From assembly GCF_007859755.1 (NCBI RefSeq), contig NZ_SJPF01000009.1, positions 741 through 58,151 of the forward strand: a stretch of 57,411 nucleotides of DNA, written 5' to 3'. The stretch's first letter is position 1; each line of letters starts with the position of its first letter. The notes beneath the pieces were generated by a model, which was not told the DNA's origin, ran no database searches, and was given only the letters and a program-made list of their open reading frames with translations. This document shows positions 1 to 57,411 of the stretch, one piece after another. The position numbers and the translations under genes were made by a program. The stretch is from Blastopirellula retiformator. Lineage in GTDB: Bacteria > Planctomycetota > Planctomycetia > Pirellulales > Pirellulaceae.

Positions 1-263
1 TCGAACTCGGCCGGCTTCAGCGCGCCGAGAATCGCGTTGAAACGATCATGCGAAGGGACGCCGCTGCTCATGTCGAGAAACTTCGAAAGCCACTCCTTCT
101 TATCCTCCGCCCAATCGGCGATGGCGACGAAATCATCCGCCCCGCCGAGCACGGCGCAGAGCGACATCGTGACGATGTTGACCAGCGGATAAGTCACCTT
201 CCGCGTGCGCGGATCGGTCAGGTCGGCAAAGTGCTGTTGAATCGAAGCGGCCGAAGAAGACAT
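1..263 (-). CDS. ISAs1-family transposase, N-terminal part (runs off the left edge)
   Basis: An open frame from the ATG at 263 gives 87 residues beginning MSSSAASIQQHFADLTDPR. It continues with the ISAs1 (H-repeat-associated) N-terminal pattern of a conserved hydrophobic stretch, GGADDFVAIADWAEDKKEWL, then SHDRFNAILG. The catalytic DDE core would lie outside the window. No break is visible in this part, so the copy may be intact, unlike the one at 18.5 kb. Confidence 0.88.
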   Translation of the reverse strand, partial: MSSSAASIQQHFADLTDPRTRKVTYPLVNIVTMSLCAVLGGADDFVAIADWAEDKKEWLSKFLDMSSGVPSHDRFNAILGALKPAEF

Positions 264-375
264 GCGGAAGACCTCCCTGCAAAGCGAACGCCTGGCGGCG
301 AAACGGACGTCGCAAAAACGCCAAGACGTACTTGCCGGATTATTGCAGATTGCCCATCATGGCGCAATCGCCGTG
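1..375 (-). mobile_element. ISAs1-family IS, start-side end, cut by window edge
   Basis: Holds the 5' part of a transposase gene and its terminal inverted repeat at 360-375, which reads TGGCGCAATCGCCGTG on the plus strand. The opposite end type, CACGGCGATCGCACCA, is seen at 18465 and 57290. The inverted repeat lies 97 bp before the transposase start, the same distance as in the copy at 18.5-19.2 kb. The rest of the element is outside the window. Confidence 0.85.
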
Positions 376-522
376 CCACGAGAAGTCACATCACGCTATA
401 CGATCTTCAACTTGACTTTTTTAAAGTCCTTACATATGCGAGCACTATCAAATTTTGACGCATCCTTTAAAATAGGGATTACCCCATTCGTACATCTTTC
501 ATCTTGAATAAGGGTTCTGGTC

Positions 523-1011
523 ATGTCTCGTTTCAATCTGGTCATTGGCGCCGTTCTCGGCCTTTCGGCCGTTCTATCGGGCGCCTTGCTGGATAAGTCG
601 GTCAAATCGCAACTTGACGACGACCTGAAGGAGAAGGCGGTTCCGATTCCGGCGGTCTACGCGCCCGATGGCACGAAACTGCGTGACGCTTCGTCCGAAA
701 TCCCAGTGCTCGATCGTCGCGAAAGCGACGAAAAATGGGCCCAATACCAGAATGGCAATCGCTATCTGATGCTAAATGGAATCGCGTTGATCTCGCTCGG
801 TCTGATCGGACGCTTTCCCAATGTTAACCCGCGGACTTCGGCGATCGGCGGAGGCTTGTTCGTCGTCGGCACGCTTTTGTACGCGGTCGGCATGACCGCT
901 GCGATTCTGTTTAAGATGCCGATCATAGCGACATTCGCGCCGATCGGGGGAATCTTGCTTGCCGGCGGATGGGGATGCCTGGCTATAGCGGCATACCAAG
1001 CCAAGCAATAG
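523..1011 (+). CDS. DUF423-family small membrane protein
   Basis: Predicted 162-residue inner-membrane protein of unknown function. A hydrophobic segment spans about residues 5-23. A hydrophilic insert of about 55 residues follows, then three close hydrophobic segments at about 80-98, 107-130 and 135-157. The last half (YLMLNGIALISLGLIG, then GGxLFxxGTLLYAVGM, then PIGGILLAGGW) matches the DUF423 pattern. Family members are usually 110-130 residues, and the extra length here is the insert after helix 1. An AAGGG motif lies 9 nt before the ATG. Convergent with the lipoprotein gene and sharing a terminator with it. Confidence 0.75.
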   Translation: MSRFNLVIGAVLGLSAVLSGALLDKSVKSQLDDDLKEKAVPIPAVYAPDGTKLRDASSEIPVLDRRESDEKWAQYQNGNRYLMLNGIALISLGLIGRFPNVNPRTSAIGGGLFVVGTLLYAVGMTAAILFKMPIIATFAPIGGILLAGGWGCLAIAAYQAKQ

Positions 1012-1039
1012 AACTAATATCATTCACATGCAAACATAA

Positions 1040-1075
1040 TAGCGGGGAGCGAATGCCAGGATTTGCTCCCCGCTA
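1040..1075. terminator. Bidirectional intrinsic terminator
   Basis: An 11 bp perfect stem, TAGCGGGGAGC with GCTCCCCGCTA, has a 14 nt loop and an AT-rich tail. It lies between the convergent genes ending at 1011 (+) and 1095 (-). Confidence 0.8.
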
Positions 1076-1094
1076 TATTTTATTGCAAGCCAAG

Positions 1095-1478
1095 TTAGCG
1101 ACGCCGCCGCGTGGATCGCGTCAGCTCAAAATTGACGTCAGTCGCATCTTCCGTCACGTTCGCGGTGATTTCCGAACCGGAAATGTAGTGAAACGGGATC
1201 GGCTTTTCATTGCCGGCCAGCCCCGCGAAGCGGACGTATTTTTCTCCGGGCAGGCTTTCGACGGCATAAGCGCCGTTTTCAATGCGTCCGGTTGCGATTT
1301 GGTCGGCGGTGCCGACCACCGGCGCAAACATGATCGTCGCCTTTTCGACCGGCATCCCATCGACGGTGACCGTCCCCGAAATGTCAAATTTCTGCGGACC
1401 GCGTGAGCAGCCCGACAACAGCAAAGCGGTCGTCGCACCGAAGCACGCAACCGCCACAGCGCGTTTAATTCGATTCAT
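1095..1478 (-). CDS. Small secreted lipoprotein, planctomycete DUF1559 companion
   Basis: A 127-residue protein with a lipoprotein signal peptide: basic start MNRIKR, hydrophobic core, lipobox LSGC with the lipidated Cys at 24. The mature part (FDISGTVTVDGMPVEKATIMFAP) is a transthyretin/carboxypeptidase-regulatory-like beta sandwich. In planctomycetes such proteins commonly follow DUF1559 genes, as here: the DUF1559 gene lies 128 nt upstream on the same strand. The exact role is unknown. It ends in a basic STRRRR tail. Confidence 0.8.
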   Translation of the reverse strand: MNRIKRAVAVACFGATTALLLSGCSRGPQKFDISGTVTVDGMPVEKATIMFAPVVGTADQIATGRIENGAYAVESLPGEKYVRFAGLAGNEKPIPFHYISGSEITANVTEDATDVNFELTRSTRRRR

Positions 1479-1605
1479 ACTGGATATACCTCTTGGGCGA
1501 GAAGTCGCCGCTGAATGCTAAGGAGAAAACGATATTCCTGGGCCGCATCGCGCAGCTGGAACGTGCGCGATGCGTTTCGTTTTTCTTCGTACGCCAGCGC
1601 GCTTC

Positions 1606-2583
1606 CTAGAAAGCGCGAATAACGTTTCCGTCCTTACGGTTCCCCAAGTTCATCATCGTTTCGATGCTGACCGTGTCCGGCAGGAACGACACCGAGGCGT
1701 CCGCTCGATTGATCATGACGCCTCCCGGATGATAACTACGCATGCAGAAGATCGAAATCGTCGGCCCCGCATAGATGGCCGGCTTCTTGTCGGTCGACAC
1801 GACATTTCCCGAGGCGTTCATGTCGGTCATGGCGCTAGGCCCGGTCGAGTTGATCGGCCAACTTCCAATCATGCACAGCGATTCGCCAGCGGTGCTGTTC
1901 CAGTAATTGCCAGTCGTATCCCAAGTCGAGGCGCTGGGACCATCCGCTTCCCCCTGCACGCATTCGGCCAACATGATGGTGTTGCTGGTTCCATCGGTGA
2001 TGTCGCGAAACCTGATGTGCGACTTCGAGAAAAACAGGCCGGTCGCGATGCCGGGATCCGCGGTCAAGCCGGCGTGCAGCCCTTGATCGTTGCAGTTGCC
2101 CATGTAGTTTCCCTGGAAACCGTCATGACCAATCTTTCCGCCGTTCGGATCCGAAGGGCAAACGAAGGCGCTGACCGCCGTGCTGCGAACGTCCAGATCG
2201 ACGTTTGCCATCGACATCGACAGCATGTCGGTCTTGATGGCGTCGTACATTGCCGATTGTTCGACAAACGGCAAGATGCCCTGGAACCAAGTGCCGTTCT
2301 GCGGGTATTCGTTCGGATCGTCTTCACCGACGCCCGGGATCTGAAACACCCCGTAGGTCGTCTGTCCCGGCGGCAACGATTTGTACGTGTCGTGATAGTT
2401 GTGCATCGCCAGGCCCAACTGCTTCATGTTGTTGGTACAGCTAATGCGACGAGCCGCTTCGCGGGCCTGCTGAACGGCCGGCAGAAGCAAGGCGATCAAT
2501 GCGCCGATGATGGCGATCACCACCAACAACTCGACCAGAGTGAAGGCGCTGCGGCGATGACGACCGAACCATGAAAATTGCAT
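1606..2583 (-). CDS. DUF1559 protein with prepilin-type N-terminus
   Basis: A 325-residue pseudopilin-like protein. Residues about 13-40 are a type IV prepilin/type II pseudopilin leader and helix ([20 protein letters not shown]), with processing expected before the Phe. The conserved QQAREAARRxxCxNNMKQ and LAMHNYHD motifs follow. The C-terminal half contains ITDGTSNTIMLAE and ends with the planctomycete pattern SIETMMNLGNRKDGNVI. The family is greatly expanded in planctomycetes and its function is not established. An AGGGGA motif lies 8 nt before the ATG. It is complete, in contrast to the broken copy near 22 kb. Confidence 0.93.
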   Translation of the reverse strand: MQFSWFGRHRRSAFTLVELLVVIAIIGALIALLLPAVQQAREAARRISCTNNMKQLGLAMHNYHDTYKSLPPGQTTYGVFQIPGVGEDDPNEYPQNGTWFQGILPFVEQSAMYDAIKTDMLSMSMANVDLDVRSTAVSAFVCPSDPNGGKIGHDGFQGNYMGNCNDQGLHAGLTADPGIATGLFFSKSHIRFRDITDGTSNTIMLAECVQGEADGPSASTWDTTGNYWNSTAGESLCMIGSWPINSTGPSAMTDMNASGNVVSTDKKPAIYAGPTISIFCMRSYHPGGVMINRADASVSFLPDTVSIETMMNLGNRKDGNVIRAF

Positions 2584-3122
2584 TGTGAGCGTCCCCTAAG
2601 ACTTGAGAAAAATGAATAATCCAACCTGTCGCACGTGCGCTAGGCGGTATTGGATTCACAAGCGCGGGCATGATGGGGAAGCGCTGTAAGTAGTGGGTGG
2701 GCAAGACATAAACTACGAATGACGCCGAAACACATCCATACTGCCCATTGGGGGCACGACCCTGCGAAACATGGCGCCCGCAAAATTCCATTGTTCTTTT
2801 AAAAACACGATCGCCACAGCAACCCAAGTCCGACTAGCATCGCCTGATGCCCCAATCTACTTACTCTGATTGGGTTTGCGACAATCACCCCGATCTGCGG
2901 GAGTAATCGAGGCGCGAAAGGCGAGTCGAAAGAAACGCTCAGTCATGCCTCTTTTTCCTAAGGCTACGAAGCAATTTAACTCGGGACAATTTCCATATTT
3001 TTTCCATCCGCCGACGATCCAGGTTTGAAGAAATTGAATTCGGCTCCCTTGCAGAACGTATTTAGCCGACTGAGGTGGAGAATCACCCAGCCGTAAGAAA
3101 TCAGCCGCAACCCAACTTTTCG
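2584..3122. other. Gene-free stretch upstream of the DUF1559 gene
   Basis: About 540 bp with no convincing reading frame. It must hold the promoter of the DUF1559 gene, but no clear -35/-10 pair was recognised. It ends where the 164 bp TA-flanked repeat (family A) begins. Confidence 0.5.
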
Positions 3123-3286
3123 CTAGAGCGTTTTTCTGATAGCTGTAGCGTTTCTGGCGTTAGTGAGGCAAGCTGGTCAAGGCGACCGAAGCAGGCGAAT
3201 CCTCAAGGATTCGTCAATGCAGGTCAACGCCGACCAGCGCGGCCGCAATCAGCCAGAACGATACAGATGGAAGAAAACCGCTCGAG
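3123..3286 (+). repeat. Family A repeat (MITE-like), copy 1
   Basis: A 164 bp element with imperfect inverted ends of about 35 bp. The left end starts CTAGAGCGTTTTTCTGAT, and the right end, read inward, starts CTCGAGCGGTTTTCTTCC. Both ends then share a CGTT/CTGGC block. The interior carries a small GAATC/GATTC hairpin. Nearly identical copies lie at 29443-29605 (inverted) and 54714-54875. It has no coding capacity. Confidence 0.85.
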
Positions 3287-3465
3287 ACATGCCGCGATTG
3301 CACGCGAAACTCCGCAAGAATCTCTTGCGCCAGAGCGTGTCACCTCGATGCCCCTTACGGAATAAAGTGAGCGCCCAACGCGCGTGCGTCAGGCGGGTCT
3401 TTCGCAAACCCAGGCATGATAGGGGCGAGAAACTATTGTGTGCAAAGTTACGGGGTAGTGGCCCC

Positions 3466-4377
3466 TTACAACTTCCCGGCCGGCGTGTCCGCCTTTAGCG
3501 CCGCGATCATGTCGCTTGTCGCGGCGGCGCTCGCCTCCTGCCAACGGGCAGGTCCAAACGTCGTCTTGTACGGCTCTTTGGCGAACGCGAAGTTAATGCC
3601 GCGAGAGTTATTGATCAGCGCACCCAAACCATCGGCGTCAAACGACGCGGCGACGTCTTTCGGCCCGCCCCCTTGGCTGCCAAAGCCCGGCACCAAAAGC
3701 CAGGCCGACGGCATCACCTCGCGCAGCTCCGACAGTTGCGCGGGATAGGTCGCCCCGACAACCGCGCCGACGGCGCCATATTGTTGTCCCGTCGCCTTGG
3801 TCGCCGCGGCGAGCGACTCGACATGCTCGGCCATGCGGCGATAAATCGTCTTGCCGTCGATCGACAGGTCCTGCAGCGTGCCGCTACCTGGGTTCGAGGT
3901 CTTCACCAGCACAAAGATGCCCGAGTCGGTCGCCGTGCACTGATCGACAAACGGCGTCAGGCTGTCGTCCCCCAGATAGGGAGAAACCGTCAGGCAATCG
4001 GCGCCCCAGGCGCTCTCATCCCCCAGATACGCCTTGGCGTACGCTTCGGCCGTGCTGCCGATGTCGCCTCGTTTGCAGTCGAGGATTACCAGCAGCCCTC
4101 TTTCGCGGGCATAGCTGACCGTCTTGCCTAGCGCCGCCATGCCGAACGGCCCCAGCTGTTCGTAGAACGCCGCCTGCGGCTTGACGACCGCGACCTGATC
4201 GGCGACGGCGTCGATCAGCTCACATGAGAACTTCGCAAACGCGGTCGCTTGGCCCGACGGGGAGCTGTCAGTTTGCAGCGCCGGAGGAAGTTGCTCAAAG
4301 CGGGGATCGATGCCGACCAAGGCCGGAGTCCCTTTTTGCCGGACCGCCGCCGCCAATCGTTCTGCAAAGCTAGCCAC
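3466..4377 (-). CDS. pyrF: Orotidine 5'-phosphate decarboxylase, type 2
   Basis: Decarboxylates OMP to UMP, the last step of pyrimidine synthesis. The 303-residue length and the motif LDCKRGDIGSTAEAYA (about residues 97-112, with the catalytic Asp/Lys pair) identify the longer type 2 PyrF found in many actinobacteria and planctomycetes. The N-terminus VGIDPRFEQLP and the C-terminal phosphate site VPGFGSQGG are also typical. The start overlaps the end of mutS by 8 nt, so the two are probably co-transcribed and translationally coupled. Confidence 0.95.
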   Translation of the reverse strand: MASFAERLAAAVRQKGTPALVGIDPRFEQLPPALQTDSSPSGQATAFAKFSCELIDAVADQVAVVKPQAAFYEQLGPFGMAALGKTVSYARERGLLVILDCKRGDIGSTAEAYAKAYLGDESAWGADCLTVSPYLGDDSLTPFVDQCTATDSGIFVLVKTSNPGSGTLQDLSIDGKTIYRRMAEHVESLAAATKATGQQYGAVGAVVGATYPAQLSELREVMPSAWLLVPGFGSQGGGPKDVAASFDADGLGALINNSRGINFAFAKEPYKTTFGPARWQEASAAATSDMIAALKADTPAGKL

Positions 4378-6985
4378 TTTGAACTCCTTCCTCTCTTAGT
4401 TCTTTCTTCCAAGCCTGCAAGATTTGCAGCGCCTGCATGGGGGTCGTATCGTCGACATCGACCTCGCGGATTTTTTCTAACAGCGGATGCTCGTGCGGAC
4501 CAAACAGACTCAGCTGCAGGTCGCTCTTCGGCCGCCGCTCCTTCTTGACGGTGATCTTCGCGTTTCCGTCCAGATGCTCTGATTCTAGCTGATTCAAGAT
4601 CTGCTTGGCCCGCTCGTTCACTTCCCGCGGCACGCCAGCCAAACGGGCGACATAGATGCCGTAGCTCTTGTCGGCGGCGCCTGGCACGATCTTGTGCAGG
4701 AAGATCACCTTGTCGTCCCACTCTTTGACCGCGACGTTTAAATTGACGACGCCGCTGAGCGAACTCTTCAGGTCGGTTAGTTCGTGGTAATGGGTGGCGA
4801 ACAGCGTGCGGCAGCCAATTCTGTCGTGTAGATACTCGACGATTGACCAGGCGAGCGAAACGCCGTCATACGTGCTGGTGCCGCGGCCGATCTCATCCAA
4901 AATCACCAGGCTGCGATCGGTCGCGGTGTTCAAAATTCGGGCCGTCTCGGTCATTTCGACCATAAACGTACTTTGCCCACGCGACAGTTCGTCGCTGGCG
5001 CCTACCCGAGCGAAGATGCGATCGACAATGCCGACCTGGGCTTCTCGCGCCGGCACAAAACTGCCCATCTGCGCCATCAGCGAGATCAGCGCCACCTGGC
5101 GAATGTAGGTGCTCTTACCTGCCATATTCGGCCCAGTGATCAAGCCGATGAAGCCTGACTCGTTGTCGAGCTGAGCGTCGTTTGGGACGAAGCCCCCTTC
5201 GATCTCTTTCAGATCGAGCACCGGGTGGCGACCGTCCAAGATCCGCAGCACGGTCGATTCGCCCACCTGCGGTCGGCAGTAGTTCCGCTCTCGCGCGAGT
5301 TCGGCCAGCGACAACAGGCAGTCCAGATTGGCCAGCACATCGGCCGTTTGCTGGATTCGCTTGGCGTCGGCCTGAACGGCGTCGCGCAGTTGGACGAAGA
5401 GATCGTACTCCAGGTCCTTCGCCTTCTCGTCGGCCGACAGCACCTTCTCTTCGTATTCTTTCAGCTCGGGCGTGACGTAACGCTCGGCGTTTTTCAGCGT
5501 TTGCTTGCGAATGTAGTCAGCCGGGATCCGCTCGCGATTGACGTTGGTCACTTCCAGGTAATAGCCAAACACCTTGTTGAAGCCGACCTTCAAGTTGGCG
5601 ATCTCGGTCCGCTCGATCTCTTTCTGCTGGTACTCGGCGATCCACTGCTTGCCGCCGGCCGCCAGTCCGCGGAGATGGTCGAGGTCCGAGTGGAAACCAT
5701 TCTGGATGACGCCACCTTCCCGGGGCGAAATCGGCAGGCTTTCGTCGAGCGCCGCGCTCAGCTGCGAGCGAATCTCGGGACAAAGATCGAGCCGCTCTTC
5801 CAGCAAGCGCAACATGCTGCTGCGGCGCGAGGTAATCTTGGCCTTGATATGCGGCAGTCGCTCCAGCGTGCGGCAGATGTATCCGAGGTCGCGAGGCGAC
5901 GCCCGGCCTGTCATCACGCGAGCCAACAACCGCTCGAGATCGTAGACGTCCTTTAAACTGTCGCGCAGGTCTCGGCCAAGCGCCGGCTCTTGCACCAGTT
6001 CTTCGACCCCATCCAAACGCCGCTGAATCTCTTCCAGATCGGTCAGCGGGTTCGAGAGCCAATCGCCCAGCAGCCGCCCTCCCATCACCGTCACGCAGCG
6101 ATCGATGGCGCCCAGCAGCGAACCATCGCGGCGCCCATCGCGCATCGTGCGGGTCAGTTCCAACGAGCGGCGCGTCGCCTCGTCGATTTCGAGCGTCGAG
6201 CTGGCCCGGTACGGCGTCAAACGCTCGATATGATGCAACGAAGTCCGCTGCGTTTCTTCCAGGTACTCGAGCACCGCCCCGGCGGCGCAGACCGCCAGCT
6301 GATCCTCGTCGCCAAACCCAAAGCCTTCCAGCGTCTTGGTCTCAAACTGCCGCTGCAGCACCTCTTTGGCGCCATCCTTGCCGAACGCCCAGCCGGGGCG
6401 ATAGGTCATCAGAATCGCCTCGTGCAGGTGAGTCGGCACGACGTTCGACTCTTCCGGAACCAGGCACTCCGACGGCGCGATTCTCGCCAGCTGATCCCCC
6501 AGCCGAGCCGTCGGAAATACGCCGGCATAAAAGCGGCCGGTCGACATCTCGACCCAGGCTACGCCCACCTCGGCGGCGGTTTCCTTCTTGCCAGGCAGCG
6601 CGACCGCCGCCAGGTAGTTGCTTTCTCGCGGCTCCAGCAACGCGTCGTCGGTCAGCGTGCCGGGCGTGACGATCCGGGTGATCTCGCGCCGGACGATCCC
6701 CTTCGCCTCTTTGGGATTCTCGACCTGGTCGCAGATTGCGACCCGATAGCCCAGATGGATCAGCTTGCCGAGATAGTTGTCAAGCTGATGATGCGGAAAG
6801 CCGGCCATCGGGGTGGCGTTTTCCCCTTTGTCGCGGCTGGTGAGGGTCATCCCCAACACCCGCGCAGCGGTTTTCGCATCGTCATTAAACAGTTCGTAGA
6901 AGTCCCCCATGCGAAAGAAGAGGATCGCGTCGCCGCACGCTCCCTTCGCCTCGAGGTACTGCTGCATCATCGGGGTGACGTTCAT
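4370..6985 (-). CDS. mutS: DNA mismatch repair protein MutS
   Basis: Recognises mismatches and starts methyl-independent repair with MutL. The 871-residue length is normal. The mismatch-wedging FYE motif is at 29-31 in FFRMGDFYELF. The connector, lever and clamp regions follow, then the ATPase domain with Walker A GPNMAGKST at about 618-626 and the Walker B/signature region LVILDEIGRGTSTYDG at about 692-707. The C-terminal helical tail has a plausible helix-turn-helix region. It lies upstream of pyrF with an 8 nt overlap. No damage is seen. Confidence 0.97.
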   Translation of the reverse strand: MNVTPMMQQYLEAKGACGDAILFFRMGDFYELFNDDAKTAARVLGMTLTSRDKGENATPMAGFPHHQLDNYLGKLIHLGYRVAICDQVENPKEAKGIVRREITRIVTPGTLTDDALLEPRESNYLAAVALPGKKETAAEVGVAWVEMSTGRFYAGVFPTARLGDQLARIAPSECLVPEESNVVPTHLHEAILMTYRPGWAFGKDGAKEVLQRQFETKTLEGFGFGDEDQLAVCAAGAVLEYLEETQRTSLHHIERLTPYRASSTLEIDEATRRSLELTRTMRDGRRDGSLLGAIDRCVTVMGGRLLGDWLSNPLTDLEEIQRRLDGVEELVQEPALGRDLRDSLKDVYDLERLLARVMTGRASPRDLGYICRTLERLPHIKAKITSRRSSMLRLLEERLDLCPEIRSQLSAALDESLPISPREGGVIQNGFHSDLDHLRGLAAGGKQWIAEYQQKEIERTEIANLKVGFNKVFGYYLEVTNVNRERIPADYIRKQTLKNAERYVTPELKEYEEKVLSADEKAKDLEYDLFVQLRDAVQADAKRIQQTADVLANLDCLLSLAELARERNYCRPQVGESTVLRILDGRHPVLDLKEIEGGFVPNDAQLDNESGFIGLITGPNMAGKSTYIRQVALISLMAQMGSFVPAREAQVGIVDRIFARVGASDELSRGQSTFMVEMTETARILNTATDRSLVILDEIGRGTSTYDGVSLAWSIVEYLHDRIGCRTLFATHYHELTDLKSSLSGVVNLNVAVKEWDDKVIFLHKIVPGAADKSYGIYVARLAGVPREVNERAKQILNQLESEHLDGNAKITVKKERRPKSDLQLSLFGPHEHPLLEKIREVDVDDTTPMQALQILQAWKKELREEGVQSG

Positions 6986-7251
6986 CGCGACAATTTATCA
7001 CGATGCGAAGCGAGCATGAAGGGGCGAGCGGGGAAAGAAATTGGGGGTGGGTTTGCGGATTTGGGAAGAGGTTTGGTTATCCCCCAGACAAGGGTCGAAG
7101 CTTAACCCCGGAAAAGCGCGCCTTTAGAGAGGATCATTTTTTGCTTTCGACTACCGCACCCACACGACGCTGGCCTATTGAGGCAGAAGTCAGGCATGCG
7201 ATTGGAGGGTACAATAAGAACTCGCGCATCGATGCCGAAAGACAGGCGCCC

Positions 7252-7692
7252 ATGTACGACAAATCCGATCTCGAAATCGTCACGTCGATTGAACACATCC
7301 GTGAGCGTCCCGAAATGTATCTGGCCGGCGGCGACGTCAGTGCCGACGCGTTGGCCAATCGCTTGCTGCTTGATCTTCAATCGATGCCGACTGCGTTGGT
7401 CGTCTACCAACAGTTTGGCGATTGGCGCATCTTGGGAAGTGATCGCAACTGGGTTGGCGATGTCGCGGAACCGCACGATGTTTTCGAGCGAATCGTCACC
7501 TATCATCGCAATCAGCGAACCAGCTTTCACGCCGAAGTGCTGCTCGCGGCGTTCGCGCGAGACGTCGTATTATTCTCTGGCAGCGAGCCTGAACGAATCC
7601 AAGGAAATGCGAAAATTCCCGCCGAATTGATCGAATTCACACGGCGGTATCCGCAACTTGTGCGATGCACTGTGTTTTCGTCGGAGGCGTAA
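7252..7692 (+). CDS. Small protein with a GyrB/ParE-like N-terminal motif
   Basis: A 146-residue protein of unknown function. Its start (LEIVTSIEHIRERPEMYL, residues 7-24) copies the very N-terminal ExIRxRPxMY(I/L)G signature of type II topoisomerase GyrB/ParE subunits. The GHKL ATP-binding motifs that should follow (Asn box, DxGxG) are missing. The ATG at 7252 was chosen because codon bias and the recognisable motif begin there. The frame is open upstream to 7003, but that part looks non-coding. Convergent with the esterase gene. Confidence 0.65.
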   Translation: MYDKSDLEIVTSIEHIRERPEMYLAGGDVSADALANRLLLDLQSMPTALVVYQQFGDWRILGSDRNWVGDVAEPHDVFERIVTYHRNQRTSFHAEVLLAAFARDVVLFSGSEPERIQGNAKIPAELIEFTRRYPQLVRCTVFSSEA

Positions 7693-7703
7693 CGCTATAC
7701 AGG

Positions 7704-7722
7704 CACGGCTCACAGAGCCGTG
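7704..7722. repeat. Short palindrome CACGGCTC-N3-GAGCCGTG, copy 1
   Basis: An 8 bp perfect stem with a 3 nt loop between two convergent genes. The same stem recurs at 17221-17239. It could act as a weak terminator or be a REP-type palindrome. Confidence 0.6.
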
Positions 7723-7733
7723 GCGCACTCACG

Positions 7734-8624
7734 TTAGTCCGGCACAGCCGCCTTCAACTGATGCTCAAAAAACGCCACCGTCTTCACTAGCGCCTGGATG
7801 GCAGTGCCGGCGCCGAAGCCGTGTCCGTCGTTCTCGTAGATCACCAGCTCTGACTGGCAGCCGGCGTTTTGCAGCGCTTCGTGCAGGGCTTCGACTTGCG
7901 ATGGAGGAACAAGCTGATCTTTGCCACCTTGAAGAATCAGGAAGTTGGCGCTCTTGTCGTCGACGTGCAGCGTGGGAGAGGCCGCCTTTTGGTTTTCGAC
8001 GTTTCCTTTGCCCAGGAAATTGTCGATCATCCCCTGCACGGCGACGTTGGCGTCGATGTCGTACTTCGTCCAATCTTTCGTCAGATCGCCGGGGCCGTAG
8101 ATGTTGACGACTGCCTGAACGCGGGTCGAGGTTTCCCCTTCCTTCGCCACATCGGTCGTGCCAAGGAGCGACACCAGGTGCCCGCCGGCCGAATCTCCGG
8201 CGGCGCCGATCTTCGTCGCGTTGACGCTTAGCTTCTCGGCATTCTCGCGAATCCAACGCACCGCCTGACGGCAATCGTCGATCGCGGCGGGCCACTGGTT
8301 GGCGATCTTGCCGTCGCCAGCCGGTTTGACCAAGCGATAGTTGATACTGACGGCGACGAAGCCGCGCTGCGCGAGCCCATTGCCGATCGCCGTGACGCCG
8401 CCGGCATTCTTGCTGCCGCCGCGCCACCCGCCGCCGTGGATCAACAGGACCACGGGACGCGGCTCGTTCGACTCTTCGTCCGGCGAATAGACGTCAGCCA
8501 ACAGTTTCTCGCCGTTGGCTGTGCCGTATACGACGTCCTTTTCGACCTTCGCCTGCGCAGCTTGGGAAGCGACTAGCGAAACGGATACAGCGACCAGGGC
8601 GAGCAGAAAGAACTTTCGCAACAT
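7734..8624 (-). CDS. Exported alpha/beta hydrolase (esterase/lipase, BD-FAE type)
   Basis: A 296-residue exported hydrolase. Residues 1-25 are a Sec signal peptide (MLRKFFLLALVAVSVSLVAS...AQA). The oxyanion-hole motif HGGGW is at 63-67 and the nucleophile elbow GDSAGG has Ser145. The acid Asp236 (GGKDQLVP) and His268 (NDGHGF) complete the triad. This is the pattern of the family annotated in planctomycetes as carboxylesterase/xylanase-like, often acting on acetylated or feruloylated carbohydrate. The start at 8624 is preferred because it opens the signal peptide; the frame reaches 8840 without one. Confidence 0.9.
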   Translation of the reverse strand: MLRKFFLLALVAVSVSLVASQAAQAKVEKDVVYGTANGEKLLADVYSPDEESNEPRPVVLLIHGGGWRGGSKNAGGVTAIGNGLAQRGFVAVSINYRLVKPAGDGKIANQWPAAIDDCRQAVRWIRENAEKLSVNATKIGAAGDSAGGHLVSLLGTTDVAKEGETSTRVQAVVNIYGPGDLTKDWTKYDIDANVAVQGMIDNFLGKGNVENQKAASPTLHVDDKSANFLILQGGKDQLVPPSQVEALHEALQNAGCQSELVIYENDGHGFGAGTAIQALVKTVAFFEHQLKAAVPD

Positions 8625-8713
8625 GTTGGGGCCTTTTGCGAGGAGGTTTCGACAGAATGCGACGAGACGCACCCGACCTTCGATTGACGCGCCGTTGTCT
8701 ACCACGGCTGCCG

Positions 8714-9058
8714 CTACATGCCGTACCAATCGACCAACCAATGTTCGACGCAACGACATCCAGAACTCATTAGAATTGGTCTCCCCGCCGTTTGCGACCA
8801 GTCTTCCCACCACTCTTGTCCACAAGCGGGGCAATACCAATGAAGCTTCGGTGGAGCGTCAGAACCGGGCGTCCACTGAAGAATTACGCCGCGAACGATA
8901 CCGGCAACTTCCTCCGTCACCTGAACATACCTTCGCTTGCAGTTCTGTGGAATTCTCCAGCGACGAATGACTTGGTCTCGATCGATCCCGTAACCAACGC
9001 TCCGGCCATTGCGAACGGCCGTATAGAGCGTGAATTCTGTTGTTACAAGCTTTGACAT
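8714..9058 (-). CDS. Hypothetical protein with a CPxC zinc-ribbon-like segment
   Basis: A 114-residue protein not recognised as a known family. The start MSKLVTTEFTLYTAVRNGRS is followed by a basic region. The end has WYCPACGQEWWEDW and, about 17 residues on, GCRCVEHW, giving four cysteines that could bind zinc. No strong ribosome site is visible, and the frame remains open to 9118. It ends about 90 bp before the esterase start on the same strand, so it could be co-transcribed. Confidence 0.5.
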   Translation of the reverse strand: MSKLVTTEFTLYTAVRNGRSVGYGIDRDQVIRRWRIPQNCKRRYVQVTEEVAGIVRGVILQWTPGSDAPPKLHWYCPACGQEWWEDWSQTAGRPILMSSGCRCVEHWLVDWYGM

Positions 9059-9151
9059 AATCGCCGTGGACATCCACTGCGCCACAAGGTTCGCGCTGAC
9101 CGGTAGATCATTTATCACCTCACGGCGAATCCCAACGAATGGAATCGACCA

Positions 9152-11065
9152 CTACTTCAGCTTCCCGCTGGGATAGGCCATTTTCAGACGCAAGCGAGCG
9201 GCAGCGCGATCGATTCCTTCTCGCGTTAGACGGTCGACTACCATCGGCTGAATGGCGTCTTTGTCTTCGGTCGTGACCAGGAAGAAGCAGTAGAGCATCT
9301 CGTCGTTGGTCCCTTCGCCCCACGTGACCCGCTCTGGCGGAGAGCTGGGGTTGGACGGGTTATCCTCGGAGTTGTCATAGGTGGCGTACGAGACAATCTT
9401 CGTTCCCTTGGGCAGCTCGAACGGCTCGGCATAGACGTACTCGTCTTGCCAATTGAAGTCCCACTGCGGCATGTGCAGCAGATCGCGGGTCGAACCATCC
9501 GGCAATTCGGCGACGACGTTCATCGTCTGTCCCAGCAAATGCATGTGCGGGATGATGCTGAGCATCGTGACGTCTTCGGTCAACGTGTAAGCGGCCCGCA
9601 GCTTGTAGTCGTTTTCGCCCGGCGGAATGTCATGCAGGAACGAGGAAGTCCAAAGCGCGAACGCCTCTTGCTTCGGCTTGTCGACAAAGTAGATGCCGAC
9701 CTTCGAGCGATCTTTCTCAACCTTGCCGCTGGGATGATAGTGGATCTGCATCACCAGGTCCGAGCCCTTGCCCAGCAAGCGTCCCAACCCTTCCGGCAGC
9801 TTGCGCGGCATCTTCCCCGGCGACCAGCCGCCGATGCTGCCGGTCGGTAAAAAGCCGGGTCCGCCAAAGGTGCCGTAGCCCGGCTCCGGCGTCTTTTCGT
9901 CGAGCTTACGAGCGGCGCCGTTCTTGTCCAGATAAAGCAGCGAGTGATGCACCACGCTGGCGGCGCCTGGCTTGAACTCGACGGTGGCGACGTATTTGTC
10001 TTCCGGAATGTCGATCGGGATGACGAAGTTCTGATAGAGATCGGGACCGTCGGCCGGCACTTCAAACTCGACCGGCATCTCGACAATCAGGTCAGGCTCG
10101 CCCAGGTACCATCCTTCGGGAAACTTCGGCAGCTCTGGCATCTCGGCCAGATCTCCCTTGGCGCGGTTCGTAGCGGCCCATTGTTTCAGTGTGGCGATCT
10201 GCTTGTCGGTCAGGGTTCGTTGGCCTTCAAACTCGCCGTGACGCTCGGCCACTTTCCACGGAGGCATCAGCCGCGAGTCGCAAACCCGCGCGATCTGCCG
10301 GGCCCGCTTAGCGGCGTCTTCGTAGGTGACCAGCGGAAACGGTCCCACTTCGCCTTCGCGATGACACTGCACGCAATTGGCGAACAGAATCGGCGCCACG
10401 TCGCGGGTATAGGTGATGTCGGCGACTTCGTCTTTCAGCGGCCCGTATGATTCGTAGTAGCAACCAATCGCGGCGACTTCGGCCGAGTTGACCGGCTGGC
10501 CCGCGACGACTGCCGCGACGGCCTCTTCCAGCGTGTTCTCGGTCGCTTCAGGACGCTTGCGGCCGATCTCGCGATACTTGTCATCGATGCGACCGCGGTA
10601 GACCAGTTGCCCTTCGCTATCGAGCACAAACGCCTCCGGCACGATCTTGGTGCCGAATCGCTGGCCCAGCTCTCCGTCGCGATCGACCAGAATCGGCAGA
10701 TCGATCGAGAACTCTTGGGCGAACTTGCGAATCTCAGCCGGCGAGTCGGTCACGTCGGCCCAAACCGCCTGCAGCGAAACGGGACTGTCCGGCGTGTTCC
10801 ACTTTTCATCCAATCGACCCAGCAGCGGAAAGTAGCTGCGAGAGATCGGGCACTCGCCGGTCACGAAAACGAAGACCCGAGCCTGTTTCTTTTTGGAAAT
10901 CGTCGCCAACGAATGAATCTGACCGGTCGCGTCGAGCAGCGAGATATTTTCGGCCAGCGGCTTCGTCGGCTTGGTCTCGTCCGCATACAAGCCTTGCCCA
11001 ACCAGGGCCAGCGAAAAGAGCGCCAGGGGGACGATGGCAATTCGGTCGGTACTCAAGATCTTCAC
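9152..11065 (-). CDS. Exported redoxin / c-type haem / copper type II monooxygenase-like fusion
   Basis: A 637-residue exported protein in three parts. After a signal peptide (1-28) comes a thioredoxin-fold redoxin domain (about 35-195) with a single Cys72 in GECPISRSYFP. Next is a one-haem cytochrome segment with CVQCH (231-235) and a possible distal Met267. The last part (about 325-625) resembles peptidylglycine monooxygenase. His373-His374 (VVHH) and His442 (QIHYH) match the CuH ligands. His507/His509 (PHMH) and Met590 (NDEM) match the CuM ligands. The domain order suggests electrons pass from haem or thiol to copper, but the substrate is unknown. The combination is known in planctomycetes and some other bacteria. 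Confidence 0.88.
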   Translation of the reverse strand: MKILSTDRIAIVPLALFSLALVGQGLYADETKPTKPLAENISLLDATGQIHSLATISKKKQARVFVFVTGECPISRSYFPLLGRLDEKWNTPDSPVSLQAVWADVTDSPAEIRKFAQEFSIDLPILVDRDGELGQRFGTKIVPEAFVLDSEGQLVYRGRIDDKYREIGRKRPEATENTLEEAVAAVVAGQPVNSAEVAAIGCYYESYGPLKDEVADITYTRDVAPILFANCVQCHREGEVGPFPLVTYEDAAKRARQIARVCDSRLMPPWKVAERHGEFEGQRTLTDKQIATLKQWAATNRAKGDLAEMPELPKFPEGWYLGEPDLIVEMPVEFEVPADGPDLYQNFVIPIDIPEDKYVATVEFKPGAASVVHHSLLYLDKNGAARKLDEKTPEPGYGTFGGPGFLPTGSIGGWSPGKMPRKLPEGLGRLLGKGSDLVMQIHYHPSGKVEKDRSKVGIYFVDKPKQEAFALWTSSFLHDIPPGENDYKLRAAYTLTEDVTMLSIIPHMHLLGQTMNVVAELPDGSTRDLLHMPQWDFNWQDEYVYAEPFELPKGTKIVSYATYDNSEDNPSNPSSPPERVTWGEGTNDEMLYCFFLVTTEDKDAIQPMVVDRLTREGIDRAAARLRLKMAYPSGKLK

Positions 11066-11286
11066 TCCCTTATGCGACTGGCGAAACCTGCAATCAGCAC
11101 CAGCAGGCTTGATCCTCTAGCGTTCACTATAGACTTACCCAGGCCCAGAGGGCAAAGGTTGCATCGCGCGGCGATTTTCCAGCAGATTGTCGCATTATAC
11201 CGCGACCGCCATAACATGCGGAAAAGAGGGAGCGCCGACCTATGGACTTTCACGCCCGACGACGCCGCAAGCGGGGCAAGAAACGG

Positions 11287-11318
11287 AAGCGGCGCCCGCA
11301 TTTGGCTAGGCGCCGCTT
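11287..11318 (-). terminator. Terminator after ndk
   Basis: A 10 bp stem, AAGCGGCGCC with GGCGCCGCTT, has a 12 nt loop. It lies 29 nt past the ndk stop. The T run that follows on the minus strand is short and interrupted. Confidence 0.6.
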
Positions 11319-11346
11319 TGTCATTCAATGGTTGGCGGTGACGCGA

Positions 11347-11805
11347 TTACTCGTCGTCAGCACGCATCCACGGGGTCAGGCTCAGCGTGCAGTCGCACAG
11401 TTCCGCCTCGGTGAAGTAGAGGGCGATCTCGCGAGCGGCGGCTTCGGCGCCATCGGAGGCATGCACCAGATTCATCTGGCGGCTGCTGCTGAAGTCGCCA
11501 CGGATCGTGCCGGGGGCCGCTTTCAGACCGCTGGTGGCGCCCAGCATTTCGCGGACCACGCCAATCGCTTCCAGGCCTTCCAGTACCATCGCCACGACCG
11601 GCGAAGCGGTGATGAACGATTCCAGGCCCGGGTAGAACGGCTTGGAGACATGTTCGGCGTAGTGTTGTTTCGCCAGATCGGGGGTGATCTGCATCAGTTT
11701 CATCCCGACGATGTTCAGCCCTTTGTCTTCAAAGCGGCTGATGATCCGGCCGATCAGGCGGCGCTGGACGCAGTCAGGTTTCAGGAGAATAAGCGAGCGT
11801 TCCAT
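11347..11805 (-). CDS. ndk: Nucleoside diphosphate kinase
   Basis: Transfers the gamma phosphate between nucleoside triphosphates and diphosphates through a phospho-histidine. The 152-residue length and start ERSLILLKPDCVQR are typical. The active-site His is 115, in NLVHASDG, where most homologues have NxxHGSDS; the Gly-to-Ala and final Ser-to-Gly changes are mild. It has its own downstream hairpin. It lies downstream of phoB on the same strand but behind the phoB terminator, so it is probably a separate unit. Confidence 0.95.
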   Translation of the reverse strand: MERSLILLKPDCVQRRLIGRIISRFEDKGLNIVGMKLMQITPDLAKQHYAEHVSKPFYPGLESFITASPVVAMVLEGLEAIGVVREMLGATSGLKAAPGTIRGDFSSSRQMNLVHASDGAEAAAREIALYFTEAELCDCTLSLTPWMRADDE

Positions 11806-11899
11806 ATCTGTATTATCTCAAAAGGGTTTGGCTAAACCGGGCGATTTTAGAAAATCCTCGCCATCCGCTCAACCGCCAAACCCCAGCCAGAGGAAAGAA

Positions 11900-11928
11900 A
11901 ATAGGCCAGCTGTGCGGGCTGGCCTATT
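11900..11928 (-). terminator. Intrinsic terminator after phoB
   Basis: An 11 bp perfect stem, AATAGGCCAGC with GCTGGCCTATT, has a 7 nt loop. On the minus strand it is followed by a TTTCTTT tract. It lies about 20 nt past the phoB stop. Confidence 0.8.
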
Positions 11929-11949
11929 GACATTTTTCAGCAAATTTCG

Positions 11950-12699
11950 TTAGTTCTGGCCGGCATGGTCGAAGTCGGCCTCTTCGCCCGCTTCGGTAAC
12001 GGCGCCCGGGTCGCGGAAGCGATAGCCGACGCCGCGAACCGTTTCGATCAGTTCCGCTTCGTCCGCCATCTTGCGACGCAACGCGCGGATATGGACGTCG
12101 ATCGTCCGCTCCATCACCACGGTGTCTTCGCCCAAGGCGGCGTCGATCAGCTCCGAGCGTTCAAAGACGCGGCCCGGCTGGCGGGTCAACGTTTCGAGCA
12201 GGCGGAACTCGCTGCGGGTCAGTTGTAGCGGGCGACCGCTGGCGGTGGCGCGATGACGGCGACGATCGATCGTGATCCCCTGGCTGGCGATCACGTCGTC
12301 GTGCGAGTTGTCCGAGCCCCGTTTGCGGCGAACCAGCGCCTTGATCCGCTCGAGCAGCACCTTCACGCTGAACGGCTTGGTGACGTAGTCGTCGGCGCCC
12401 AGCGAGAACCCGATCAGCTGATCCGACTCTTCCGACTTGGCGGTCAACATCAGGACCATCATGTCTTTGGTCGACGCGTCGGCACGCAGGCGGCGGCAGA
12501 CTTCGTGCCCGTCGATGACCGGCAACATCAGGTCGAGAATGACCAAATCAGGCGTCTTGATCTGGGCCTGGGTCAGTCCGTCTTGTCCATCGTAGGCCGA
12601 GATCACTTCGTATCCAGCTTGACGCACGTTGTACGCCAAAACGTCGGCGAGCGAGCGATCGTCTTCGACGATCAGAACCTTCAAACGGGCCATCGGCAA
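11950..12699 (-). CDS. phoB: PhoB-like response regulator (OmpR family)
   Basis: DNA-binding regulator of the phosphate-starvation response. The receiver domain (about 6-120) has the acidic pair EDD at 12-14, the phosphoacceptor Asp56 (LVILDLMLP), Thr at LMLTAKS and Lys at DDYVTKPF. A winged-helix domain (about 140-230) carries ERTIDVHIRALRRKM and ETVRGVGYRF. The 20-residue acidic tail is longer than usual. GAGGA lies 4 nt before the ATG. It lies directly after phoU and phoR on the same strand, which supports the Pho assignment over a generic OmpR regulator. Confidence 0.9.
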   Translation of the reverse strand: MPMARLKVLIVEDDRSLADVLAYNVRQAGYEVISAYDGQDGLTQAQIKTPDLVILDLMLPVIDGHEVCRRLRADASTKDMMVLMLTAKSEESDQLIGFSLGADDYVTKPFSVKVLLERIKALVRRKRGSDNSHDDVIASQGITIDRRRHRATASGRPLQLTRSEFRLLETLTRQPGRVFERSELIDAALGEDTVVMERTIDVHIRALRRKMADEAELIETVRGVGYRFRDPGAVTEAGEEADFDHAGQN

Positions 12700-12753
12700 T
12701 CAATCCTCAACGTTACGTTGCAATCAAAAAGGTTGTAGGGAACGGCAGTCGTC

Positions 12754-13419
12754 TTAACTCGGGAGGCCCGGCTGATGCCGGACGATTTCGCCTTCGACCA
12801 GGTAAATGACGTCCTCGGCGATATTGCTGGCATGATCGGCGATTCGCTCGATATGGCGACTGGCCGAGAAGCAGTGCAAGCCCGGCTCGATTTCGGCCGT
12901 GCAGGCCTTCATCCGATCTTGCAACTCATGAATGATTTCGCGATTGAGCGTGTCAACGTCGTCGTCGAGATGACGGACGTTCATCGCGGCTTGACTGTCG
13001 AGCTGAACGAAGGCGTCAAGCGCCCCGGCGACCATCTTCCGCGTGACGTCGACCATCCGCTCCATGCGGCGCGGGATCTCAAAGTTGGGATATTGGCCCA
13101 GGCACTTGGCTCGCTCGGCGATGTTGACCGTCAGGTCGCCAATCCGCTCCAGGTCGTTGTTCACTTTCATCACCGTTGCGATCCGACGCAGGTCGACGGC
13201 GACCGGTTGGTGAAGGGCCAGCATCTTCAGGCACTCTTCTTCGATCAGCACTTCTTTCTGGTCGGTCAGCTCGTCAGCGGCGATCACCTCTTCAGCCAAC
13301 GGAAAGCTCCGCTCGAAGAGCGACTGAATCGACTTCTCGATCATCTCTTCCACCAAGCCAGACAACGACAGAATCTCTCGGTGAAGAGAATCGAGGTCGC
13401 GTTGCAAGTGGCGGCTCAT
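12754..13419 (-). CDS. phoU: Phosphate signalling protein PhoU
   Basis: Negative modulator of PhoR signalling, linking it to the phosphate transporter. It is a two-repeat three-helix-bundle protein of 221 residues. Each repeat carries the metal-binding E/DxxxD-type motif, VNNDLERIGDLTVNIAER in the first and SRHIERIADHASNIAEDV in the second. The ATG at 13419 (MSRHLQRDLDSLHREI) was chosen as the conserved family start; a GTG at 13455 in the same frame is less likely. It lies between phoR and phoB. No pst transporter genes are nearby. Confidence 0.92.
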   Translation of the reverse strand: MSRHLQRDLDSLHREILSLSGLVEEMIEKSIQSLFERSFPLAEEVIAADELTDQKEVLIEEECLKMLALHQPVAVDLRRIATVMKVNNDLERIGDLTVNIAERAKCLGQYPNFEIPRRMERMVDVTRKMVAGALDAFVQLDSQAAMNVRHLDDDVDTLNREIIHELQDRMKACTAEIEPGLHCFSASRHIERIADHASNIAEDVIYLVEGEIVRHQPGLPS

Positions 13420-13476
13420 TCGGGGCGTTTCCAACCGGGGGATCGGTGACTTCACCAGCGGCGAATGCTGCTGATG

Positions 13477-13514
13477 GGTTAAAAATTAACCACCGATCAT
13501 TAAGAATACATTAA
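13477..13514 (-). promoter_or_regulatory. Candidate Pho-box-like operator upstream of phoU
   Basis: In the 128 bp between phoR and phoU, ATTAA occurs at 13499-13503 and 13510-13514, an 11 bp (one helical turn) period. It is next to the palindrome GGTTAA-AAA-TTAACC at 13477-13491. TTAA-type direct repeats at 11 bp spacing resemble PhoB/PhoP boxes. Seen directly: the repeats. Inferred: binding by the PhoB encoded here. Confidence 0.4.
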
Positions 13515-13547
13515 CTCCAGGTGAGCGAGATCGTTAATTTGTAAAAC

Positions 13548-15323
13548 TCATCCCCGGGGAAGCCGCACCGTAAAGGTGCTCCCCTCCCCTACCTGACTTT
13601 GCACGGTCACCTCTCCCCCCATCGCCTGGGCGGTATGCTTGACGATCGACAGCCCCAGGCCCGTCCCGCCCATCTCTCGTGAGCGGGCCTTGTCGACCCG
13701 GTAAAACCGCTCAAAGATCCGCTCCAGCGACGCCTGCGGGATGCCGATACCGGTGTCTTTGACGGTGATCGCCACGTGCGAGCCCTCTTCGCCCCACGCC
13801 ACGTCGACCGAGCCTCCCTCGATCGTGTACTTCACCGCATTGTCGATCAGGTTGCTCAAGATCGTCCGCACCCCTTCCTCGTCGCCCATCACCGAGATCT
13901 CCGCTTCCGGCGGATGAATCCGCAGGGCGATCTTGCGCGTTGCCGCTGACCCCCGCGCCGTCTGCAGAATCTTGTCGATGACGCCGGCGATCGACACATC
14001 GGTAATGTCGAACGCCTCTTCCCGCGACTCAATCCGGGCTAGATGCAGCATGTCATGAATCAGGTCATTCAGCCGTACCGACGACTGCATGATCTGCTCC
14101 AGGAAGTTATCCCGAATCGCGAGATCCTCGACCGCCCCCATCTGCAGCGTTTCGGTGCAGGCCTGCACCACGGCCAACGGCGTCTTCAGTTCGTGCGAGA
14201 CGCTGCTGACGAACTCCCGCCGCATGCTCTCTAGCCGCCGCAATTCGGTCACGTCATGCAGCACCATCACGACGCCGGGGCATGGTTCGCCCGGCAAGCG
14301 GTTGGCGTGCAGACTCAGCGTCCGCCTGGGCGTGGTCGACACATCAAACTCGTGATGGTACGGCTCTTCGCTTTCGATCGCGGCGCGAAATGAATCGTCG
14401 AGCGAGCGATTCCGCGTCAGCTCGAGCAGCGGTCGCCCCACCACGTCGTCGGGCCGAATGGCGAGCAGCCGCCGCACCGCGCCGTTGGCCAACAGCACCC
14501 GCTGCTGTTCATCGACCGCGATCACTCCTTCAACCATGCTGCCAAGCACCGTCTTCAAACGATTCGACTCGGCCGTCAACTGATCGACCCGCAACTCGAT
14601 TGCCGCCTGCATCCGCGTAAACTGCCGGGCGGTTTCTCCCAGCTCGTCTTCGGCGGCGGCCCAGACGTGCCCGGTATAGTCCCCCTTCTCGACGCCGGCA
14701 CAGGCTCGCGTCAGTTGCTGCACCGGCGCGACGACCCGCTCTTCAAACCGGCGAGCGATAAAATAGGCGCCGATTAAGATCACCAGCCCCAGTGCAATCG
14801 AGCCGACCACCAAGTGGTACGAAGCGTACAAGCCTCCGGCGTCAATGTCCTGGCCGGCCCGCACAAACCCGACCCGCTCGCCATTCACCTCCAACGGCAG
14901 CACGATAAAGTGAAACGGCTCTCCCGGCAGTTGTGGGTCGCTCGACGCCTGGCCGACGCCGGTCTCTTCGGCCTGCTGAAACTCTGGCAGTCGCAAGACG
15001 TTTTCCATCCGCGCCGCTTCTTGCCGTGAGTCGATCAAGACGTTGCCGTCCTCGCTGGCGACGGTGATATATAATCCCGATTCACCCGCTTGCTGCTGCA
15101 CCAGCTTGGCCAGCTTCGGCGAGTCGGGCGGTAGGTCGATCGTCTCCAACTCGCGACGAAACAGCCGCGCCGCCATCTGCAGCGATTCGAGTTGACGCTG
15201 ACGCGAATGCTCCATGCCGTCGAGCAAGAACAGCGCGATCGCCCCGGTCGTAAACAGGAAGATGATCAGCCCAAGCCAAAAGAACAGGGCCCAGCCGATT
15301 CGAGATTGAAGCATTCCTGCCAA
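13548..15323 (-). CDS. phoR: PhoR-like sensor histidine kinase
   Basis: Membrane sensor kinase partner of the adjacent PhoB. TM1 is at about 10-34, followed by a periplasmic domain of about 130 residues and TM2 at about 167-190. HAMP (about 190-245) and PAS (about 255-360) domains follow. HisKA has the phosphoacceptor His377 in SSVSHELKTPL. The HATPase domain has NLIDNAVKYT, DTGIGIP and GGTGLGLSIVKH. Unlike short E. coli PhoR, it has a full periplasmic domain, as in Gram-positive PhoR. First gene of the phoR-phoU-phoB string. Confidence 0.9.
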   Translation of the reverse strand: MAGMLQSRIGWALFFWLGLIIFLFTTGAIALFLLDGMEHSRQRQLESLQMAARLFRRELETIDLPPDSPKLAKLVQQQAGESGLYITVASEDGNVLIDSRQEAARMENVLRLPEFQQAEETGVGQASSDPQLPGEPFHFIVLPLEVNGERVGFVRAGQDIDAGGLYASYHLVVGSIALGLVILIGAYFIARRFEERVVAPVQQLTRACAGVEKGDYTGHVWAAAEDELGETARQFTRMQAAIELRVDQLTAESNRLKTVLGSMVEGVIAVDEQQRVLLANGAVRRLLAIRPDDVVGRPLLELTRNRSLDDSFRAAIESEEPYHHEFDVSTTPRRTLSLHANRLPGEPCPGVVMVLHDVTELRRLESMRREFVSSVSHELKTPLAVVQACTETLQMGAVEDLAIRDNFLEQIMQSSVRLNDLIHDMLHLARIESREEAFDITDVSIAGVIDKILQTARGSAATRKIALRIHPPEAEISVMGDEEGVRTILSNLIDNAVKYTIEGGSVDVAWGEEGSHVAITVKDTGIGIPQASLERIFERFYRVDKARSREMGGTGLGLSIVKHTAQAMGGEVTVQSQVGEGSTFTVRLPRG

Positions 15324-15460
15324 GGCCTTCGTGCGTCAGGGAAACAGGGATACGCGACCGACAGGAGATCGCCCCACCAGCCAAGCGTAATCTCGTAAGC
15401 TAGTCGCATCCGGCGAAATTGAGAAGTCTCTTCATCGTAACTTCTTGCCAGCGATGACGT

Positions 15461-15499
15461 AAAAAAGGGGCGCGTCCCGATAGGAACGGCCCCTTTTTT
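15461..15499 (-). terminator. Intrinsic terminator after the Tat oxidoreductase gene
   Basis: Stem AAAAAAGGGGC with GCCCCTTTTTT (11 bp) and a 17 nt loop ends in a T6 run. It lies 31 nt past the stop of the minus-strand gene ending at 15530. Confidence 0.85.
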
Positions 15500-15529
15500 C
15501 GATGTTTACTGGTTGCGGCTGACGCCGAA

Positions 15530-16915
15530 CTAGACCTTGACCGTCTTGCCCGGAATCGGGGTCGGGTACGGCGAACCGTCGACGCGGGTCGGCTTGCCGT
15601 CGGCGTTCGGCTGAACCGGAGCTTCGTTCTCTAGCGCCGTCAGCTTGTCGACGTCGGCCAGCGACTCTTGCGAGTTGAACGCTTCGTCCCAGCTCAGGTT
15701 CTTGCCGCTGTAGGTCGCCATCCGGCCGAAGATCGCGGTCATGGTGCTCATGGCGCCATATTCGCCTTCGTTCGGAATTTCGCCGCGACGCAGCGCCGCA
15801 AACAGGTCGTGGTGCTCTTCCTGGTGGCCGTTGCCGCCGCCGTTGCCATATGCCCAGGCGACTTCGCCGTTCGGCTTATAGATCTTGGCGCCGCTGATGT
15901 CGGCGTAGCCCTTGGTGCCGTGAGCATGTTCCGAGACGCTGCTCCAGACGTTCTTCTGGTGACGGCAGCAGCTCATCATCTTCGTCGCGTTACCTTGATC
16001 GCCGTAGGTGAACTCGATCATGTGGTGGTCGAAGATCTGACCGCTGTCTTTGCCAACGCGAACTTCGCGTCCGCCCATGCCTTCGGCCATCGTCGGATAG
16101 CCTTGCATCAACCAGTTGATCACGTCCAGGTTGTGGATGTGCTGCTCGACGATATGATCTCCGCAGAGCCAGTTGAAGTAGTACCAGTTGCGCATCTGGT
16201 ATTCCAACTCGGTTTGCTTCGAGTCGCGAGCGTTCATCCAGACGCCGCCGCTGTTCCAGTAAGCCCGGGCGAAAATGATGTCGCCGATCGCGCCGTCATG
16301 CAAACGCTTGATCGTTTCGACATAACGCGGCTCATGGTGACGCTGCAGACCGACGGCGACCGCCAAGTTCTTCTGCTTGGCGACTTCGTTGGCGGCCAAC
16401 ACGCGGCGAATGCCCGGGGCGTCGGTCGCGACCGGCTTTTCCATGAAGACGTGCTTGTCGGCGTTGACGGCCGCTTCAAAGTGCAGCGGGCGGAAGCCGG
16501 GCGGAGTCGCCAGGATCACCAGGTCGATGTCTTGCTCGAGCACCTTCTTATAGGCGTCGAAACCGACGAACTGACGATCTTGCGGAACGTCGACCTTGTC
16601 GGCGTGACGCGACGTGACGCCGCGCAAGCACGATTGCAGACGATTGCCAAACGCATCGCCCATCGCGACCAGCTTGGTCGGGCCTTCGGTATTCATCGCC
16701 TGCGTCGCAGCGCCGGTACCGCGACCGCCGCAACCAACCAGACCGATTTTGATCACGTCGCTACCGAATACATGAGCGGCACGGGCCATCGGCAATGAAC
16801 CTGCCATAGCGCCCCCGGCGATCAACAACGAGGAGCCGGTCTTAATAAAATTGCGCCGCGACGTCGAAGCGTCGTTGTTTTGTTCGGCGGGTGTGGCGTT
16901 CGACTCTTGTGACAT
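15530..16915 (-). CDS. Tat-exported Gfo/Idh/MocA-family oxidoreductase
   Basis: A 461-residue NAD(P)-dependent sugar or inositol-type oxidoreductase sent out by the Tat pathway. The twin-arginine motif TSRRNFIKTG has the Arg pair at 20-21, followed by a hydrophobic stretch ending AARA. The Rossmann fold starts at IKIGLVGCGGRGTGA, and the family EKP motif (FMEKPVATD) provides the catalytic Lys region. The C-terminal alpha/beta domain contains GDHIVEQHIHNLD. Planctomycetes carry many such Tat-exported members, generally of unknown substrate. The ATG at 16915 gives a normal Tat leader; the frame reaches 16993. Confidence 0.9.
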   Translation of the reverse strand: MSQESNATPAEQNNDASTSRRNFIKTGSSLLIAGGAMAGSLPMARAAHVFGSDVIKIGLVGCGGRGTGAATQAMNTEGPTKLVAMGDAFGNRLQSCLRGVTSRHADKVDVPQDRQFVGFDAYKKVLEQDIDLVILATPPGFRPLHFEAAVNADKHVFMEKPVATDAPGIRRVLAANEVAKQKNLAVAVGLQRHHEPRYVETIKRLHDGAIGDIIFARAYWNSGGVWMNARDSKQTELEYQMRNWYYFNWLCGDHIVEQHIHNLDVINWLMQGYPTMAEGMGGREVRVGKDSGQIFDHHMIEFTYGDQGNATKMMSCCRHQKNVWSSVSEHAHGTKGYADISGAKIYKPNGEVAWAYGNGGGNGHQEEHHDLFAALRRGEIPNEGEYGAMSTMTAIFGRMATYSGKNLSWDEAFNSQESLADVDKLTALENEAPVQPNADGKPTRVDGSPYPTPIPGKTVKV

Positions 16916-16993
16916 GAGGCGGGTATCCTCCGGATCGTAGAGAAAGAAATGCAAGAGGTGAGCATCTTTGGGCAGGAGAGGGAACGTTCCCAA

Positions 16994-18250
16994 ACCTACA
17001 GCCTAAACTAGTTTCTGCGACACATCAATCAGTTGTTACGTAGAAAAGCTCTCCCTAATCCGTTTTTTGCGTAATTGAAAAGCCCCATTAAATCGCCCGA
17101 AACGCCCCAATCGTCCCCATCCCGCCCACGACAAACAAGCGAAGCCGGGAAACACACCGTTAGGGGTGAATGACGAACGTCTAATGCCGGAACGTCTAAG
17201 GAAACCTATCCCCCGCGTGCCACGGCTCTAGGAGCCGTGCTCCTCGCCCAGCATTGGGAAATAACCAACCTCGAATAAGGACAAACCCGCCCCGACTCGC
17301 GAAACGGGGTCTGATCTCGTTTTCGCCACCAAGCGCACCACCACGAACAACCACCACCACGAAAACGCGACCTGACCCCTTTTCGCGCGCACCGCCAAGA
17401 AGTGGACCACCCAATTCGTTTTTTTCAAACCCAGGGTGGCCCGTACGGCATCCCCGGGCGGGTCACGAACCGACAAGATGCCTCACCATTCGCGCCGACC
17501 CACCAACCAACGGACCACTGAGGCTGTGAGTTTATTCTCCGGCAGTGTGCGTCGAGATGCACCACCAACCTGCCGCATCGGCGCTTCCAACACTCGCGTG
17601 GTAACGCAAACGCCAACTCGATTGCGTTGCCACGCGAAGGTATCGCTAGGCGACACGGCAGGTTCTCGGTGCGTCCAGACGCACCCTATCCCTTGGGGCT
17701 GCGAACTGGACCGGACCGATTCATTTTTTTCAAACGTAGTGGACTGGACCGCACACTTTTTTTTCTGCCCGCCGGCATCGCCTTGCGGCGAAAATCGACG
17801 CAACTTGTTATCGCCACAAACTTTCCGTTCCGCCCGGCGATCACCGGCGAAAAACCTCGCCCGCCGTACCCGACTAAAGCAGCGCATACATTCCAACAAA
17901 CAACGCCCAAAAAACGTCGCCAAAGCAACAAGGCAACGAAGACCCAGCCGGTAAACAACCTGCAATTTGCAGGCGACTGATTCCGCTGCTCGGCTTACTT
18001 TCGCTCCACTCCTAGCTGAAGGAGCAAAGTCACCCAGCGGCAAGATCACTCCCCGTCTCCACGGGGTCGGTGAAAGGCAAATTCATGCAATTCACTCGTG
18101 GGAATTCACCCACGGCATGCCTGGACATATTTATACCAAAAATCGAGGCAATCGGGCAAGCACAAAAAGGGGAGCGGCGGCAATGACGAATGTCGAAGGA
18201 GGGAAGGACGAATCTGACTGGATAGCGGAATGTCGGGCGCCATGGCCAAG
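16994..18250. other. Gene-poor 1.25 kb stretch with internal sequence echoes
   Basis: No frame here has convincing coding character. Two segments near 17402-17430 and 17708-17737 share GGACC, then CCRATTCRTTTTTTTCAAAC, so they look like diverged duplicates. A CACGGCTC palindrome lies at 17221-17239. Short words of the type AATGACGAATGTC recur near 17170-17200 and 18183-18195. Small hairpins occur near 18051-18066 (CCCCGT/ACGGGG) and 18092-18110 (CGTGGG/CCCACG). The stretch ends at a family B hairpin element. It looks like decayed intergenic DNA, though a structured RNA cannot be excluded. Confidence 0.5.
17221..17239. repeat. Short palindrome CACGGCTC-N3-GAGCCGTG, copy 2
   Basis: The same 8 bp stem as at 7704-7722, with loop TAG. 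It lies in the gene-poor stretch, not near a gene end. Confidence 0.6.
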
Positions 18251-18400
18251 CAGTCCGTTGATTTTCTCGACGGACTGCGTGATCGCATGGATGCGATCCC
18301 AAAATAGCGACGTAAGTCGTTATTTTGCGAGCCGCGAAGAGCTACGCTCTGAGCCTGGCGAGGTTGGAAAATGCCACGATGGCATTTTTCAACAGGCAGT
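18251..18400 (+). repeat. Family B hairpin element, copy B1
   Basis: A 150 bp element of five successive hairpins. They are CAGTCCGT/ACGGACTG; GATCGCAT/ATGCGATC; AAAATAxCGAC/GTCGxTATTTT; AGAGC/GCTCT; and AAAATGCCA/TGGCATTTT. It ends GGCAGT, followed by TAA. The left flank AAG does not match, so any target duplication has decayed. It lies 64 bp from the degenerate ISAs1 copy. Confidence 0.9.
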
Positions 18401-18464
18401 TAATCAAGCAAGTTTCGGATTGGTAGTCGCAAGTCCTTTTAACCGGTGTGAATGAAATGTCGGC

Positions 18465-19205
18465 CACGGCGATCGCACCATAAATCACGTCCCGAGCAGC
18501 ACTTCCAGCAGGTACTTGTCATTCCTGCCCGCTTTTAGGCGTTTGTTCTTCATTCCTACCTTGGCAGTCTTGTTGTTCTTCAGCAGGCTCAGGCTCGTTC
18601 TTCTTGGCAGGCTGAAGGTCGGCGTGCCCTTTTCGGATGCGGCTTTGGTCTTCGCCGAACGTTACGCCGAGTTGCCAGTGGAGCGAATTTTCAATGCCCC
18701 AGTGTCCGCGAACCGCTGCCGCAAAACGTTTGCCGGGCAGATGCTTGCTCAGGATATAGTAACGCACGTCGCTCGTCTCTTTGCCGTTTTGCTTCACGAT
18801 GTTAATCGTCATGCCGATCGCCTTCAGGCTCTTCCACTTGCTCGCGTACGGAAAATCATCCGCATCGATCGGGCAGAGATAATAGTAGCGCGACTCCTCG
18901 CGGCCATGCCCTTTCTCGTGTGTCTCGTGACGATGAACTTTCAGCTTCTTGAAGTCGACTTCCATCGCGGCGACGAAGTGATCGCGAATCGCCTGGTGCA
19001 GGTATCGCTGATTTCCTTTGATCGCCAGGCAATAATCGCCCCCTGCGGATCGGTCAAATCGGAGAAGTGCTGTTGAATCGAAGCGGACGACATACCGAAA
19101 CCCTCCCTGCCAAACGAACGCCTGGCCGCGAAACGGAAGTCGCAAAATCACCAAGACGCACTTGCCGAATTATCGCAGACTGCCCATCGTGGCGCAATCG
19201 CCGTG
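18465..19205 (-). mobile_element. Degenerate ISAs1-family IS, internally deleted
   Basis: A 741 bp remnant bounded by inverted repeats CACGGCGATCGCACCA (18465-18480) and TGGCGCAATCGCCGTG (19190-19205), which differ at two positions when compared as inverted copies. The flanks show no convincing target duplication. Intact members of the group are about twice this size. Matching ends lie at 360-375 and 57290-57305. Confidence 0.9.
18485..19093 (-). pseudogene. ISAs1 transposase remnant
   Basis: The ATG at 19093 opens MSSASIQQHFSDLTDPQG, the family N-terminus. The sequence then jumps in another frame to the middle of the protein (DYCLAIKGNQRYLHQAIRDH), so well over 100 codons are deleted. The C-terminal core, including RGHWGIENSLHWQLGVTFGED, is readable to KGHAD. 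A second frameshift then moves the end (LLKNNKTAKVG, then LLEVLLGT) to another frame, stopping at 18485. The long frame at 18519-19154 is a chance chimera of these pieces. It is not functional. Confidence 0.9.
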
Positions 19206-19439
19206 ATCGCATAGCGAATGACATCGTATTTCGGGCTACTACCGACAGCCAGTCAAGTTCGCCGCTAGATGGGCATTCTGGCCCCATTCGTATTGCGGAG
19301 ACGGGTCTTCTGGGACTCAGGCTTGGATGCGGCCAGGGGTAAGGGCGCCGTCGCAGAAGGTCACGACGCTAAGAATCGTGCGCCATGGTCGCAATGAACG
19401 CCGGTCACAGAGAGCGTGGGCCGCTTTCGGAATAAAAAA

Positions 19440-19471
19440 AGCCCGGATGACCAGCGATGGCCAACCGGGCT
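19440..19471 (-). terminator. Intrinsic terminator of the PepSY/DUF2271/DUF4198 operon
   Basis: Stem AGCCCGG/CCGGGCT is followed on the minus strand by a run of seven T. It lies 17 nt past the stop of the last gene. Confidence 0.88.
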
Positions 19472-19488
19472 CAATATGCGCCAAACGC

Positions 19489-20295
19489 CTACTGGGGCAG
19501 CACTTCCAACGTCGCCACATAGCTGAGGCGGCGGCCGGTCGCTTGCGAGACTTGCGACTTGTCGTCTTGGTGCGTCGTTTCGATCCAGTACATGCCGGGC
19601 TCTTTCCACTCGACGCTAAACTCGCCCTGTTCGTTGGTCGTCAGTTGGAGGTCTTCCTGGGCGTCGCGATATCGGGTGCCGCCACGGATGACTTCGACCG
19701 TCAGGCCGGGCATCGGCTTACCTTCGACCAACAGGCGGAACGTTCCCTTCTCGCCGGCATACAGATCGTTGGGATGCGTGACCGGAACCAGTTCGATTCC
19801 TTTGCCGGTTACCTCAAAAACCTTTTCGGTCGGGGCGCCGTTGGTGACGAACGTCTCAACGCGGCCGACGCTTTCGGTGACCTGCAGGTTCTTGGCGTCG
19901 GTCGGGACTTCCTTGGCAAACGTTTCGGGCGTACCTCGCCAACGACGACGCTCGCCGTTTTCTTCCCAGCTGCCAAACAAGCCATGATTGGCGATCGCGA
20001 TACGATAGGTTCCCTCTTGCTTCAGCGGCACGTCAAACACGCTGCGATAGCGCAAGGTCGCCTGGTTCTCGGCTTCGACCTTCGAGCCATCCGGCGCGGT
20101 CACGACCAGGTTGTCGAGACGCAGCGGGAAATGGTTGAAGTAAAACAGGTCGTTCGAAACGGCCGCGTCGACCGTCACCAGCGGTTCGGCGCCAGAGAGG
20201 ACCGTTTGGGACGGCAACAACCAAACCTTGTGCGCGAAGGCGGGCAGCGGCAGACAAACCAGCAGCGCGAGGGGCAGCATCAAGCGACGAAACAT
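19489..20295 (-). CDS. DUF4198 periplasmic protein
   Basis: A 268-residue exported protein. A signal peptide (about 1-21, cleavage after AFA) is followed by [12 protein letters not shown], the typical mature start of DUF4198 proteins. The C-terminal third ([20 protein letters not shown], then [13 protein letters not shown]) has the beta-sandwich features of the family. Members usually sit next to PepSY-TM and TonB-linked metal-uptake genes. It is the last gene of a minus-strand operon, 57 nt after the DUF2271 gene and just before a strong terminator. The ligand is unknown. Confidence 0.85.
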
Positions 20296-20352
20296 AGAGA
20301 AACTCCTACGGGGGAAATTGAAAGCAGTTGAGAAAATTGCAATGGGCGAGCG

Positions 20353-20883
20353 TTACGGCCGAAAGGTGAGGGTTACCTCGCCCAGTTCCGACTCGCCGTT
20401 GGCTTTGGCTTCAAACGATTCTTTCAGCGGCCAGGTGAATGGGATTTCGACCATTTCGCGTCCGCCGACTTCGCGGGCCGCTTCGACCACCAGCGTGTAC
20501 TTACCCGGCTTGAGTTTGGTGAGCCGCTCGTCGGTCGAAGAGAACGTCAGATCGTGCTGGCCAACCGGTCGCGTTGCGCCACTGACGCCGTCGACCGGCA
20601 GATCGAGGGAACGCCCGGTTCGCCGCCACCATTGTCGCAGATCAGGCAGCCACTTGTGGCCCACTTCGTCTCCGGGCGATTTCATCTGGTACCAGACCGA
20701 CAAATTGGCGGCGACCTTGCGGTTTTCATCTTGGATCCAGACGGCGACGTAGGGCCGATGATACTCGGCGACTTTCAGTCGCGGGATCTCGACGCCGACC
20801 TCCAGTTCGGCCGAACCAGCCTCGTTCACGGCCGCCCCACTCAGGCACAACGCAAGCAGCATCCAAGGTAGTTGTTTGGGCAT
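20353..20883 (-). CDS. DUF2271 periplasmic protein
   Basis: A 176-residue exported protein with a signal peptide (about 1-24). The central block [23 protein letters not shown], then [12 protein letters not shown], is characteristic of DUF2271. This family is usually encoded beside PepSY-TM proteins, as here, and may act in an iron- or flavin-related exported redox step; that role is inference. It lies 36 nt after the PepSY-TM gene and 57 nt before the DUF4198 gene. Confidence 0.87.
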
Positions 20884-20919
20884 CGACGTTTCGCTCCTTT
20901 ACGAACAACGGGAACCTGG

Positions 20920-21585
20920 TTAGTGAATGAACAGCATCGCCAACAGCAACGGCAGAATCAGGCCGAGCGTCACCAGCGGCCAGGTCATCCGGCGATGACG
21001 AGCATGAAAATAAAGCAGCATCAAACCGGTGATGCAGAAGATCAGCGTCGCGACCGCAAACACGTCAATAAACCACCGCCACGCGGCGCCGGTGTTGCGA
21101 CCTTTGTGCAAGTCATTGAAGTACGAGATCCAGCCCCGATCGGTCCGTTCGTACTCGATCTGCCCACTTTCGCGATCGATCGCCAGCCAGGCGTCAGAGC
21201 CAGGCCCCTGCATCGACAGATAGATTTCTTCTTCCGACCACTCGGCGGTTCGCGAGCCAATCGACTTGCCGATCTGCCCCCCCAACCAACGCGACAGATC
21301 GGCTGGCAGCGGCGCGTCGCCGTCGATCTCTAGTTTCGCCAGCGACTGCTGCAGGTCAGTCGGAATCTCGAGCGAAAGCGATGTCACCTCTGGCTCGACG
21401 GTCAGCTCCGCGGGGTGATTCAGCGTGATTCCGGTGACGGCGAACAGCAGCATCCCGACCAGACTGATCGCCGAGCTGATCCAATGCCACTGGATCATGG
21501 TCCGCATCCAGTAGGCCCGCAGCTTTTTGTCGCGGCTGGCCTTGGTCGCGGCGGCTGATTTTTCGGGCAGTTCTACTTCCGCCAA
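20920..21585 (-). CDS. PepSY-associated TM protein, probable TTG start
   Basis: A membrane protein of about 221 residues. A cytoplasmic N-terminus is followed by TM1 ([20 protein letters not shown], about 30-49), a periplasmic PepSY-like domain, and two C-terminal helices ([18 protein letters not shown] and [17 protein letters not shown]). No suitable ATG precedes TM1 except one at 21507, which would leave a very short N-terminus. A TTG at 21585 has AAAGG 8 nt upstream and starts [10 protein letters not shown], so it is preferred. The frame runs back through the upstream DUF1559 remnant but is unlikely to code there. It belongs to the DUF2271/DUF4198 operon. Confidence 0.75.
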
Positions 21586-21644
21586 CGGAGAAACCTTTGC
21601 AAAAAACAGGGCCGCCCAGCGAATGGCTCGGCGGCGAGGTAATC

Positions 21645-22287
21645 CTAAGACTCTTCCAGCACTTCGCCATCGTCTCGCAACAGCAAGTTGAGGAAGGTGT
21701 TCAGTTCGATGTCGGTACTGATAAATCGGGACGAACCGTCGCACAGGGCGATGCCGACGACGCCATTATGAAAACTGTAGGGCTGCCCGGCGTTGGTGTG
21801 GCCAATGAACTTGAAACCGCAGTCGTCGATCGCCGCTTCGTTGGCCGATGTGTGGGACGAGCAGTCGACGCTGAGCGAATCGTTGTTGGGCGTCAGAGGA
21901 TCGCCGTTCACGCCGCGTCCCGAAGCCCGACTCGACGTGCTGGCGTCCAGGTTGTCCGCATGATAGGCGGTCATCTTATCCCCTTGGTTACCAGGCCACG
22001 ATAGCGAATCGGTTCCGACGACCTGATGTTTGACGTAGCGGTGCGGGGCGCCGGCTCGTTCGTAAAACGAAATCGTGTTGCTGAAGCCGTCGGTGATCTG
22101 AGCCGCTCGGACGCCCTTCCAAGTCGGATTGGTACCGCGCGAGCTGGGCCTGCTGCACGGCAGGCAGCAACAGCGCAATCAAGACGCCGATGATGGCGAT
22201 GACGACTAACAATTCAACCAACGTGAATCCCGCTGGGGCCGGTCGAATGGAGTTTTGTACGCGAAGTTTTGGGGTAGCTGCGTGCAT
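21645..22287 (-). pseudogene. Broken DUF1559 prepilin-like gene (internal deletion and frameshift)
   Basis: The ATG at 22287 opens a normal prepilin-type start with [21 protein letters not shown] and then AVQQAQ. Just after, near 22155, the frame is lost. The C-terminal half ([19 protein letters not shown], then [18 protein letters not shown]) continues in another frame to 21645. Compared with the intact gene at 1606-2583, roughly the first third of the mature domain (REAAR...NYHD region) is absent. A deletion that shifted the frame is therefore likely. It is the first gene of the minus-strand operon, 59 nt before the PepSY-TM gene. The C-terminal frame might still be translated, but without the leader. 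Confidence 0.8.
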
Positions 22288-22640
22288 AGCCGGAACAATC
22301 CAGGGGTCCAAAGGCGGGATGGAACCGAGATTAATCCATCCACCATGGCTGGAGGTAGATCTGGCAAAGCAAACGCTGCGATGCAAAGAATCGACAGCGA
22401 GAATCAATCTCAGTAGCAAGTGATTCCTATCCTAACGATTCACGAAAAGCGCACAACCCCCCCCCAAATCAACGGAGAGGATCCCCTTCTCCCCGAGAGT
22501 CTCCGGAAGTGCGGCGCCGCCAGAAAAGCCCTCCCTCTTACGGCTAAACCCATTGACGCACCTCTCGTCACTCTTAACATAGGGAACCCAGGAAGGCTTT
22601 CAGGGGCGCCTGTCCATACAGAGTCTGGAACTTCCTCCCG

Positions 22641-25600
22641 ATGTACGAACACCTTGCGCGCTTCGCAAATCGTCTCTTCTTCCAGGTTGCCGCTCCCCAG
22701 AAACGACATCCTCGCCGCACGCTGCAGCTAGAGTCGGTCGAGCCGCGGGTGCTGTTGGCCGCCAACATCTTGGCGGACGCACCGAACATTGACTTCGAGA
22801 TCACCAACAGTTGGAACTCCGGGCATCAGGCCGAGCTGGTGGTGATCAACGACGAGTCGACCTCCTATGCCGACTGGCAGTTGGAGTTTGATTACGACGG
22901 GTCGATCAACAATCTCTGGAACGCTCAAGTCGAGAACCTGGGTGGAGGCCGCTACCGGATTACCGCTCCCAGTTGGGACGCAAAGCTCGATGCCGGCCAG
23001 TCGCTGGCGATCGGGTTTGTCGCCACCGGCGCTGGCTCGACGCCGACCAACTTTTCGTTTCTGGCCAATGGCGTGACTTCTCCGCCCACCGATGGCGGTG
23101 GTGGAAACGACGGCGGCGGCGTTATCGGAACCGGCTCAATTCACATTGAAGGCGCCGATGCCAATGGCGAAGCGCTGCAGATCACCATCGACCAAGGAAC
23201 GTCGGAGTTTGACCTCTCCGTCGTCGACAGCCAGGCGGCCAGTTTCACTGTGGCGACAAACAACGCCGCCGTCATCGCCGCCGAGATTGTCGGCGACGGC
23301 GTGCTGCGAATCACCGGCCTGACTGCCGGTCGGGCGTCGCTGAAGCTGACCGATGCGCTGAGCGGCGAAGTCCGTTACGTGGGAATCCGCGTACGAACCG
23401 CCGAGGGAGAGCTGCCGGGATTGCCGGACTATGTTTCGATCGGCTCGGTCAGCGAAGATACGGTCGGCGATCTGGCGTTCTGGCAAGACTACGACAGCGG
23501 CGATCCGTTGACCAACAAGTACGTCGACTCGCGGTACATCTATTTGCCTGGCGGCCCCTTCAACGGGTGGCGAAACTGGGGCGATCGCGTCGGCAGTTAT
23601 ATTCGCGAAAGCATGAAGCTCGGAATGGTTCCGCAGTTCGTCTACTACAACATTCCGGACAGCGGCGAAAGCTACGAGATCGACACCCAGCACATCAACA
23701 GCACAACCTATATGGAGGCGTATTTTCAGGATCTAAAATTCGCCCTCGACACGATCCACAGCGTCGCCGGGAATGAGTTGGTTCAAATGATTCTGGAGCC
23801 TGACTTCCTCGGCTACCTGATGCAGAACGCCGGAGCCCCGGCCAGCGAACTGTCGGCCGTGACCAACGCCATCTACAGCAGCGGCGTGCTGACCCGCGGC
23901 GTCGATCCCGATTTTGACGACAGCGTCACCGGGCTGATCCACGCGATCAATTACACCATCGGCAAATACGCGCCGAACGTCGAGTTTGGCTGGCAGTTCA
24001 ACCTGTGGGCGTCGCCCGGAATTGAAAACCCGATCCCGTTCAACGGCATCGTTCACCTGACCGATACGCTGGGGATGGAAGCGGGGCGAGCCGCGATCGC
24101 CCGCGAAGCGGAGTTGATCGCCGAGTACTACATCGATGCAGGCGTATTGAGCTACGGCGCCGACTTCATTTCGCTCGACAAATATGGTCTGGATGCTGGC
24201 GCCGAAGCAGGCGCGGCCGCCAACCCGGCCAGCAGCACGTGGTTCTGGAATAGCGACCATTGGCACAACTATCTGTTGGTTGTGAAGACGCTGACCACCG
24301 TTACCGAAAAGGAGATGGTTCTGTGGCAGATCCCGGTGGGGCACATCAACAACAGCCAGGCCGCCAGCCCGTACGATAGCGACGGGCAGTTCGACTCGCT
24401 CGATAACACGTTCCAGCATTATGAAGACTCGGCGCCCTCTTTCTTCTTCGGCGACAGCTTCACCGCCAGCGGCAATCGGCTCGCCTATTTTTCGACCAAT
24501 GACTTCGGCGACTCCGGTTTGACCATCGCCAGCAACACGATCACATGGGGTTCGCATATCGAGGCGGCCCGCGCGGCCGGGGTGCGGCAGATCTTGTTTG
24601 GCGCAGGAGTTGGGGCCAGTACCGACAGTATCGGCAGCGAGCCCACCGACGACTATTGGTGGATCACCAAGGTGCAGCAGTATTACCAGGATCCGGTGCT
24701 GCTACAGGACGACGGCGAGGTCGATCCACCAAACGAAGAGCCGCCGACGGTTGGCGTCAGCGGCGCCACGGTGCAGGAAGGAAATAGTGGATTTGCGTTG
24801 GCGACCTTCACGATTTCGCTTTCCGAACCGAGCAACGCGGCGGTCACCGTCAACTACCAGACGACCAGCGGAACGGCGACCGCTGGTGAAGATTTTGAGG
24901 CGGCCAGCGGCCAGATCACTTTTGCGGCCGGCGAAGTAACGCAGACGTTAACCGTCCGCATTTGGGGAGACCTGCTGATCGAGCCGGACGAAGAGTTCAC
25001 GGTAACGCTGTCGGAACCGACCGGCGCGCTGCTGGAAGAAGACCACTCGCAAGCCGCCGGCGCTATCACCAACGACGATACCGCGACAACGACCGACATC
25101 GCCGTCTCTACGCCGTTCGAGACGGCGATCGAAATTCCGCTTGGCGATGGCGCGCTGCAGTCGTTGACGCAGCCGGCCCATGGAGAAGTGATCGACAATC
25201 AAGACGGCACGCTCACCTATCTGCCGGCAGATAGGTTCGCCGGCGACGACAGCTTCGTTTTCGAGACGATCACCGATTCGGGAATCGTCGTCACCGCGGT
25301 TTCGGTCGTTGTGCAGCCGGCCGTCACCGAAGACCCGCCGTCCGCGGGCGACGCCAACTTGACGGTCGTCAACGATTGGACCAACGGCTTTCAGGGGCAG
25401 ATCGAGATCCGCAACGAAGGCTCAACCGCCTGGGACGGGTGGACGCTGGAGTTCACCTTTGCCGGCGAGATCACCAATATCTGGAACGCGGTGATCGTCT
25501 CGCACATTGGCGACACCTACGTGATCCAGGGAGCCTCCTGGAATAGCCGCATTGGCGCCGGCGGGCGAACGTCGTTTGGGTTCATCGCCAACCCTGGCGG

Positions 25601-25649
25601 CGAGGATGAACCGTTTGACGACTTGAAGGTAACTGGCGATCTGGTTTAG
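22641..25649 (+). CDS. Large secreted CBM2-flanked enzyme, catalytic domain unclassified
   Basis: A 1002-residue surface or secreted protein. The planctomycete leader motif LESVEPRVLLAAN is at 30-42. A CBM2 cellulose/chitin-binding domain (about 46-145) is followed by a Gly/Asp linker and an Ig-like domain (about 168-253). A large alpha/beta domain (about 262-688) contains ILEPDFLGYL (385-393) and GADFISLDKYGLD (506-518). A Calx-beta domain (about 702-812), a cadherin-like domain (about 818-893) and a second CBM2 (about 904-1000) follow. Acidic residues E386, D388 and D513 are possible catalytic groups. I could not assign the central domain to a glycoside hydrolase family. Its architecture strongly suggests action on an insoluble polysaccharide. 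Confidence 0.85.
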   Translation: MYEHLARFANRLFFQVAAPQKRHPRRTLQLESVEPRVLLAANILADAPNIDFEITNSWNSGHQAELVVINDESTSYADWQLEFDYDGSINNLWNAQVENLGGGRYRITAPSWDAKLDAGQSLAIGFVATGAGSTPTNFSFLANGVTSPPTDGGGGNDGGGVIGTGSIHIEGADANGEALQITIDQGTSEFDLSVVDSQAASFTVATNNAAVIAAEIVGDGVLRITGLTAGRASLKLTDALSGEVRYVGIRVRTAEGELPGLPDYVSIGSVSEDTVGDLAFWQDYDSGDPLTNKYVDSRYIYLPGGPFNGWRNWGDRVGSYIRESMKLGMVPQFVYYNIPDSGESYEIDTQHINSTTYMEAYFQDLKFALDTIHSVAGNELVQMILEPDFLGYLMQNAGAPASELSAVTNAIYSSGVLTRGVDPDFDDSVTGLIHAINYTIGKYAPNVEFGWQFNLWASPGIENPIPFNGIVHLTDTLGMEAGRAAIAREAELIAEYYIDAGVLSYGADFISLDKYGLDAGAEAGAAANPASSTWFWNSDHWHNYLLVVKTLTTVTEKEMVLWQIPVGHINNSQAASPYDSDGQFDSLDNTFQHYEDSAPSFFFGDSFTASGNRLAYFSTNDFGDSGLTIASNTITWGSHIEAARAAGVRQILFGAGVGASTDSIGSEPTDDYWWITKVQQYYQDPVLLQDDGEVDPPNEEPPTVGVSGATVQEGNSGFALATFTISLSEPSNAAVTVNYQTTSGTATAGEDFEAASGQITFAAGEVTQTLTVRIWGDLLIEPDEEFTVTLSEPTGALLEEDHSQAAGAITNDDTATTTDIAVSTPFETAIEIPLGDGALQSLTQPAHGEVIDNQDGTLTYLPADRFAGDDSFVFETITDSGIVVTAVSVVVQPAVTEDPPSAGDANLTVVNDWTNGFQGQIEIRNEGSTAWDGWTLEFTFAGEITNIWNAVIVSHIGDTYVIQGASWNSRIGAGGRTSFGFIANPGGEDEPFDDLKVTGDLV

Positions 25650-26048
25650 CGCGTCGGCCGAAAGAAAACGAGGGCTGGCGACCAGCGACTTGTCGCCGTA
25701 GTTCGTCTTGCGCTCGATGACGCTGCCGTCGTGGAAGAGGTGGACCAAGACGGGATCGATTTATCCCAGCCGAACCGCCGCCAGCCGGAAACCTCATGAT
25801 CACGACCGCCTCGCACTCCAAGGCATTTTCCCCATTCCGCAAACCCCGTAACCACCTATCCCATAAGTCTTTACAAACCTTTTCCCGCTCGTTTTCCGAC
25901 GCCAATAACCCATCACTTCGCTCACGCGCAGCAGCGATCTAGTTTTGAAACGACGCCCGTTTTCCAGTAGTGTAGGGATATTCGCCAGACGCATCTGTTG
26001 CGCCGAAGCCTACCTCGCAATCCACCTACCTTATTGCCCAGAGATCCC
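25650..26048. other. Intergenic stretch with a possible gene remnant on the minus strand
   Basis: About 25660-25755 on the minus strand can be read as LVHLFHDGSVIERKTNYG and then SLVASPRFLSADALNQIA, which looks protein-like but continues into the antisense of the CBM2 gene. It has no start of its own and no recognisable family, so it may be a fragment of a lost gene. The remaining 250 bp before the sulfatase start hold no recognised signal. Confidence 0.3.
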
Positions 26049-27593
26049 ATGCCCCGATTTTCGCTGATCGTGTTGCTTGTGTTGGCTTGGACCAACGTTT
26101 TATCTGCTGACGATCGTCCCAACATTCTGTGGATCACGATCGAAGACTGGAGCCCCGATCTTTCGTGCTATGGAACCAAGGGGATCGAAACGCCGCACGT
26201 CGACAAACTCGCTTCGCAAGGGATCCGCTACGAGCGAGCCTTTACGACGGCCCCTGTCTGTTCTTCGTCTCGCTCGGCGATGATGACCGGCTTCCACCAG
26301 AACTACATTGGCGCTCAGCAACACCGCACCAACGATAAGAAGCCGCTGCCGTATGGGATTCGGCCGATCCCGCATTTGTTGGCCGACGCTGGTTATTTCA
26401 CTTGCTTGATGAGCAACAAGACCGATTGCAACTTTTTGCCTGATTCGCGGAAAGACTTGTTCCAGGGCAGAGACTGGAAAGAGCGGAAGCCCGACCAGCC
26501 GTTCTTCGCGCGGATCACTTTCGGCGGAACGCACCGACCTTGGAAGCGCGATCCGGTTCGCCCGATCGATCCGGCCGATGTCGAGCTGCCGCTTTACTAC
26601 GCCGACACCCCGTTCATCCGCCGCGACTGGGCCAACGGTCTGGAGCAGATGCAACTGGTCGATCGCGAAGTGGGAGCGATTCTGAAACGTCTTGAAGAGG
26701 AAGGCCTGGCCGATAGCACGCTCGTCTTTTTCATCGGCGATCATGGCCGTTGCCACATCCGCGGCAAGCAGTTCCTGTATGACGAAGGGACTCGCATCCC
26801 GATGATCTTGCGTTGGCCTGGTCAAGTCGATCCGGGCCAGGTCAACAGCGACCTGGTCTACTCCATCGACATCTGCGCCACCGTGCTAGAAGCGGCCGGC
26901 GTCAAACCCCCGGTTCCGCTGCATGGCAAGAGCCTGTTTAGCGACGATGTGAAAGAGCGGAAGTACGTCTTCACCGCTCGCGACAAGATGGACGACACGC
27001 ACGACGCCATCCGGGCGATTCGCTCGCAGCAGCACAAGCTGATCCTCAATCTGATGCCGGAGCGAGCCTATTGCCAGCTGAGCTTCTACAAAGAAGGTTC
27101 GTATCCGCCGCTGGCCGAAATGAACATCTTGAACCTCGAAGGAAAGCTGACGCCGGAGCAAGCGGCATTCATGTCAGGCAGCAAGCCGCCGATCGAAATG
27201 TTTGATCTGACCAAGGATCCGCACGAAGTCCACAACGTCGCCGATGACCCCGCCTACGCTACCGTGAAAGCGGAACTGCTGGCCGAGTTGGACAAGTGGC
27301 GGAAAGAGGTGATCCACGACCAGGGGGTCTCCGACGAGTTTCGCGCCCTGGGCGTCTTCCCCGAATCGTGCCCGGCGCCGACTGTCGGCGAGTGGGCCTA
27401 CAATCATGGCGACCAGTACGACTTCCGTAAGACCGGCCTGCCGGGCTGGTATCCGACGCGGACGCTGGAAGAGTGGAAAGAGGTGAAAAAGGCGTGGGAG
27501 CCGTACGTCTTCCGCGAGCCGAACGCCAAGGTCGCGCGTCCGAAAATCGCCCACACGACCAAGCCGAAAGTCCGCTCCGCCGCGAAGAAGTAA
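26049..27593 (+). CDS. Exported S1-family sulfatase
   Basis: A 514-residue formylglycine sulfatase. A signal peptide (1-20) is followed by NILWITIEDWSPDLSCYG with metal-binding residues near 32-33. The active-site motif is CSSSR at 71-75 (APVCSSSRSAMMTG). Cys71 is the residue converted to formylglycine, and the third position is Ser instead of the more common Pro. IGDHGR near 233 supplies the second metal/His region. The substrate is probably a sulfated polysaccharide. Sulfatases are highly multiplied in marine planctomycetes. The ATG at 26049 was chosen because it begins the signal peptide. Confidence 0.93.
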   Translation: MPRFSLIVLLVLAWTNVLSADDRPNILWITIEDWSPDLSCYGTKGIETPHVDKLASQGIRYERAFTTAPVCSSSRSAMMTGFHQNYIGAQQHRTNDKKPLPYGIRPIPHLLADAGYFTCLMSNKTDCNFLPDSRKDLFQGRDWKERKPDQPFFARITFGGTHRPWKRDPVRPIDPADVELPLYYADTPFIRRDWANGLEQMQLVDREVGAILKRLEEEGLADSTLVFFIGDHGRCHIRGKQFLYDEGTRIPMILRWPGQVDPGQVNSDLVYSIDICATVLEAAGVKPPVPLHGKSLFSDDVKERKYVFTARDKMDDTHDAIRAIRSQQHKLILNLMPERAYCQLSFYKEGSYPPLAEMNILNLEGKLTPEQAAFMSGSKPPIEMFDLTKDPHEVHNVADDPAYATVKAELLAELDKWRKEVIHDQGVSDEFRALGVFPESCPAPTVGEWAYNHGDQYDFRKTGLPGWYPTRTLEEWKEVKKAWEPYVFREPNAKVARPKIAHTTKPKVRSAAKK

Positions 27594-27643
27594 GGCGCCG
27601 TGTTTGCTAGATCCGCTGAAGTCGATTCGCCATGGAGCCACCA

Positions 27644-28414
27644 ATGACGCGGGCAATCGTTGCTGCTCCCCTGTTTGTCGCGCTGCTTTGCGGAAACGTC
27701 TGCTCGCCGCTTTCCGCGGCGGAGACCTCACTGCCTGGGCCGGTCAGCTTGACCGCCCAGGAGATGTCGATCGCCGAGCAATTGGCCGAGACGTACGCGA
27801 TCGACCATCTGCAGACCGACGCCATCCGTCACGAGCTATTCGGCGCCAGTGATTCGAAAACTGGCTACGGCCAAGCGATCTATCAGCCCGCCAATCGAGA
27901 GCTGGTCTACGATCACCTCTTCGCCGCCGCAGCCGAGCGACTACCGCAGGGGCAATCGGTGATAGTCGACGGCACATTCTTGTCCGCCGACCAGCGCCGT
28001 CGTGTGGTTCAGCTGGCTCACCAGCACCAGGCGAACGCGGCGGCGCTCGTCTGCCAATGTCCCGAGGAAACCGCCCAGCAGCGGATCGTACGCCGAGCCG
28101 CGGAAGGCGCCTCGCTTTCGGAAGCGAATCTGGAAGTCTTAGCCGCCCAAAGAGATCGCGAAGAGCCTGACCCGCCTAGCGTCGTTAACTGCCTGTTGGA
28201 AAATGCCATCGTGGCATTTTCCAACCTCGCCAGGCTCAGAGCATAGCTCTTCGCGGCTCGCAAAATAACGACTTACGTCGTTATTTTGGGATCGCATCCG
28301 TGCGATCACGCAGTCCGTCGAGAAAATCAACGGACTGTTAGCCACGCGATCGACGCCACAGCCAAGCTGGAACAGCAAGTGGCGGCGGCCGTCGCCGCCG
28401 TACGGGACGCCTGA
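27644..28414 (+). pseudogene. Kinase-like (AAA_33/zeta-type) gene interrupted by a family B element
   Basis: The frame from 27644 has GGAG 6 nt upstream and encodes a signal-peptide-like start (RAIVAAPLFVALLCG, then LSAAE). It then resembles a predicted kinase: SIAEQLAETYAIDHLQTDAI, RHELFG, SVIVDGTFLSADQRRRV and CPEETAQQRIVRRA. The P-loop that should precede SIAEQLAE is replaced by LTAQEM, so ATP binding is doubtful. At 28187 a 150 bp family B element enters the frame, and translation stops inside it at 28246. Removing the element plus one TTA gives SVVSHAIDATAKLEQQVAAA and a stop at 28412-28414. Confidence 0.8.
28188..28337 (-). repeat. Family B hairpin element, copy B2, inside the kinase-like gene
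   Basis: A 150 bp inverted copy with direct TTA repeats on both sides (28185-28187 and 28338-28340). It supplies the last 20 or so codons and the stop of the shortened kinase-like frame. This copy shows most clearly that the family is or was mobile, because the empty site can be rebuilt exactly. Confidence 0.93.
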
Positions 28415-28498
28415 TCGTTCTACCTGCTTACGCGAATTAGCTGGTAGCAACGCGATCATGCTGATCGCCACGACGCCAGATCTCCTGCGAACTATTTG

Positions 28499-28714
28499 CT
28501 AGGACAGCTTAAAAAGAAAAACGACGGCCGCCGCAACCAGCGACATCCCATAAATAATCCAACCACAAATCCGCAGACGATCCGCTGGCTCGGGCCTGGC
28601 GTCGCTTTTGGCCGCCCAATTGCCGGCGATCCGATAGCAACCGGCATTCCAGACAATGCCGAACGCCACGATCCCCAATGGGATCACCGCAGTATGAAGC
28701 GCCCCTGATTCCAT
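28499..28714 (-). CDS. Small two-helix membrane protein, unknown
   Basis: A 71-residue protein with two hydrophobic segments, at about residues 7-24 (AVIPLGIVAFGIVWNAGC) and 51-69 (WIIYGMSLVAAAVVFLF). A short Lys/Arg/Asp-containing loop lies between them. The start at 28714 has a strong GGAGAGG site 4 nt upstream. I recognise no family. It stands alone between the interrupted kinase-like gene and the secreted Tyr-rich protein. Confidence 0.6.
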   Translation of the reverse strand: MESGALHTAVIPLGIVAFGIVWNAGCYRIAGNWAAKSDARPEPADRLRICGWIIYGMSLVAAAVVFLFKLS

Positions 28715-29085
28715 CAAGCCTCTCCGTTTTTCCACCCTGCAACGACAAGCGCGGCGCCACGCGATCGCCTCCGCTGGTCGGGTTCATTATTCACTCTGTC
28801 AGGTTAACCGGCGACTTCCGTGGTCGATTTCCAGCGTGAACTGTTCGACAAATGGCCGGGCTGGGGCTCTTCATCGACCACGGGAAGTCGTCCGGAGGGA
28901 AATTCCTGCCCGCTCGGCGCCAATGGCCTCCCCAATCTCCCCCAAGATTCATGGCGGCGGCGGATCGCGTCATCAGCCCCCAAATCCGCCTGCTATCTAG
29001 AAAAGCGAAAACGAGCTGGTCAGGTGGTCAAAAATTCTTCCGATTCCTGCCGCAAACAGGAGATTGGTCGTCGCCAACGGAGGAA
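28715..29085. other. Intergenic stretch, nothing recognised
   Basis: 370 bp without a credible gene, repeat copy or clear terminator. Open frames here have no coding character. Confidence 0.5.
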
Positions 29086-29427
29086 TCAACGGCCGAATGA
29101 CGGGGCGCCGCCAAAGACGCTCGACCGGCTGAATGCCCCGGGACGATAGTCATAGGCCGGGTTCGGCCCGCGATAGAAGTTGCTGGAACGGAAATTCCGC
29201 GGCCCGTTGTACAAGTAGAAATTGTAGTAGTCAGGTCCGCTATAGCCGCTGGTCGAGTTGTAGGTCATCCCGCTGCCGCTCTTGTAGTAGCGAAAGCCGT
29301 TGTAGCTGAGCTGTGACCGGGAAGCGGCGTAGCTGGAATTACGGCTCGAGTAGAACGGGCTCTGTGCCTGGGCGACGCTAGCCCAGAGGAAGATGGCGAG
29401 CAGCGGTAAAGCTAGTCGTTGGATCAT
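29086..29427 (-). CDS. Small secreted Tyr/Ser/Asn-rich protein
   Basis: A 113-residue protein with a clear Sec signal peptide (MIQRLALPLLAIFLWASVAQA, 1-21). The low-complexity mature part is rich in Tyr, Ser, Asn, Gly and Arg (FRYYKSGSGM, YYNFYLYNGP, FYRGPNPAYDYRPG). It is predicted extracytoplasmic and may be a structural or wall-associated protein. No family was recognised. It stands alone, followed by non-coding DNA. Confidence 0.65.
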   Translation of the reverse strand: MIQRLALPLLAIFLWASVAQAQSPFYSSRNSSYAASRSQLSYNGFRYYKSGSGMTYNSTSGYSGPDYYNFYLYNGPRNFRSSNFYRGPNPAYDYRPGAFSRSSVFGGAPSFGR

Positions 29428-29442
29428 CGGGCGGACTCCTGT

Positions 29443-29605
29443 CTAGAGCGGTTTTCCTCCATCTGTATCGTTCTGGCTGGTTGCGGCCGCGCTGGTCGGC
29501 GTTGACCTGCATCGACGAATCTTGAGGATTCGCCTGCTTCGGTCGCCTTGACCAGCTTGCCTCACCGGCGCCAGAAACGCTACAGCTATCAGAAAAACGC
29601 TCTAG
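29443..29605 (-). repeat. Family A repeat (MITE-like), copy 2
   Basis: A 163 bp inverted copy. Both ends read TCTAGAGCG inward, so the element is flanked by TCTAGA on each side, consistent with insertion at TA or CTAG. It lies just upstream of the secreted Tyr-rich gene and could affect its promoter. Confidence 0.85.
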
Positions 29606-29652
29606 AAAACATGACGGAACGGCCGCAACAAATTGTACGCCTGCTATTGCGA

Positions 29653-29690
29653 AAAAACGGCAGCGACGCCGGGGCGTCGCTGCCGTTTTT
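29653..29690 (-). terminator. Strong intrinsic terminator after sucB
   Basis: Near-perfect 17-18 bp stem (CGGCAGCGACGCC with GGCGTCGCTGCCG, extended by A/T pairs) with a 2-4 nt loop and T run. It lies 24 nt past the sucB stop. Confidence 0.92.
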
Positions 29691-29714
29691 GATTTCGCGT
29701 TGTCCGCCGCTGGT

Positions 29715-30953
<1,239 letters not shown>

Positions 30954-31014
30954 TGGTTTCTACAGTAAACAAGTTGGCTAATAGGTGAGTGTACTAGTTG
31001 AATCGCAGCGGCGG

Positions 31015-33849
31015 TTAGTCGGCGAAGGCTCGCTCCAGCAAGTCCGCCTGTTCCCACAAGTGGGCGCTCTTGGAGCCGGTGGCCGGGCTGGCCGAACGGG
31101 GACGTCCAACCACATGCAACTCGTGTTCGCCGACGCGGTGCCCCGAGAAGCGAGTCGCCCAGTGTGGCCAGGCGCCCATGTTGATCGGCTCTTCCTGAAC
31201 CCACGTGACGCGGCAGTCGCTGGGGTAGTCGCTCAGCGCTTCGACCACTTCGCCATCGCGAAGCGGGTGCAACATCTCGATCCGAAGGATCGCGATGTCG
31301 TCGATGCCATGATCGTGGCGATAGGAGTCGAGTTCGTAATAGAGCTTGCCCGAGCAGAGCATGATGCGCCGCACATTGCTCGGATCGACCGTCAAGTCGG
31401 GCAGGATGTTCTTGAATTCGCCATCCGACAGATCGGACAACGTCGAGACCGCCGACGGATGCCGCAACAGGCTCTTCGGCGTAAAGATCACCAACGGCTT
31501 CCGCCACTTGCGTAGCGATTGACGACGCAGCAAGTGGAAGTACTGGGCCGGCGTCGACGGGTAGGCGACCTGGATGTTGTCCTCGGCGCCAATCGCCAGG
31601 AAGCGTTCCAGACGGCCGCTGGAGTGTTCCGGGCCCTGCCCTTCGTAGCCGTGCGGCAACAGCATCACGATGCCGCTAAGGCGATCCCATTTGTCTTCAG
31701 CGCCCGAAATGAACTCGTCGACGATTACTTGAGCACAGTTGCCAAAGTCGCCGAACTGCGCTTCCCAGGCGACCAGCGCTTCTGGGAAGTCCAGGCTATA
31801 GCCGTAGTCAAAGCCCAGCACGCCGGCTTCGCTGAGCGGGCTGTTGACCAGCTCGACAGGGGCCTGATCGGCCGTCAACTTCGAGAAGATGTTGTGCGTT
31901 CGGCCAGTGACGACGTCATGCAGCACGCCATGGCGTTGGCTGAACGTACCACGTTGGGCGTCTTGGCCTGACAATCGAACGCGACGCCCGGCCATCGCCA
32001 GGCTAGCGAAAGCGAGCGCTTCGGCCGACGCCCAATCGAGCGAACGCTTGCCGGCCGCCATGTCGCGGCGAGCTTCCATCTGACGCGTCAGCTTGCGGTG
32101 CAGGTGAAAGCCTTTCGGAATCTCGGTCAGCTTGACCAGGATCTTCGACAGCTTGTCGCCGGGGACGCCGGTATCGGGATCGTCTTCGCCGATCGGCGGT
32201 TGCGGTCCGCCCAGGTAACCTTCCCAGGCGTTTTGCGGCTTGGGAGGACCAACGACCAGATCCTTGCCGATTTCGTATTCGGTCTGCAGGAAGTCGTGAT
32301 GGCGGGTCAGCATCTCGTCCGCTTCCTGCACTTCAAACTGCCCCAGTTCGACCAGGTTGTCGAGGAAGCGATCGCGAATCGAGCGGTGATGCTCGATCGC
32401 CTGGTACAGCAGCGGCTGGGTGAAGCTCGGTTCGTCCGTTTCGTTGTGACCGAAGCGGCGGAAGCAGTACATGTCGATCACGACATCCCGCTGATGCGTC
32501 CGGCGGAACTCCAGCGCCAGCGAAACGACCTGCGACACCGCGGCCGGGTTCTCCCCGTTGACGTGGAAGATCGGCGACTGCAGCATCCGCGCAACGTCGG
32601 TCGCGTAGATCGTCGACCGCGAGTCAAGCGGCTGCGTCGTAAAGCCAAGCTGGTTATTGACGATCACGTGCAACGTACCGCCGGTGCAGTAACCTTCCAA
32701 CTGGCTGAGATTCAACGTTTCCTGCACGACCCCTTCGCCGGCGAAGGCGGCGTCGCCATGGATCAGCACGACGGCGCCCAATTGGCGTTCTTTGTCGTCG
32801 CGGCGATCTTGCTTGGCCCGCATACGGCCAAGCGCGACCGGATCGACATATTCCAAGTGGCTGGGGTTAAAGCAGAGCGAGACGTGCACCTTTTGGCCCG
32901 AAGCCGCGATGTAATCGCCGCTGGCGCCCATGTGATACTTCACGTCGCCGCCGCCGATGTGCCGCTGCGGATCGGCGTCTTCAAACTGCGAGAAGATTTC
33001 GCGGGGAGGCTGACGGATCACATTGGCCAGCACGCTCAAGCGACCGCGGTGCGGCATCGCCAACACCAGCTCGCGGACCCCTTGCTCGGCAAAACCATGG
33101 ATCGCCAGGTCGAGCAGCGGAATCAGAGTCTCGGAACCTTCCAGCGAGAAGGTCTTGGCGCCGAGGTACTTTTTGCGGACGAACTCCTCGAAGACCATCG
33201 CTTCGGTCAGCTTCTGCAAAATACGCCGCTGCGTGTCGCGATCAAGCGCCGTGTTACGATGATCCCCTTCGACCTGCTCGATCAGCCACCGACGAACGAC
33301 ATGGTCGTCGATGTGCTGCAGCTGAATGCCGACGTCGCCGCAGTAGACCCGCTGCAGACGTTCAAAGCACTCGCGAATGGTGGTCTGGCTCAACTCGCCG
33401 TCGCGGTCGACGTAGATGTAGCGATCAAGATCACTATCTTTGATGTCGAACTGGTCCGGCGTCAGCGGAGGCGCCGGCGTGGTGGTCAGCCCCAGTGGAT
33501 CAAGCCGCGAGTGCAAGTGACCGTACGCGCGGAAACCGGTGATCATTCGGTCGACGCAATGCTGCAGCAGCGCGTCGCCCCCTGGTCCGGCGGCGGCTTG
33601 CGCTCCGTTCTTGCTGCCGTTAACTTCGACCGCAGCGCCGGTCGGGTTGAACATGCTGGAGGTGGTGATCGGCGGAGCCAGGCTTCCCAGGGCGTCGATG
33701 TCGCCATTGGCCTGCGGCAACTGCTCGAAGAATTCGCGCCAGTCATCCGGAACGCTGTGGGGATCCTCCCGGTAGGCGTCTAGCAGCTCCGCCGCATAGG
33801 CCATGTTATGAACATCAATGTCAACACGTTTCGAAAGTGGTGTGCGCAT
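31015..33849 (-). CDS. sucA: 2-oxoglutarate dehydrogenase E1
   Basis: Thiamine-diphosphate enzyme that decarboxylates 2-oxoglutarate and succinylates the E2 lipoyl group in the TCA cycle. The 944-residue length is normal. Visible motifs include AMPHRGRLSVLANV, HGDAAFAGEGVVQETLNLS, GGTLHVIVNNQLGFTT, RRFGHNETDEPSFTQPL and, near the end, WVQEEPINMGAWPH. The start MRTPLSKRVDIDVHNM leads into the E2-binding N-terminal region (AYAAELLDAYREDP). Forms an operon with sucB. Confidence 0.97.
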   Translation of the reverse strand: MRTPLSKRVDIDVHNMAYAAELLDAYREDPHSVPDDWREFFEQLPQANGDIDALGSLAPPITTSSMFNPTGAAVEVNGSKNGAQAAAGPGGDALLQHCVDRMITGFRAYGHLHSRLDPLGLTTTPAPPLTPDQFDIKDSDLDRYIYVDRDGELSQTTIRECFERLQRVYCGDVGIQLQHIDDHVVRRWLIEQVEGDHRNTALDRDTQRRILQKLTEAMVFEEFVRKKYLGAKTFSLEGSETLIPLLDLAIHGFAEQGVRELVLAMPHRGRLSVLANVIRQPPREIFSQFEDADPQRHIGGGDVKYHMGASGDYIAASGQKVHVSLCFNPSHLEYVDPVALGRMRAKQDRRDDKERQLGAVVLIHGDAAFAGEGVVQETLNLSQLEGYCTGGTLHVIVNNQLGFTTQPLDSRSTIYATDVARMLQSPIFHVNGENPAAVSQVVSLALEFRRTHQRDVVIDMYCFRRFGHNETDEPSFTQPLLYQAIEHHRSIRDRFLDNLVELGQFEVQEADEMLTRHHDFLQTEYEIGKDLVVGPPKPQNAWEGYLGGPQPPIGEDDPDTGVPGDKLSKILVKLTEIPKGFHLHRKLTRQMEARRDMAAGKRSLDWASAEALAFASLAMAGRRVRLSGQDAQRGTFSQRHGVLHDVVTGRTHNIFSKLTADQAPVELVNSPLSEAGVLGFDYGYSLDFPEALVAWEAQFGDFGNCAQVIVDEFISGAEDKWDRLSGIVMLLPHGYEGQGPEHSSGRLERFLAIGAEDNIQVAYPSTPAQYFHLLRRQSLRKWRKPLVIFTPKSLLRHPSAVSTLSDLSDGEFKNILPDLTVDPSNVRRIMLCSGKLYYELDSYRHDHGIDDIAILRIEMLHPLRDGEVVEALSDYPSDCRVTWVQEEPINMGAWPHWATRFSGHRVGEHELHVVGRPRSASPATGSKSAHLWEQADLLERAFAD

Positions 33850-33966
33850 GGGTCGGGTCGTTCCCGTGTAGTTGTTGAAGCCTTAAGGAAGGTGCGCGAC
33901 GAATTCGTAGGAAACTCGGGTCGTGAGAACCTTTGGTTCTTTGGGATGTCGGTCGTGTGCGGGTAC

Positions 33967-34335
33967 TCAATCTCTTGGTGAAAAGGAATCTGCCGCGTCG
34001 GAGTACCAGACCCGGGGGGGATCGGAGGCGTGATTCGGAACCAGCGCGAACATCAGCAAAAGCAATCCTACGACAATCTCGTTTTGCATCCCTGGTCCCG
34101 GCGACCCTACCGATCCGAAACGCCCAAAGCCAATTAGCCAGATTGCTACGACCAACGTAAACAAATGTGCATGTCTCGTTGGTCGCCAATAGGATAACAG
34201 CGAGGCGCCGCCAACGCCGATGGCGGGCAGGAAATCATTCCACCAAAGTGCGCGTGCGCTATCTGAATAGTGAAATATAAACGGACTGGCCGCCAGCCAA
34301 CAAGACAACATAAATTCAACAACACGGGCCCACAT
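33967..34335 (-). CDS. SPW-repeat membrane protein
   Basis: A 122-residue membrane protein with four likely helices. Its start [20 protein letters not shown] carries the Trp/Ser-Pro pattern of the SPW repeat family, here with the less standard ASPF. The C-terminus is hydrophilic. The ATG at 34335 overlaps the end of the decayed VKOR-like gene by 20 nt, so it was once the last gene of an SDR/VKOR/SPW operon. Whether it is still expressed after the upstream decay is unknown. Confidence 0.7.
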
Positions 34336-34876
34336 GATTGCCTCCGGGTAAATTGGACGGGTCGCCGGTCGGTTTTCGATCCGAAATCTCGCGTAACATT
34401 TCGAGCGCGGCCTCATCTGCGGCCGTCTCTGGCAGGCCCCATAGAGCTCGCCAAACGATTTTGCGACTTTTCGTCTTTTTCCAAACTAAGACGAGATACT
34501 TCAGCGAGACGTAGACCTCGTCGAACGCCATGTAGACGAGCACCAGCGAAATATTCGCCGTAACCAGGCAGAGAAAGCGCCAATTCCCAACGATTGTCGC
34601 TTGACAGATCACCAGGATCGCACTGACCAAGCCCAACGGAATCACGTCGATCCCAAACAGAATGACGAGCCAAGGGCGGTACTACCACCTGCGCGTCGAT
34701 CCGGCCAAGCCGAAGATCGCGTTCCCCAAATACGCGATCGCCCCCAGGATCGCGTCTGGAACGCCGATCCACAGATGCATTGTCTTGGCGACGTCCGAGT
34801 CGAGCACCTTGCGGCTTTGCTCGCCGAATGCGGGATCCCACACGTCGTCGATCAGCCGCCATTGGTACAAACGCAT
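34316..34876 (-). pseudogene. Decayed vitamin K epoxide reductase-like gene
   Basis: The first segment ([20 protein letters not shown], then [15 protein letters not shown]) matches VKOR-family membrane proteins of the VKOR/SDR/SPW type. An in-frame TAG at 34682-34684 interrupts it. The same frame then continues [20 protein letters not shown] to 34316. The redox CxxC (normally WCTLC) reads WRFLC; a TGC-to-CGC change would explain the lost first Cys. The ATG at 34876 touches a short family B element, so the native start may be lost. Two independent defects indicate decay. Confidence 0.75.
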
Positions 34877-34878
34877 AT

Positions 34879-34955
34879 CAGTCCGTTGATTTTCTCAACG
34901 GGCTGCTGGATCGCGAAGTTGAAAAATGCCACGATGGCATTTTTCAACAGGCAGT
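34879..34955 (+). repeat. Family B element, 77 bp internally deleted copy B3
   Basis: It keeps the first CAGTCCG arm in a degenerate form and the final AAAATGCCA/TGGCATTTT hairpin, but lacks the three middle hairpins. It is followed by TAG; the left flank is TAT. It sits exactly between the VKOR-like remnant and the SDR fragment. Confidence 0.85.
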
Positions 34956-35048
34956 TAGATTTCGTAGCAACCGGCGGCCGATCAAACCGGCCCCGCCAGT
35001 GACCAGGACCAGCGGGCGATTATCGCTGAGGTTCGTCTCTAGCGTCAT
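34944..35048 (-). pseudogene. N-terminal fragment of an NAD-dependent epimerase/SDR
   Basis: An ATG at 35048 opens a frame with the Rossmann start LVLVTGGAGLIGRRLL (GxxGxxG pattern). After 34 codons it runs into the family B element and stops. The rest of the roughly 300-codon enzyme is absent. It faces the same way as the VKOR-like and SPW genes, which fits a single original operon. Confidence 0.75.
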
Positions 35049-35203
35049 TTTTCTTTTCCTTTCGCACCAAGGAACGAAGAATGCAAAAAAAGATTACCGT
35101 TTCCGCGATCAATAGCGTTGCAAGTTGGGCGCCGAAGAGGACGATTTGGCCCGCGGTTTGCGATTTCCGGCGGAAACAACCCTGGAGAATGAGGACCTTG
35201 ACG

Positions 35204-35662
35204 ATGAATACGGCGGAAACAAAATCTGAATTGCATCAGGCGCTCGAAGACTTTGAGAGCCAGCTAGAGACCCCAATCGTGCCAGGCGAACTGCCCGAGT
35301 GGTGTAAGTCCGCCAAGAAGGGTTGCGCCGCGGTGCACGCCGCCCTGCCCCCCAAGCTGAAAGATCACGAGATCATCTACAAGCAGATCAGCCGCGAAGA
35401 TCCGTCGCTTCAACCCCGCGTCGAGAGCATGCAGGCGGAAGACGAGCGGCTCTCCGCCGAGGCCGAGTTTCTGGACGATCAGTTTGTGCTGACGGCAGCC
35501 GCCGCTGAGATTGTCGAGCCGAACGAACAGCCAGCCGAGTCGCTGGCTCAAGAACTCGCCGATCGGGCGATCCAGTACGTCATCGCCGTTCGGAAGCAGG
35601 AGCACGCCGTGCGGACCTGGTACATCGAGGCGCTAGAACGTGATCGCGGCGACAAAGACTAA
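35204..35662 (+). CDS. Hypothetical helical protein
   Basis: A 152-residue soluble protein rich in Glu, Ala, Gln and charged residues. It has predicted long helices (TKSELHQALEDFESQLETP, then RVESMQAEDERLSAEAEFL and LAQELADRAIQYVIAVRKQE) and two cysteines (WCKSAKKGC). The arrangement vaguely recalls hemerythrin-type four-helix bundles, but the His ligand pattern is not convincing. GAGGA lies 8 nt before the ATG at 35204; upstream frame to 35081 looks non-coding. The TAA stop (35660-35662) coincides with the flank of family B copy B4. Confidence 0.6.
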   Translation: MNTAETKSELHQALEDFESQLETPIVPGELPEWCKSAKKGCAAVHAALPPKLKDHEIIYKQISREDPSLQPRVESMQAEDERLSAEAEFLDDQFVLTAAAAEIVEPNEQPAESLAQELADRAIQYVIAVRKQEHAVRTWYIEALERDRGDKD

Positions 35663-35813
35663 CAGTCCGTTGATTTTCTCGACGGACTGCGTGATCGCAC
35701 GGACGCGGCTCGCAAAATAACGACTTACGTCGTTATTTTGCGAACCGCGAAGAGCTATGCTCTGAGCCTGGCGAGGTTGGAAAATGCCACGATGGCATTT
35801 TTCAACAGTCAGC
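35663..35813 (+). repeat. Family B hairpin element, copy B4
   Basis: A 151 bp full-length copy. Its left flank TAA is the stop codon of the preceding gene and its right flank is TAG. The third hairpin is a perfect AAAATAACGAC/GTCGTTATTTT. It separates two genes pointing at each other and could serve as their terminator. Confidence 0.92.
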
Positions 35814-35828
35814 TAGGTCGCCGCTCGG

Positions 35829-36776
35829 CTAGTCCGCCACATGCAGCACGATCTTACCGACCGCGTGGCCATCTTCGCTCTTACGATGCGCGTCGGCCGC
35901 GCGGTCGAGCGAGAAAACTTCGTCGATGATTGTGCGGAGTTTTCCTTCGCCGGCGAGTCCGTAGATCGCCTGCAGATCTTTCTTTCGCGATGAAGCGAGC
36001 ACCATGCCGCAGCGGCGGCGCTGCAATTTTGAGAGAACCGTGAAAGCGGCGGTCTCTACCGAAGGCAACGTGGTCGCGAACCGACCATTGCGGCTGAGCA
36101 CCTTGCAGCAGTCGCGGTACGACGCTTTGCCGACGGCGTCGAAGATGACGTCAAATTTGCGGTTGAGCTGCGTGAAGTCGACTTCGTGATAGTTAATCAC
36201 TTCGTCGGCGCCAAGCTCGCGAACCAATCCTTCATTGCGTCCACTGCAGACGGCCGTCACCTTGGCGTGGTGAATCTTGGCGATTTGCGTGGCGAAGACG
36301 CCGACTCCGCCGGAGGCGCCGTTGATGAGCACGTTGTCGCCGGGGCGAAGCGAACAGATGTCGAACAGCGCTTGCCAGGCAGTCGACGCCGCCAAGGGAA
36401 TCGACGCCCCTTCGATCAGCGACAGATTCCCGGGCCGGTGGACGACATGCTCGGCGTCGACCACCATAAACTCGGCATAGCCGCCGCCGGGCGGATGGGG
36501 CGCGTACGCACAAACCTGCTCGCCAATGGACCATTGGCTTTCCAGATCCATGCCGACCGCTTCAATTTCGCCGGCGACATCAAAGCCGAGCACCGCCGGA
36601 AACTTCAGCGGCACGACCCACCGCACCATGCCGCTTCGCAACTTCCAATCGATCGGATTCACACTGGCCGCTTTGACTTTGATCAAGAGCTGCTTTGGGC
36701 CGACCTCCGGCCGCGGTTGCTCCATCATCTGGAGCCGCGTTGGTGGTCCGTACGATTGAATCGCGATGCATCTCAT
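35829..36776 (-). CDS. NADP-dependent quinone oxidoreductase (zeta-crystallin-like MDR)
   Basis: A 315-residue medium-chain dehydrogenase/reductase without the zinc ligands of alcohol dehydrogenases, fitting the quinone reductase group. The N-terminal GroES-like domain has VKAASVNPIDWKLRSG and PAVLGFDVAGEIEAVG. The nucleotide-binding fold has VLINGASGGVGVFATQIAK at about 150-168. The C-terminus DEVFSLDRAADAHRKSE and GKIVLHV is typical. It starts in a promoter region shared with nothing obvious and ends next to family B copy B4. Confidence 0.92.
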   Translation of the reverse strand: MRCIAIQSYGPPTRLQMMEQPRPEVGPKQLLIKVKAASVNPIDWKLRSGMVRWVVPLKFPAVLGFDVAGEIEAVGMDLESQWSIGEQVCAYAPHPPGGGYAEFMVVDAEHVVHRPGNLSLIEGASIPLAASTAWQALFDICSLRPGDNVLINGASGGVGVFATQIAKIHHAKVTAVCSGRNEGLVRELGADEVINYHEVDFTQLNRKFDVIFDAVGKASYRDCCKVLSRNGRFATTLPSVETAAFTVLSKLQRRRCGMVLASSRKKDLQAIYGLAGEGKLRTIIDEVFSLDRAADAHRKSEDGHAVGKIVLHVAD

Positions 36777-36874
36777 GGCGGCTTTCCTTCATCAAGATGA
36801 ACGAGTAAGTCCTTCTTGATCTTATTCTGCATTCGGGGGATTTTCTTTTCCCCAAATTGAAGATTGCTCGTTTT

Positions 36875-37105
36875 TTAGCCCGCAATCAAGCGAACCAGGT
36901 CGAGCGGGCCCTTCGCGTCGTAACGATCCGTCCCGGCGACCATCCGGTAACGCAACTGGTGATCGAGCGCCTTCATCTGGCGTTGGCCGTCACGACGACG
37001 TTGCGCCATTTCGTTGCCGCTCCATTTGCGACGGATCGCCTGACAACGCAGCGCGATTTCGGTGGAAGATAAATGCGGCAATTCGTTAAATACGGCGCTC
37101 TTCAT
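36875..37105 (-). CDS. Small basic hypothetical protein
   Basis: A 76-residue protein rich in Arg, Lys and Gln (ALRCQAIRRKWSGNEMAQRR). A GGAG site lies 8 nt before the ATG. No family was recognised. A short helical protein is plausible, but a chance frame cannot be excluded. Confidence 0.4.
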   Translation of the reverse strand: MKSAVFNELPHLSSTEIALRCQAIRRKWSGNEMAQRRRDGQRQMKALDHQLRYRMVAGTDRYDAKGPLDLVRLIAG

Positions 37106-37397
37106 GGCTTCGCTCCATCATTGGAAAAAGAAGAATCGCTGGGGGGCTAAGGAAACTCGGTGAATCCGAGCGACACCTCACCATCAAGCAACCAGCGTGC
37201 CAATTGAAAGCAGAATCGCACTTTGCCATGATTCGCTGGCAGTGCAGGCAATCTATGGAGTTCTAGAGACTTGCAGGCTGATTGTGGGGCATCCACAGCG
37301 GTTGGCGCGCATGCAACAATAAACTTCGCCGGCCTGCCCTTGGCTTCGTAACCGGCAATTGCTTTCTATTTACCCCATGCACACGGAGGATTTTGGA
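37106..37397. other. Intergenic stretch upstream of the Cys-repeat gene
   Basis: About 290 bp without a credible gene. A GGAGGA site at 37385-37390 lies 7 nt before the ATG at 37398. The promoter was not recognised. Confidence 0.5.
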
Positions 37398-37733
37398 ATG
37401 AAGTTGGCTAAGTCCCTTCAGCACGCTGTTCGAGTTTTCGGCGTCGTCGCCGCCACCATCGCGATGATCGTCGCTTTGACGCTTCCCACGGTGATGGCTG
37501 GTTCGTCCAGCTCGTCGGACGTCGCCCTGTTCGGCCGTCATCGTTGCCACAGCGGTGCGCGTCACTGCGGTCGTCGTTACCGCAGCAGCTGCTATCGCGG
37601 CGGCTGCAGCACTGGTAGCTGCTCGACCGGCGCTTGCACGACTGGTGGCTGCACGACTGGTGGCTGCACGACTGGTGGCTGCTACACCGGCGGCTGCTAC
37701 ACCGGCGGCTGCACCATCGGTGGCTGCAACTAA
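37398..37733 (+). CDS. Secreted Cys-rich pentapeptide-repeat-like protein (GCxTG repeats)
   Basis: A 111-residue exported protein. The signal region is VFGVVAATIAMIVALTLPTV with cleavage near VMA-GSS at about 34. A basic Cys/His-containing segment (FGRHRCHSGARHCGRR) is followed by a tail of eight 5-residue units of the form GC(S/T/Y)TG, ending GCN. Cys thus falls every fifth residue, nine times. The tail is encoded by 15 bp tandem repeats. Metal binding or disulfide cross-linking outside the cytoplasm is a reasonable guess. No known family was recognised. Confidence 0.75.
   Translation: MKLAKSLQHAVRVFGVVAATIAMIVALTLPTVMAGSSSSSDVALFGRHRCHSGARHCGRRYRSSCYRGGCSTGSCSTGACTTGGCTTGGCTTGGCYTGGCYTGGCTIGGCN
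37603..37731 (+). repeat. In-gene 15 bp tandem repeat
   Basis: Unit TGCACGACTGGTGGC occurs three times exactly, with variants (TGCTACACCGGCGGC) on the 3' side. It encodes the GCxTG units and should be prone to length change by slippage. Confidence 0.85.
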
Positions 37734-37808
37734 GCGCGTGTTGAACGCCAGTCGCACAGCATGAACGCTTAGCGACCAAGACTTGCCGCGGACGGACTCA
37801 ACAGGCGG

Positions 37809-37849
37809 AAGAGGGAGAACAGGACTCATCTTGTTCTCCCTCTTTTTTT
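37809..37849 (+). terminator. Intrinsic terminator after the Cys-repeat gene
   Basis: A 13 bp stem, AAGAGGGAGAACA with TGTTCTCCCTCTT, has a 10 nt loop and a T7 run. It lies about 75 nt past the stop. Confidence 0.92.
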
Positions 37850-37926
37850 CGAAGCAAATTGGCCGCGACTTGTCGCACGCGACTGGGCCGTTGCCAAGCT
37901 CGCCTTGCATCGGCTGTAATAGGCGG

Positions 37927-38724
37927 ATGAACGTCGAGCATTTAGAAACGATCCACGATCCGCGGCTCGCCCCTTATGGCGACTTGACCGGCAAGCGCGG
38001 TCATCCTGACGCCGGAATCTTGATCGCCGAAAGTCGCTTTCTGGTCGAGCGGCTGTTGGCCAGCACGTTGGCGGTGGAGTCGATCCTGGTCGACAATCCG
38101 GCCAAAGTTCCTGACTTACCGCCAGGACGCGAAGCGACGCCGATCTTCTGTCTGCCGCGTCCGCAACTGCAAAAGCTCGTCGGCTTTAACTTTCATCGCG
38201 GCGTGATGGCCTGCGGGCGTCGCCCTGATCTTACCGACTTGCGGCAAGTCGCTTGGCCCGATCAAGAGCGGCTGACGTTGTCGGTCGCGGCCCAGGTGGT
38301 CGATCCCGAGAATTTAGGCAGCTTGATCCGCGCCAGCAGCGCGTTTGGCGCCGATGCGCTGTTGGTCGACGATCGGTGCGGCGATCCGTTTTCGCGCCGG
38401 GCGCTGCGCGTTTCGACGGGGCATGCCTTCAAGATCCCGATCGTTGTCGCGACCGATCTGCTGGAGCAGCTAGAAAACGCCAAGTCGCTTGGCTTTCAAC
38501 TGATCGCCACGGCACTAGACGAGACGGCGACGCCGCTAAAAAAAGAGACGGTGCGTGATCCACGCGCCGCCTTGCTGTTTGGCAATGAAGGGTTTGGCCT
38601 GGATGCCGACGTATTAGAGATCGCCGACCGCCGGGTGACGATCCCGATGGAGCGCGGCAGCGACTCGCTGAACGTTGCGATGGCTGCCGGGGTTTTTCTG
38701 TACCACTACTGCTACATGCTGTAG
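37927..38724 (+). CDS. SpoU/TrmH-family RNA 2'-O-methyltransferase
   Basis: A 265-residue SPOUT (trefoil-knot) methyltransferase that methylates a ribose 2'-OH in tRNA or rRNA. The N-terminal substrate-binding region is followed by the three family motifs. These are motif 1 VVDPENLGSLIRASSAFG (with the NxGxxxR core), motif 2 ALLFGNEGFGL, and motif 3 VTIPMERGSDSLNVAMAAGVF. The exact target site cannot be told from sequence. The ATG at 37927 was chosen over the extended frame because coding character begins there. Confidence 0.92.
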   Translation: MNVEHLETIHDPRLAPYGDLTGKRGHPDAGILIAESRFLVERLLASTLAVESILVDNPAKVPDLPPGREATPIFCLPRPQLQKLVGFNFHRGVMACGRRPDLTDLRQVAWPDQERLTLSVAAQVVDPENLGSLIRASSAFGADALLVDDRCGDPFSRRALRVSTGHAFKIPIVVATDLLEQLENAKSLGFQLIATALDETATPLKKETVRDPRAALLFGNEGFGLDADVLEIADRRVTIPMERGSDSLNVAMAAGVFLYHYCYML

Positions 38725-38740
38725 CACGCCCTTTGGTGGT

Positions 38741-38835
38741 ATGCTCTTACGGCGTCTTCGACGGAAGAGCATGTCTTCAATGCGTTCTGCCAGGACCAAG
38801 ACATGCTCTTCTCGCGAAGACGCGAGAAGAGCATG
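38741..38835. repeat. Two related ATGCTCTT hairpins between convergent genes
   Basis: Hairpin 1 (38741-38772) has ATGCTCTT/AAGAGCAT outside and CGTC/GACG inside. Hairpin 2 (38802-38835) is a perfect 15 bp stem, CATGCTCTTCTCGCG with CGCGAGAAGAGCATG, and loop AAGA. They share the outer ATGCTCTT arm and probably act as a bidirectional terminator or a REP pair. Confidence 0.75.
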
Positions 38836-38853
38836 GCACCAGCGCAAACGCTC

Positions 38854-40005
38854 CTACTTCTCCCGCACTTGCTCAAACACAAAGACCCCCTGCTTGTTTG
38901 ACGTCACCACGTCGAGCAAGCCGTCGCCGTTCATGTCGGCGACTTCAAACTGGGTACCGACGCCGCTGTTGTCGTCGAAGACGTGCGGCGTCCAGACCGC
39001 CTTGCCATCTTTCCGCGACAGCTCGTACCAGCACATCACCGCCGCTTCGTTGCCGCCGGGATCACGACCGCCGTGCGCCCAGTGACGCTTGCCGGTGACG
39101 TAGTCGGGCAGACCGTCGCCGTTCATGTCGACCAGGTGCGATGAGTGGGTCTGCGAGAACGTCTTGTCGATGATGTGACGCTGGAACCCTTCCGGCGTTT
39201 GCTCGTACCACCAGACGCCAAAGTCGTGGGCGCTGCTGCTGATCACGTCGTTGTCCCCATCGCCGTCAAAGTCGTAGACGTACATGTGGGCGCACTTTTC
39301 GCCAAAGTTGGCCGGGTGGAATTTCCACGGAGTCTGGCTGCGATCTTCCGGCGCTTCCCACCAGCCGGCGGTCACCAGGATGTCGGTCCGGCCGTCGTTG
39401 TTGACGTCGCCGGCGCCAATGCCGTGCGAGTAACGATCGGTACCAGGGGCGTTTTCTTCCGAGACGGCGGTGATGATCCACGGAGCGCTGGGATCTTCGG
39501 CCGGCGCGGCATAGCCCACCTTCTTCCCCGGATCAAAGGCAAACAGCAGCTCCTTTATGCCGTCGCCGGTGATATCCCGCATGTCGGGGCTTTCGTTGTT
39601 GGTCACCGGGACCATCTCGTGGCGGACCCACGTCTTTTCTTCTTTGCCGGGGTTCTCGAACCACCAGGTCTGCTTGCCGGGGAAGTCGACCACCAACACG
39701 TCAGTCCAGCCATCGTGATTGACGTCTTGGGCGAAGTTGCAGAACGAGTCGCTGTAACCTTTCGGATCGTACTCGTCCGCCTTGACGCGGATCAGGTGCA
39801 TCTTCCAATCGGGCGATTCGTACCAGACGCTGCCGGCCGAGACGTCCATCAGCCCGTCCCGATTGAAGTCGCCGACGGCGCAACCTTCGCTACGGAACTT
39901 GGTTTCGATCTGAGTCTTCTTGAACTTCAATTCTTCTTCGCCGTGAGCGAGCAGCGGCAAAGCGAGCAAGAGCAGAGAACCTGCGGTGAGACAACGACAC
40001 AGCAT
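38854..40005 (-). CDS. Exported FG-GAP/VCBS-repeat protein
   Basis: A 383-residue exported protein with a signal peptide (about 1-22). At least six calcium-binding FG-GAP-type repeats carry DxDxDG/DxNxDG loops: GDFNRDGLMD, DVNHDGWTD, DITGDGIKE, DVNNDGRTD, DFDGDGDND, DMNGDGLPD and DMNGDGLLD. It should fold as a seven-bladed beta-propeller of the integrin-alpha-like type. It is common in planctomycetes, with an unknown partner. The ATG at 40005 opens the signal peptide. Confidence 0.9.
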   Translation of the reverse strand: MLCRCLTAGSLLLLALPLLAHGEEELKFKKTQIETKFRSEGCAVGDFNRDGLMDVSAGSVWYESPDWKMHLIRVKADEYDPKGYSDSFCNFAQDVNHDGWTDVLVVDFPGKQTWWFENPGKEEKTWVRHEMVPVTNNESPDMRDITGDGIKELLFAFDPGKKVGYAAPAEDPSAPWIITAVSEENAPGTDRYSHGIGAGDVNNDGRTDILVTAGWWEAPEDRSQTPWKFHPANFGEKCAHMYVYDFDGDGDNDVISSSAHDFGVWWYEQTPEGFQRHIIDKTFSQTHSSHLVDMNGDGLPDYVTGKRHWAHGGRDPGGNEAAVMCWYELSRKDGKAVWTPHVFDDNSGVGTQFEVADMNGDGLLDVVTSNKQGVFVFEQVREK

Positions 40006-40119
40006 CGTGCGGGCCTTTCAGTCGAGGGACGGGCGTGGTGGAGGCGTGAGTAGCGCTAAAGCGGTTAAAGCTCTAGCAATAAGAGGCGTATCTATTTTGC
40101 GCGAGATTTTTGCGAATTT

Positions 40120-40905
40120 CTAGAACCGCGTCACCACGCCAGCCACGATTCGCTGAACTCCTCCTGGAGCATCGACCAGCAGCGCGCCGGAGTTGTCGAT
40201 TCCCCCGCAAATCCCCACGATTGTCTGTTCGCCGGCTTGAATCTCCACCTTGCGTCCGAAGAGCAAACAACGACTGCGCCATGGATCGGCCAGCGGCGTT
40301 AGATCGGGAGCGCATAATTTGAAGTTAGCCTGCATCCGCTGCAGGATCGCCAGCAGCAAATCCGGCAAGAAAAACTCGCTGCCGCCGATCTCGACCAGCG
40401 AAATCGCCCGCTCACGAACTTCGGCCGGGGCGCCTTCCAGCGAGTTGTTGACGTTCACGCCAATCCCCAGATGCAACAGCGGGCGAGGCGATTCGGTTCG
40501 TTCCAGTAAGATGCCGCACAACTTGCGGCCGCGACTGTAGATGTCGTTGGGCCATTTCACGTAGATCGCTTCGTCGGGCAGCAGCGACTCCAGCGCTTCG
40601 GCTACCGCGACCGCCGTCATCAGCGACGCTTGCGGCCATCGCAACAGCGGAATCGGCAAGTGATCTTGATCGAAGACGGCGGTGAAGGTGAGCGCTCCGT
40701 CGGTCGCATGCCAGGCGTTTTCGCCCCGACCGCGTCCGGCGGTCTGCCGCTGTGCCGCGACGACGTAGGGAATGATATCGGAAATCGCGTCGGCGTTCTC
40801 TTTGGTGTAGCGACTGGTCGAGGGTAGCTCGGCGAACGCTTCGACCCGCGCTGCGCCGACGGTGCGAGCAATTTCATCCAGCGCCGCTTCAGGAAACGCG
40901 TCCAT
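40120..40905 (-). CDS. birA: Biotin-protein ligase
   Basis: Activates biotin as biotinyl-AMP and attaches it to a target lysine. The 261-residue, class I form lacks the N-terminal HTH. It has the biotin/ATP loop QTAGRGRGENAW, where many homologues have GRGRxGRxW, plus YVKWPNDIYS and GIGVNVNNS. A C-terminal SH3-like domain (about 215-261) is present. The gene follows pyc on the same strand after 181 bp, and pyruvate carboxylase is an obvious substrate. Confidence 0.93.
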   Translation of the reverse strand: MDAFPEAALDEIARTVGAARVEAFAELPSTSRYTKENADAISDIIPYVVAAQRQTAGRGRGENAWHATDGALTFTAVFDQDHLPIPLLRWPQASLMTAVAVAEALESLLPDEAIYVKWPNDIYSRGRKLCGILLERTESPRPLLHLGIGVNVNNSLEGAPAEVRERAISLVEIGGSEFFLPDLLLAILQRMQANFKLCAPDLTPLADPWRSRCLLFGRKVEIQAGEQTIVGICGGIDNSGALLVDAPGGVQRIVAGVVTRF

Positions 40906-41086
40906 CGAATTCCAAATTCAAACCGTAGGATGGGTGGAGCAAGCGAGAAAAACGCTCCATCGCAAACGACGCTGATCGCTCGCGCAACCCACCTTCTTCT
41001 GCTTGCAACCGCATTGTTGGGCCAGCGCTGCGATGCACCCAACCTACGGCTGAACTGCCAAACCACTTTGAAGGCATGCTCAACGC

Positions 41087-44530
<3,444 letters not shown>

Positions 44531-44635
44531 GATGCGGATTACGGCGCTAGAGGTAGGAAGGTCGGCATTCGCGCAGCAAAAAGCGGCCGCGCAAGAAACG
44601 GCCGCAGTATAGCAAAAGATCTCCCGCCAAGGGAG

Positions 44636-45040
44636 CTACGCCCCGTGAGTGGGCGACACGGCCGGAACCGGCTCGACCACGGGGGGTTGATCCAACAGCG
44701 GTTCGACCGAATCGTGCGGGATGGCTCGCAGCGCCGGCTGGCGGCAGCTGGGGCAATTGTCGGTCGGAATCGCTTCGGTGGGCGGAGGCATCAGCGGCAA
44801 ATGCCATAAGCGAGGCAAATGATCGATTTGACCGGGTACGTAAACTTCGCCGGTGCTAACGCCATACTGAGACGACCGAATCGTCGCCTGGTTCCAGTGA
44901 CTCCCCACCGAGTGATAGCCGTCGGACCACCCTTCGCCGACCCAGCGGCCGAAAAACGACCAGCCAGCCTCCGCCGATCCGGCCGATAAGGCGAAACAGG
45001 AAAACGCCAACAGCAAAGCGATAGGGCGAAACAGAACCAT
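44636..45040 (-). CDS. Hypothetical exported protein
   Basis: A 134-residue protein with a signal peptide (MVLFRPIALLLAFSCFALSAGSAEA). The mature part is aromatic-rich (WSFFGRWVGEGWSDGYHS) and ends in a Pro-rich region with one CPSC pair (NCPSCRQPALR). The ATG at 45040 has GGAG 9 nt upstream; other in-frame ATGs lie at 45055 and 45079. No family was recognised. The CPSC pair could bind metal or form a disulfide. Confidence 0.55.
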   Translation of the reverse strand: MVLFRPIALLLAFSCFALSAGSAEAGWSFFGRWVGEGWSDGYHSVGSHWNQATIRSSQYGVSTGEVYVPGQIDHLPRLWHLPLMPPPTEAIPTDNCPSCRQPALRAIPHDSVEPLLDQPPVVEPVPAVSPTHGA

Positions 45041-45229
45041 CGCGAAAGACTCCATGACCACTCGCGCAGAAAGAAACAAAGCTTCGTGCTAGCGATGTTT
45101 ATCGCCGCCGCCGCGGCAAGAAGCCCAGAGAAAGGAGCGCGGTCAGCGCGAAATGCTGGCGCCGCGTTCCAGCAGAACGGGTCTTGTCGGTTCTAAGGCG
45201 AGACACCTGTAACGTACCGACTTTCAACA

Positions 45230-45368
45230 CACTAACCCGAGGCGCGAGCCGAGGGAATGTGCGCGGGTCGATCGTGGGCGTATCCCGACTCAGTCGAGCC
45301 GCAAACTATCACTGATCCTTATAACGATCGCCATCCGCATTCCCTCGGCTTGCGCACTCGGGTTAGTG
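45230..45368. repeat. Family C long palindrome (REP/MITE-like)
   Basis: A 139 bp stretch with nearly matching inverted arms of about 33 bp. The left arm begins CACTAACCCGAGGCGCGAGC and contains GCCGAGGGAATG. The right arm ends CTCGGGTTAGTG and contains CATTCCCTCGGC. The central 70 bp is unrelated. The M16 peptidase gene ends 18 bp away, so it could end transcripts. Only one copy lies in this window. Confidence 0.8.
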
Positions 45369-45386
45369 CCAGACTTGCTACCGTTA

Positions 45387-46619
45387 TTATTGAGCCAGTT
45401 CCGCCAATGGGCCGATCGCCAGCGTATTGGCCTTCGAGAGCGGGTACTTCGTCAGCACGGCATGGACGTCATCCAGCGTCACGCTCTTGTAGGCGGCGAC
45501 CGACTCGGCGACGGTGCTATACTTGCCCCGCTGAATCCAGCCATTGCCGACCGAGAACAACCGGCTGCTGGGGCGTTCGCTGCGCAGAACGGTGCTAGAA
45601 CAGACCTTGTTCTTTGCCTGATCCAGTTCGGCCTGGGAGACGCCCTCCTTCTCGAGCTTGGCGACTTCTTCGTTCAAGATCGCCAGGTTGCTGGCCGCGT
45701 CGTCGGGGCTGCAACAGAGATAATTCATAAACACGCCGGCTGATTGATACTCGTACGGATCGCTCGATGCGAACTCGGCCAGGCCCGGATCCACCAGCGC
45801 CCAAAAGAGCCGACTGCCGGTGTCGTCCCCAAAGATCGTCGTCAACAAGCGTGCGGCAAAGCGATCTTCGTCTTCCGAAGCGGGGCAAGAGGCCAATTGA
45901 ATCAGGTACTGCTGGGCGGCGGTCTCCTTGCAGACAACTTCAAACCCGTCGTTACCTACCGGGCGGGACAGATCACGCGACGTATCGAATCGCTCCCAGT
46001 CGCCGCAGTGCCGCTTGGCTTGTTCGACCAGGGCGTCAAAGTCGACCCGGCCCGACGCCGCCAAGACGATGTTGTGCGGGCTGTAGCGGCGCTCAAAATA
46101 GTGCATCATCTGCTCGGCCGTCAAAGCGCCGACCGTTTCGGCCGTGCCCAGCACGCTGTTCCCCAGCGGATGCTTGCCGAAGAACGAGGCCATGATCCGT
46201 TCGTGACCGCCAAACGGAGGCTGGTCGTCGTACTTCATGATCTCTTCCAAGATCACCTGCTTCTCGGTCTCAAAGTCGGCGACGCGCAGCGACGGCCGCA
46301 TGATGTCGGCCAGCAGGTCGATCACCTGCTCTTGCAGCTCTGGCAGGACGACGGCGTAGTAAACGGTCTGCTCTTCGCTGGTATAGGCGTTGGCCTGCGA
46401 GCCCATTTCGTCAAGCTCGCGATTGACGTCGAAGGCCGAACGGCCCGGCGTTCCCTTGAACACCATGTGCTCGAGAAAATGGCTGACGCCGGCGATTTCA
46501 GGCGTTTCGTCGCGCGATCCCGTTTTGACGAAAAACGCCGAAGCGAGAGAGTAAGCGTTGGGATTAATCTCGGCGACGATCTCTAGACCGTTGTCGAGAA
46601 CTTCATGACGAAACTGCAA
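45387..46619 (-). CDS. M16 zinc peptidase, catalytic partner
   Basis: A 410-residue insulinase/mitochondrial-processing-peptidase-like protein. The inverted zinc motif HFLEH is at 47-51 (GVSHFLEHMVFKG), and the downstream Glu region ENAYTSEEQTVYYAV-like (here ANAYTSEEQTVYYAV) is present. The C-terminal R/Y pair of the partner type is not conserved. Its 5' end overlaps the upstream M16 gene by 17 nt, which supports a heterodimer. No signal peptide is seen, so it is probably cytoplasmic. Confidence 0.93.
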   Translation of the reverse strand: MQFRHEVLDNGLEIVAEINPNAYSLASAFFVKTGSRDETPEIAGVSHFLEHMVFKGTPGRSAFDVNRELDEMGSQANAYTSEEQTVYYAVVLPELQEQVIDLLADIMRPSLRVADFETEKQVILEEIMKYDDQPPFGGHERIMASFFGKHPLGNSVLGTAETVGALTAEQMMHYFERRYSPHNIVLAASGRVDFDALVEQAKRHCGDWERFDTSRDLSRPVGNDGFEVVCKETAAQQYLIQLASCPASEDEDRFAARLLTTIFGDDTGSRLFWALVDPGLAEFASSDPYEYQSAGVFMNYLCCSPDDAASNLAILNEEVAKLEKEGVSQAELDQAKNKVCSSTVLRSERPSSRLFSVGNGWIQRGKYSTVAESVAAYKSVTLDDVHAVLTKYPLSKANTLAIGPLAELAQ

Positions 46620-47868
46620 CGGGAATCTCCAATTTCTCAGCGCCGACCGTCGTGAAGCGAAAGTCGTGCGGCGGGTTGTCTTGCAAATAGCGGTTAATGG
46701 CGTCGCAGCTCAGACCATCCAAGATCGAGGTCAATTCGTCCACCGTGCGAATCCGGCCCAAGTGACGCCAATCGCTGGCCAGCGACGACGCCCGCGACGA
46801 ACTTGACTCTTGCTGCATTACCAGCGAGCTTTTGATGCGGGCCTTCAGCCGCGTCAGTTCGCTCTCTTCGATCCCTTCGCGGATCCGGACCAACTCGCCG
46901 ACCAACACGTCGAGCGTTTCTTGCGCCCGCTCGGTACTGGTGCCGGAGTAACAGAGGACGCTCCCCCGATCGAGCAAGGTGTGCATCGTCGCGAAGACGG
47001 TGTAACAAAGTCCGCGATTCTCACGCACTTCGGTAAACAGACGCGAGCTCATCCCGTCGCTCAGCACGCCCACCGCCGCCCGCGCCAGGAAGTAGTCGGC
47101 ATGGCTATACGGGATCGACTGGAAGCCGACGCCGATATGGGTCTGGCTCGATTCGAACGGGATGTGACGATAGATTCCTTCGGGCGGGGTTTCGACGATC
47201 AGCGGCTCTTTCGCCTCTTTCCACTCGCCAAACAAGCGAACGACGTCGTCGCGGGTCGCTTGCCAGTCGACATTGCCGGCAATCGCCAGGATTGTGCCGT
47301 TGGGGCGATAATGCGTCTCGAAGTGGGACTTCGCGGTCGCGGCGGTCAGGCCGGTCACGCTTTTCACGTCGCCATACGATGCTCGGCCCCACGGATCGTG
47401 GTACATCTGCTTACGAAGCTGCAGCATCGACTGCTGATAGAGATCGTCTTCCAGCGCACGCAGCTCTTGCAGGCAAACCGCCTGCGACTCGTCGAACTCG
47501 TCTTCCGGCAGATGCGGCTCTTGCACCAGATCCGAGTAGATGGCCAGCGTGCGGGTCAAATTCTCGGCCAGCACAGCGCCGCCAAAGCTGGTGTGCGAAG
47601 TCGAGACTCCGGCGCCGCGCGAGACCCCCAGATTATCAAGATCTTCGATAAAGCGCCGGCTGTCGCGATTGCCGCAACCGCGCTGCACCCAGTCGCACAG
47701 CAGATTACTGACGCCCAGTTCCGACATCTTGTCCGAGGCGCTACCAGCAGGCGTGAGCAACGCGAACGCGGCCGACTCGAGCCACGGCATTTGCTCGACC
47801 ACCAGCGTCATGCCGTTGGCCAGGGTTTCGTGATGGATCTTGGTCGAATCGCTCGAAGTCATACGCAT
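46603..47868 (-). CDS. M16 peptidase-like, non-catalytic partner
   Basis: A 421-residue M16 protein lacking the zinc motif; GVSNLLCDW stands where the partner has GVSHFLEHM. It keeps the R/Y substrate-binding pair in LFTEVRENRGLCYTV, as in the inactive subunit of two-chain M16 peptidases. The start is taken as 47868 (MRMTSSDSTKIHHETLANG); an upstream frame to 47925 is open. It overlaps the catalytic partner gene by 17 nt. Confidence 0.9.
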   Translation of the reverse strand: MRMTSSDSTKIHHETLANGMTLVVEQMPWLESAAFALLTPAGSASDKMSELGVSNLLCDWVQRGCGNRDSRRFIEDLDNLGVSRGAGVSTSHTSFGGAVLAENLTRTLAIYSDLVQEPHLPEDEFDESQAVCLQELRALEDDLYQQSMLQLRKQMYHDPWGRASYGDVKSVTGLTAATAKSHFETHYRPNGTILAIAGNVDWQATRDDVVRLFGEWKEAKEPLIVETPPEGIYRHIPFESSQTHIGVGFQSIPYSHADYFLARAAVGVLSDGMSSRLFTEVRENRGLCYTVFATMHTLLDRGSVLCYSGTSTERAQETLDVLVGELVRIREGIEESELTRLKARIKSSLVMQQESSSSRASSLASDWRHLGRIRTVDELTSILDGLSCDAINRYLQDNPPHDFRFTTVGAEKLEIPVAVSS

Positions 47869-48025
47869 TCCGCGGGACAGGGAAAACAAGCCCCATATTA
47901 GAGACGGAACCTGGGAATTGGACAACCTGGAGTGGGAAAAGACGCGGTTGGCGGAAATGTCAAATGTCTAAGCACGAATGTCCAATGCCGGAGAATTTGA
48001 CTCTTCATTCGACATTTGGCCTCAG

Positions 48026-48175
48026 CAGTCCGTTGATTTTCTCGATGGACTGCGTGATCGCAGGGATGCGATCCCAAAATAGCGACGTAAGTCGTTATTT
48101 TGCGAGCCGCGAAGAGTTACGCTCTGAGCCTGGCGAGGTCGAAAAATGCCACGATGGCATTTTTCAACAGGCAGT
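48026..48175 (+). repeat. Family B hairpin element, copy B5
   Basis: A 150 bp full-length copy. The right flank is TAG; the left flank CAG differs by one base. It lies between the M16 partner start and the acetyltransferase stop, inside a stretch with words like CATTCGTCATTGG on both sides. Confidence 0.92.
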
Positions 48176-48224
48176 TAGACATTCGTCATTGGCGGCCTCG
48201 CCGACGGCAAACCCTGCTCCGGCG

Positions 48225-48842
48225 CTAGGAACAGGCCGCCTCGACGGCTTTATAGACGGTGCGGGAAATTCGGAAGCCCAAGCGCTCATACAACCGAATC
48301 GCCCCTTCGTTTTGGGCGGTCACTTCTAAAAACGCGTACTGCAAACCGTCGTCGTAGAATCCCTGTAGCGCTTTCAGCAGCAAGCTGCCGCCAAGTCCGG
48401 CGCCGCGATGTTCAGGCACCACGCCCAGATTTTGGATCGAGCCGAGTCCCGAGCGGTCGACGACTCCTTGTACGGTGCCGACCGGGATCATCACGCCGGC
48501 CGTCTTGTCTTCGTATTCGGCCAGCCAGGTCGCGCCAGGGATGAATCCGTCACGATGCGAAATCTCGGTCATCAGGCGCCGGCAACCTTCGAGATCCCCC
48601 AAGCAGGGAAAGACATTGGCGTCGATTTCCCAGCGAAAGCTTTCGAACTTGCTGGTCGCATGCGCGGCCACCAGATCGGCGCGCCACGAGGTAAACCGAT
48701 ACCTTGGCGGCGGCGAAATCGGCTGAGCCGGCACCTCAGCCAGATCGATTTCCATTCGGTAACGTTTGAAGTACGTCAGAGTCACCGGCTCTACTACGTC
48801 AGTCGAAGCGTAGCGTCGAATTTGAGGATTCATCTCGGTCAT
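48225..48842 (-). CDS. GNAT-family N-acetyltransferase
   Basis: A 205-residue acetyl-CoA-dependent acetyltransferase. Motif A is LGVVPEHRGAGLGGSLLLKAL (about 143-163), with the acetyl-CoA pyrophosphate loop. NEGAIRLYERLGFR, near the end, is the usual motif B. The N-terminal 60 residues are not typical of single-domain GNATs and may shape the substrate site. The substrate is unknown. It is transcribed away from the metal ABC operon; the 219 bp between them holds that operon's promoter. Confidence 0.88.
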   Translation of the reverse strand: MTEMNPQIRRYASTDVVEPVTLTYFKRYRMEIDLAEVPAQPISPPPRYRFTSWRADLVAAHATSKFESFRWEIDANVFPCLGDLEGCRRLMTEISHRDGFIPGATWLAEYEDKTAGVMIPVGTVQGVVDRSGLGSIQNLGVVPEHRGAGLGGSLLLKALQGFYDDGLQYAFLEVTAQNEGAIRLYERLGFRISRTVYKAVEAACS

Positions 48843-48991
48843 CGTCCATCGAAGCGTTCTAGCAATTTATCCCGCTCGCTCCCTGGGGTCAATTTTCGAC
48901 CCCGCTAGCACACCCGGACGAGACTACCTTTGTGGCTGACGATTACAGCGATTCCTCCGCTGAAACCCGCTGGAATTCCCCGAGAAAGGAA

Positions 48992-49021
48992 TTGACGCCG
49001 TCGCCGACCGCCTCCTATACT
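48992..49021 (+). promoter_or_regulatory. Sigma70-type promoter of the metal ABC operon
   Basis: TTGACG at 48992-48997 and TATACT at 49016-49021 are separated by 18 bp. Start of transcription is expected near 49028, inside the palindrome that follows. Confidence 0.65.
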
Positions 49022-49039
49022 TTTTGATGAATCAAAAAG
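49020..49039. promoter_or_regulatory. Perfect 9-2-9 palindrome, candidate metal-regulator operator
   Basis: CTTTTTGAT-GA-ATCAAAAAG overlaps the -10 box and expected start point. A further half site ATCAAAAA lies at 49052-49059, just before the ATG. The position suits a repressor. The DtxR-like domain encoded by the last gene of the operon is the natural candidate, by inference. Confidence 0.65.
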
Positions 49040-49061
49040 TCCTTTCTGTGGATCAAAAACA

Positions 49062-49955
49062 ATGCGAGGGCTTTCTGCGTCAGCGGCGATTCTGTTGGCG
49101 TTAACGTCGTATTCACTCGTTTTAGCGGACGAGCCAAAGCCGTTGGTCGTATGTTCCACCACGCAGGTGGCCGATTTCGCTCGCCAGGTCGTGGGGGACC
49201 GGATGGAAGTCCGTTCGATCCTGGCTGCCGGCCAAGATCCGCACGTCTACGAAATCAAACCGAATGACGCGGCTCTGGTTTCGCGGGCCCTGCTCTGCTT
49301 TGACAATGGCTGGCACCTGGAAGGCGCCGACTGGATGCGCAAACTGGCCGAGAACGCCAAAAAACCGATCACCAGCTGCGTCACCGGCGCGACCCCGCTC
49401 GAAATCCCCGGCGGCGCGGCGCACGATCCGCATGCCTGGTTCTCGCCCGCCAATGCGGCCGTTTATGTGCGAAACATTCGGGACGCCGTTAGCGAGCAAG
49501 ATCCCAAACATCGTGACGAGTACCATGCCCGAGCTCAGCTTTACCTCGATCAGCTGCGCACGCTTGACGGTTGGATTCGCCGGCAACTGAACGTGATTCC
49601 GGTCGAAAAACGGATCCTGGTCACCAGTCATGATGCGTTCAACTACTTCTGTCGCGACTATCAGTTCAAAGCGGCCACGCCGGTCGGTTGGTCAACCGGA
49701 TCGGAAGTTGGCGGCGGCGTCACGCCCGAGCGACGCAGCGAGACGGTCAACTCGATCCGCCAGTTCGGCGTCCGCTCCATCTTTGTCGAAACCTCGGTCA
49801 GCCCGCAGCTGATTCGCCAGATCGCCGACGAAGCCGGCGTCTCTATCGGCGGCGAGCTCTATTCCGACTCGATGGGCCCCGCCGGTTCGGCCGGCGAAAC
49901 CTACTTCGGCATGATGCGCGAGAACGTTTTAACGATTGCGTCGGGATTGAGATAG
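49062..49955 (+). CDS. Zinc/manganese/iron ABC transporter substrate-binding protein (cluster A-I)
   Basis: A 297-residue periplasmic metal-binding protein with a signal peptide (1-22). Likely metal ligands are His61 (GQDPHVYEIKP), His124 (HDPHAWFSP), His190 (TSHDAF) or Glu243 (FVETS), and Asp269 (YSDSMGP). There is no His-rich loop between the first ligands, which favours Mn or Fe over Zn. First gene of a four-gene operon; the next gene starts 6 nt later. The promoter and palindrome lie just upstream. Confidence 0.92.
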   Translation: MRGLSASAAILLALTSYSLVLADEPKPLVVCSTTQVADFARQVVGDRMEVRSILAAGQDPHVYEIKPNDAALVSRALLCFDNGWHLEGADWMRKLAENAKKPITSCVTGATPLEIPGGAAHDPHAWFSPANAAVYVRNIRDAVSEQDPKHRDEYHARAQLYLDQLRTLDGWIRRQLNVIPVEKRILVTSHDAFNYFCRDYQFKAATPVGWSTGSEVGGGVTPERRSETVNSIRQFGVRSIFVETSVSPQLIRQIADEAGVSIGGELYSDSMGPAGSAGETYFGMMRENVLTIASGLR

Positions 49956-49961
49956 ACGGCC

Positions 49962-50462
49962 ATGCGTATCATTGCGGCACTTGCGGCGGCGGCCATCGCC
50001 CTGCTGATGGTTCAGGCTTACTTAAGTCTTGATCAACCACGGCCTGCCGCTGCGCTCGACGTCAACCAGCTGGAAACCGCCGCCGGCACGTTCCGCCTGG
50101 AAGTGGAACTGTCGTTCGACGCGGGACCCGATCGTTTTGCTGCGGACCTCAGCAACTCCAGTTCGCTGACCATTCGCTTTGCTGGCGAAGCGATCTATCA
50201 AACCGACAAGCCGGTCGCGGCGGGTCAAAAGGTGGAGGTCGCCGACATTGGCGATGTGGTCCATGGCCGCAATGAATTTCTGATCGAAGCGACGCCGCAG
50301 AATCCGGGGCCGCCGCTATTCGCCAAAGTGGCGATCTACTCCAGCGAGCGTCACGAGCCGCTAGCCGAACGTTTCGTCTGGGCGCCAGCCGGATCGACGC
50401 AACTTTCTGGCGTCGCCAATTTCTCAACGATCGAAACGCCGGTCGCAGGAGACGCGCCATGA
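49962..50462 (+). CDS. Small exported or membrane-anchored protein within the metal ABC operon
   Basis: A 166-residue protein with an N-terminal hydrophobic segment (RIIAALAAAAIALLMVQAYL) and a beta-rich mature part (FRLEVELSFDAGPDRF, then NEFLIEATPQNPGPPLF). Its tail is HEPLAERFVWAP. No family was recognised. Placed between binding protein and ATPase genes, with 6 nt to the former and a 4 nt ATGA overlap with the latter, it is surely co-translated and probably helps the transporter outside the membrane. Confidence 0.75.
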   Translation: MRIIAALAAAAIALLMVQAYLSLDQPRPAAALDVNQLETAAGTFRLEVELSFDAGPDRFAADLSNSSSLTIRFAGEAIYQTDKPVAAGQKVEVADIGDVVHGRNEFLIEATPQNPGPPLFAKVAIYSSERHEPLAERFVWAPAGSTQLSGVANFSTIETPVAGDAP

Positions 50463-51247
50463 TCGCCCCTCCCAGACGCAACGGCCCACCGCCAGCGGTG
50501 CAAGTCGACCACCTGACCGTCAGCTATGGCCCGGCGCCGGTGTTGCTTGATATTTCGTTTCAGATCGAACCGGGACAGTTGGTCGGCGTGATCGGGCCGA
50601 ACGGTTCCGGCAAGTCGACCTTGATCAAGTCAATCCTCGGTTTCGTGAAGCCTGATCTGGGGGAAGTTCGTCTGTTCGGCGTGCCGAGCGAAAAGGCCCG
50701 CAAACGAGTCGCTTACGTTCCGCAGCGGGGCGCCGTCGACTGGGACTTTCCGGTCACGGTCGAACAAGTCGTGATGATGGGACGCTATGGACAGATCCCG
50801 TGGTGGGCCTGGGGACCGTCGCACGATGATCGCCTGGCGGTCGACGACGCGCTGGAAACGGTCCGCATGACGAAGTTCCGCCGCCGGCAAATTGGCCAGC
50901 TCTCGGGCGGGCAGCAACAGCGGGTCTTTATGGCCCGGGCCCTTGCCCAAGGCGCCGACATTCTGCTGCTCGACGAACCGTTCGCCGGCGTTGACGCGGC
51001 CACCGAACGGGCGCTGCTTGAAGTGCTCGACAGCACCAAAGGGGCCGGTCGCACGCTGATCGTCGTACATCACGACCTGGCGACGGCGGCCGAGTACTTT
51101 GACGCACTACTCTTGATCAAACAGCGGCTGTTCGCGTTTGGCTCGCCGCAACAAGTGCTGCAGCCAGAACTGCTGTCGGAAGTTTACGAAGGATCGCTAA
51201 GGGCGTTCGAGCACCTCCGCGACGTTTCGACCGGAGGGACGCGATGA
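50459..51247 (+). CDS. Metal ABC transporter ATPase
   Basis: A 262-residue ATP-binding subunit. Walker A is GPNGSGKST (46-54), the Q-loop is YVPQRGAVDWDFPVTV, the signature LSGGQQQR is at 148-155, and Walker B is ILLLDEPFAGVD. The switch His is in VVHHDL. QRxxVDWDFPxTVxxVVxMGRY is characteristic of MntB/ZnuC/YtgB-type ATPases. It overlaps both neighbours by 4 nt (ATGA). Confidence 0.96.
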   Translation: MIAPPRRNGPPPAVQVDHLTVSYGPAPVLLDISFQIEPGQLVGVIGPNGSGKSTLIKSILGFVKPDLGEVRLFGVPSEKARKRVAYVPQRGAVDWDFPVTVEQVVMMGRYGQIPWWAWGPSHDDRLAVDDALETVRMTKFRRRQIGQLSGGQQQRVFMARALAQGADILLLDEPFAGVDAATERALLEVLDSTKGAGRTLIVVHHDLATAAEYFDALLLIKQRLFAFGSPQQVLQPELLSEVYEGSLRAFEHLRDVSTGGTR

Positions 51248-52785
51248 ACTTTCTGTACGATCTCTTTGTCGAGCCGCTCGCTTCCGGCGGTTATTTGTTG
51301 CGTGCGATGTTCGCCGGTTCGTTGGTCGCGATCGCCTCAGCAATGATCGGCTGCTTTATCGTCTTGCGGCGGATGGCGTTTCTAGGGGATGCAATCTCGC
51401 ACTCGATGTTGGCCGGCGTCGTCGGCGGCTATCTGGTCATGAAAGTGATCGCCGGCGAAGAAGCGCACTTTGGCGCGATGATCCTGGGCGCGTTGCTCAG
51501 CGGTTTTGTAACCGTGCTGCTGATCGGCTTCGTCTCTCGCGCTTCACGCGTGAAAGACGACACCGCGATCGGAATCATGTACACCGGCATTTTTGCCTTC
51601 GGCGGCGCGATGGCGAGCGTTTTCTCCAGCGAGATCCACGTCGATCTGATGCACATGGTGATGGGAGACGTCCTGGTGGTCGACTCGCAGCGACTGTGGA
51701 TGATGGGAACCGTCACCGCGATCGTGCTGTTTGTCGTGATCTTGTTTTACCGCCAGCTGCAACTGACCAGCTTTGACCCAATCATGGCGGCGTCGGTTGG
51801 CGTTTCGGCAACGCTGGTTGGCTACCTTCTGACTGCCTGCACTTCGCTGGTGGTCGTTTCGGCCGTTTCGATCGTCGGCATCATTCAGGTGGTCGGCCTA
51901 TTGATCACGCCGGCGGCCGCCGCCTATCTGCTGTGCGATCGGTTGTCGCGAATGTTGATGCTGTCGGCGGCGCTCGGCGTCAGTAGCGTGGTACTTGGGA
52001 TTTACGCATCGGCCTGGTTCAACATTGGCGCCGGTTCTTCGATCGTCATGGCGGGGACGGTGCAGTTCATGGCGATCCTGATTCTGGCGCCCCATAACGG
52101 ACTGTTGGCAGGCACGATCCGCCGCTGGCGTCAGGCCCCACAACACATTCTGGAAGATGTCCTCGGCTGTTTGCGCCGTGATGAAACGCACGCAACGCGG
52201 TTCGAGACGATTCGGGCTTATGTGCACGCCCATCCCTCGGTTCTGCGTCGCGTATTACAGCGGATGCTGTCTTTGGCGCTGCTCGACAAAACGCCTGATG
52301 GCTATATCCTGACCGAAGCGGGGCAATTGGAAGCGCGGCGATTGATGCGGGCACACCGCATCTGGGAAACCTATCTGCAGCGCGTCGGCATGCCGGAAGA
52401 CTCGCTCCACGACCGCGCCCACCTGCTGGAACACTTGAACGACGAAGCGACGGTCGACTATCTCGATGATCGATTAGGACACCCGATCCGCGATCCACAT
52501 GGACAGGAAATCCCGGAAGACTTCGTCGACCTGGTCCCGGGCGCCGAAGTGAAGGCGAGCCTGTTGCGTGACGGCCATCGCGCCGCAGTCACGGCGATTC
52601 TTGACGACCTGAATACGGACGAGGTCGCGGTCGGCGATATGATCGTTGCAGGACCGCGGGAAGCGGACGACACGATCTGGACGTTTCATCTGCCGAACGG
52701 CGAACAGCTGAAATTGGATCACGACTTGGCCGACCTGCTGATCGTCCGCTTGGCCGATCCGCTGCAAGCCCCCCCGTTCCACTAA
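51244..52785 (+). CDS. Metal ABC permease fused to a DtxR/MntR-like repressor (YtgCR-type)
   Basis: A 513-residue fusion. Residues about 15-290 form an ABC-3 permease with eight or nine helices (CFIVLRRMAFLGDAISHSMLAGV; VVGLLITPAAAAYLL). Residues about 300-365 form a winged helix (HPSVLRRVLQRMLSLALLD, then GYILTEAGQLEA). Residues 366-425 match the DtxR metal-binding/dimerisation domain. His371, Glu375, His389, Glu396 and His397 fall at the DtxR ligand positions, and His393 replaces the Cys. An SH3-like domain (about 428-505) ends it. Chlamydia YtgC-YtgR has the same permease-repressor fusion and is cleaved to free the repressor. The TAA stop abuts family B copy B6. Confidence 0.92.
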   Translation: MNFLYDLFVEPLASGGYLLRAMFAGSLVAIASAMIGCFIVLRRMAFLGDAISHSMLAGVVGGYLVMKVIAGEEAHFGAMILGALLSGFVTVLLIGFVSRASRVKDDTAIGIMYTGIFAFGGAMASVFSSEIHVDLMHMVMGDVLVVDSQRLWMMGTVTAIVLFVVILFYRQLQLTSFDPIMAASVGVSATLVGYLLTACTSLVVVSAVSIVGIIQVVGLLITPAAAAYLLCDRLSRMLMLSAALGVSSVVLGIYASAWFNIGAGSSIVMAGTVQFMAILILAPHNGLLAGTIRRWRQAPQHILEDVLGCLRRDETHATRFETIRAYVHAHPSVLRRVLQRMLSLALLDKTPDGYILTEAGQLEARRLMRAHRIWETYLQRVGMPEDSLHDRAHLLEHLNDEATVDYLDDRLGHPIRDPHGQEIPEDFVDLVPGAEVKASLLRDGHRAAVTAILDDLNTDEVAVGDMIVAGPREADDTIWTFHLPNGEQLKLDHDLADLLIVRLADPLQAPPFH

Positions 52786-52900
52786 CTGCCTGTTGGAAAA
52801 TGCCATCGTGGCATTTTCCAACCTCGCCAGGCTCAGAGCGTAGCTCTTCGCGGCTCGCATCCATGCGATCACGCAGTCCGTCGAGAAAATCAACGGACTG
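52785..52900 (-). repeat. Family B element, 116 bp copy B6 lacking one hairpin
   Basis: An inverted copy missing the AAAATA/TATTTT hairpin. It is flanked by CTA on both sides (52782-52784 and 52901-52903). Each CTA holds part of a stop codon: TAA of the upstream plus-strand gene and TAG of the downstream minus-strand gene. Confidence 0.93.
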
Positions 52901-53602
52901 CTAACCGTTCTTCTTTTTCGATCCAATGCCGAACAAGACGCGATTCATCGTTTCGTTCTTGCTTCCCTTGTTCAATTGCCGCTGCATAAAGCCGGCGGCT
53001 CGTTCGGCGGCGACCAAAAAATCGCGGACCTCTGGATGATGATAGGCGACAGCGAACTGCAGCGGGCGGAGTCCGTTGGCGTTGTTCATGTCGAGGTCGG
53101 CGCCTGCTTTGACCAGCACTTGCGCGACGTCTAAAAATCCCTTCCGCGCCGCCCAGTGCAGCACGCCGCAGCCGTCGGGATCCTGCGTATGCAGATTCGC
53201 CCCTTTGTTGAGCAGCATCGAAGTCGCCTCGGCGTGCCCTTCGCGTACGGCGTACAGCAGCGGAGTTTGCATCGTCCGCGTCGCTCGAATCTCGAGCTTC
53301 GCACCGCCGACCAACAACTCTTGCAGGGCATGCAGCTTGCCATGCAAACTGGCGATGTGCAGCGGCGTGTGCCCATCTTTGGGCGCCTGCACATCGAGTT
53401 CCCCCTCTTCTCTGGCGAACTCGCGGATCACCTCGCCGTCATTACGACGCGCGGCGAACAAGACGCCTAGCTTCATCCGTTCTTCGACGCTTTTGTCGGG
53501 AATGAAAAAGCTGCGCCGGCATTTTAGACAGAGAACCTCATGACCGCGCGCCTCGTTCGGCACCACGCCCATGGTCTCACAAAGCGGACAACGATAGTTC
53601 AT
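52901..53602 (-). CDS. Zinc-ribbon ankyrin-repeat protein
   Basis: A 233-residue protein. The N-terminal zinc ribbon has Cys5/Cys8 and Cys25/Cys28 (RCPLCE, then LCLKCRRSF). At least four ankyrin repeats (about 75-205) follow: DGHTPLHIASLHGKLHAL, MQTPLLYAVREGHAEATS, DGCGVLHWAARKGFLDVA and NGLRPLQFAVAYHHPEV. It probably mediates protein contacts in the cytoplasm. The ATG at 53602 starts the zinc ribbon; the frame reaches 53629. The TAG stop lies in the duplicated CTA next to family B copy B6. Confidence 0.88.
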   Translation of the reverse strand: MNYRCPLCETMGVVPNEARGHEVLCLKCRRSFFIPDKSVEERMKLGVLFAARRNDGEVIREFAREEGELDVQAPKDGHTPLHIASLHGKLHALQELLVGGAKLEIRATRTMQTPLLYAVREGHAEATSMLLNKGANLHTQDPDGCGVLHWAARKGFLDVAQVLVKAGADLDMNNANGLRPLQFAVAYHHPEVRDFLVAAERAAGFMQRQLNKGSKNETMNRVLFGIGSKKKNG

Positions 53603-53800
53603 CTGGAGCAGTCCCCCAACCGCCGCCAATCGCCTTCGTCACGAAGAATTCCAGCCCATTGCCGGCTGATCATATCGCTCGTTCTTTAAGATTCGGCGCG
53701 TGTTTGGCGCAGCCGATGAAGAGATTTCCGAGACTTCATCATCGCTTCATCAAACGCCATCACATCGGGGGTACGATACCGCCAAAGCGCAGGCGAGCGT

Positions 53801-54658
53801 TTATGCTTTCATCAACCACTGGAGGGTCGCCAGATTGCGGGAGTCGAACGTCTCTCCCTTTTCTTCTCCCTTCGGCGTCTCCAGATACATCGGCATATTC
53901 TGAAAGCGGGCGTCGTTGACCAGCAGCCGAAACGGCTCTTCGCCCAGACAACCCTGGCCGATATGTTCATGCCGATCGACGCGCGAACCGAGCGGTTTCT
54001 TGCTGTCGTTCAAATGAATCGCCTTCAACTTGTCGAGCCCGATCAGCTCTTCAAACTGCTTCCAGGTCGCTTCGTATTCCTGCTTCGTCCCCAGCGGATA
54101 CCCGGCCGCAAAGATGTGACAGGTATCAAGACAAACCGCGACGCGATCGCGCTGCTTAACGCCATCCAACATCGCGGCGATATGCTCAAACTTGTGCCCC
54201 AGGCAGCTCCCCTGCCCTGCCGTCGTTTCCAACAGACAGATCGAATCAAGATCGGCCGTCGCGGCGATCACCTCGTCGAGCGCCTTGATAATCGCCGCGA
54301 TCCCCTCTTCTTCGCAGCTGTCGACGAAAGCGCCAGGGTGCACGACGACATACGGAATCCCCAGCATGTCGGCCCGCTGCAGTTCGACGATCATCGCATC
54401 GCGCGACTTCTCCCACAGCTCGGTTTTCGGCGAGCCCATGTTGATCAGGTAAGACGCGTGCGACAGCGGATGCCCGATCTTCTTCTCCGCCAAAGCGTCT
54501 TTGAATAGCTTGACGTCTTTGTCGGTAATATCCTTGGCCCGCCACTGGTTGTTATTCTTGGTGAATAACTGCACGCACCCCATCGCCTCGTCCGCAGCGG
54601 CGTTGACGGCTTTGTAATAGCCACCGGCAATCGACATGTGGGCTCCGAAAATGGGCAT
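53801..54658 (-). CDS. nfo: Endonuclease IV (AP endonuclease)
   Basis: A zinc-dependent 5' AP endonuclease of base excision repair, 285 residues, TIM barrel. Visible family motifs are FGAHMSIAGGY, HPGAFVDS, CLLETTAGQGSCLG, VCLDTCHIFAAGY, HLNDSKKPLGSRVDRHEHIG and YLETPKG. All expected metal-binding His, Asp and Glu positions appear present. It stands alone on the minus strand. A family A repeat lies about 55 bp upstream of its start. Confidence 0.96.
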   Translation of the reverse strand: MPIFGAHMSIAGGYYKAVNAAADEAMGCVQLFTKNNNQWRAKDITDKDVKLFKDALAEKKIGHPLSHASYLINMGSPKTELWEKSRDAMIVELQRADMLGIPYVVVHPGAFVDSCEEEGIAAIIKALDEVIAATADLDSICLLETTAGQGSCLGHKFEHIAAMLDGVKQRDRVAVCLDTCHIFAAGYPLGTKQEYEATWKQFEELIGLDKLKAIHLNDSKKPLGSRVDRHEHIGQGCLGEEPFRLLVNDARFQNMPMYLETPKGEEKGETFDSRNLATLQWLMKA

Positions 54659-54713
54659 GGCGCTAATCCTTTTCCTGTTAGCTTCAACGCAAACGGCGAC
54701 TTGCGTTCTTCGT

Positions 54714-54875
54714 CTAGAGCGTTTTTCTGATAGCTGTAGCGTTTCTGGCGTTGGTGAGGCAAGCTGGTCAAGGCGACCGAAGCAGGCGAATCCTCAAGAT
54801 TCGTCGATGCAGGTCAACGCCGACCAGCGCGGCCGCAACCAGCCACAACGCTAAAGATTGAAGAAAACCGCTCTA
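54714..54875 (+). repeat. Family A repeat (MITE-like), copy 3
   Basis: A 162 bp direct copy with left end CTAGAGCGTTTTTCTGAT and right end AAGAAAACCGCTCTA. The 3' arm has diverged slightly (AACGCTAAAGATTG instead of AACGATACAGATGG). Confidence 0.85.
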
Positions 54876-54934
54876 ATGAGCGCGGATGCGGGGCAAACTT
54901 CCAAATCTACCCTTTCAGCCGCGATTCCGACACC

Positions 54935-55648
54935 CTAGCGACTTGGATCTCGGCCAGCGTCTTTCCTGGATGTGTAATACGAATCGACCGCCGCTTGTCC
55001 CGTATAATTCGGTCCGGCGGAATCATCCGCTCCCAGATACGCCAGAGGCAAATCCAGCTCACAGGGGCCCTGCAGTTCGAGTCGCTTCATACGTGGTGAG
55101 TATTGAAAACCCGCCGTGCGCAGATACTTGAAAATCAGATTCGACGTCCGCCGTCCCTCCAGTCGCAGATTCTTGGCGTCAAGATTCGCGACGAATCGAC
55201 CGCCTGACGTCAACCACCGGGCCGCCTTCGCGATAACGCCTAGCTTGTCCCCCAAGTAGTGCAAGCCATGCACGGATGTGATCAGATCAAACGGCAAGGC
55301 CGGTTGATAATCGTCGACCGATGCCGCGATCAGTTGCAATCCCTCCTGCTCGCACCGGGCGTCAAACATGTCCACCAGATCGATGCCAACGATCTTCAGC
55401 AATAGCGACTCTTCCTTGGCGATGGCAGCCGCTTCGATCAACGCTTTGCCTGAACCGCAGCACAGATCCAACCACGCGGCATGACCATGTTGCCGACAAA
55501 CGTCGCGGAGAATATCAACCGGATCGCAACCAAGTTCGCGCTGGTAACTGTTCGCGTCAGTCAGCCCACGCCGACGATTCATTTGGCTGTTGGCGACAAT
55601 GTCAGAGCGTTCGAGCGCCTTTCGCTCTAAGAGGCTCTTCTTTCTCAT
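54935..55648 (-). CDS. SAM-dependent methyltransferase
   Basis: A 237-residue class I methyltransferase. Motif I is LDLCCGSGKALIEAA (about 61-75) and the acidic motif II is IVGIDLVDMF. ASVDDYQPALPFDLITSVHGLHYL fits motifs III-IV. The N-terminal 50 residues are basic. The substrate is unknown; the GLHYLG segment resembles enzymes of the Methyltransf_25/11 groups. It starts about 30 bp from family B copy B7, so its promoter must lie in or beyond the element. Confidence 0.85.
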   Translation of the reverse strand: MRKKSLLERKALERSDIVANSQMNRRRGLTDANSYQRELGCDPVDILRDVCRQHGHAAWLDLCCGSGKALIEAAAIAKEESLLLKIVGIDLVDMFDARCEQEGLQLIAASVDDYQPALPFDLITSVHGLHYLGDKLGVIAKAARWLTSGGRFVANLDAKNLRLEGRRTSNLIFKYLRTAGFQYSPRMKRLELQGPCELDLPLAYLGADDSAGPNYTGQAAVDSYYTSRKDAGRDPSR

Positions 55649-55680
55649 GACGTTCTTCTCCGACTCCGGGCCGACCCTAG

Positions 55681-55830
55681 CAGTGCGTTGATTTTCTCAA
55701 CGGGCTGCTGGATCGCAGGGATGCGATCCCAAAATAGCGACGTAAGTCGTTATTTTGCGAGCCGCGAAGAGCTATGCTCTGAGCCTGGCGAGGTTGGAAA
55801 ATGCCACGAGGGCATTTTTCAACAGGCAGC
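55681..55830 (+). repeat. Family B hairpin element, copy B7
   Basis: A 150 bp full-length copy with TAG on both sides (55678-55680 and 55831-55833), a perfect duplication. Its last base forms part of the stop codon of the minus-strand gene that ends at 55830; the rebuilt empty site keeps the stop. Confidence 0.93.
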
Positions 55831-56456
55831 TAGATCAAGAGCTGATGAAATAGAATCATCAGCACCATTCCCATGATCAACGTCGCCCAGGTAGTTGCGC
55901 CGAAGACGCCCAGGAAGTAGCCAATCTGCGTGATCAGCGCCGACCGCGCATCGAGTCGCCCCTGGCGATGCGCCTCAAGATCGGCGGCGCCCATTCCCCA
56001 AGCCATGACGGCGAACACCGGGCAGCCAACCCACCCCAAGACGCCAAATAGCACGATCATCACGCCACGTTCGGATAGCCGCGGACCTTTCGCGGCCTGC
56101 GCAAGTACCTGGGGCGCCGCCTTAAACGGGTTGCCGGCGCTTACCGCTGGCGGCAGTCGCAACGCTGGAAACGCGGCCGCCGCCCCTTGCCACGGTCCGT
56201 CTGGCGTCAGCTGCACATCGCATTTATCGTCAATGCGTCCCTGACAGACCCACTCCTCCAGTTGATCGACCGGCATCGGTCCATACGTCCGTCCTTCCGG
56301 AATCCGCACCGACGCGACCGCCGCCGCCAAAGGCGCCTGATCCTGGTCATCGGCGCGAAATTGTTCCCCGCATGCCGGACAGCAGATATTGCCGCTCGGC
56401 GAACCATCCAGTTCGAGCAAGCAGCGGCAATGGGGACAATGGAGAGAGATCGTCAT
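55830..56456 (-). CDS. Zinc-ribbon, GYF-like membrane protein
   Basis: A 208-residue protein. A short zinc ribbon has Cys7/Cys10 and Cys26/Cys29 (CPHCRC, then CPACGEQF). A GYF_2-like domain follows (about 50-95; GRTYGPMPVDQLEEWVCQGRI). Two C-terminal hydrophobic segments lie at about 132-152 and 178-205, with the DLEAHRQGRLD loop common in DUF4190-type planctomycete proteins between them. It probably sits in the membrane and binds proline-rich partners, by family analogy. The stop codon overlaps family B copy B7. Confidence 0.85.
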   Translation of the reverse strand: MTISLHCPHCRCLLELDGSPSGNICCPACGEQFRADDQDQAPLAAAVASVRIPEGRTYGPMPVDQLEEWVCQGRIDDKCDVQLTPDGPWQGAAAAFPALRLPPAVSAGNPFKAAPQVLAQAAKGPRLSERGVMIVLFGVLGWVGCPVFAVMAWGMGAADLEAHRQGRLDARSALITQIGYFLGVFGATTWATLIMGMVLMILFHQLLI

Positions 56457-56633
56457 GAACAGCCACGTGGAGAGGAGAATCGAGCGAAGTCGACGAGAAT
56501 ACGGGACTTACGCATCAAAACTAGTTTGCTGCCCTTCAGTTTACCGCCAAATGGTTGATTTTCTGCGCTCTGCGTCAGTAAAATCAAAGGATCATGTGTT
56601 TCCCCTTGGCGCATTAGCTGAGCAAGTGGCCCG

Positions 56634-57128
56634 ATGGATGCCGCCTCTCTTTATCTTGCCTGCGGTCTCGCGGTGATCGGCGTCGCCGCCATCGCCCTGG
56701 GAATCTGGCTGCGCCGCCGCAGTCAGAGCAGGCATGCCCGCGTCGATTTTGTGTCGGCCCGCCAGCAATTCACCATGCGACGCGAGTTTCTCGAAGCGAA
56801 GTTCGAGACGATCGCCAGCCAATCCGGCCGCCCCCGCGGGCTGATCTGGAAGAACTGCGATTTCCAGTCGGAGGTCCAATTTGCCCGCGACCCCGCCAAC
56901 GACCAACTACGGGCCTTCGTCGGCGTCACCATCAGTTTCGAGGCGATCGCCGGCGGCGACATGGAAGATGTCGAGGCCGTCTCCAACCTACGAGCCGCCA
57001 CCGCCCTCTTCTCCTACGTCGACGGCGCCTGGATGACCGACGGCCGCACGATCTTCAACCTGAACCCGCAACAAGCGATCGAGCACTACCGCCACACGCC
57101 AGAAACCGCCCCGGCGCCGGTCCGCTGA
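56634..57128 (+). CDS. Hypothetical membrane-anchored protein
   Basis: A 164-residue protein with one N-terminal helix (ASLYLACGLAVIGVAAIALGIWL, about 4-26) followed by a basic stop-transfer RRRSQSRHAR. A cytoplasmic-type domain follows, containing REFLEAKFETIASQSGRPRG and ISFEAIAGGDMEDVEAV. Homologous small proteins are common in planctomycetes with no known role, as far as I can recall. It stands alone before the ISAs1 copy at the right edge. Confidence 0.7.
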   Translation: MDAASLYLACGLAVIGVAAIALGIWLRRRSQSRHARVDFVSARQQFTMRREFLEAKFETIASQSGRPRGLIWKNCDFQSEVQFARDPANDQLRAFVGVTISFEAIAGGDMEDVEAVSNLRAATALFSYVDGAWMTDGRTIFNLNPQQAIEHYRHTPETAPAPVR

Positions 57129-57289
57129 TCCAGCCCGCTGATCCACCGCACCAACCGGCAAGAACCGCGTACCCGGCAACACTTTACGCGCCACCATCCA
57201 GGGATTTCCGCCCAGCCCCCAACCGAGTACCATGAACCTTCGCGCCGAATTGCCCTCCACCGGGCAATACGATGTCGTGGGCCAGTAGC

Positions 57290-57411
57290 CACGGCGATCG
57301 CACCATAAATCACGTCGCCAGCAACACTTCCAGCAGATAGGCGTCGTTCCGCCCCGCTTTTAGCCGCTTGTTCTTCACGCCCACCTTGGCCGTTTTGTTG
57401 TTCTTCAAGAG
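57290..57411 (-). mobile_element. ISAs1-family IS, stop-side end, cut by window edge
   Basis: Inverted repeat CACGGCGATCGCACCA at 57290-57305 is identical to that at 18465-18480. The rest of the element lies beyond the window. Confidence 0.85.
57310..57411 (-). CDS. ISAs1-family transposase, C-terminal 33 residues
   Basis: Reads LLKNNKTAKVGVKNKRLKAG and ends LLEVLLAT before a TGA at 57310-57312. The same end, with a few changes, is in the decayed copy at 18485. No break is visible in this short part. Confidence 0.88.
   Translation of the reverse strand, partial: LLKNNKTAKVGVKNKRLKAGRNDAYLLEVLLAT

Follow-up and report, generated by a model that had tools for sequence, protein, structure and literature searches.

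A metal-importer operon of Blastopirellula retiformator ends in a gene that encodes an ABC-3 permease joined in one chain to a DtxR/MntR-like tail; the metal site of this tail is conserved, its winged helix has drifted away from the DNA-binding family, and the operator in front of the operon co-occurs with a separate long MntR rather than with the fusion. Because the DNA-reading part has drifted and a separate repressor apparently reads the operon, the fused copy probably gauges metal at the transporter. We give about even chances to the fuller reading that the tail is a DtxR/MntR-derived cytoplasmic metal sensor exerting feedback inhibition on the transporter, with transcription controlled by the separate MntR. 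The operon lies in the window, by which we mean the whole stretch of DNA that was analysed (57,411 nucleotides).

The four genes are tightly packed in the order substrate-binding protein (SBP), 166-residue protein, ATPase, and fusion, and the features are collected in Table 1. The fusion reading frame is intact, its start overlapping the ATPase stop as ATGA. MntA was the best NCBIfam model for the ATPase (1.5e-71, under its cut-off), and the SBP matched the AztC, EfaA, and MntC models under the cut-offs of those models. The 166-residue protein gave no Pfam or NCBIfam match; relatives of it were present in 25 of 35 long-tailed-fusion loci (a few being cut or duplicate records) and in 0 of 56 loci of the other design described below. 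A single ABC-3 permease match was obtained in the assembly (6.2 Mb, 97% complete), which speaks against a second permease elsewhere. The genome holds two PF02742 domains, one in the fusion and the other in a separate MntR, encoded at 47817-48488 of contig C7, that has a canonical DNA-binding domain.

Table 1. Features of the importer operon and of the fusion protein (positions are those of the window; residues are those of the fusion).
Feature	Position	Strand	Basis or remark
Sigma-70-like promoter, TTGACG-18-TATACT	48992..49021	+	10/12; 2 sites in the window vs 0.2 in shuffles
Predicted operator, perfect 10-bp inverted repeat with 2-bp spacer	49019..49040	+	Overlaps the -10 element
Additional half-site, ATCAAAAA	49052..49059	+	Repeat search upstream of the SBP gene
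Periplasmic substrate-binding protein (ZnuA/PsaA/MntC type), first operon gene	49062..49955	+	PF01297, E 1e-77
166-aa protein, apparently exported (by eye)	49962..50462	+	Typical of long-tailed-fusion operons
ABC ATPase (MntA/AztA type)	50459..51247	+	PF00005, E 7e-32
ABC-3 permease with DtxR/MntR-like three-domain tail, 513 aa	51244..52785	+	ORF, Pfam, AlphaFold2, Foldseek
Permease domain, PsaBC type, residues 1-285	51244..52098	+	Alignment to 7kyp
Short linker, residues 286-299	52099..52140	+	Low confidence in the full-length model
Degenerate winged helix, residues 300-357, includes ligand D305	52141..52314	+	Predicted fold; no PF01325; divergence
Metal-binding/dimerisation domain, residues 358-425	52315..52518	+	PF02742, E 1.8e-21; ligand tally
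SH3-like (FeoA-like) domain, residues 434-505	52543..52758	+	Predicted model; tail profile

In the fusion, Pfam placed ABC-3 at residues 17-280 (E 1.1e-55) and Fe_dep_repr_C at residues 357-425 (E 1.8e-21) and gave no match to PF01325, the DtxR DNA-binding family, nor to FeoA. phmmer aligned residues 8-286 with the S. pneumoniae PsaBC permease 7kyp (E 5e-41) and about 304-459 with DtxR/MntR chains. The full-length protein was modelled by AlphaFold2 with a pLDDT of 75.7 and a pTM of 0.49, and residues 290-513 alone with values of 88.1 and 0.81; from N to C terminus the tail model comprises a winged helix (300-357), a long helix, the metal/dimerisation helices, and a beta-rich SH3-like end. A Foldseek search of the PDB returned 7kyp for the permease part and DtxR/IdeR/MntR structures, including SloR, ScaR, and DR2539, for the tail of about 225 residues. 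The tail superposed on two-domain chains such as 8pvt and 8pw0 with an rmsd of 1.5-1.7 over about 125 columns (TMt 0.81-0.83), whereas full three-domain chains gave an rmsd of 10-15 and a TMt of about 0.5; the SH3-like part is thus positioned differently. A profile built from 33 long tails matched three-domain metalloregulators over nearly their full length. Permease and PF02742 share one chain in the window and likewise in each of its 23 aligned relatives (36-86% identical), which rules out chance or misassembly as the origin of the fusion; one of these relatives, L028, is without the SH3-like end. Residues 284-299, which span the short linker, showed no gaps or insertions across the 24 aligned fusions. 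At E <= 0.05 these 24 proteins gave matches to 13 Pfam families, and FeoA was matched by 6 of them at E <= 1 (5 at E <= 0.05). The four-part chain proposed in the initial annotation (permease, winged helix, DtxR metal/dimerisation domain, and SH3-like end) is thus borne out, including the winged-helix fold on whose presence that annotation had staked its reading and which was predicted confidently.

Matches were obtained in 238 of 294 genomes, and 69 loci were chosen from the best-scoring matches listed. The fusions follow two designs. The window's design consists of permease, winged helix, metal domain, and SH3 domain with tails mostly of 219-229 residues, and the fused permease is usually the sole permease. 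The other design has two permease ORFs in 50 of 56 loci: the B permease carries a winged helix and a metal domain, where its chain ends, and the A permease carries a weaker winged helix with a metal domain, a winged-helix-like tail alone, or no tail. In 35 of the 56 loci a metal-domain tail is present on both tandem permeases, an arrangement suggestive of tail pairing below the membrane. The tails of some partner permeases comprise a winged-helix-like part of 83-97 residues and nothing more (within the 69-genome set, G266 has this type of tail only). A divergent separate MntR adjoins the SBP gene in 11/56 loci of the second design, and a separate MntR-like winged helix was found within 30 of 93 fetched stretches. 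PF01325 was matched at E <= 1e-6 in 65 of the 69 genomes behind the loci (the exceptions being G254, G199, G210, and G072), the fused permeases themselves giving no such match. A quick tree, built from few columns with the short MntRs left out and with 68 of 142 forks open, placed the fused domains (109 rows) on one side of a branch and 36 separate MntRs on the other with an SH-aLRT of 98.

All five metal ligands named in the initial annotation (His371, Glu375, His389, Glu396, and His397) are found at those residues, and D305 and H393, which it had missed, occupy further ligand positions. D305 aligns with what we take to be D8 of MntR, and H393 with what are presumably E99 of MntR and C102 of DtxR. 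Conservation was tallied after removal of identical rows in 33 long-tailed fusions (including two Ignavibacteriales loci with a second fused permease), 54 B-type tails, 37 A-type tails, and 44 separate MntRs, the last set being drawn from the highest-ranked entries, a choice that leans towards canonical members, and cleared of four ORFs that were the ends of cut permeases. D305, H371, E375, E396, and H397 are present in 33 of 33 long-tailed fused domains, H389 in 29 (the other four having Asp), and H393 in 28. Trp374, located between two of the ligands, is present in 33/33 long tails, 54/54 B-type tails, and 36/37 A-type tails; the corresponding residue of the separate MntRs is Ile, Leu, or Val in 44/44. 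At the H393 position 43 of the 44 separate MntRs have Glu, and the substitution of His for the MntR-type Glu could change the metal preference. By similarity the permease is of the manganese type: D49 and H53, both invariant in 24 fusions, align with PsaBC D46 and H50, which are described as manganese ligands in PMC11779740. The likeness to PsaBC/MntBC thus extends to the permease fold (35% identity to 7kyp) and both manganese ligand positions, whereas the PsaBC chains (282-290 residues) align only up to residue 286 and 227 more residues follow in the fusion.

The winged helix behaves quite differently from the metal domain. PF01325 was matched by 26 of 26 separate MntRs (26 of the 44 collected) versus 0 of 24 window-type fusions at E <= 0.05, and by 1 of 34 B-type tails (34 of the 54 collected) at E 0.04. 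A winged-helix profile of the separate long MntRs scored 33-103 bits on separate MntRs and recovered 1 of 142 permease ORFs, at 10.3 bits. Among four genomes of the window's genus, pairwise differences were 5.4% for the permease, 5.7% for the metal/dimerisation domain, 24.4% for the fused winged helix, and 22.9% for the SH3 domain, compared with 2.4% for the winged helix of the separate MntR; in a second genus the respective values were 5.7, 7.7, 21.5, and 31.9%, and 4.4% for the separate MntR. Mean dN was 0.163 for the fused winged helix versus 0.024 for that of the separate MntR, and the fused winged helix was the more divergent in all four bins compared at matched divergence of the metal domain. 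Column information in the recognition helix was 1.42 bits in the long-tailed fusions versus 2.35 in the separate MntRs; the respective values for the metal domain were 2.53 and 2.79 bits. As judged from these alignments, the metal site and dimerisation helices are held by selection about as tightly as the permease, and the constraint falls on these parts and not on DNA reading. No conserved DNA-recognition helix was found in the fusions by column information, divergence, profiles, or PF01325. Purifying selection still acts on the fused winged helix (dN is far lower than dS, which is itself near saturation), weak helix-turn-helix matches occur among the fusions (MarR_2, HTH_27, and HTH_45, each in 2/24 at E <= 0.05), and the mean net charge of the recognition helix is +3.15 in the fusions versus +0.55 in the separate MntRs; for these reasons some DNA affinity is possible. 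The basic recognition helix could reflect membrane contact, ATPase contact, or residual DNA binding. IdeR is described in PMC8464063 as recognising DNA by indirect readout, with dispensable Gln43 contacts and a P39G substitution that only weakened binding; hence the loss of base-contact residues alone does not exclude specific binding.

The core of the predicted operator, TTTTGA-N4-TCAAAA (49022-49037), is matched exactly nowhere else in the 6.2-Mb assembly. With up to one mismatch it occurs at 12 places genome-wide (1 exact) versus 6 for the reversed pattern, and once in the window versus a mean of 0.13 in shuffles, at least one match being obtained in 11 of 100 window shuffles. Under the settings used, the operator and its half-site were the only repeats returned by a search of the 226 bp before the SBP gene. 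Relatives have the same core ahead of their SBP gene, among them operons next to which a separate MntR is divergently encoded. For the comparison across loci, genomes were called MntR-positive when they held a full-length match at E <= 1e-60, a threshold set by hand; shorter two-domain MntRs were counted as negative although several adjoin the operon. Sixty-two planctomycete operons among the 69 loci were scored, the seven without a scorable SBP upstream region (4 MntR-positive and 3 MntR-negative) being dropped. Before the SBP gene, 26 of the 42 loci whose genome has a long separate MntR reached a motif score of at least 11 of 12, compared with 0 of the 20 whose genome has none (Fisher p 9e-7, uncorrected for kinship); because MntR-positive genomes cluster by lineage and the best-scoring matches were taken, these are not 62 independent, randomly drawn points, and L006/L104 and L009/L071 are apparently the same genomes. 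The motif fell below 11 in the remaining 16 of the 42 loci from MntR-positive genomes. Among the long-tailed fusions the score was at least 11 in 9 of 9 loci from MntR-positive genomes and in 0 of 3 from MntR-negative ones. Loci from the contig search scored 12 (L024), 10 (L008), 9 (L007), 8 (L025), and 8 (L026) where the genome has a long MntR, and 10 (L013, p 0.04) or, for the others listed, at most 9 where it has none, L028 being cut before the SBP gene. We infer that MntR is the binder of the operator at 49019-49040.

Two further elements were considered. We rejected the idea that the separate MntR regulates its own gene through this operator motif, since the 13 kb around its gene held a single, non-adjacent match with one mismatch (0.33 expected). 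A GC-rich inverted repeat, GGGGTC-N7-GACCCC, noticed by eye at about 48885-48903 beside a divergent GNAT gene, is a further candidate operator; the genome holds a single exact copy of its 15-bp core.

In the mechanism that we propose, a homodimeric PsaBC-type ABC importer for manganese or a related divalent metal would be built from the one permease gene, and its two tails would pair below the membrane through the DtxR dimerisation helices. Cytosolic metal would fill the D305/H371/E375/H389/H393/E396/H397 site, and the metal-filled tail dimer would then keep permease and ATPase from cycling (feedback or trans-inhibition), with the separate MntR acting on the 22-bp operator to control transcription of the operon. 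By analogy, feedback inhibition by cytosolic metal would be the most straightforward function for a pair of metal-binding domains attached to an importer: MetNI and ModBC are described in PMC10710835 as ABC importers in which a pair of C-terminal domains binds the cytosolic substrate and blocks cycling. A counterpoint is that these known feedback domains have another fold and lie on the ATPase (MetN and ModC), not on the permease, whereas the tail described here is on the permease and DtxR-derived. Our literature searches, within the portions of the sources that they returned, found no permease-borne DtxR feedback domain. The winged-helix, metal/dimerisation, and SH3-like parts are shared with the separate regulators SloR, ScaR, DR2539, and IdeR, but here they are tethered to a permease, have Trp374 and mostly His at the position of MntR E99, and are without a conserved recognition helix.

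The initial annotation had offered another reading, modelled on YtgCR of Chlamydia trachomatis, in which the tail is cut near the linker and becomes a metal-dependent repressor of its own operon. The architectural resemblance holds: in the available descriptions of YtgCR, too, a DtxR-like domain with conserved ligands follows an ABC-3-type permease, in the operon of a metal ABC importer, and the chlamydial tail, which shares this domain order, is reported to be cleaved and self-repressing (PMC6504234, PMC5599777, and PMC7755916, in the passages on YtgR). The DtxR fold, the basic recognition helix, and the presence of an operator at the operon also speak for this reading. There are also differences from YtgCR: in those accounts YtgR was studied as the C-terminal 139 residues, whereas here the tail ends in an SH3-like part and has lost the DtxR DNA-binding family signature, the permease does not have the WWW motif of YtgC, and a separate MntR is present. 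A self-repressor would not be expected to have a fast-evolving winged helix while its operator is kept, to lack PF01325 in all 24 window-type fusions, or to lose the operator in all 20 scored loci where the fusion is present and the long separate MntR absent. The separate MntR-like winged helices near these operons, the PF01325 proteins in nearly all of the genomes, and the two tails per transporter in most loci of the other design argue in the same direction. The self-repressor claim is therefore unsupported, the tail is probably not a repressor of its own operon, and we no longer treat cleavage and self-repression as the default, although with some small chance of being correct it fares best among the alternatives to an on-transporter metal sensor.

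The tail might instead be an assembly or stability module that aids permease dimerisation or marks the protein for turnover, with no metal-dependent gating. Drift of the winged helix and SH3 parts would suit such a role, as would the partner permeases whose tails are only winged-helix-like, but the strict conservation of the metal ligands goes beyond the needs of a scaffold, and we consider this reading unlikely. Some transporters hold their regulators at the membrane, and the tails could likewise pair with the separate MntR through the dimerisation domain and retain it there according to transport state or metal. This fits the retention of the dimerisation/metal domain in both proteins and the occurrence of a PF01325 protein besides the fusion in most genomes; against it, fused domains and long separate ones lie on opposite sides of a branch in the tree and are distinguished by Trp374, and tandem permeases would already pair their own tails, which makes the proposal quite improbable. 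An uncut, membrane-tethered DNA binder of other or relaxed specificity (for example, one that pulls the locus to the membrane or represses other genes) appears the most doubtful of all, its basic recognition helix, retained winged-helix fold, and IdeR-like tolerance of lost base contacts being set against rapid divergence of the winged helix even inside one genus and against the repeat search before the SBP gene, which returned nothing beyond the operator and its half-site, the GC-rich repeat near the GNAT gene being the one other candidate site.

Permease-DtxR fusions as a kind have already been reported, permease-repressor fusions in 11 phyla being credited to Thompson et al. 2012 in the relevant part of a review (PMC5599777), and they have hitherto been read through Chlamydia as cleaved self-repressors. 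For a sizeable group of these fusions the on-transporter sensor predicts something else, namely metal sensing on the transporter and transcription governed by a separate MntR, and other fusions assumed to be cleaved repressors may work in the same on-transporter mode. If it is true, an ABC metal importer carries a metal-responsive feedback domain on its permease, and a transcription-factor domain has been recruited as the regulatory domain of a transporter. We offer as a tentative idea, somewhat short of an even bet, that a DNA-binding metalloregulator was co-opted by a transporter of the sort its relatives control and turned into an allosteric metal gauge on the importer. On this view one fold would act twice, at the promoter as MntR and at the membrane as the fused tail, and the tails would be paired but unequal in the many planctomycete relatives (35 of 56 loci of the other design) in which both tandem permeases are tailed. 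Since records labelled Ignavibacteriales and Desulfomonile likewise contain permease-DtxR fusions, the shared superphylum of Chlamydiae and planctomycetes alone says little. A close relative, 87% identical, is the fusion of Blastopirellula marina DSM 3645, a named strain in which the question is directly testable.

Relatives of the 166-aa protein encoded between the SBP and ATPase genes were found in 25 of the 35 loci that carry a long-tailed fusion (permease, winged helix, metal domain and SH3-like end); the 56 loci of the other, mostly two-permease, design yielded none. The protein is possibly an accessory component of the importer type with the long-tailed fusion.

An interspersed repeat begins at the fusion's stop and a second copy, inverted, lies past the divergent GNAT gene, which places inverted copies on both sides of the cassette. 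The repeat contains a perfect 14-bp hairpin. When 40 of the 379 first-look candidates for a 125-bp query were scored, at least 46 match rows were obtained genome-wide, many of them with 95-99% identity. The GC-rich inverted repeat near the GNAT start was similar, by eye, across the four genomes of the genus, and its 15-bp core has one exact genomic occurrence.

Features around the cassette (window coordinates)
Feature	Position	Remarks
GC-rich inverted repeat	about 48885-48903	GGGGTC-AATTTTC-GACCCC; near start of GNAT gene
166-aa protein	49962-50462	no known family; between SBP and ATPase genes
Interspersed repeat	52782-52902	begins at fusion's stop
Hairpin arms	52792-52805/52809-52822	inside interspersed repeat
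Second repeat copy	48024-48178	inverted; past divergent GNAT gene

The operator core TTTTGA-N4-TCAAAA was absent upstream of the SBP gene in loci L125 and L143, where other palindrome-like stretches were present (TTTAGGTGTACCTAAA; TTTTTAGTTATCCCTAAAA); this perhaps reflects operator turnover.

Two fused permeases occur in Ignavibacteriales MAGs (loci L025 and L026), where the contig also encodes a separate long MntR a short distance upstream of them; the arrangement of fused permease and MntR therefore also exists outside planctomycetes.
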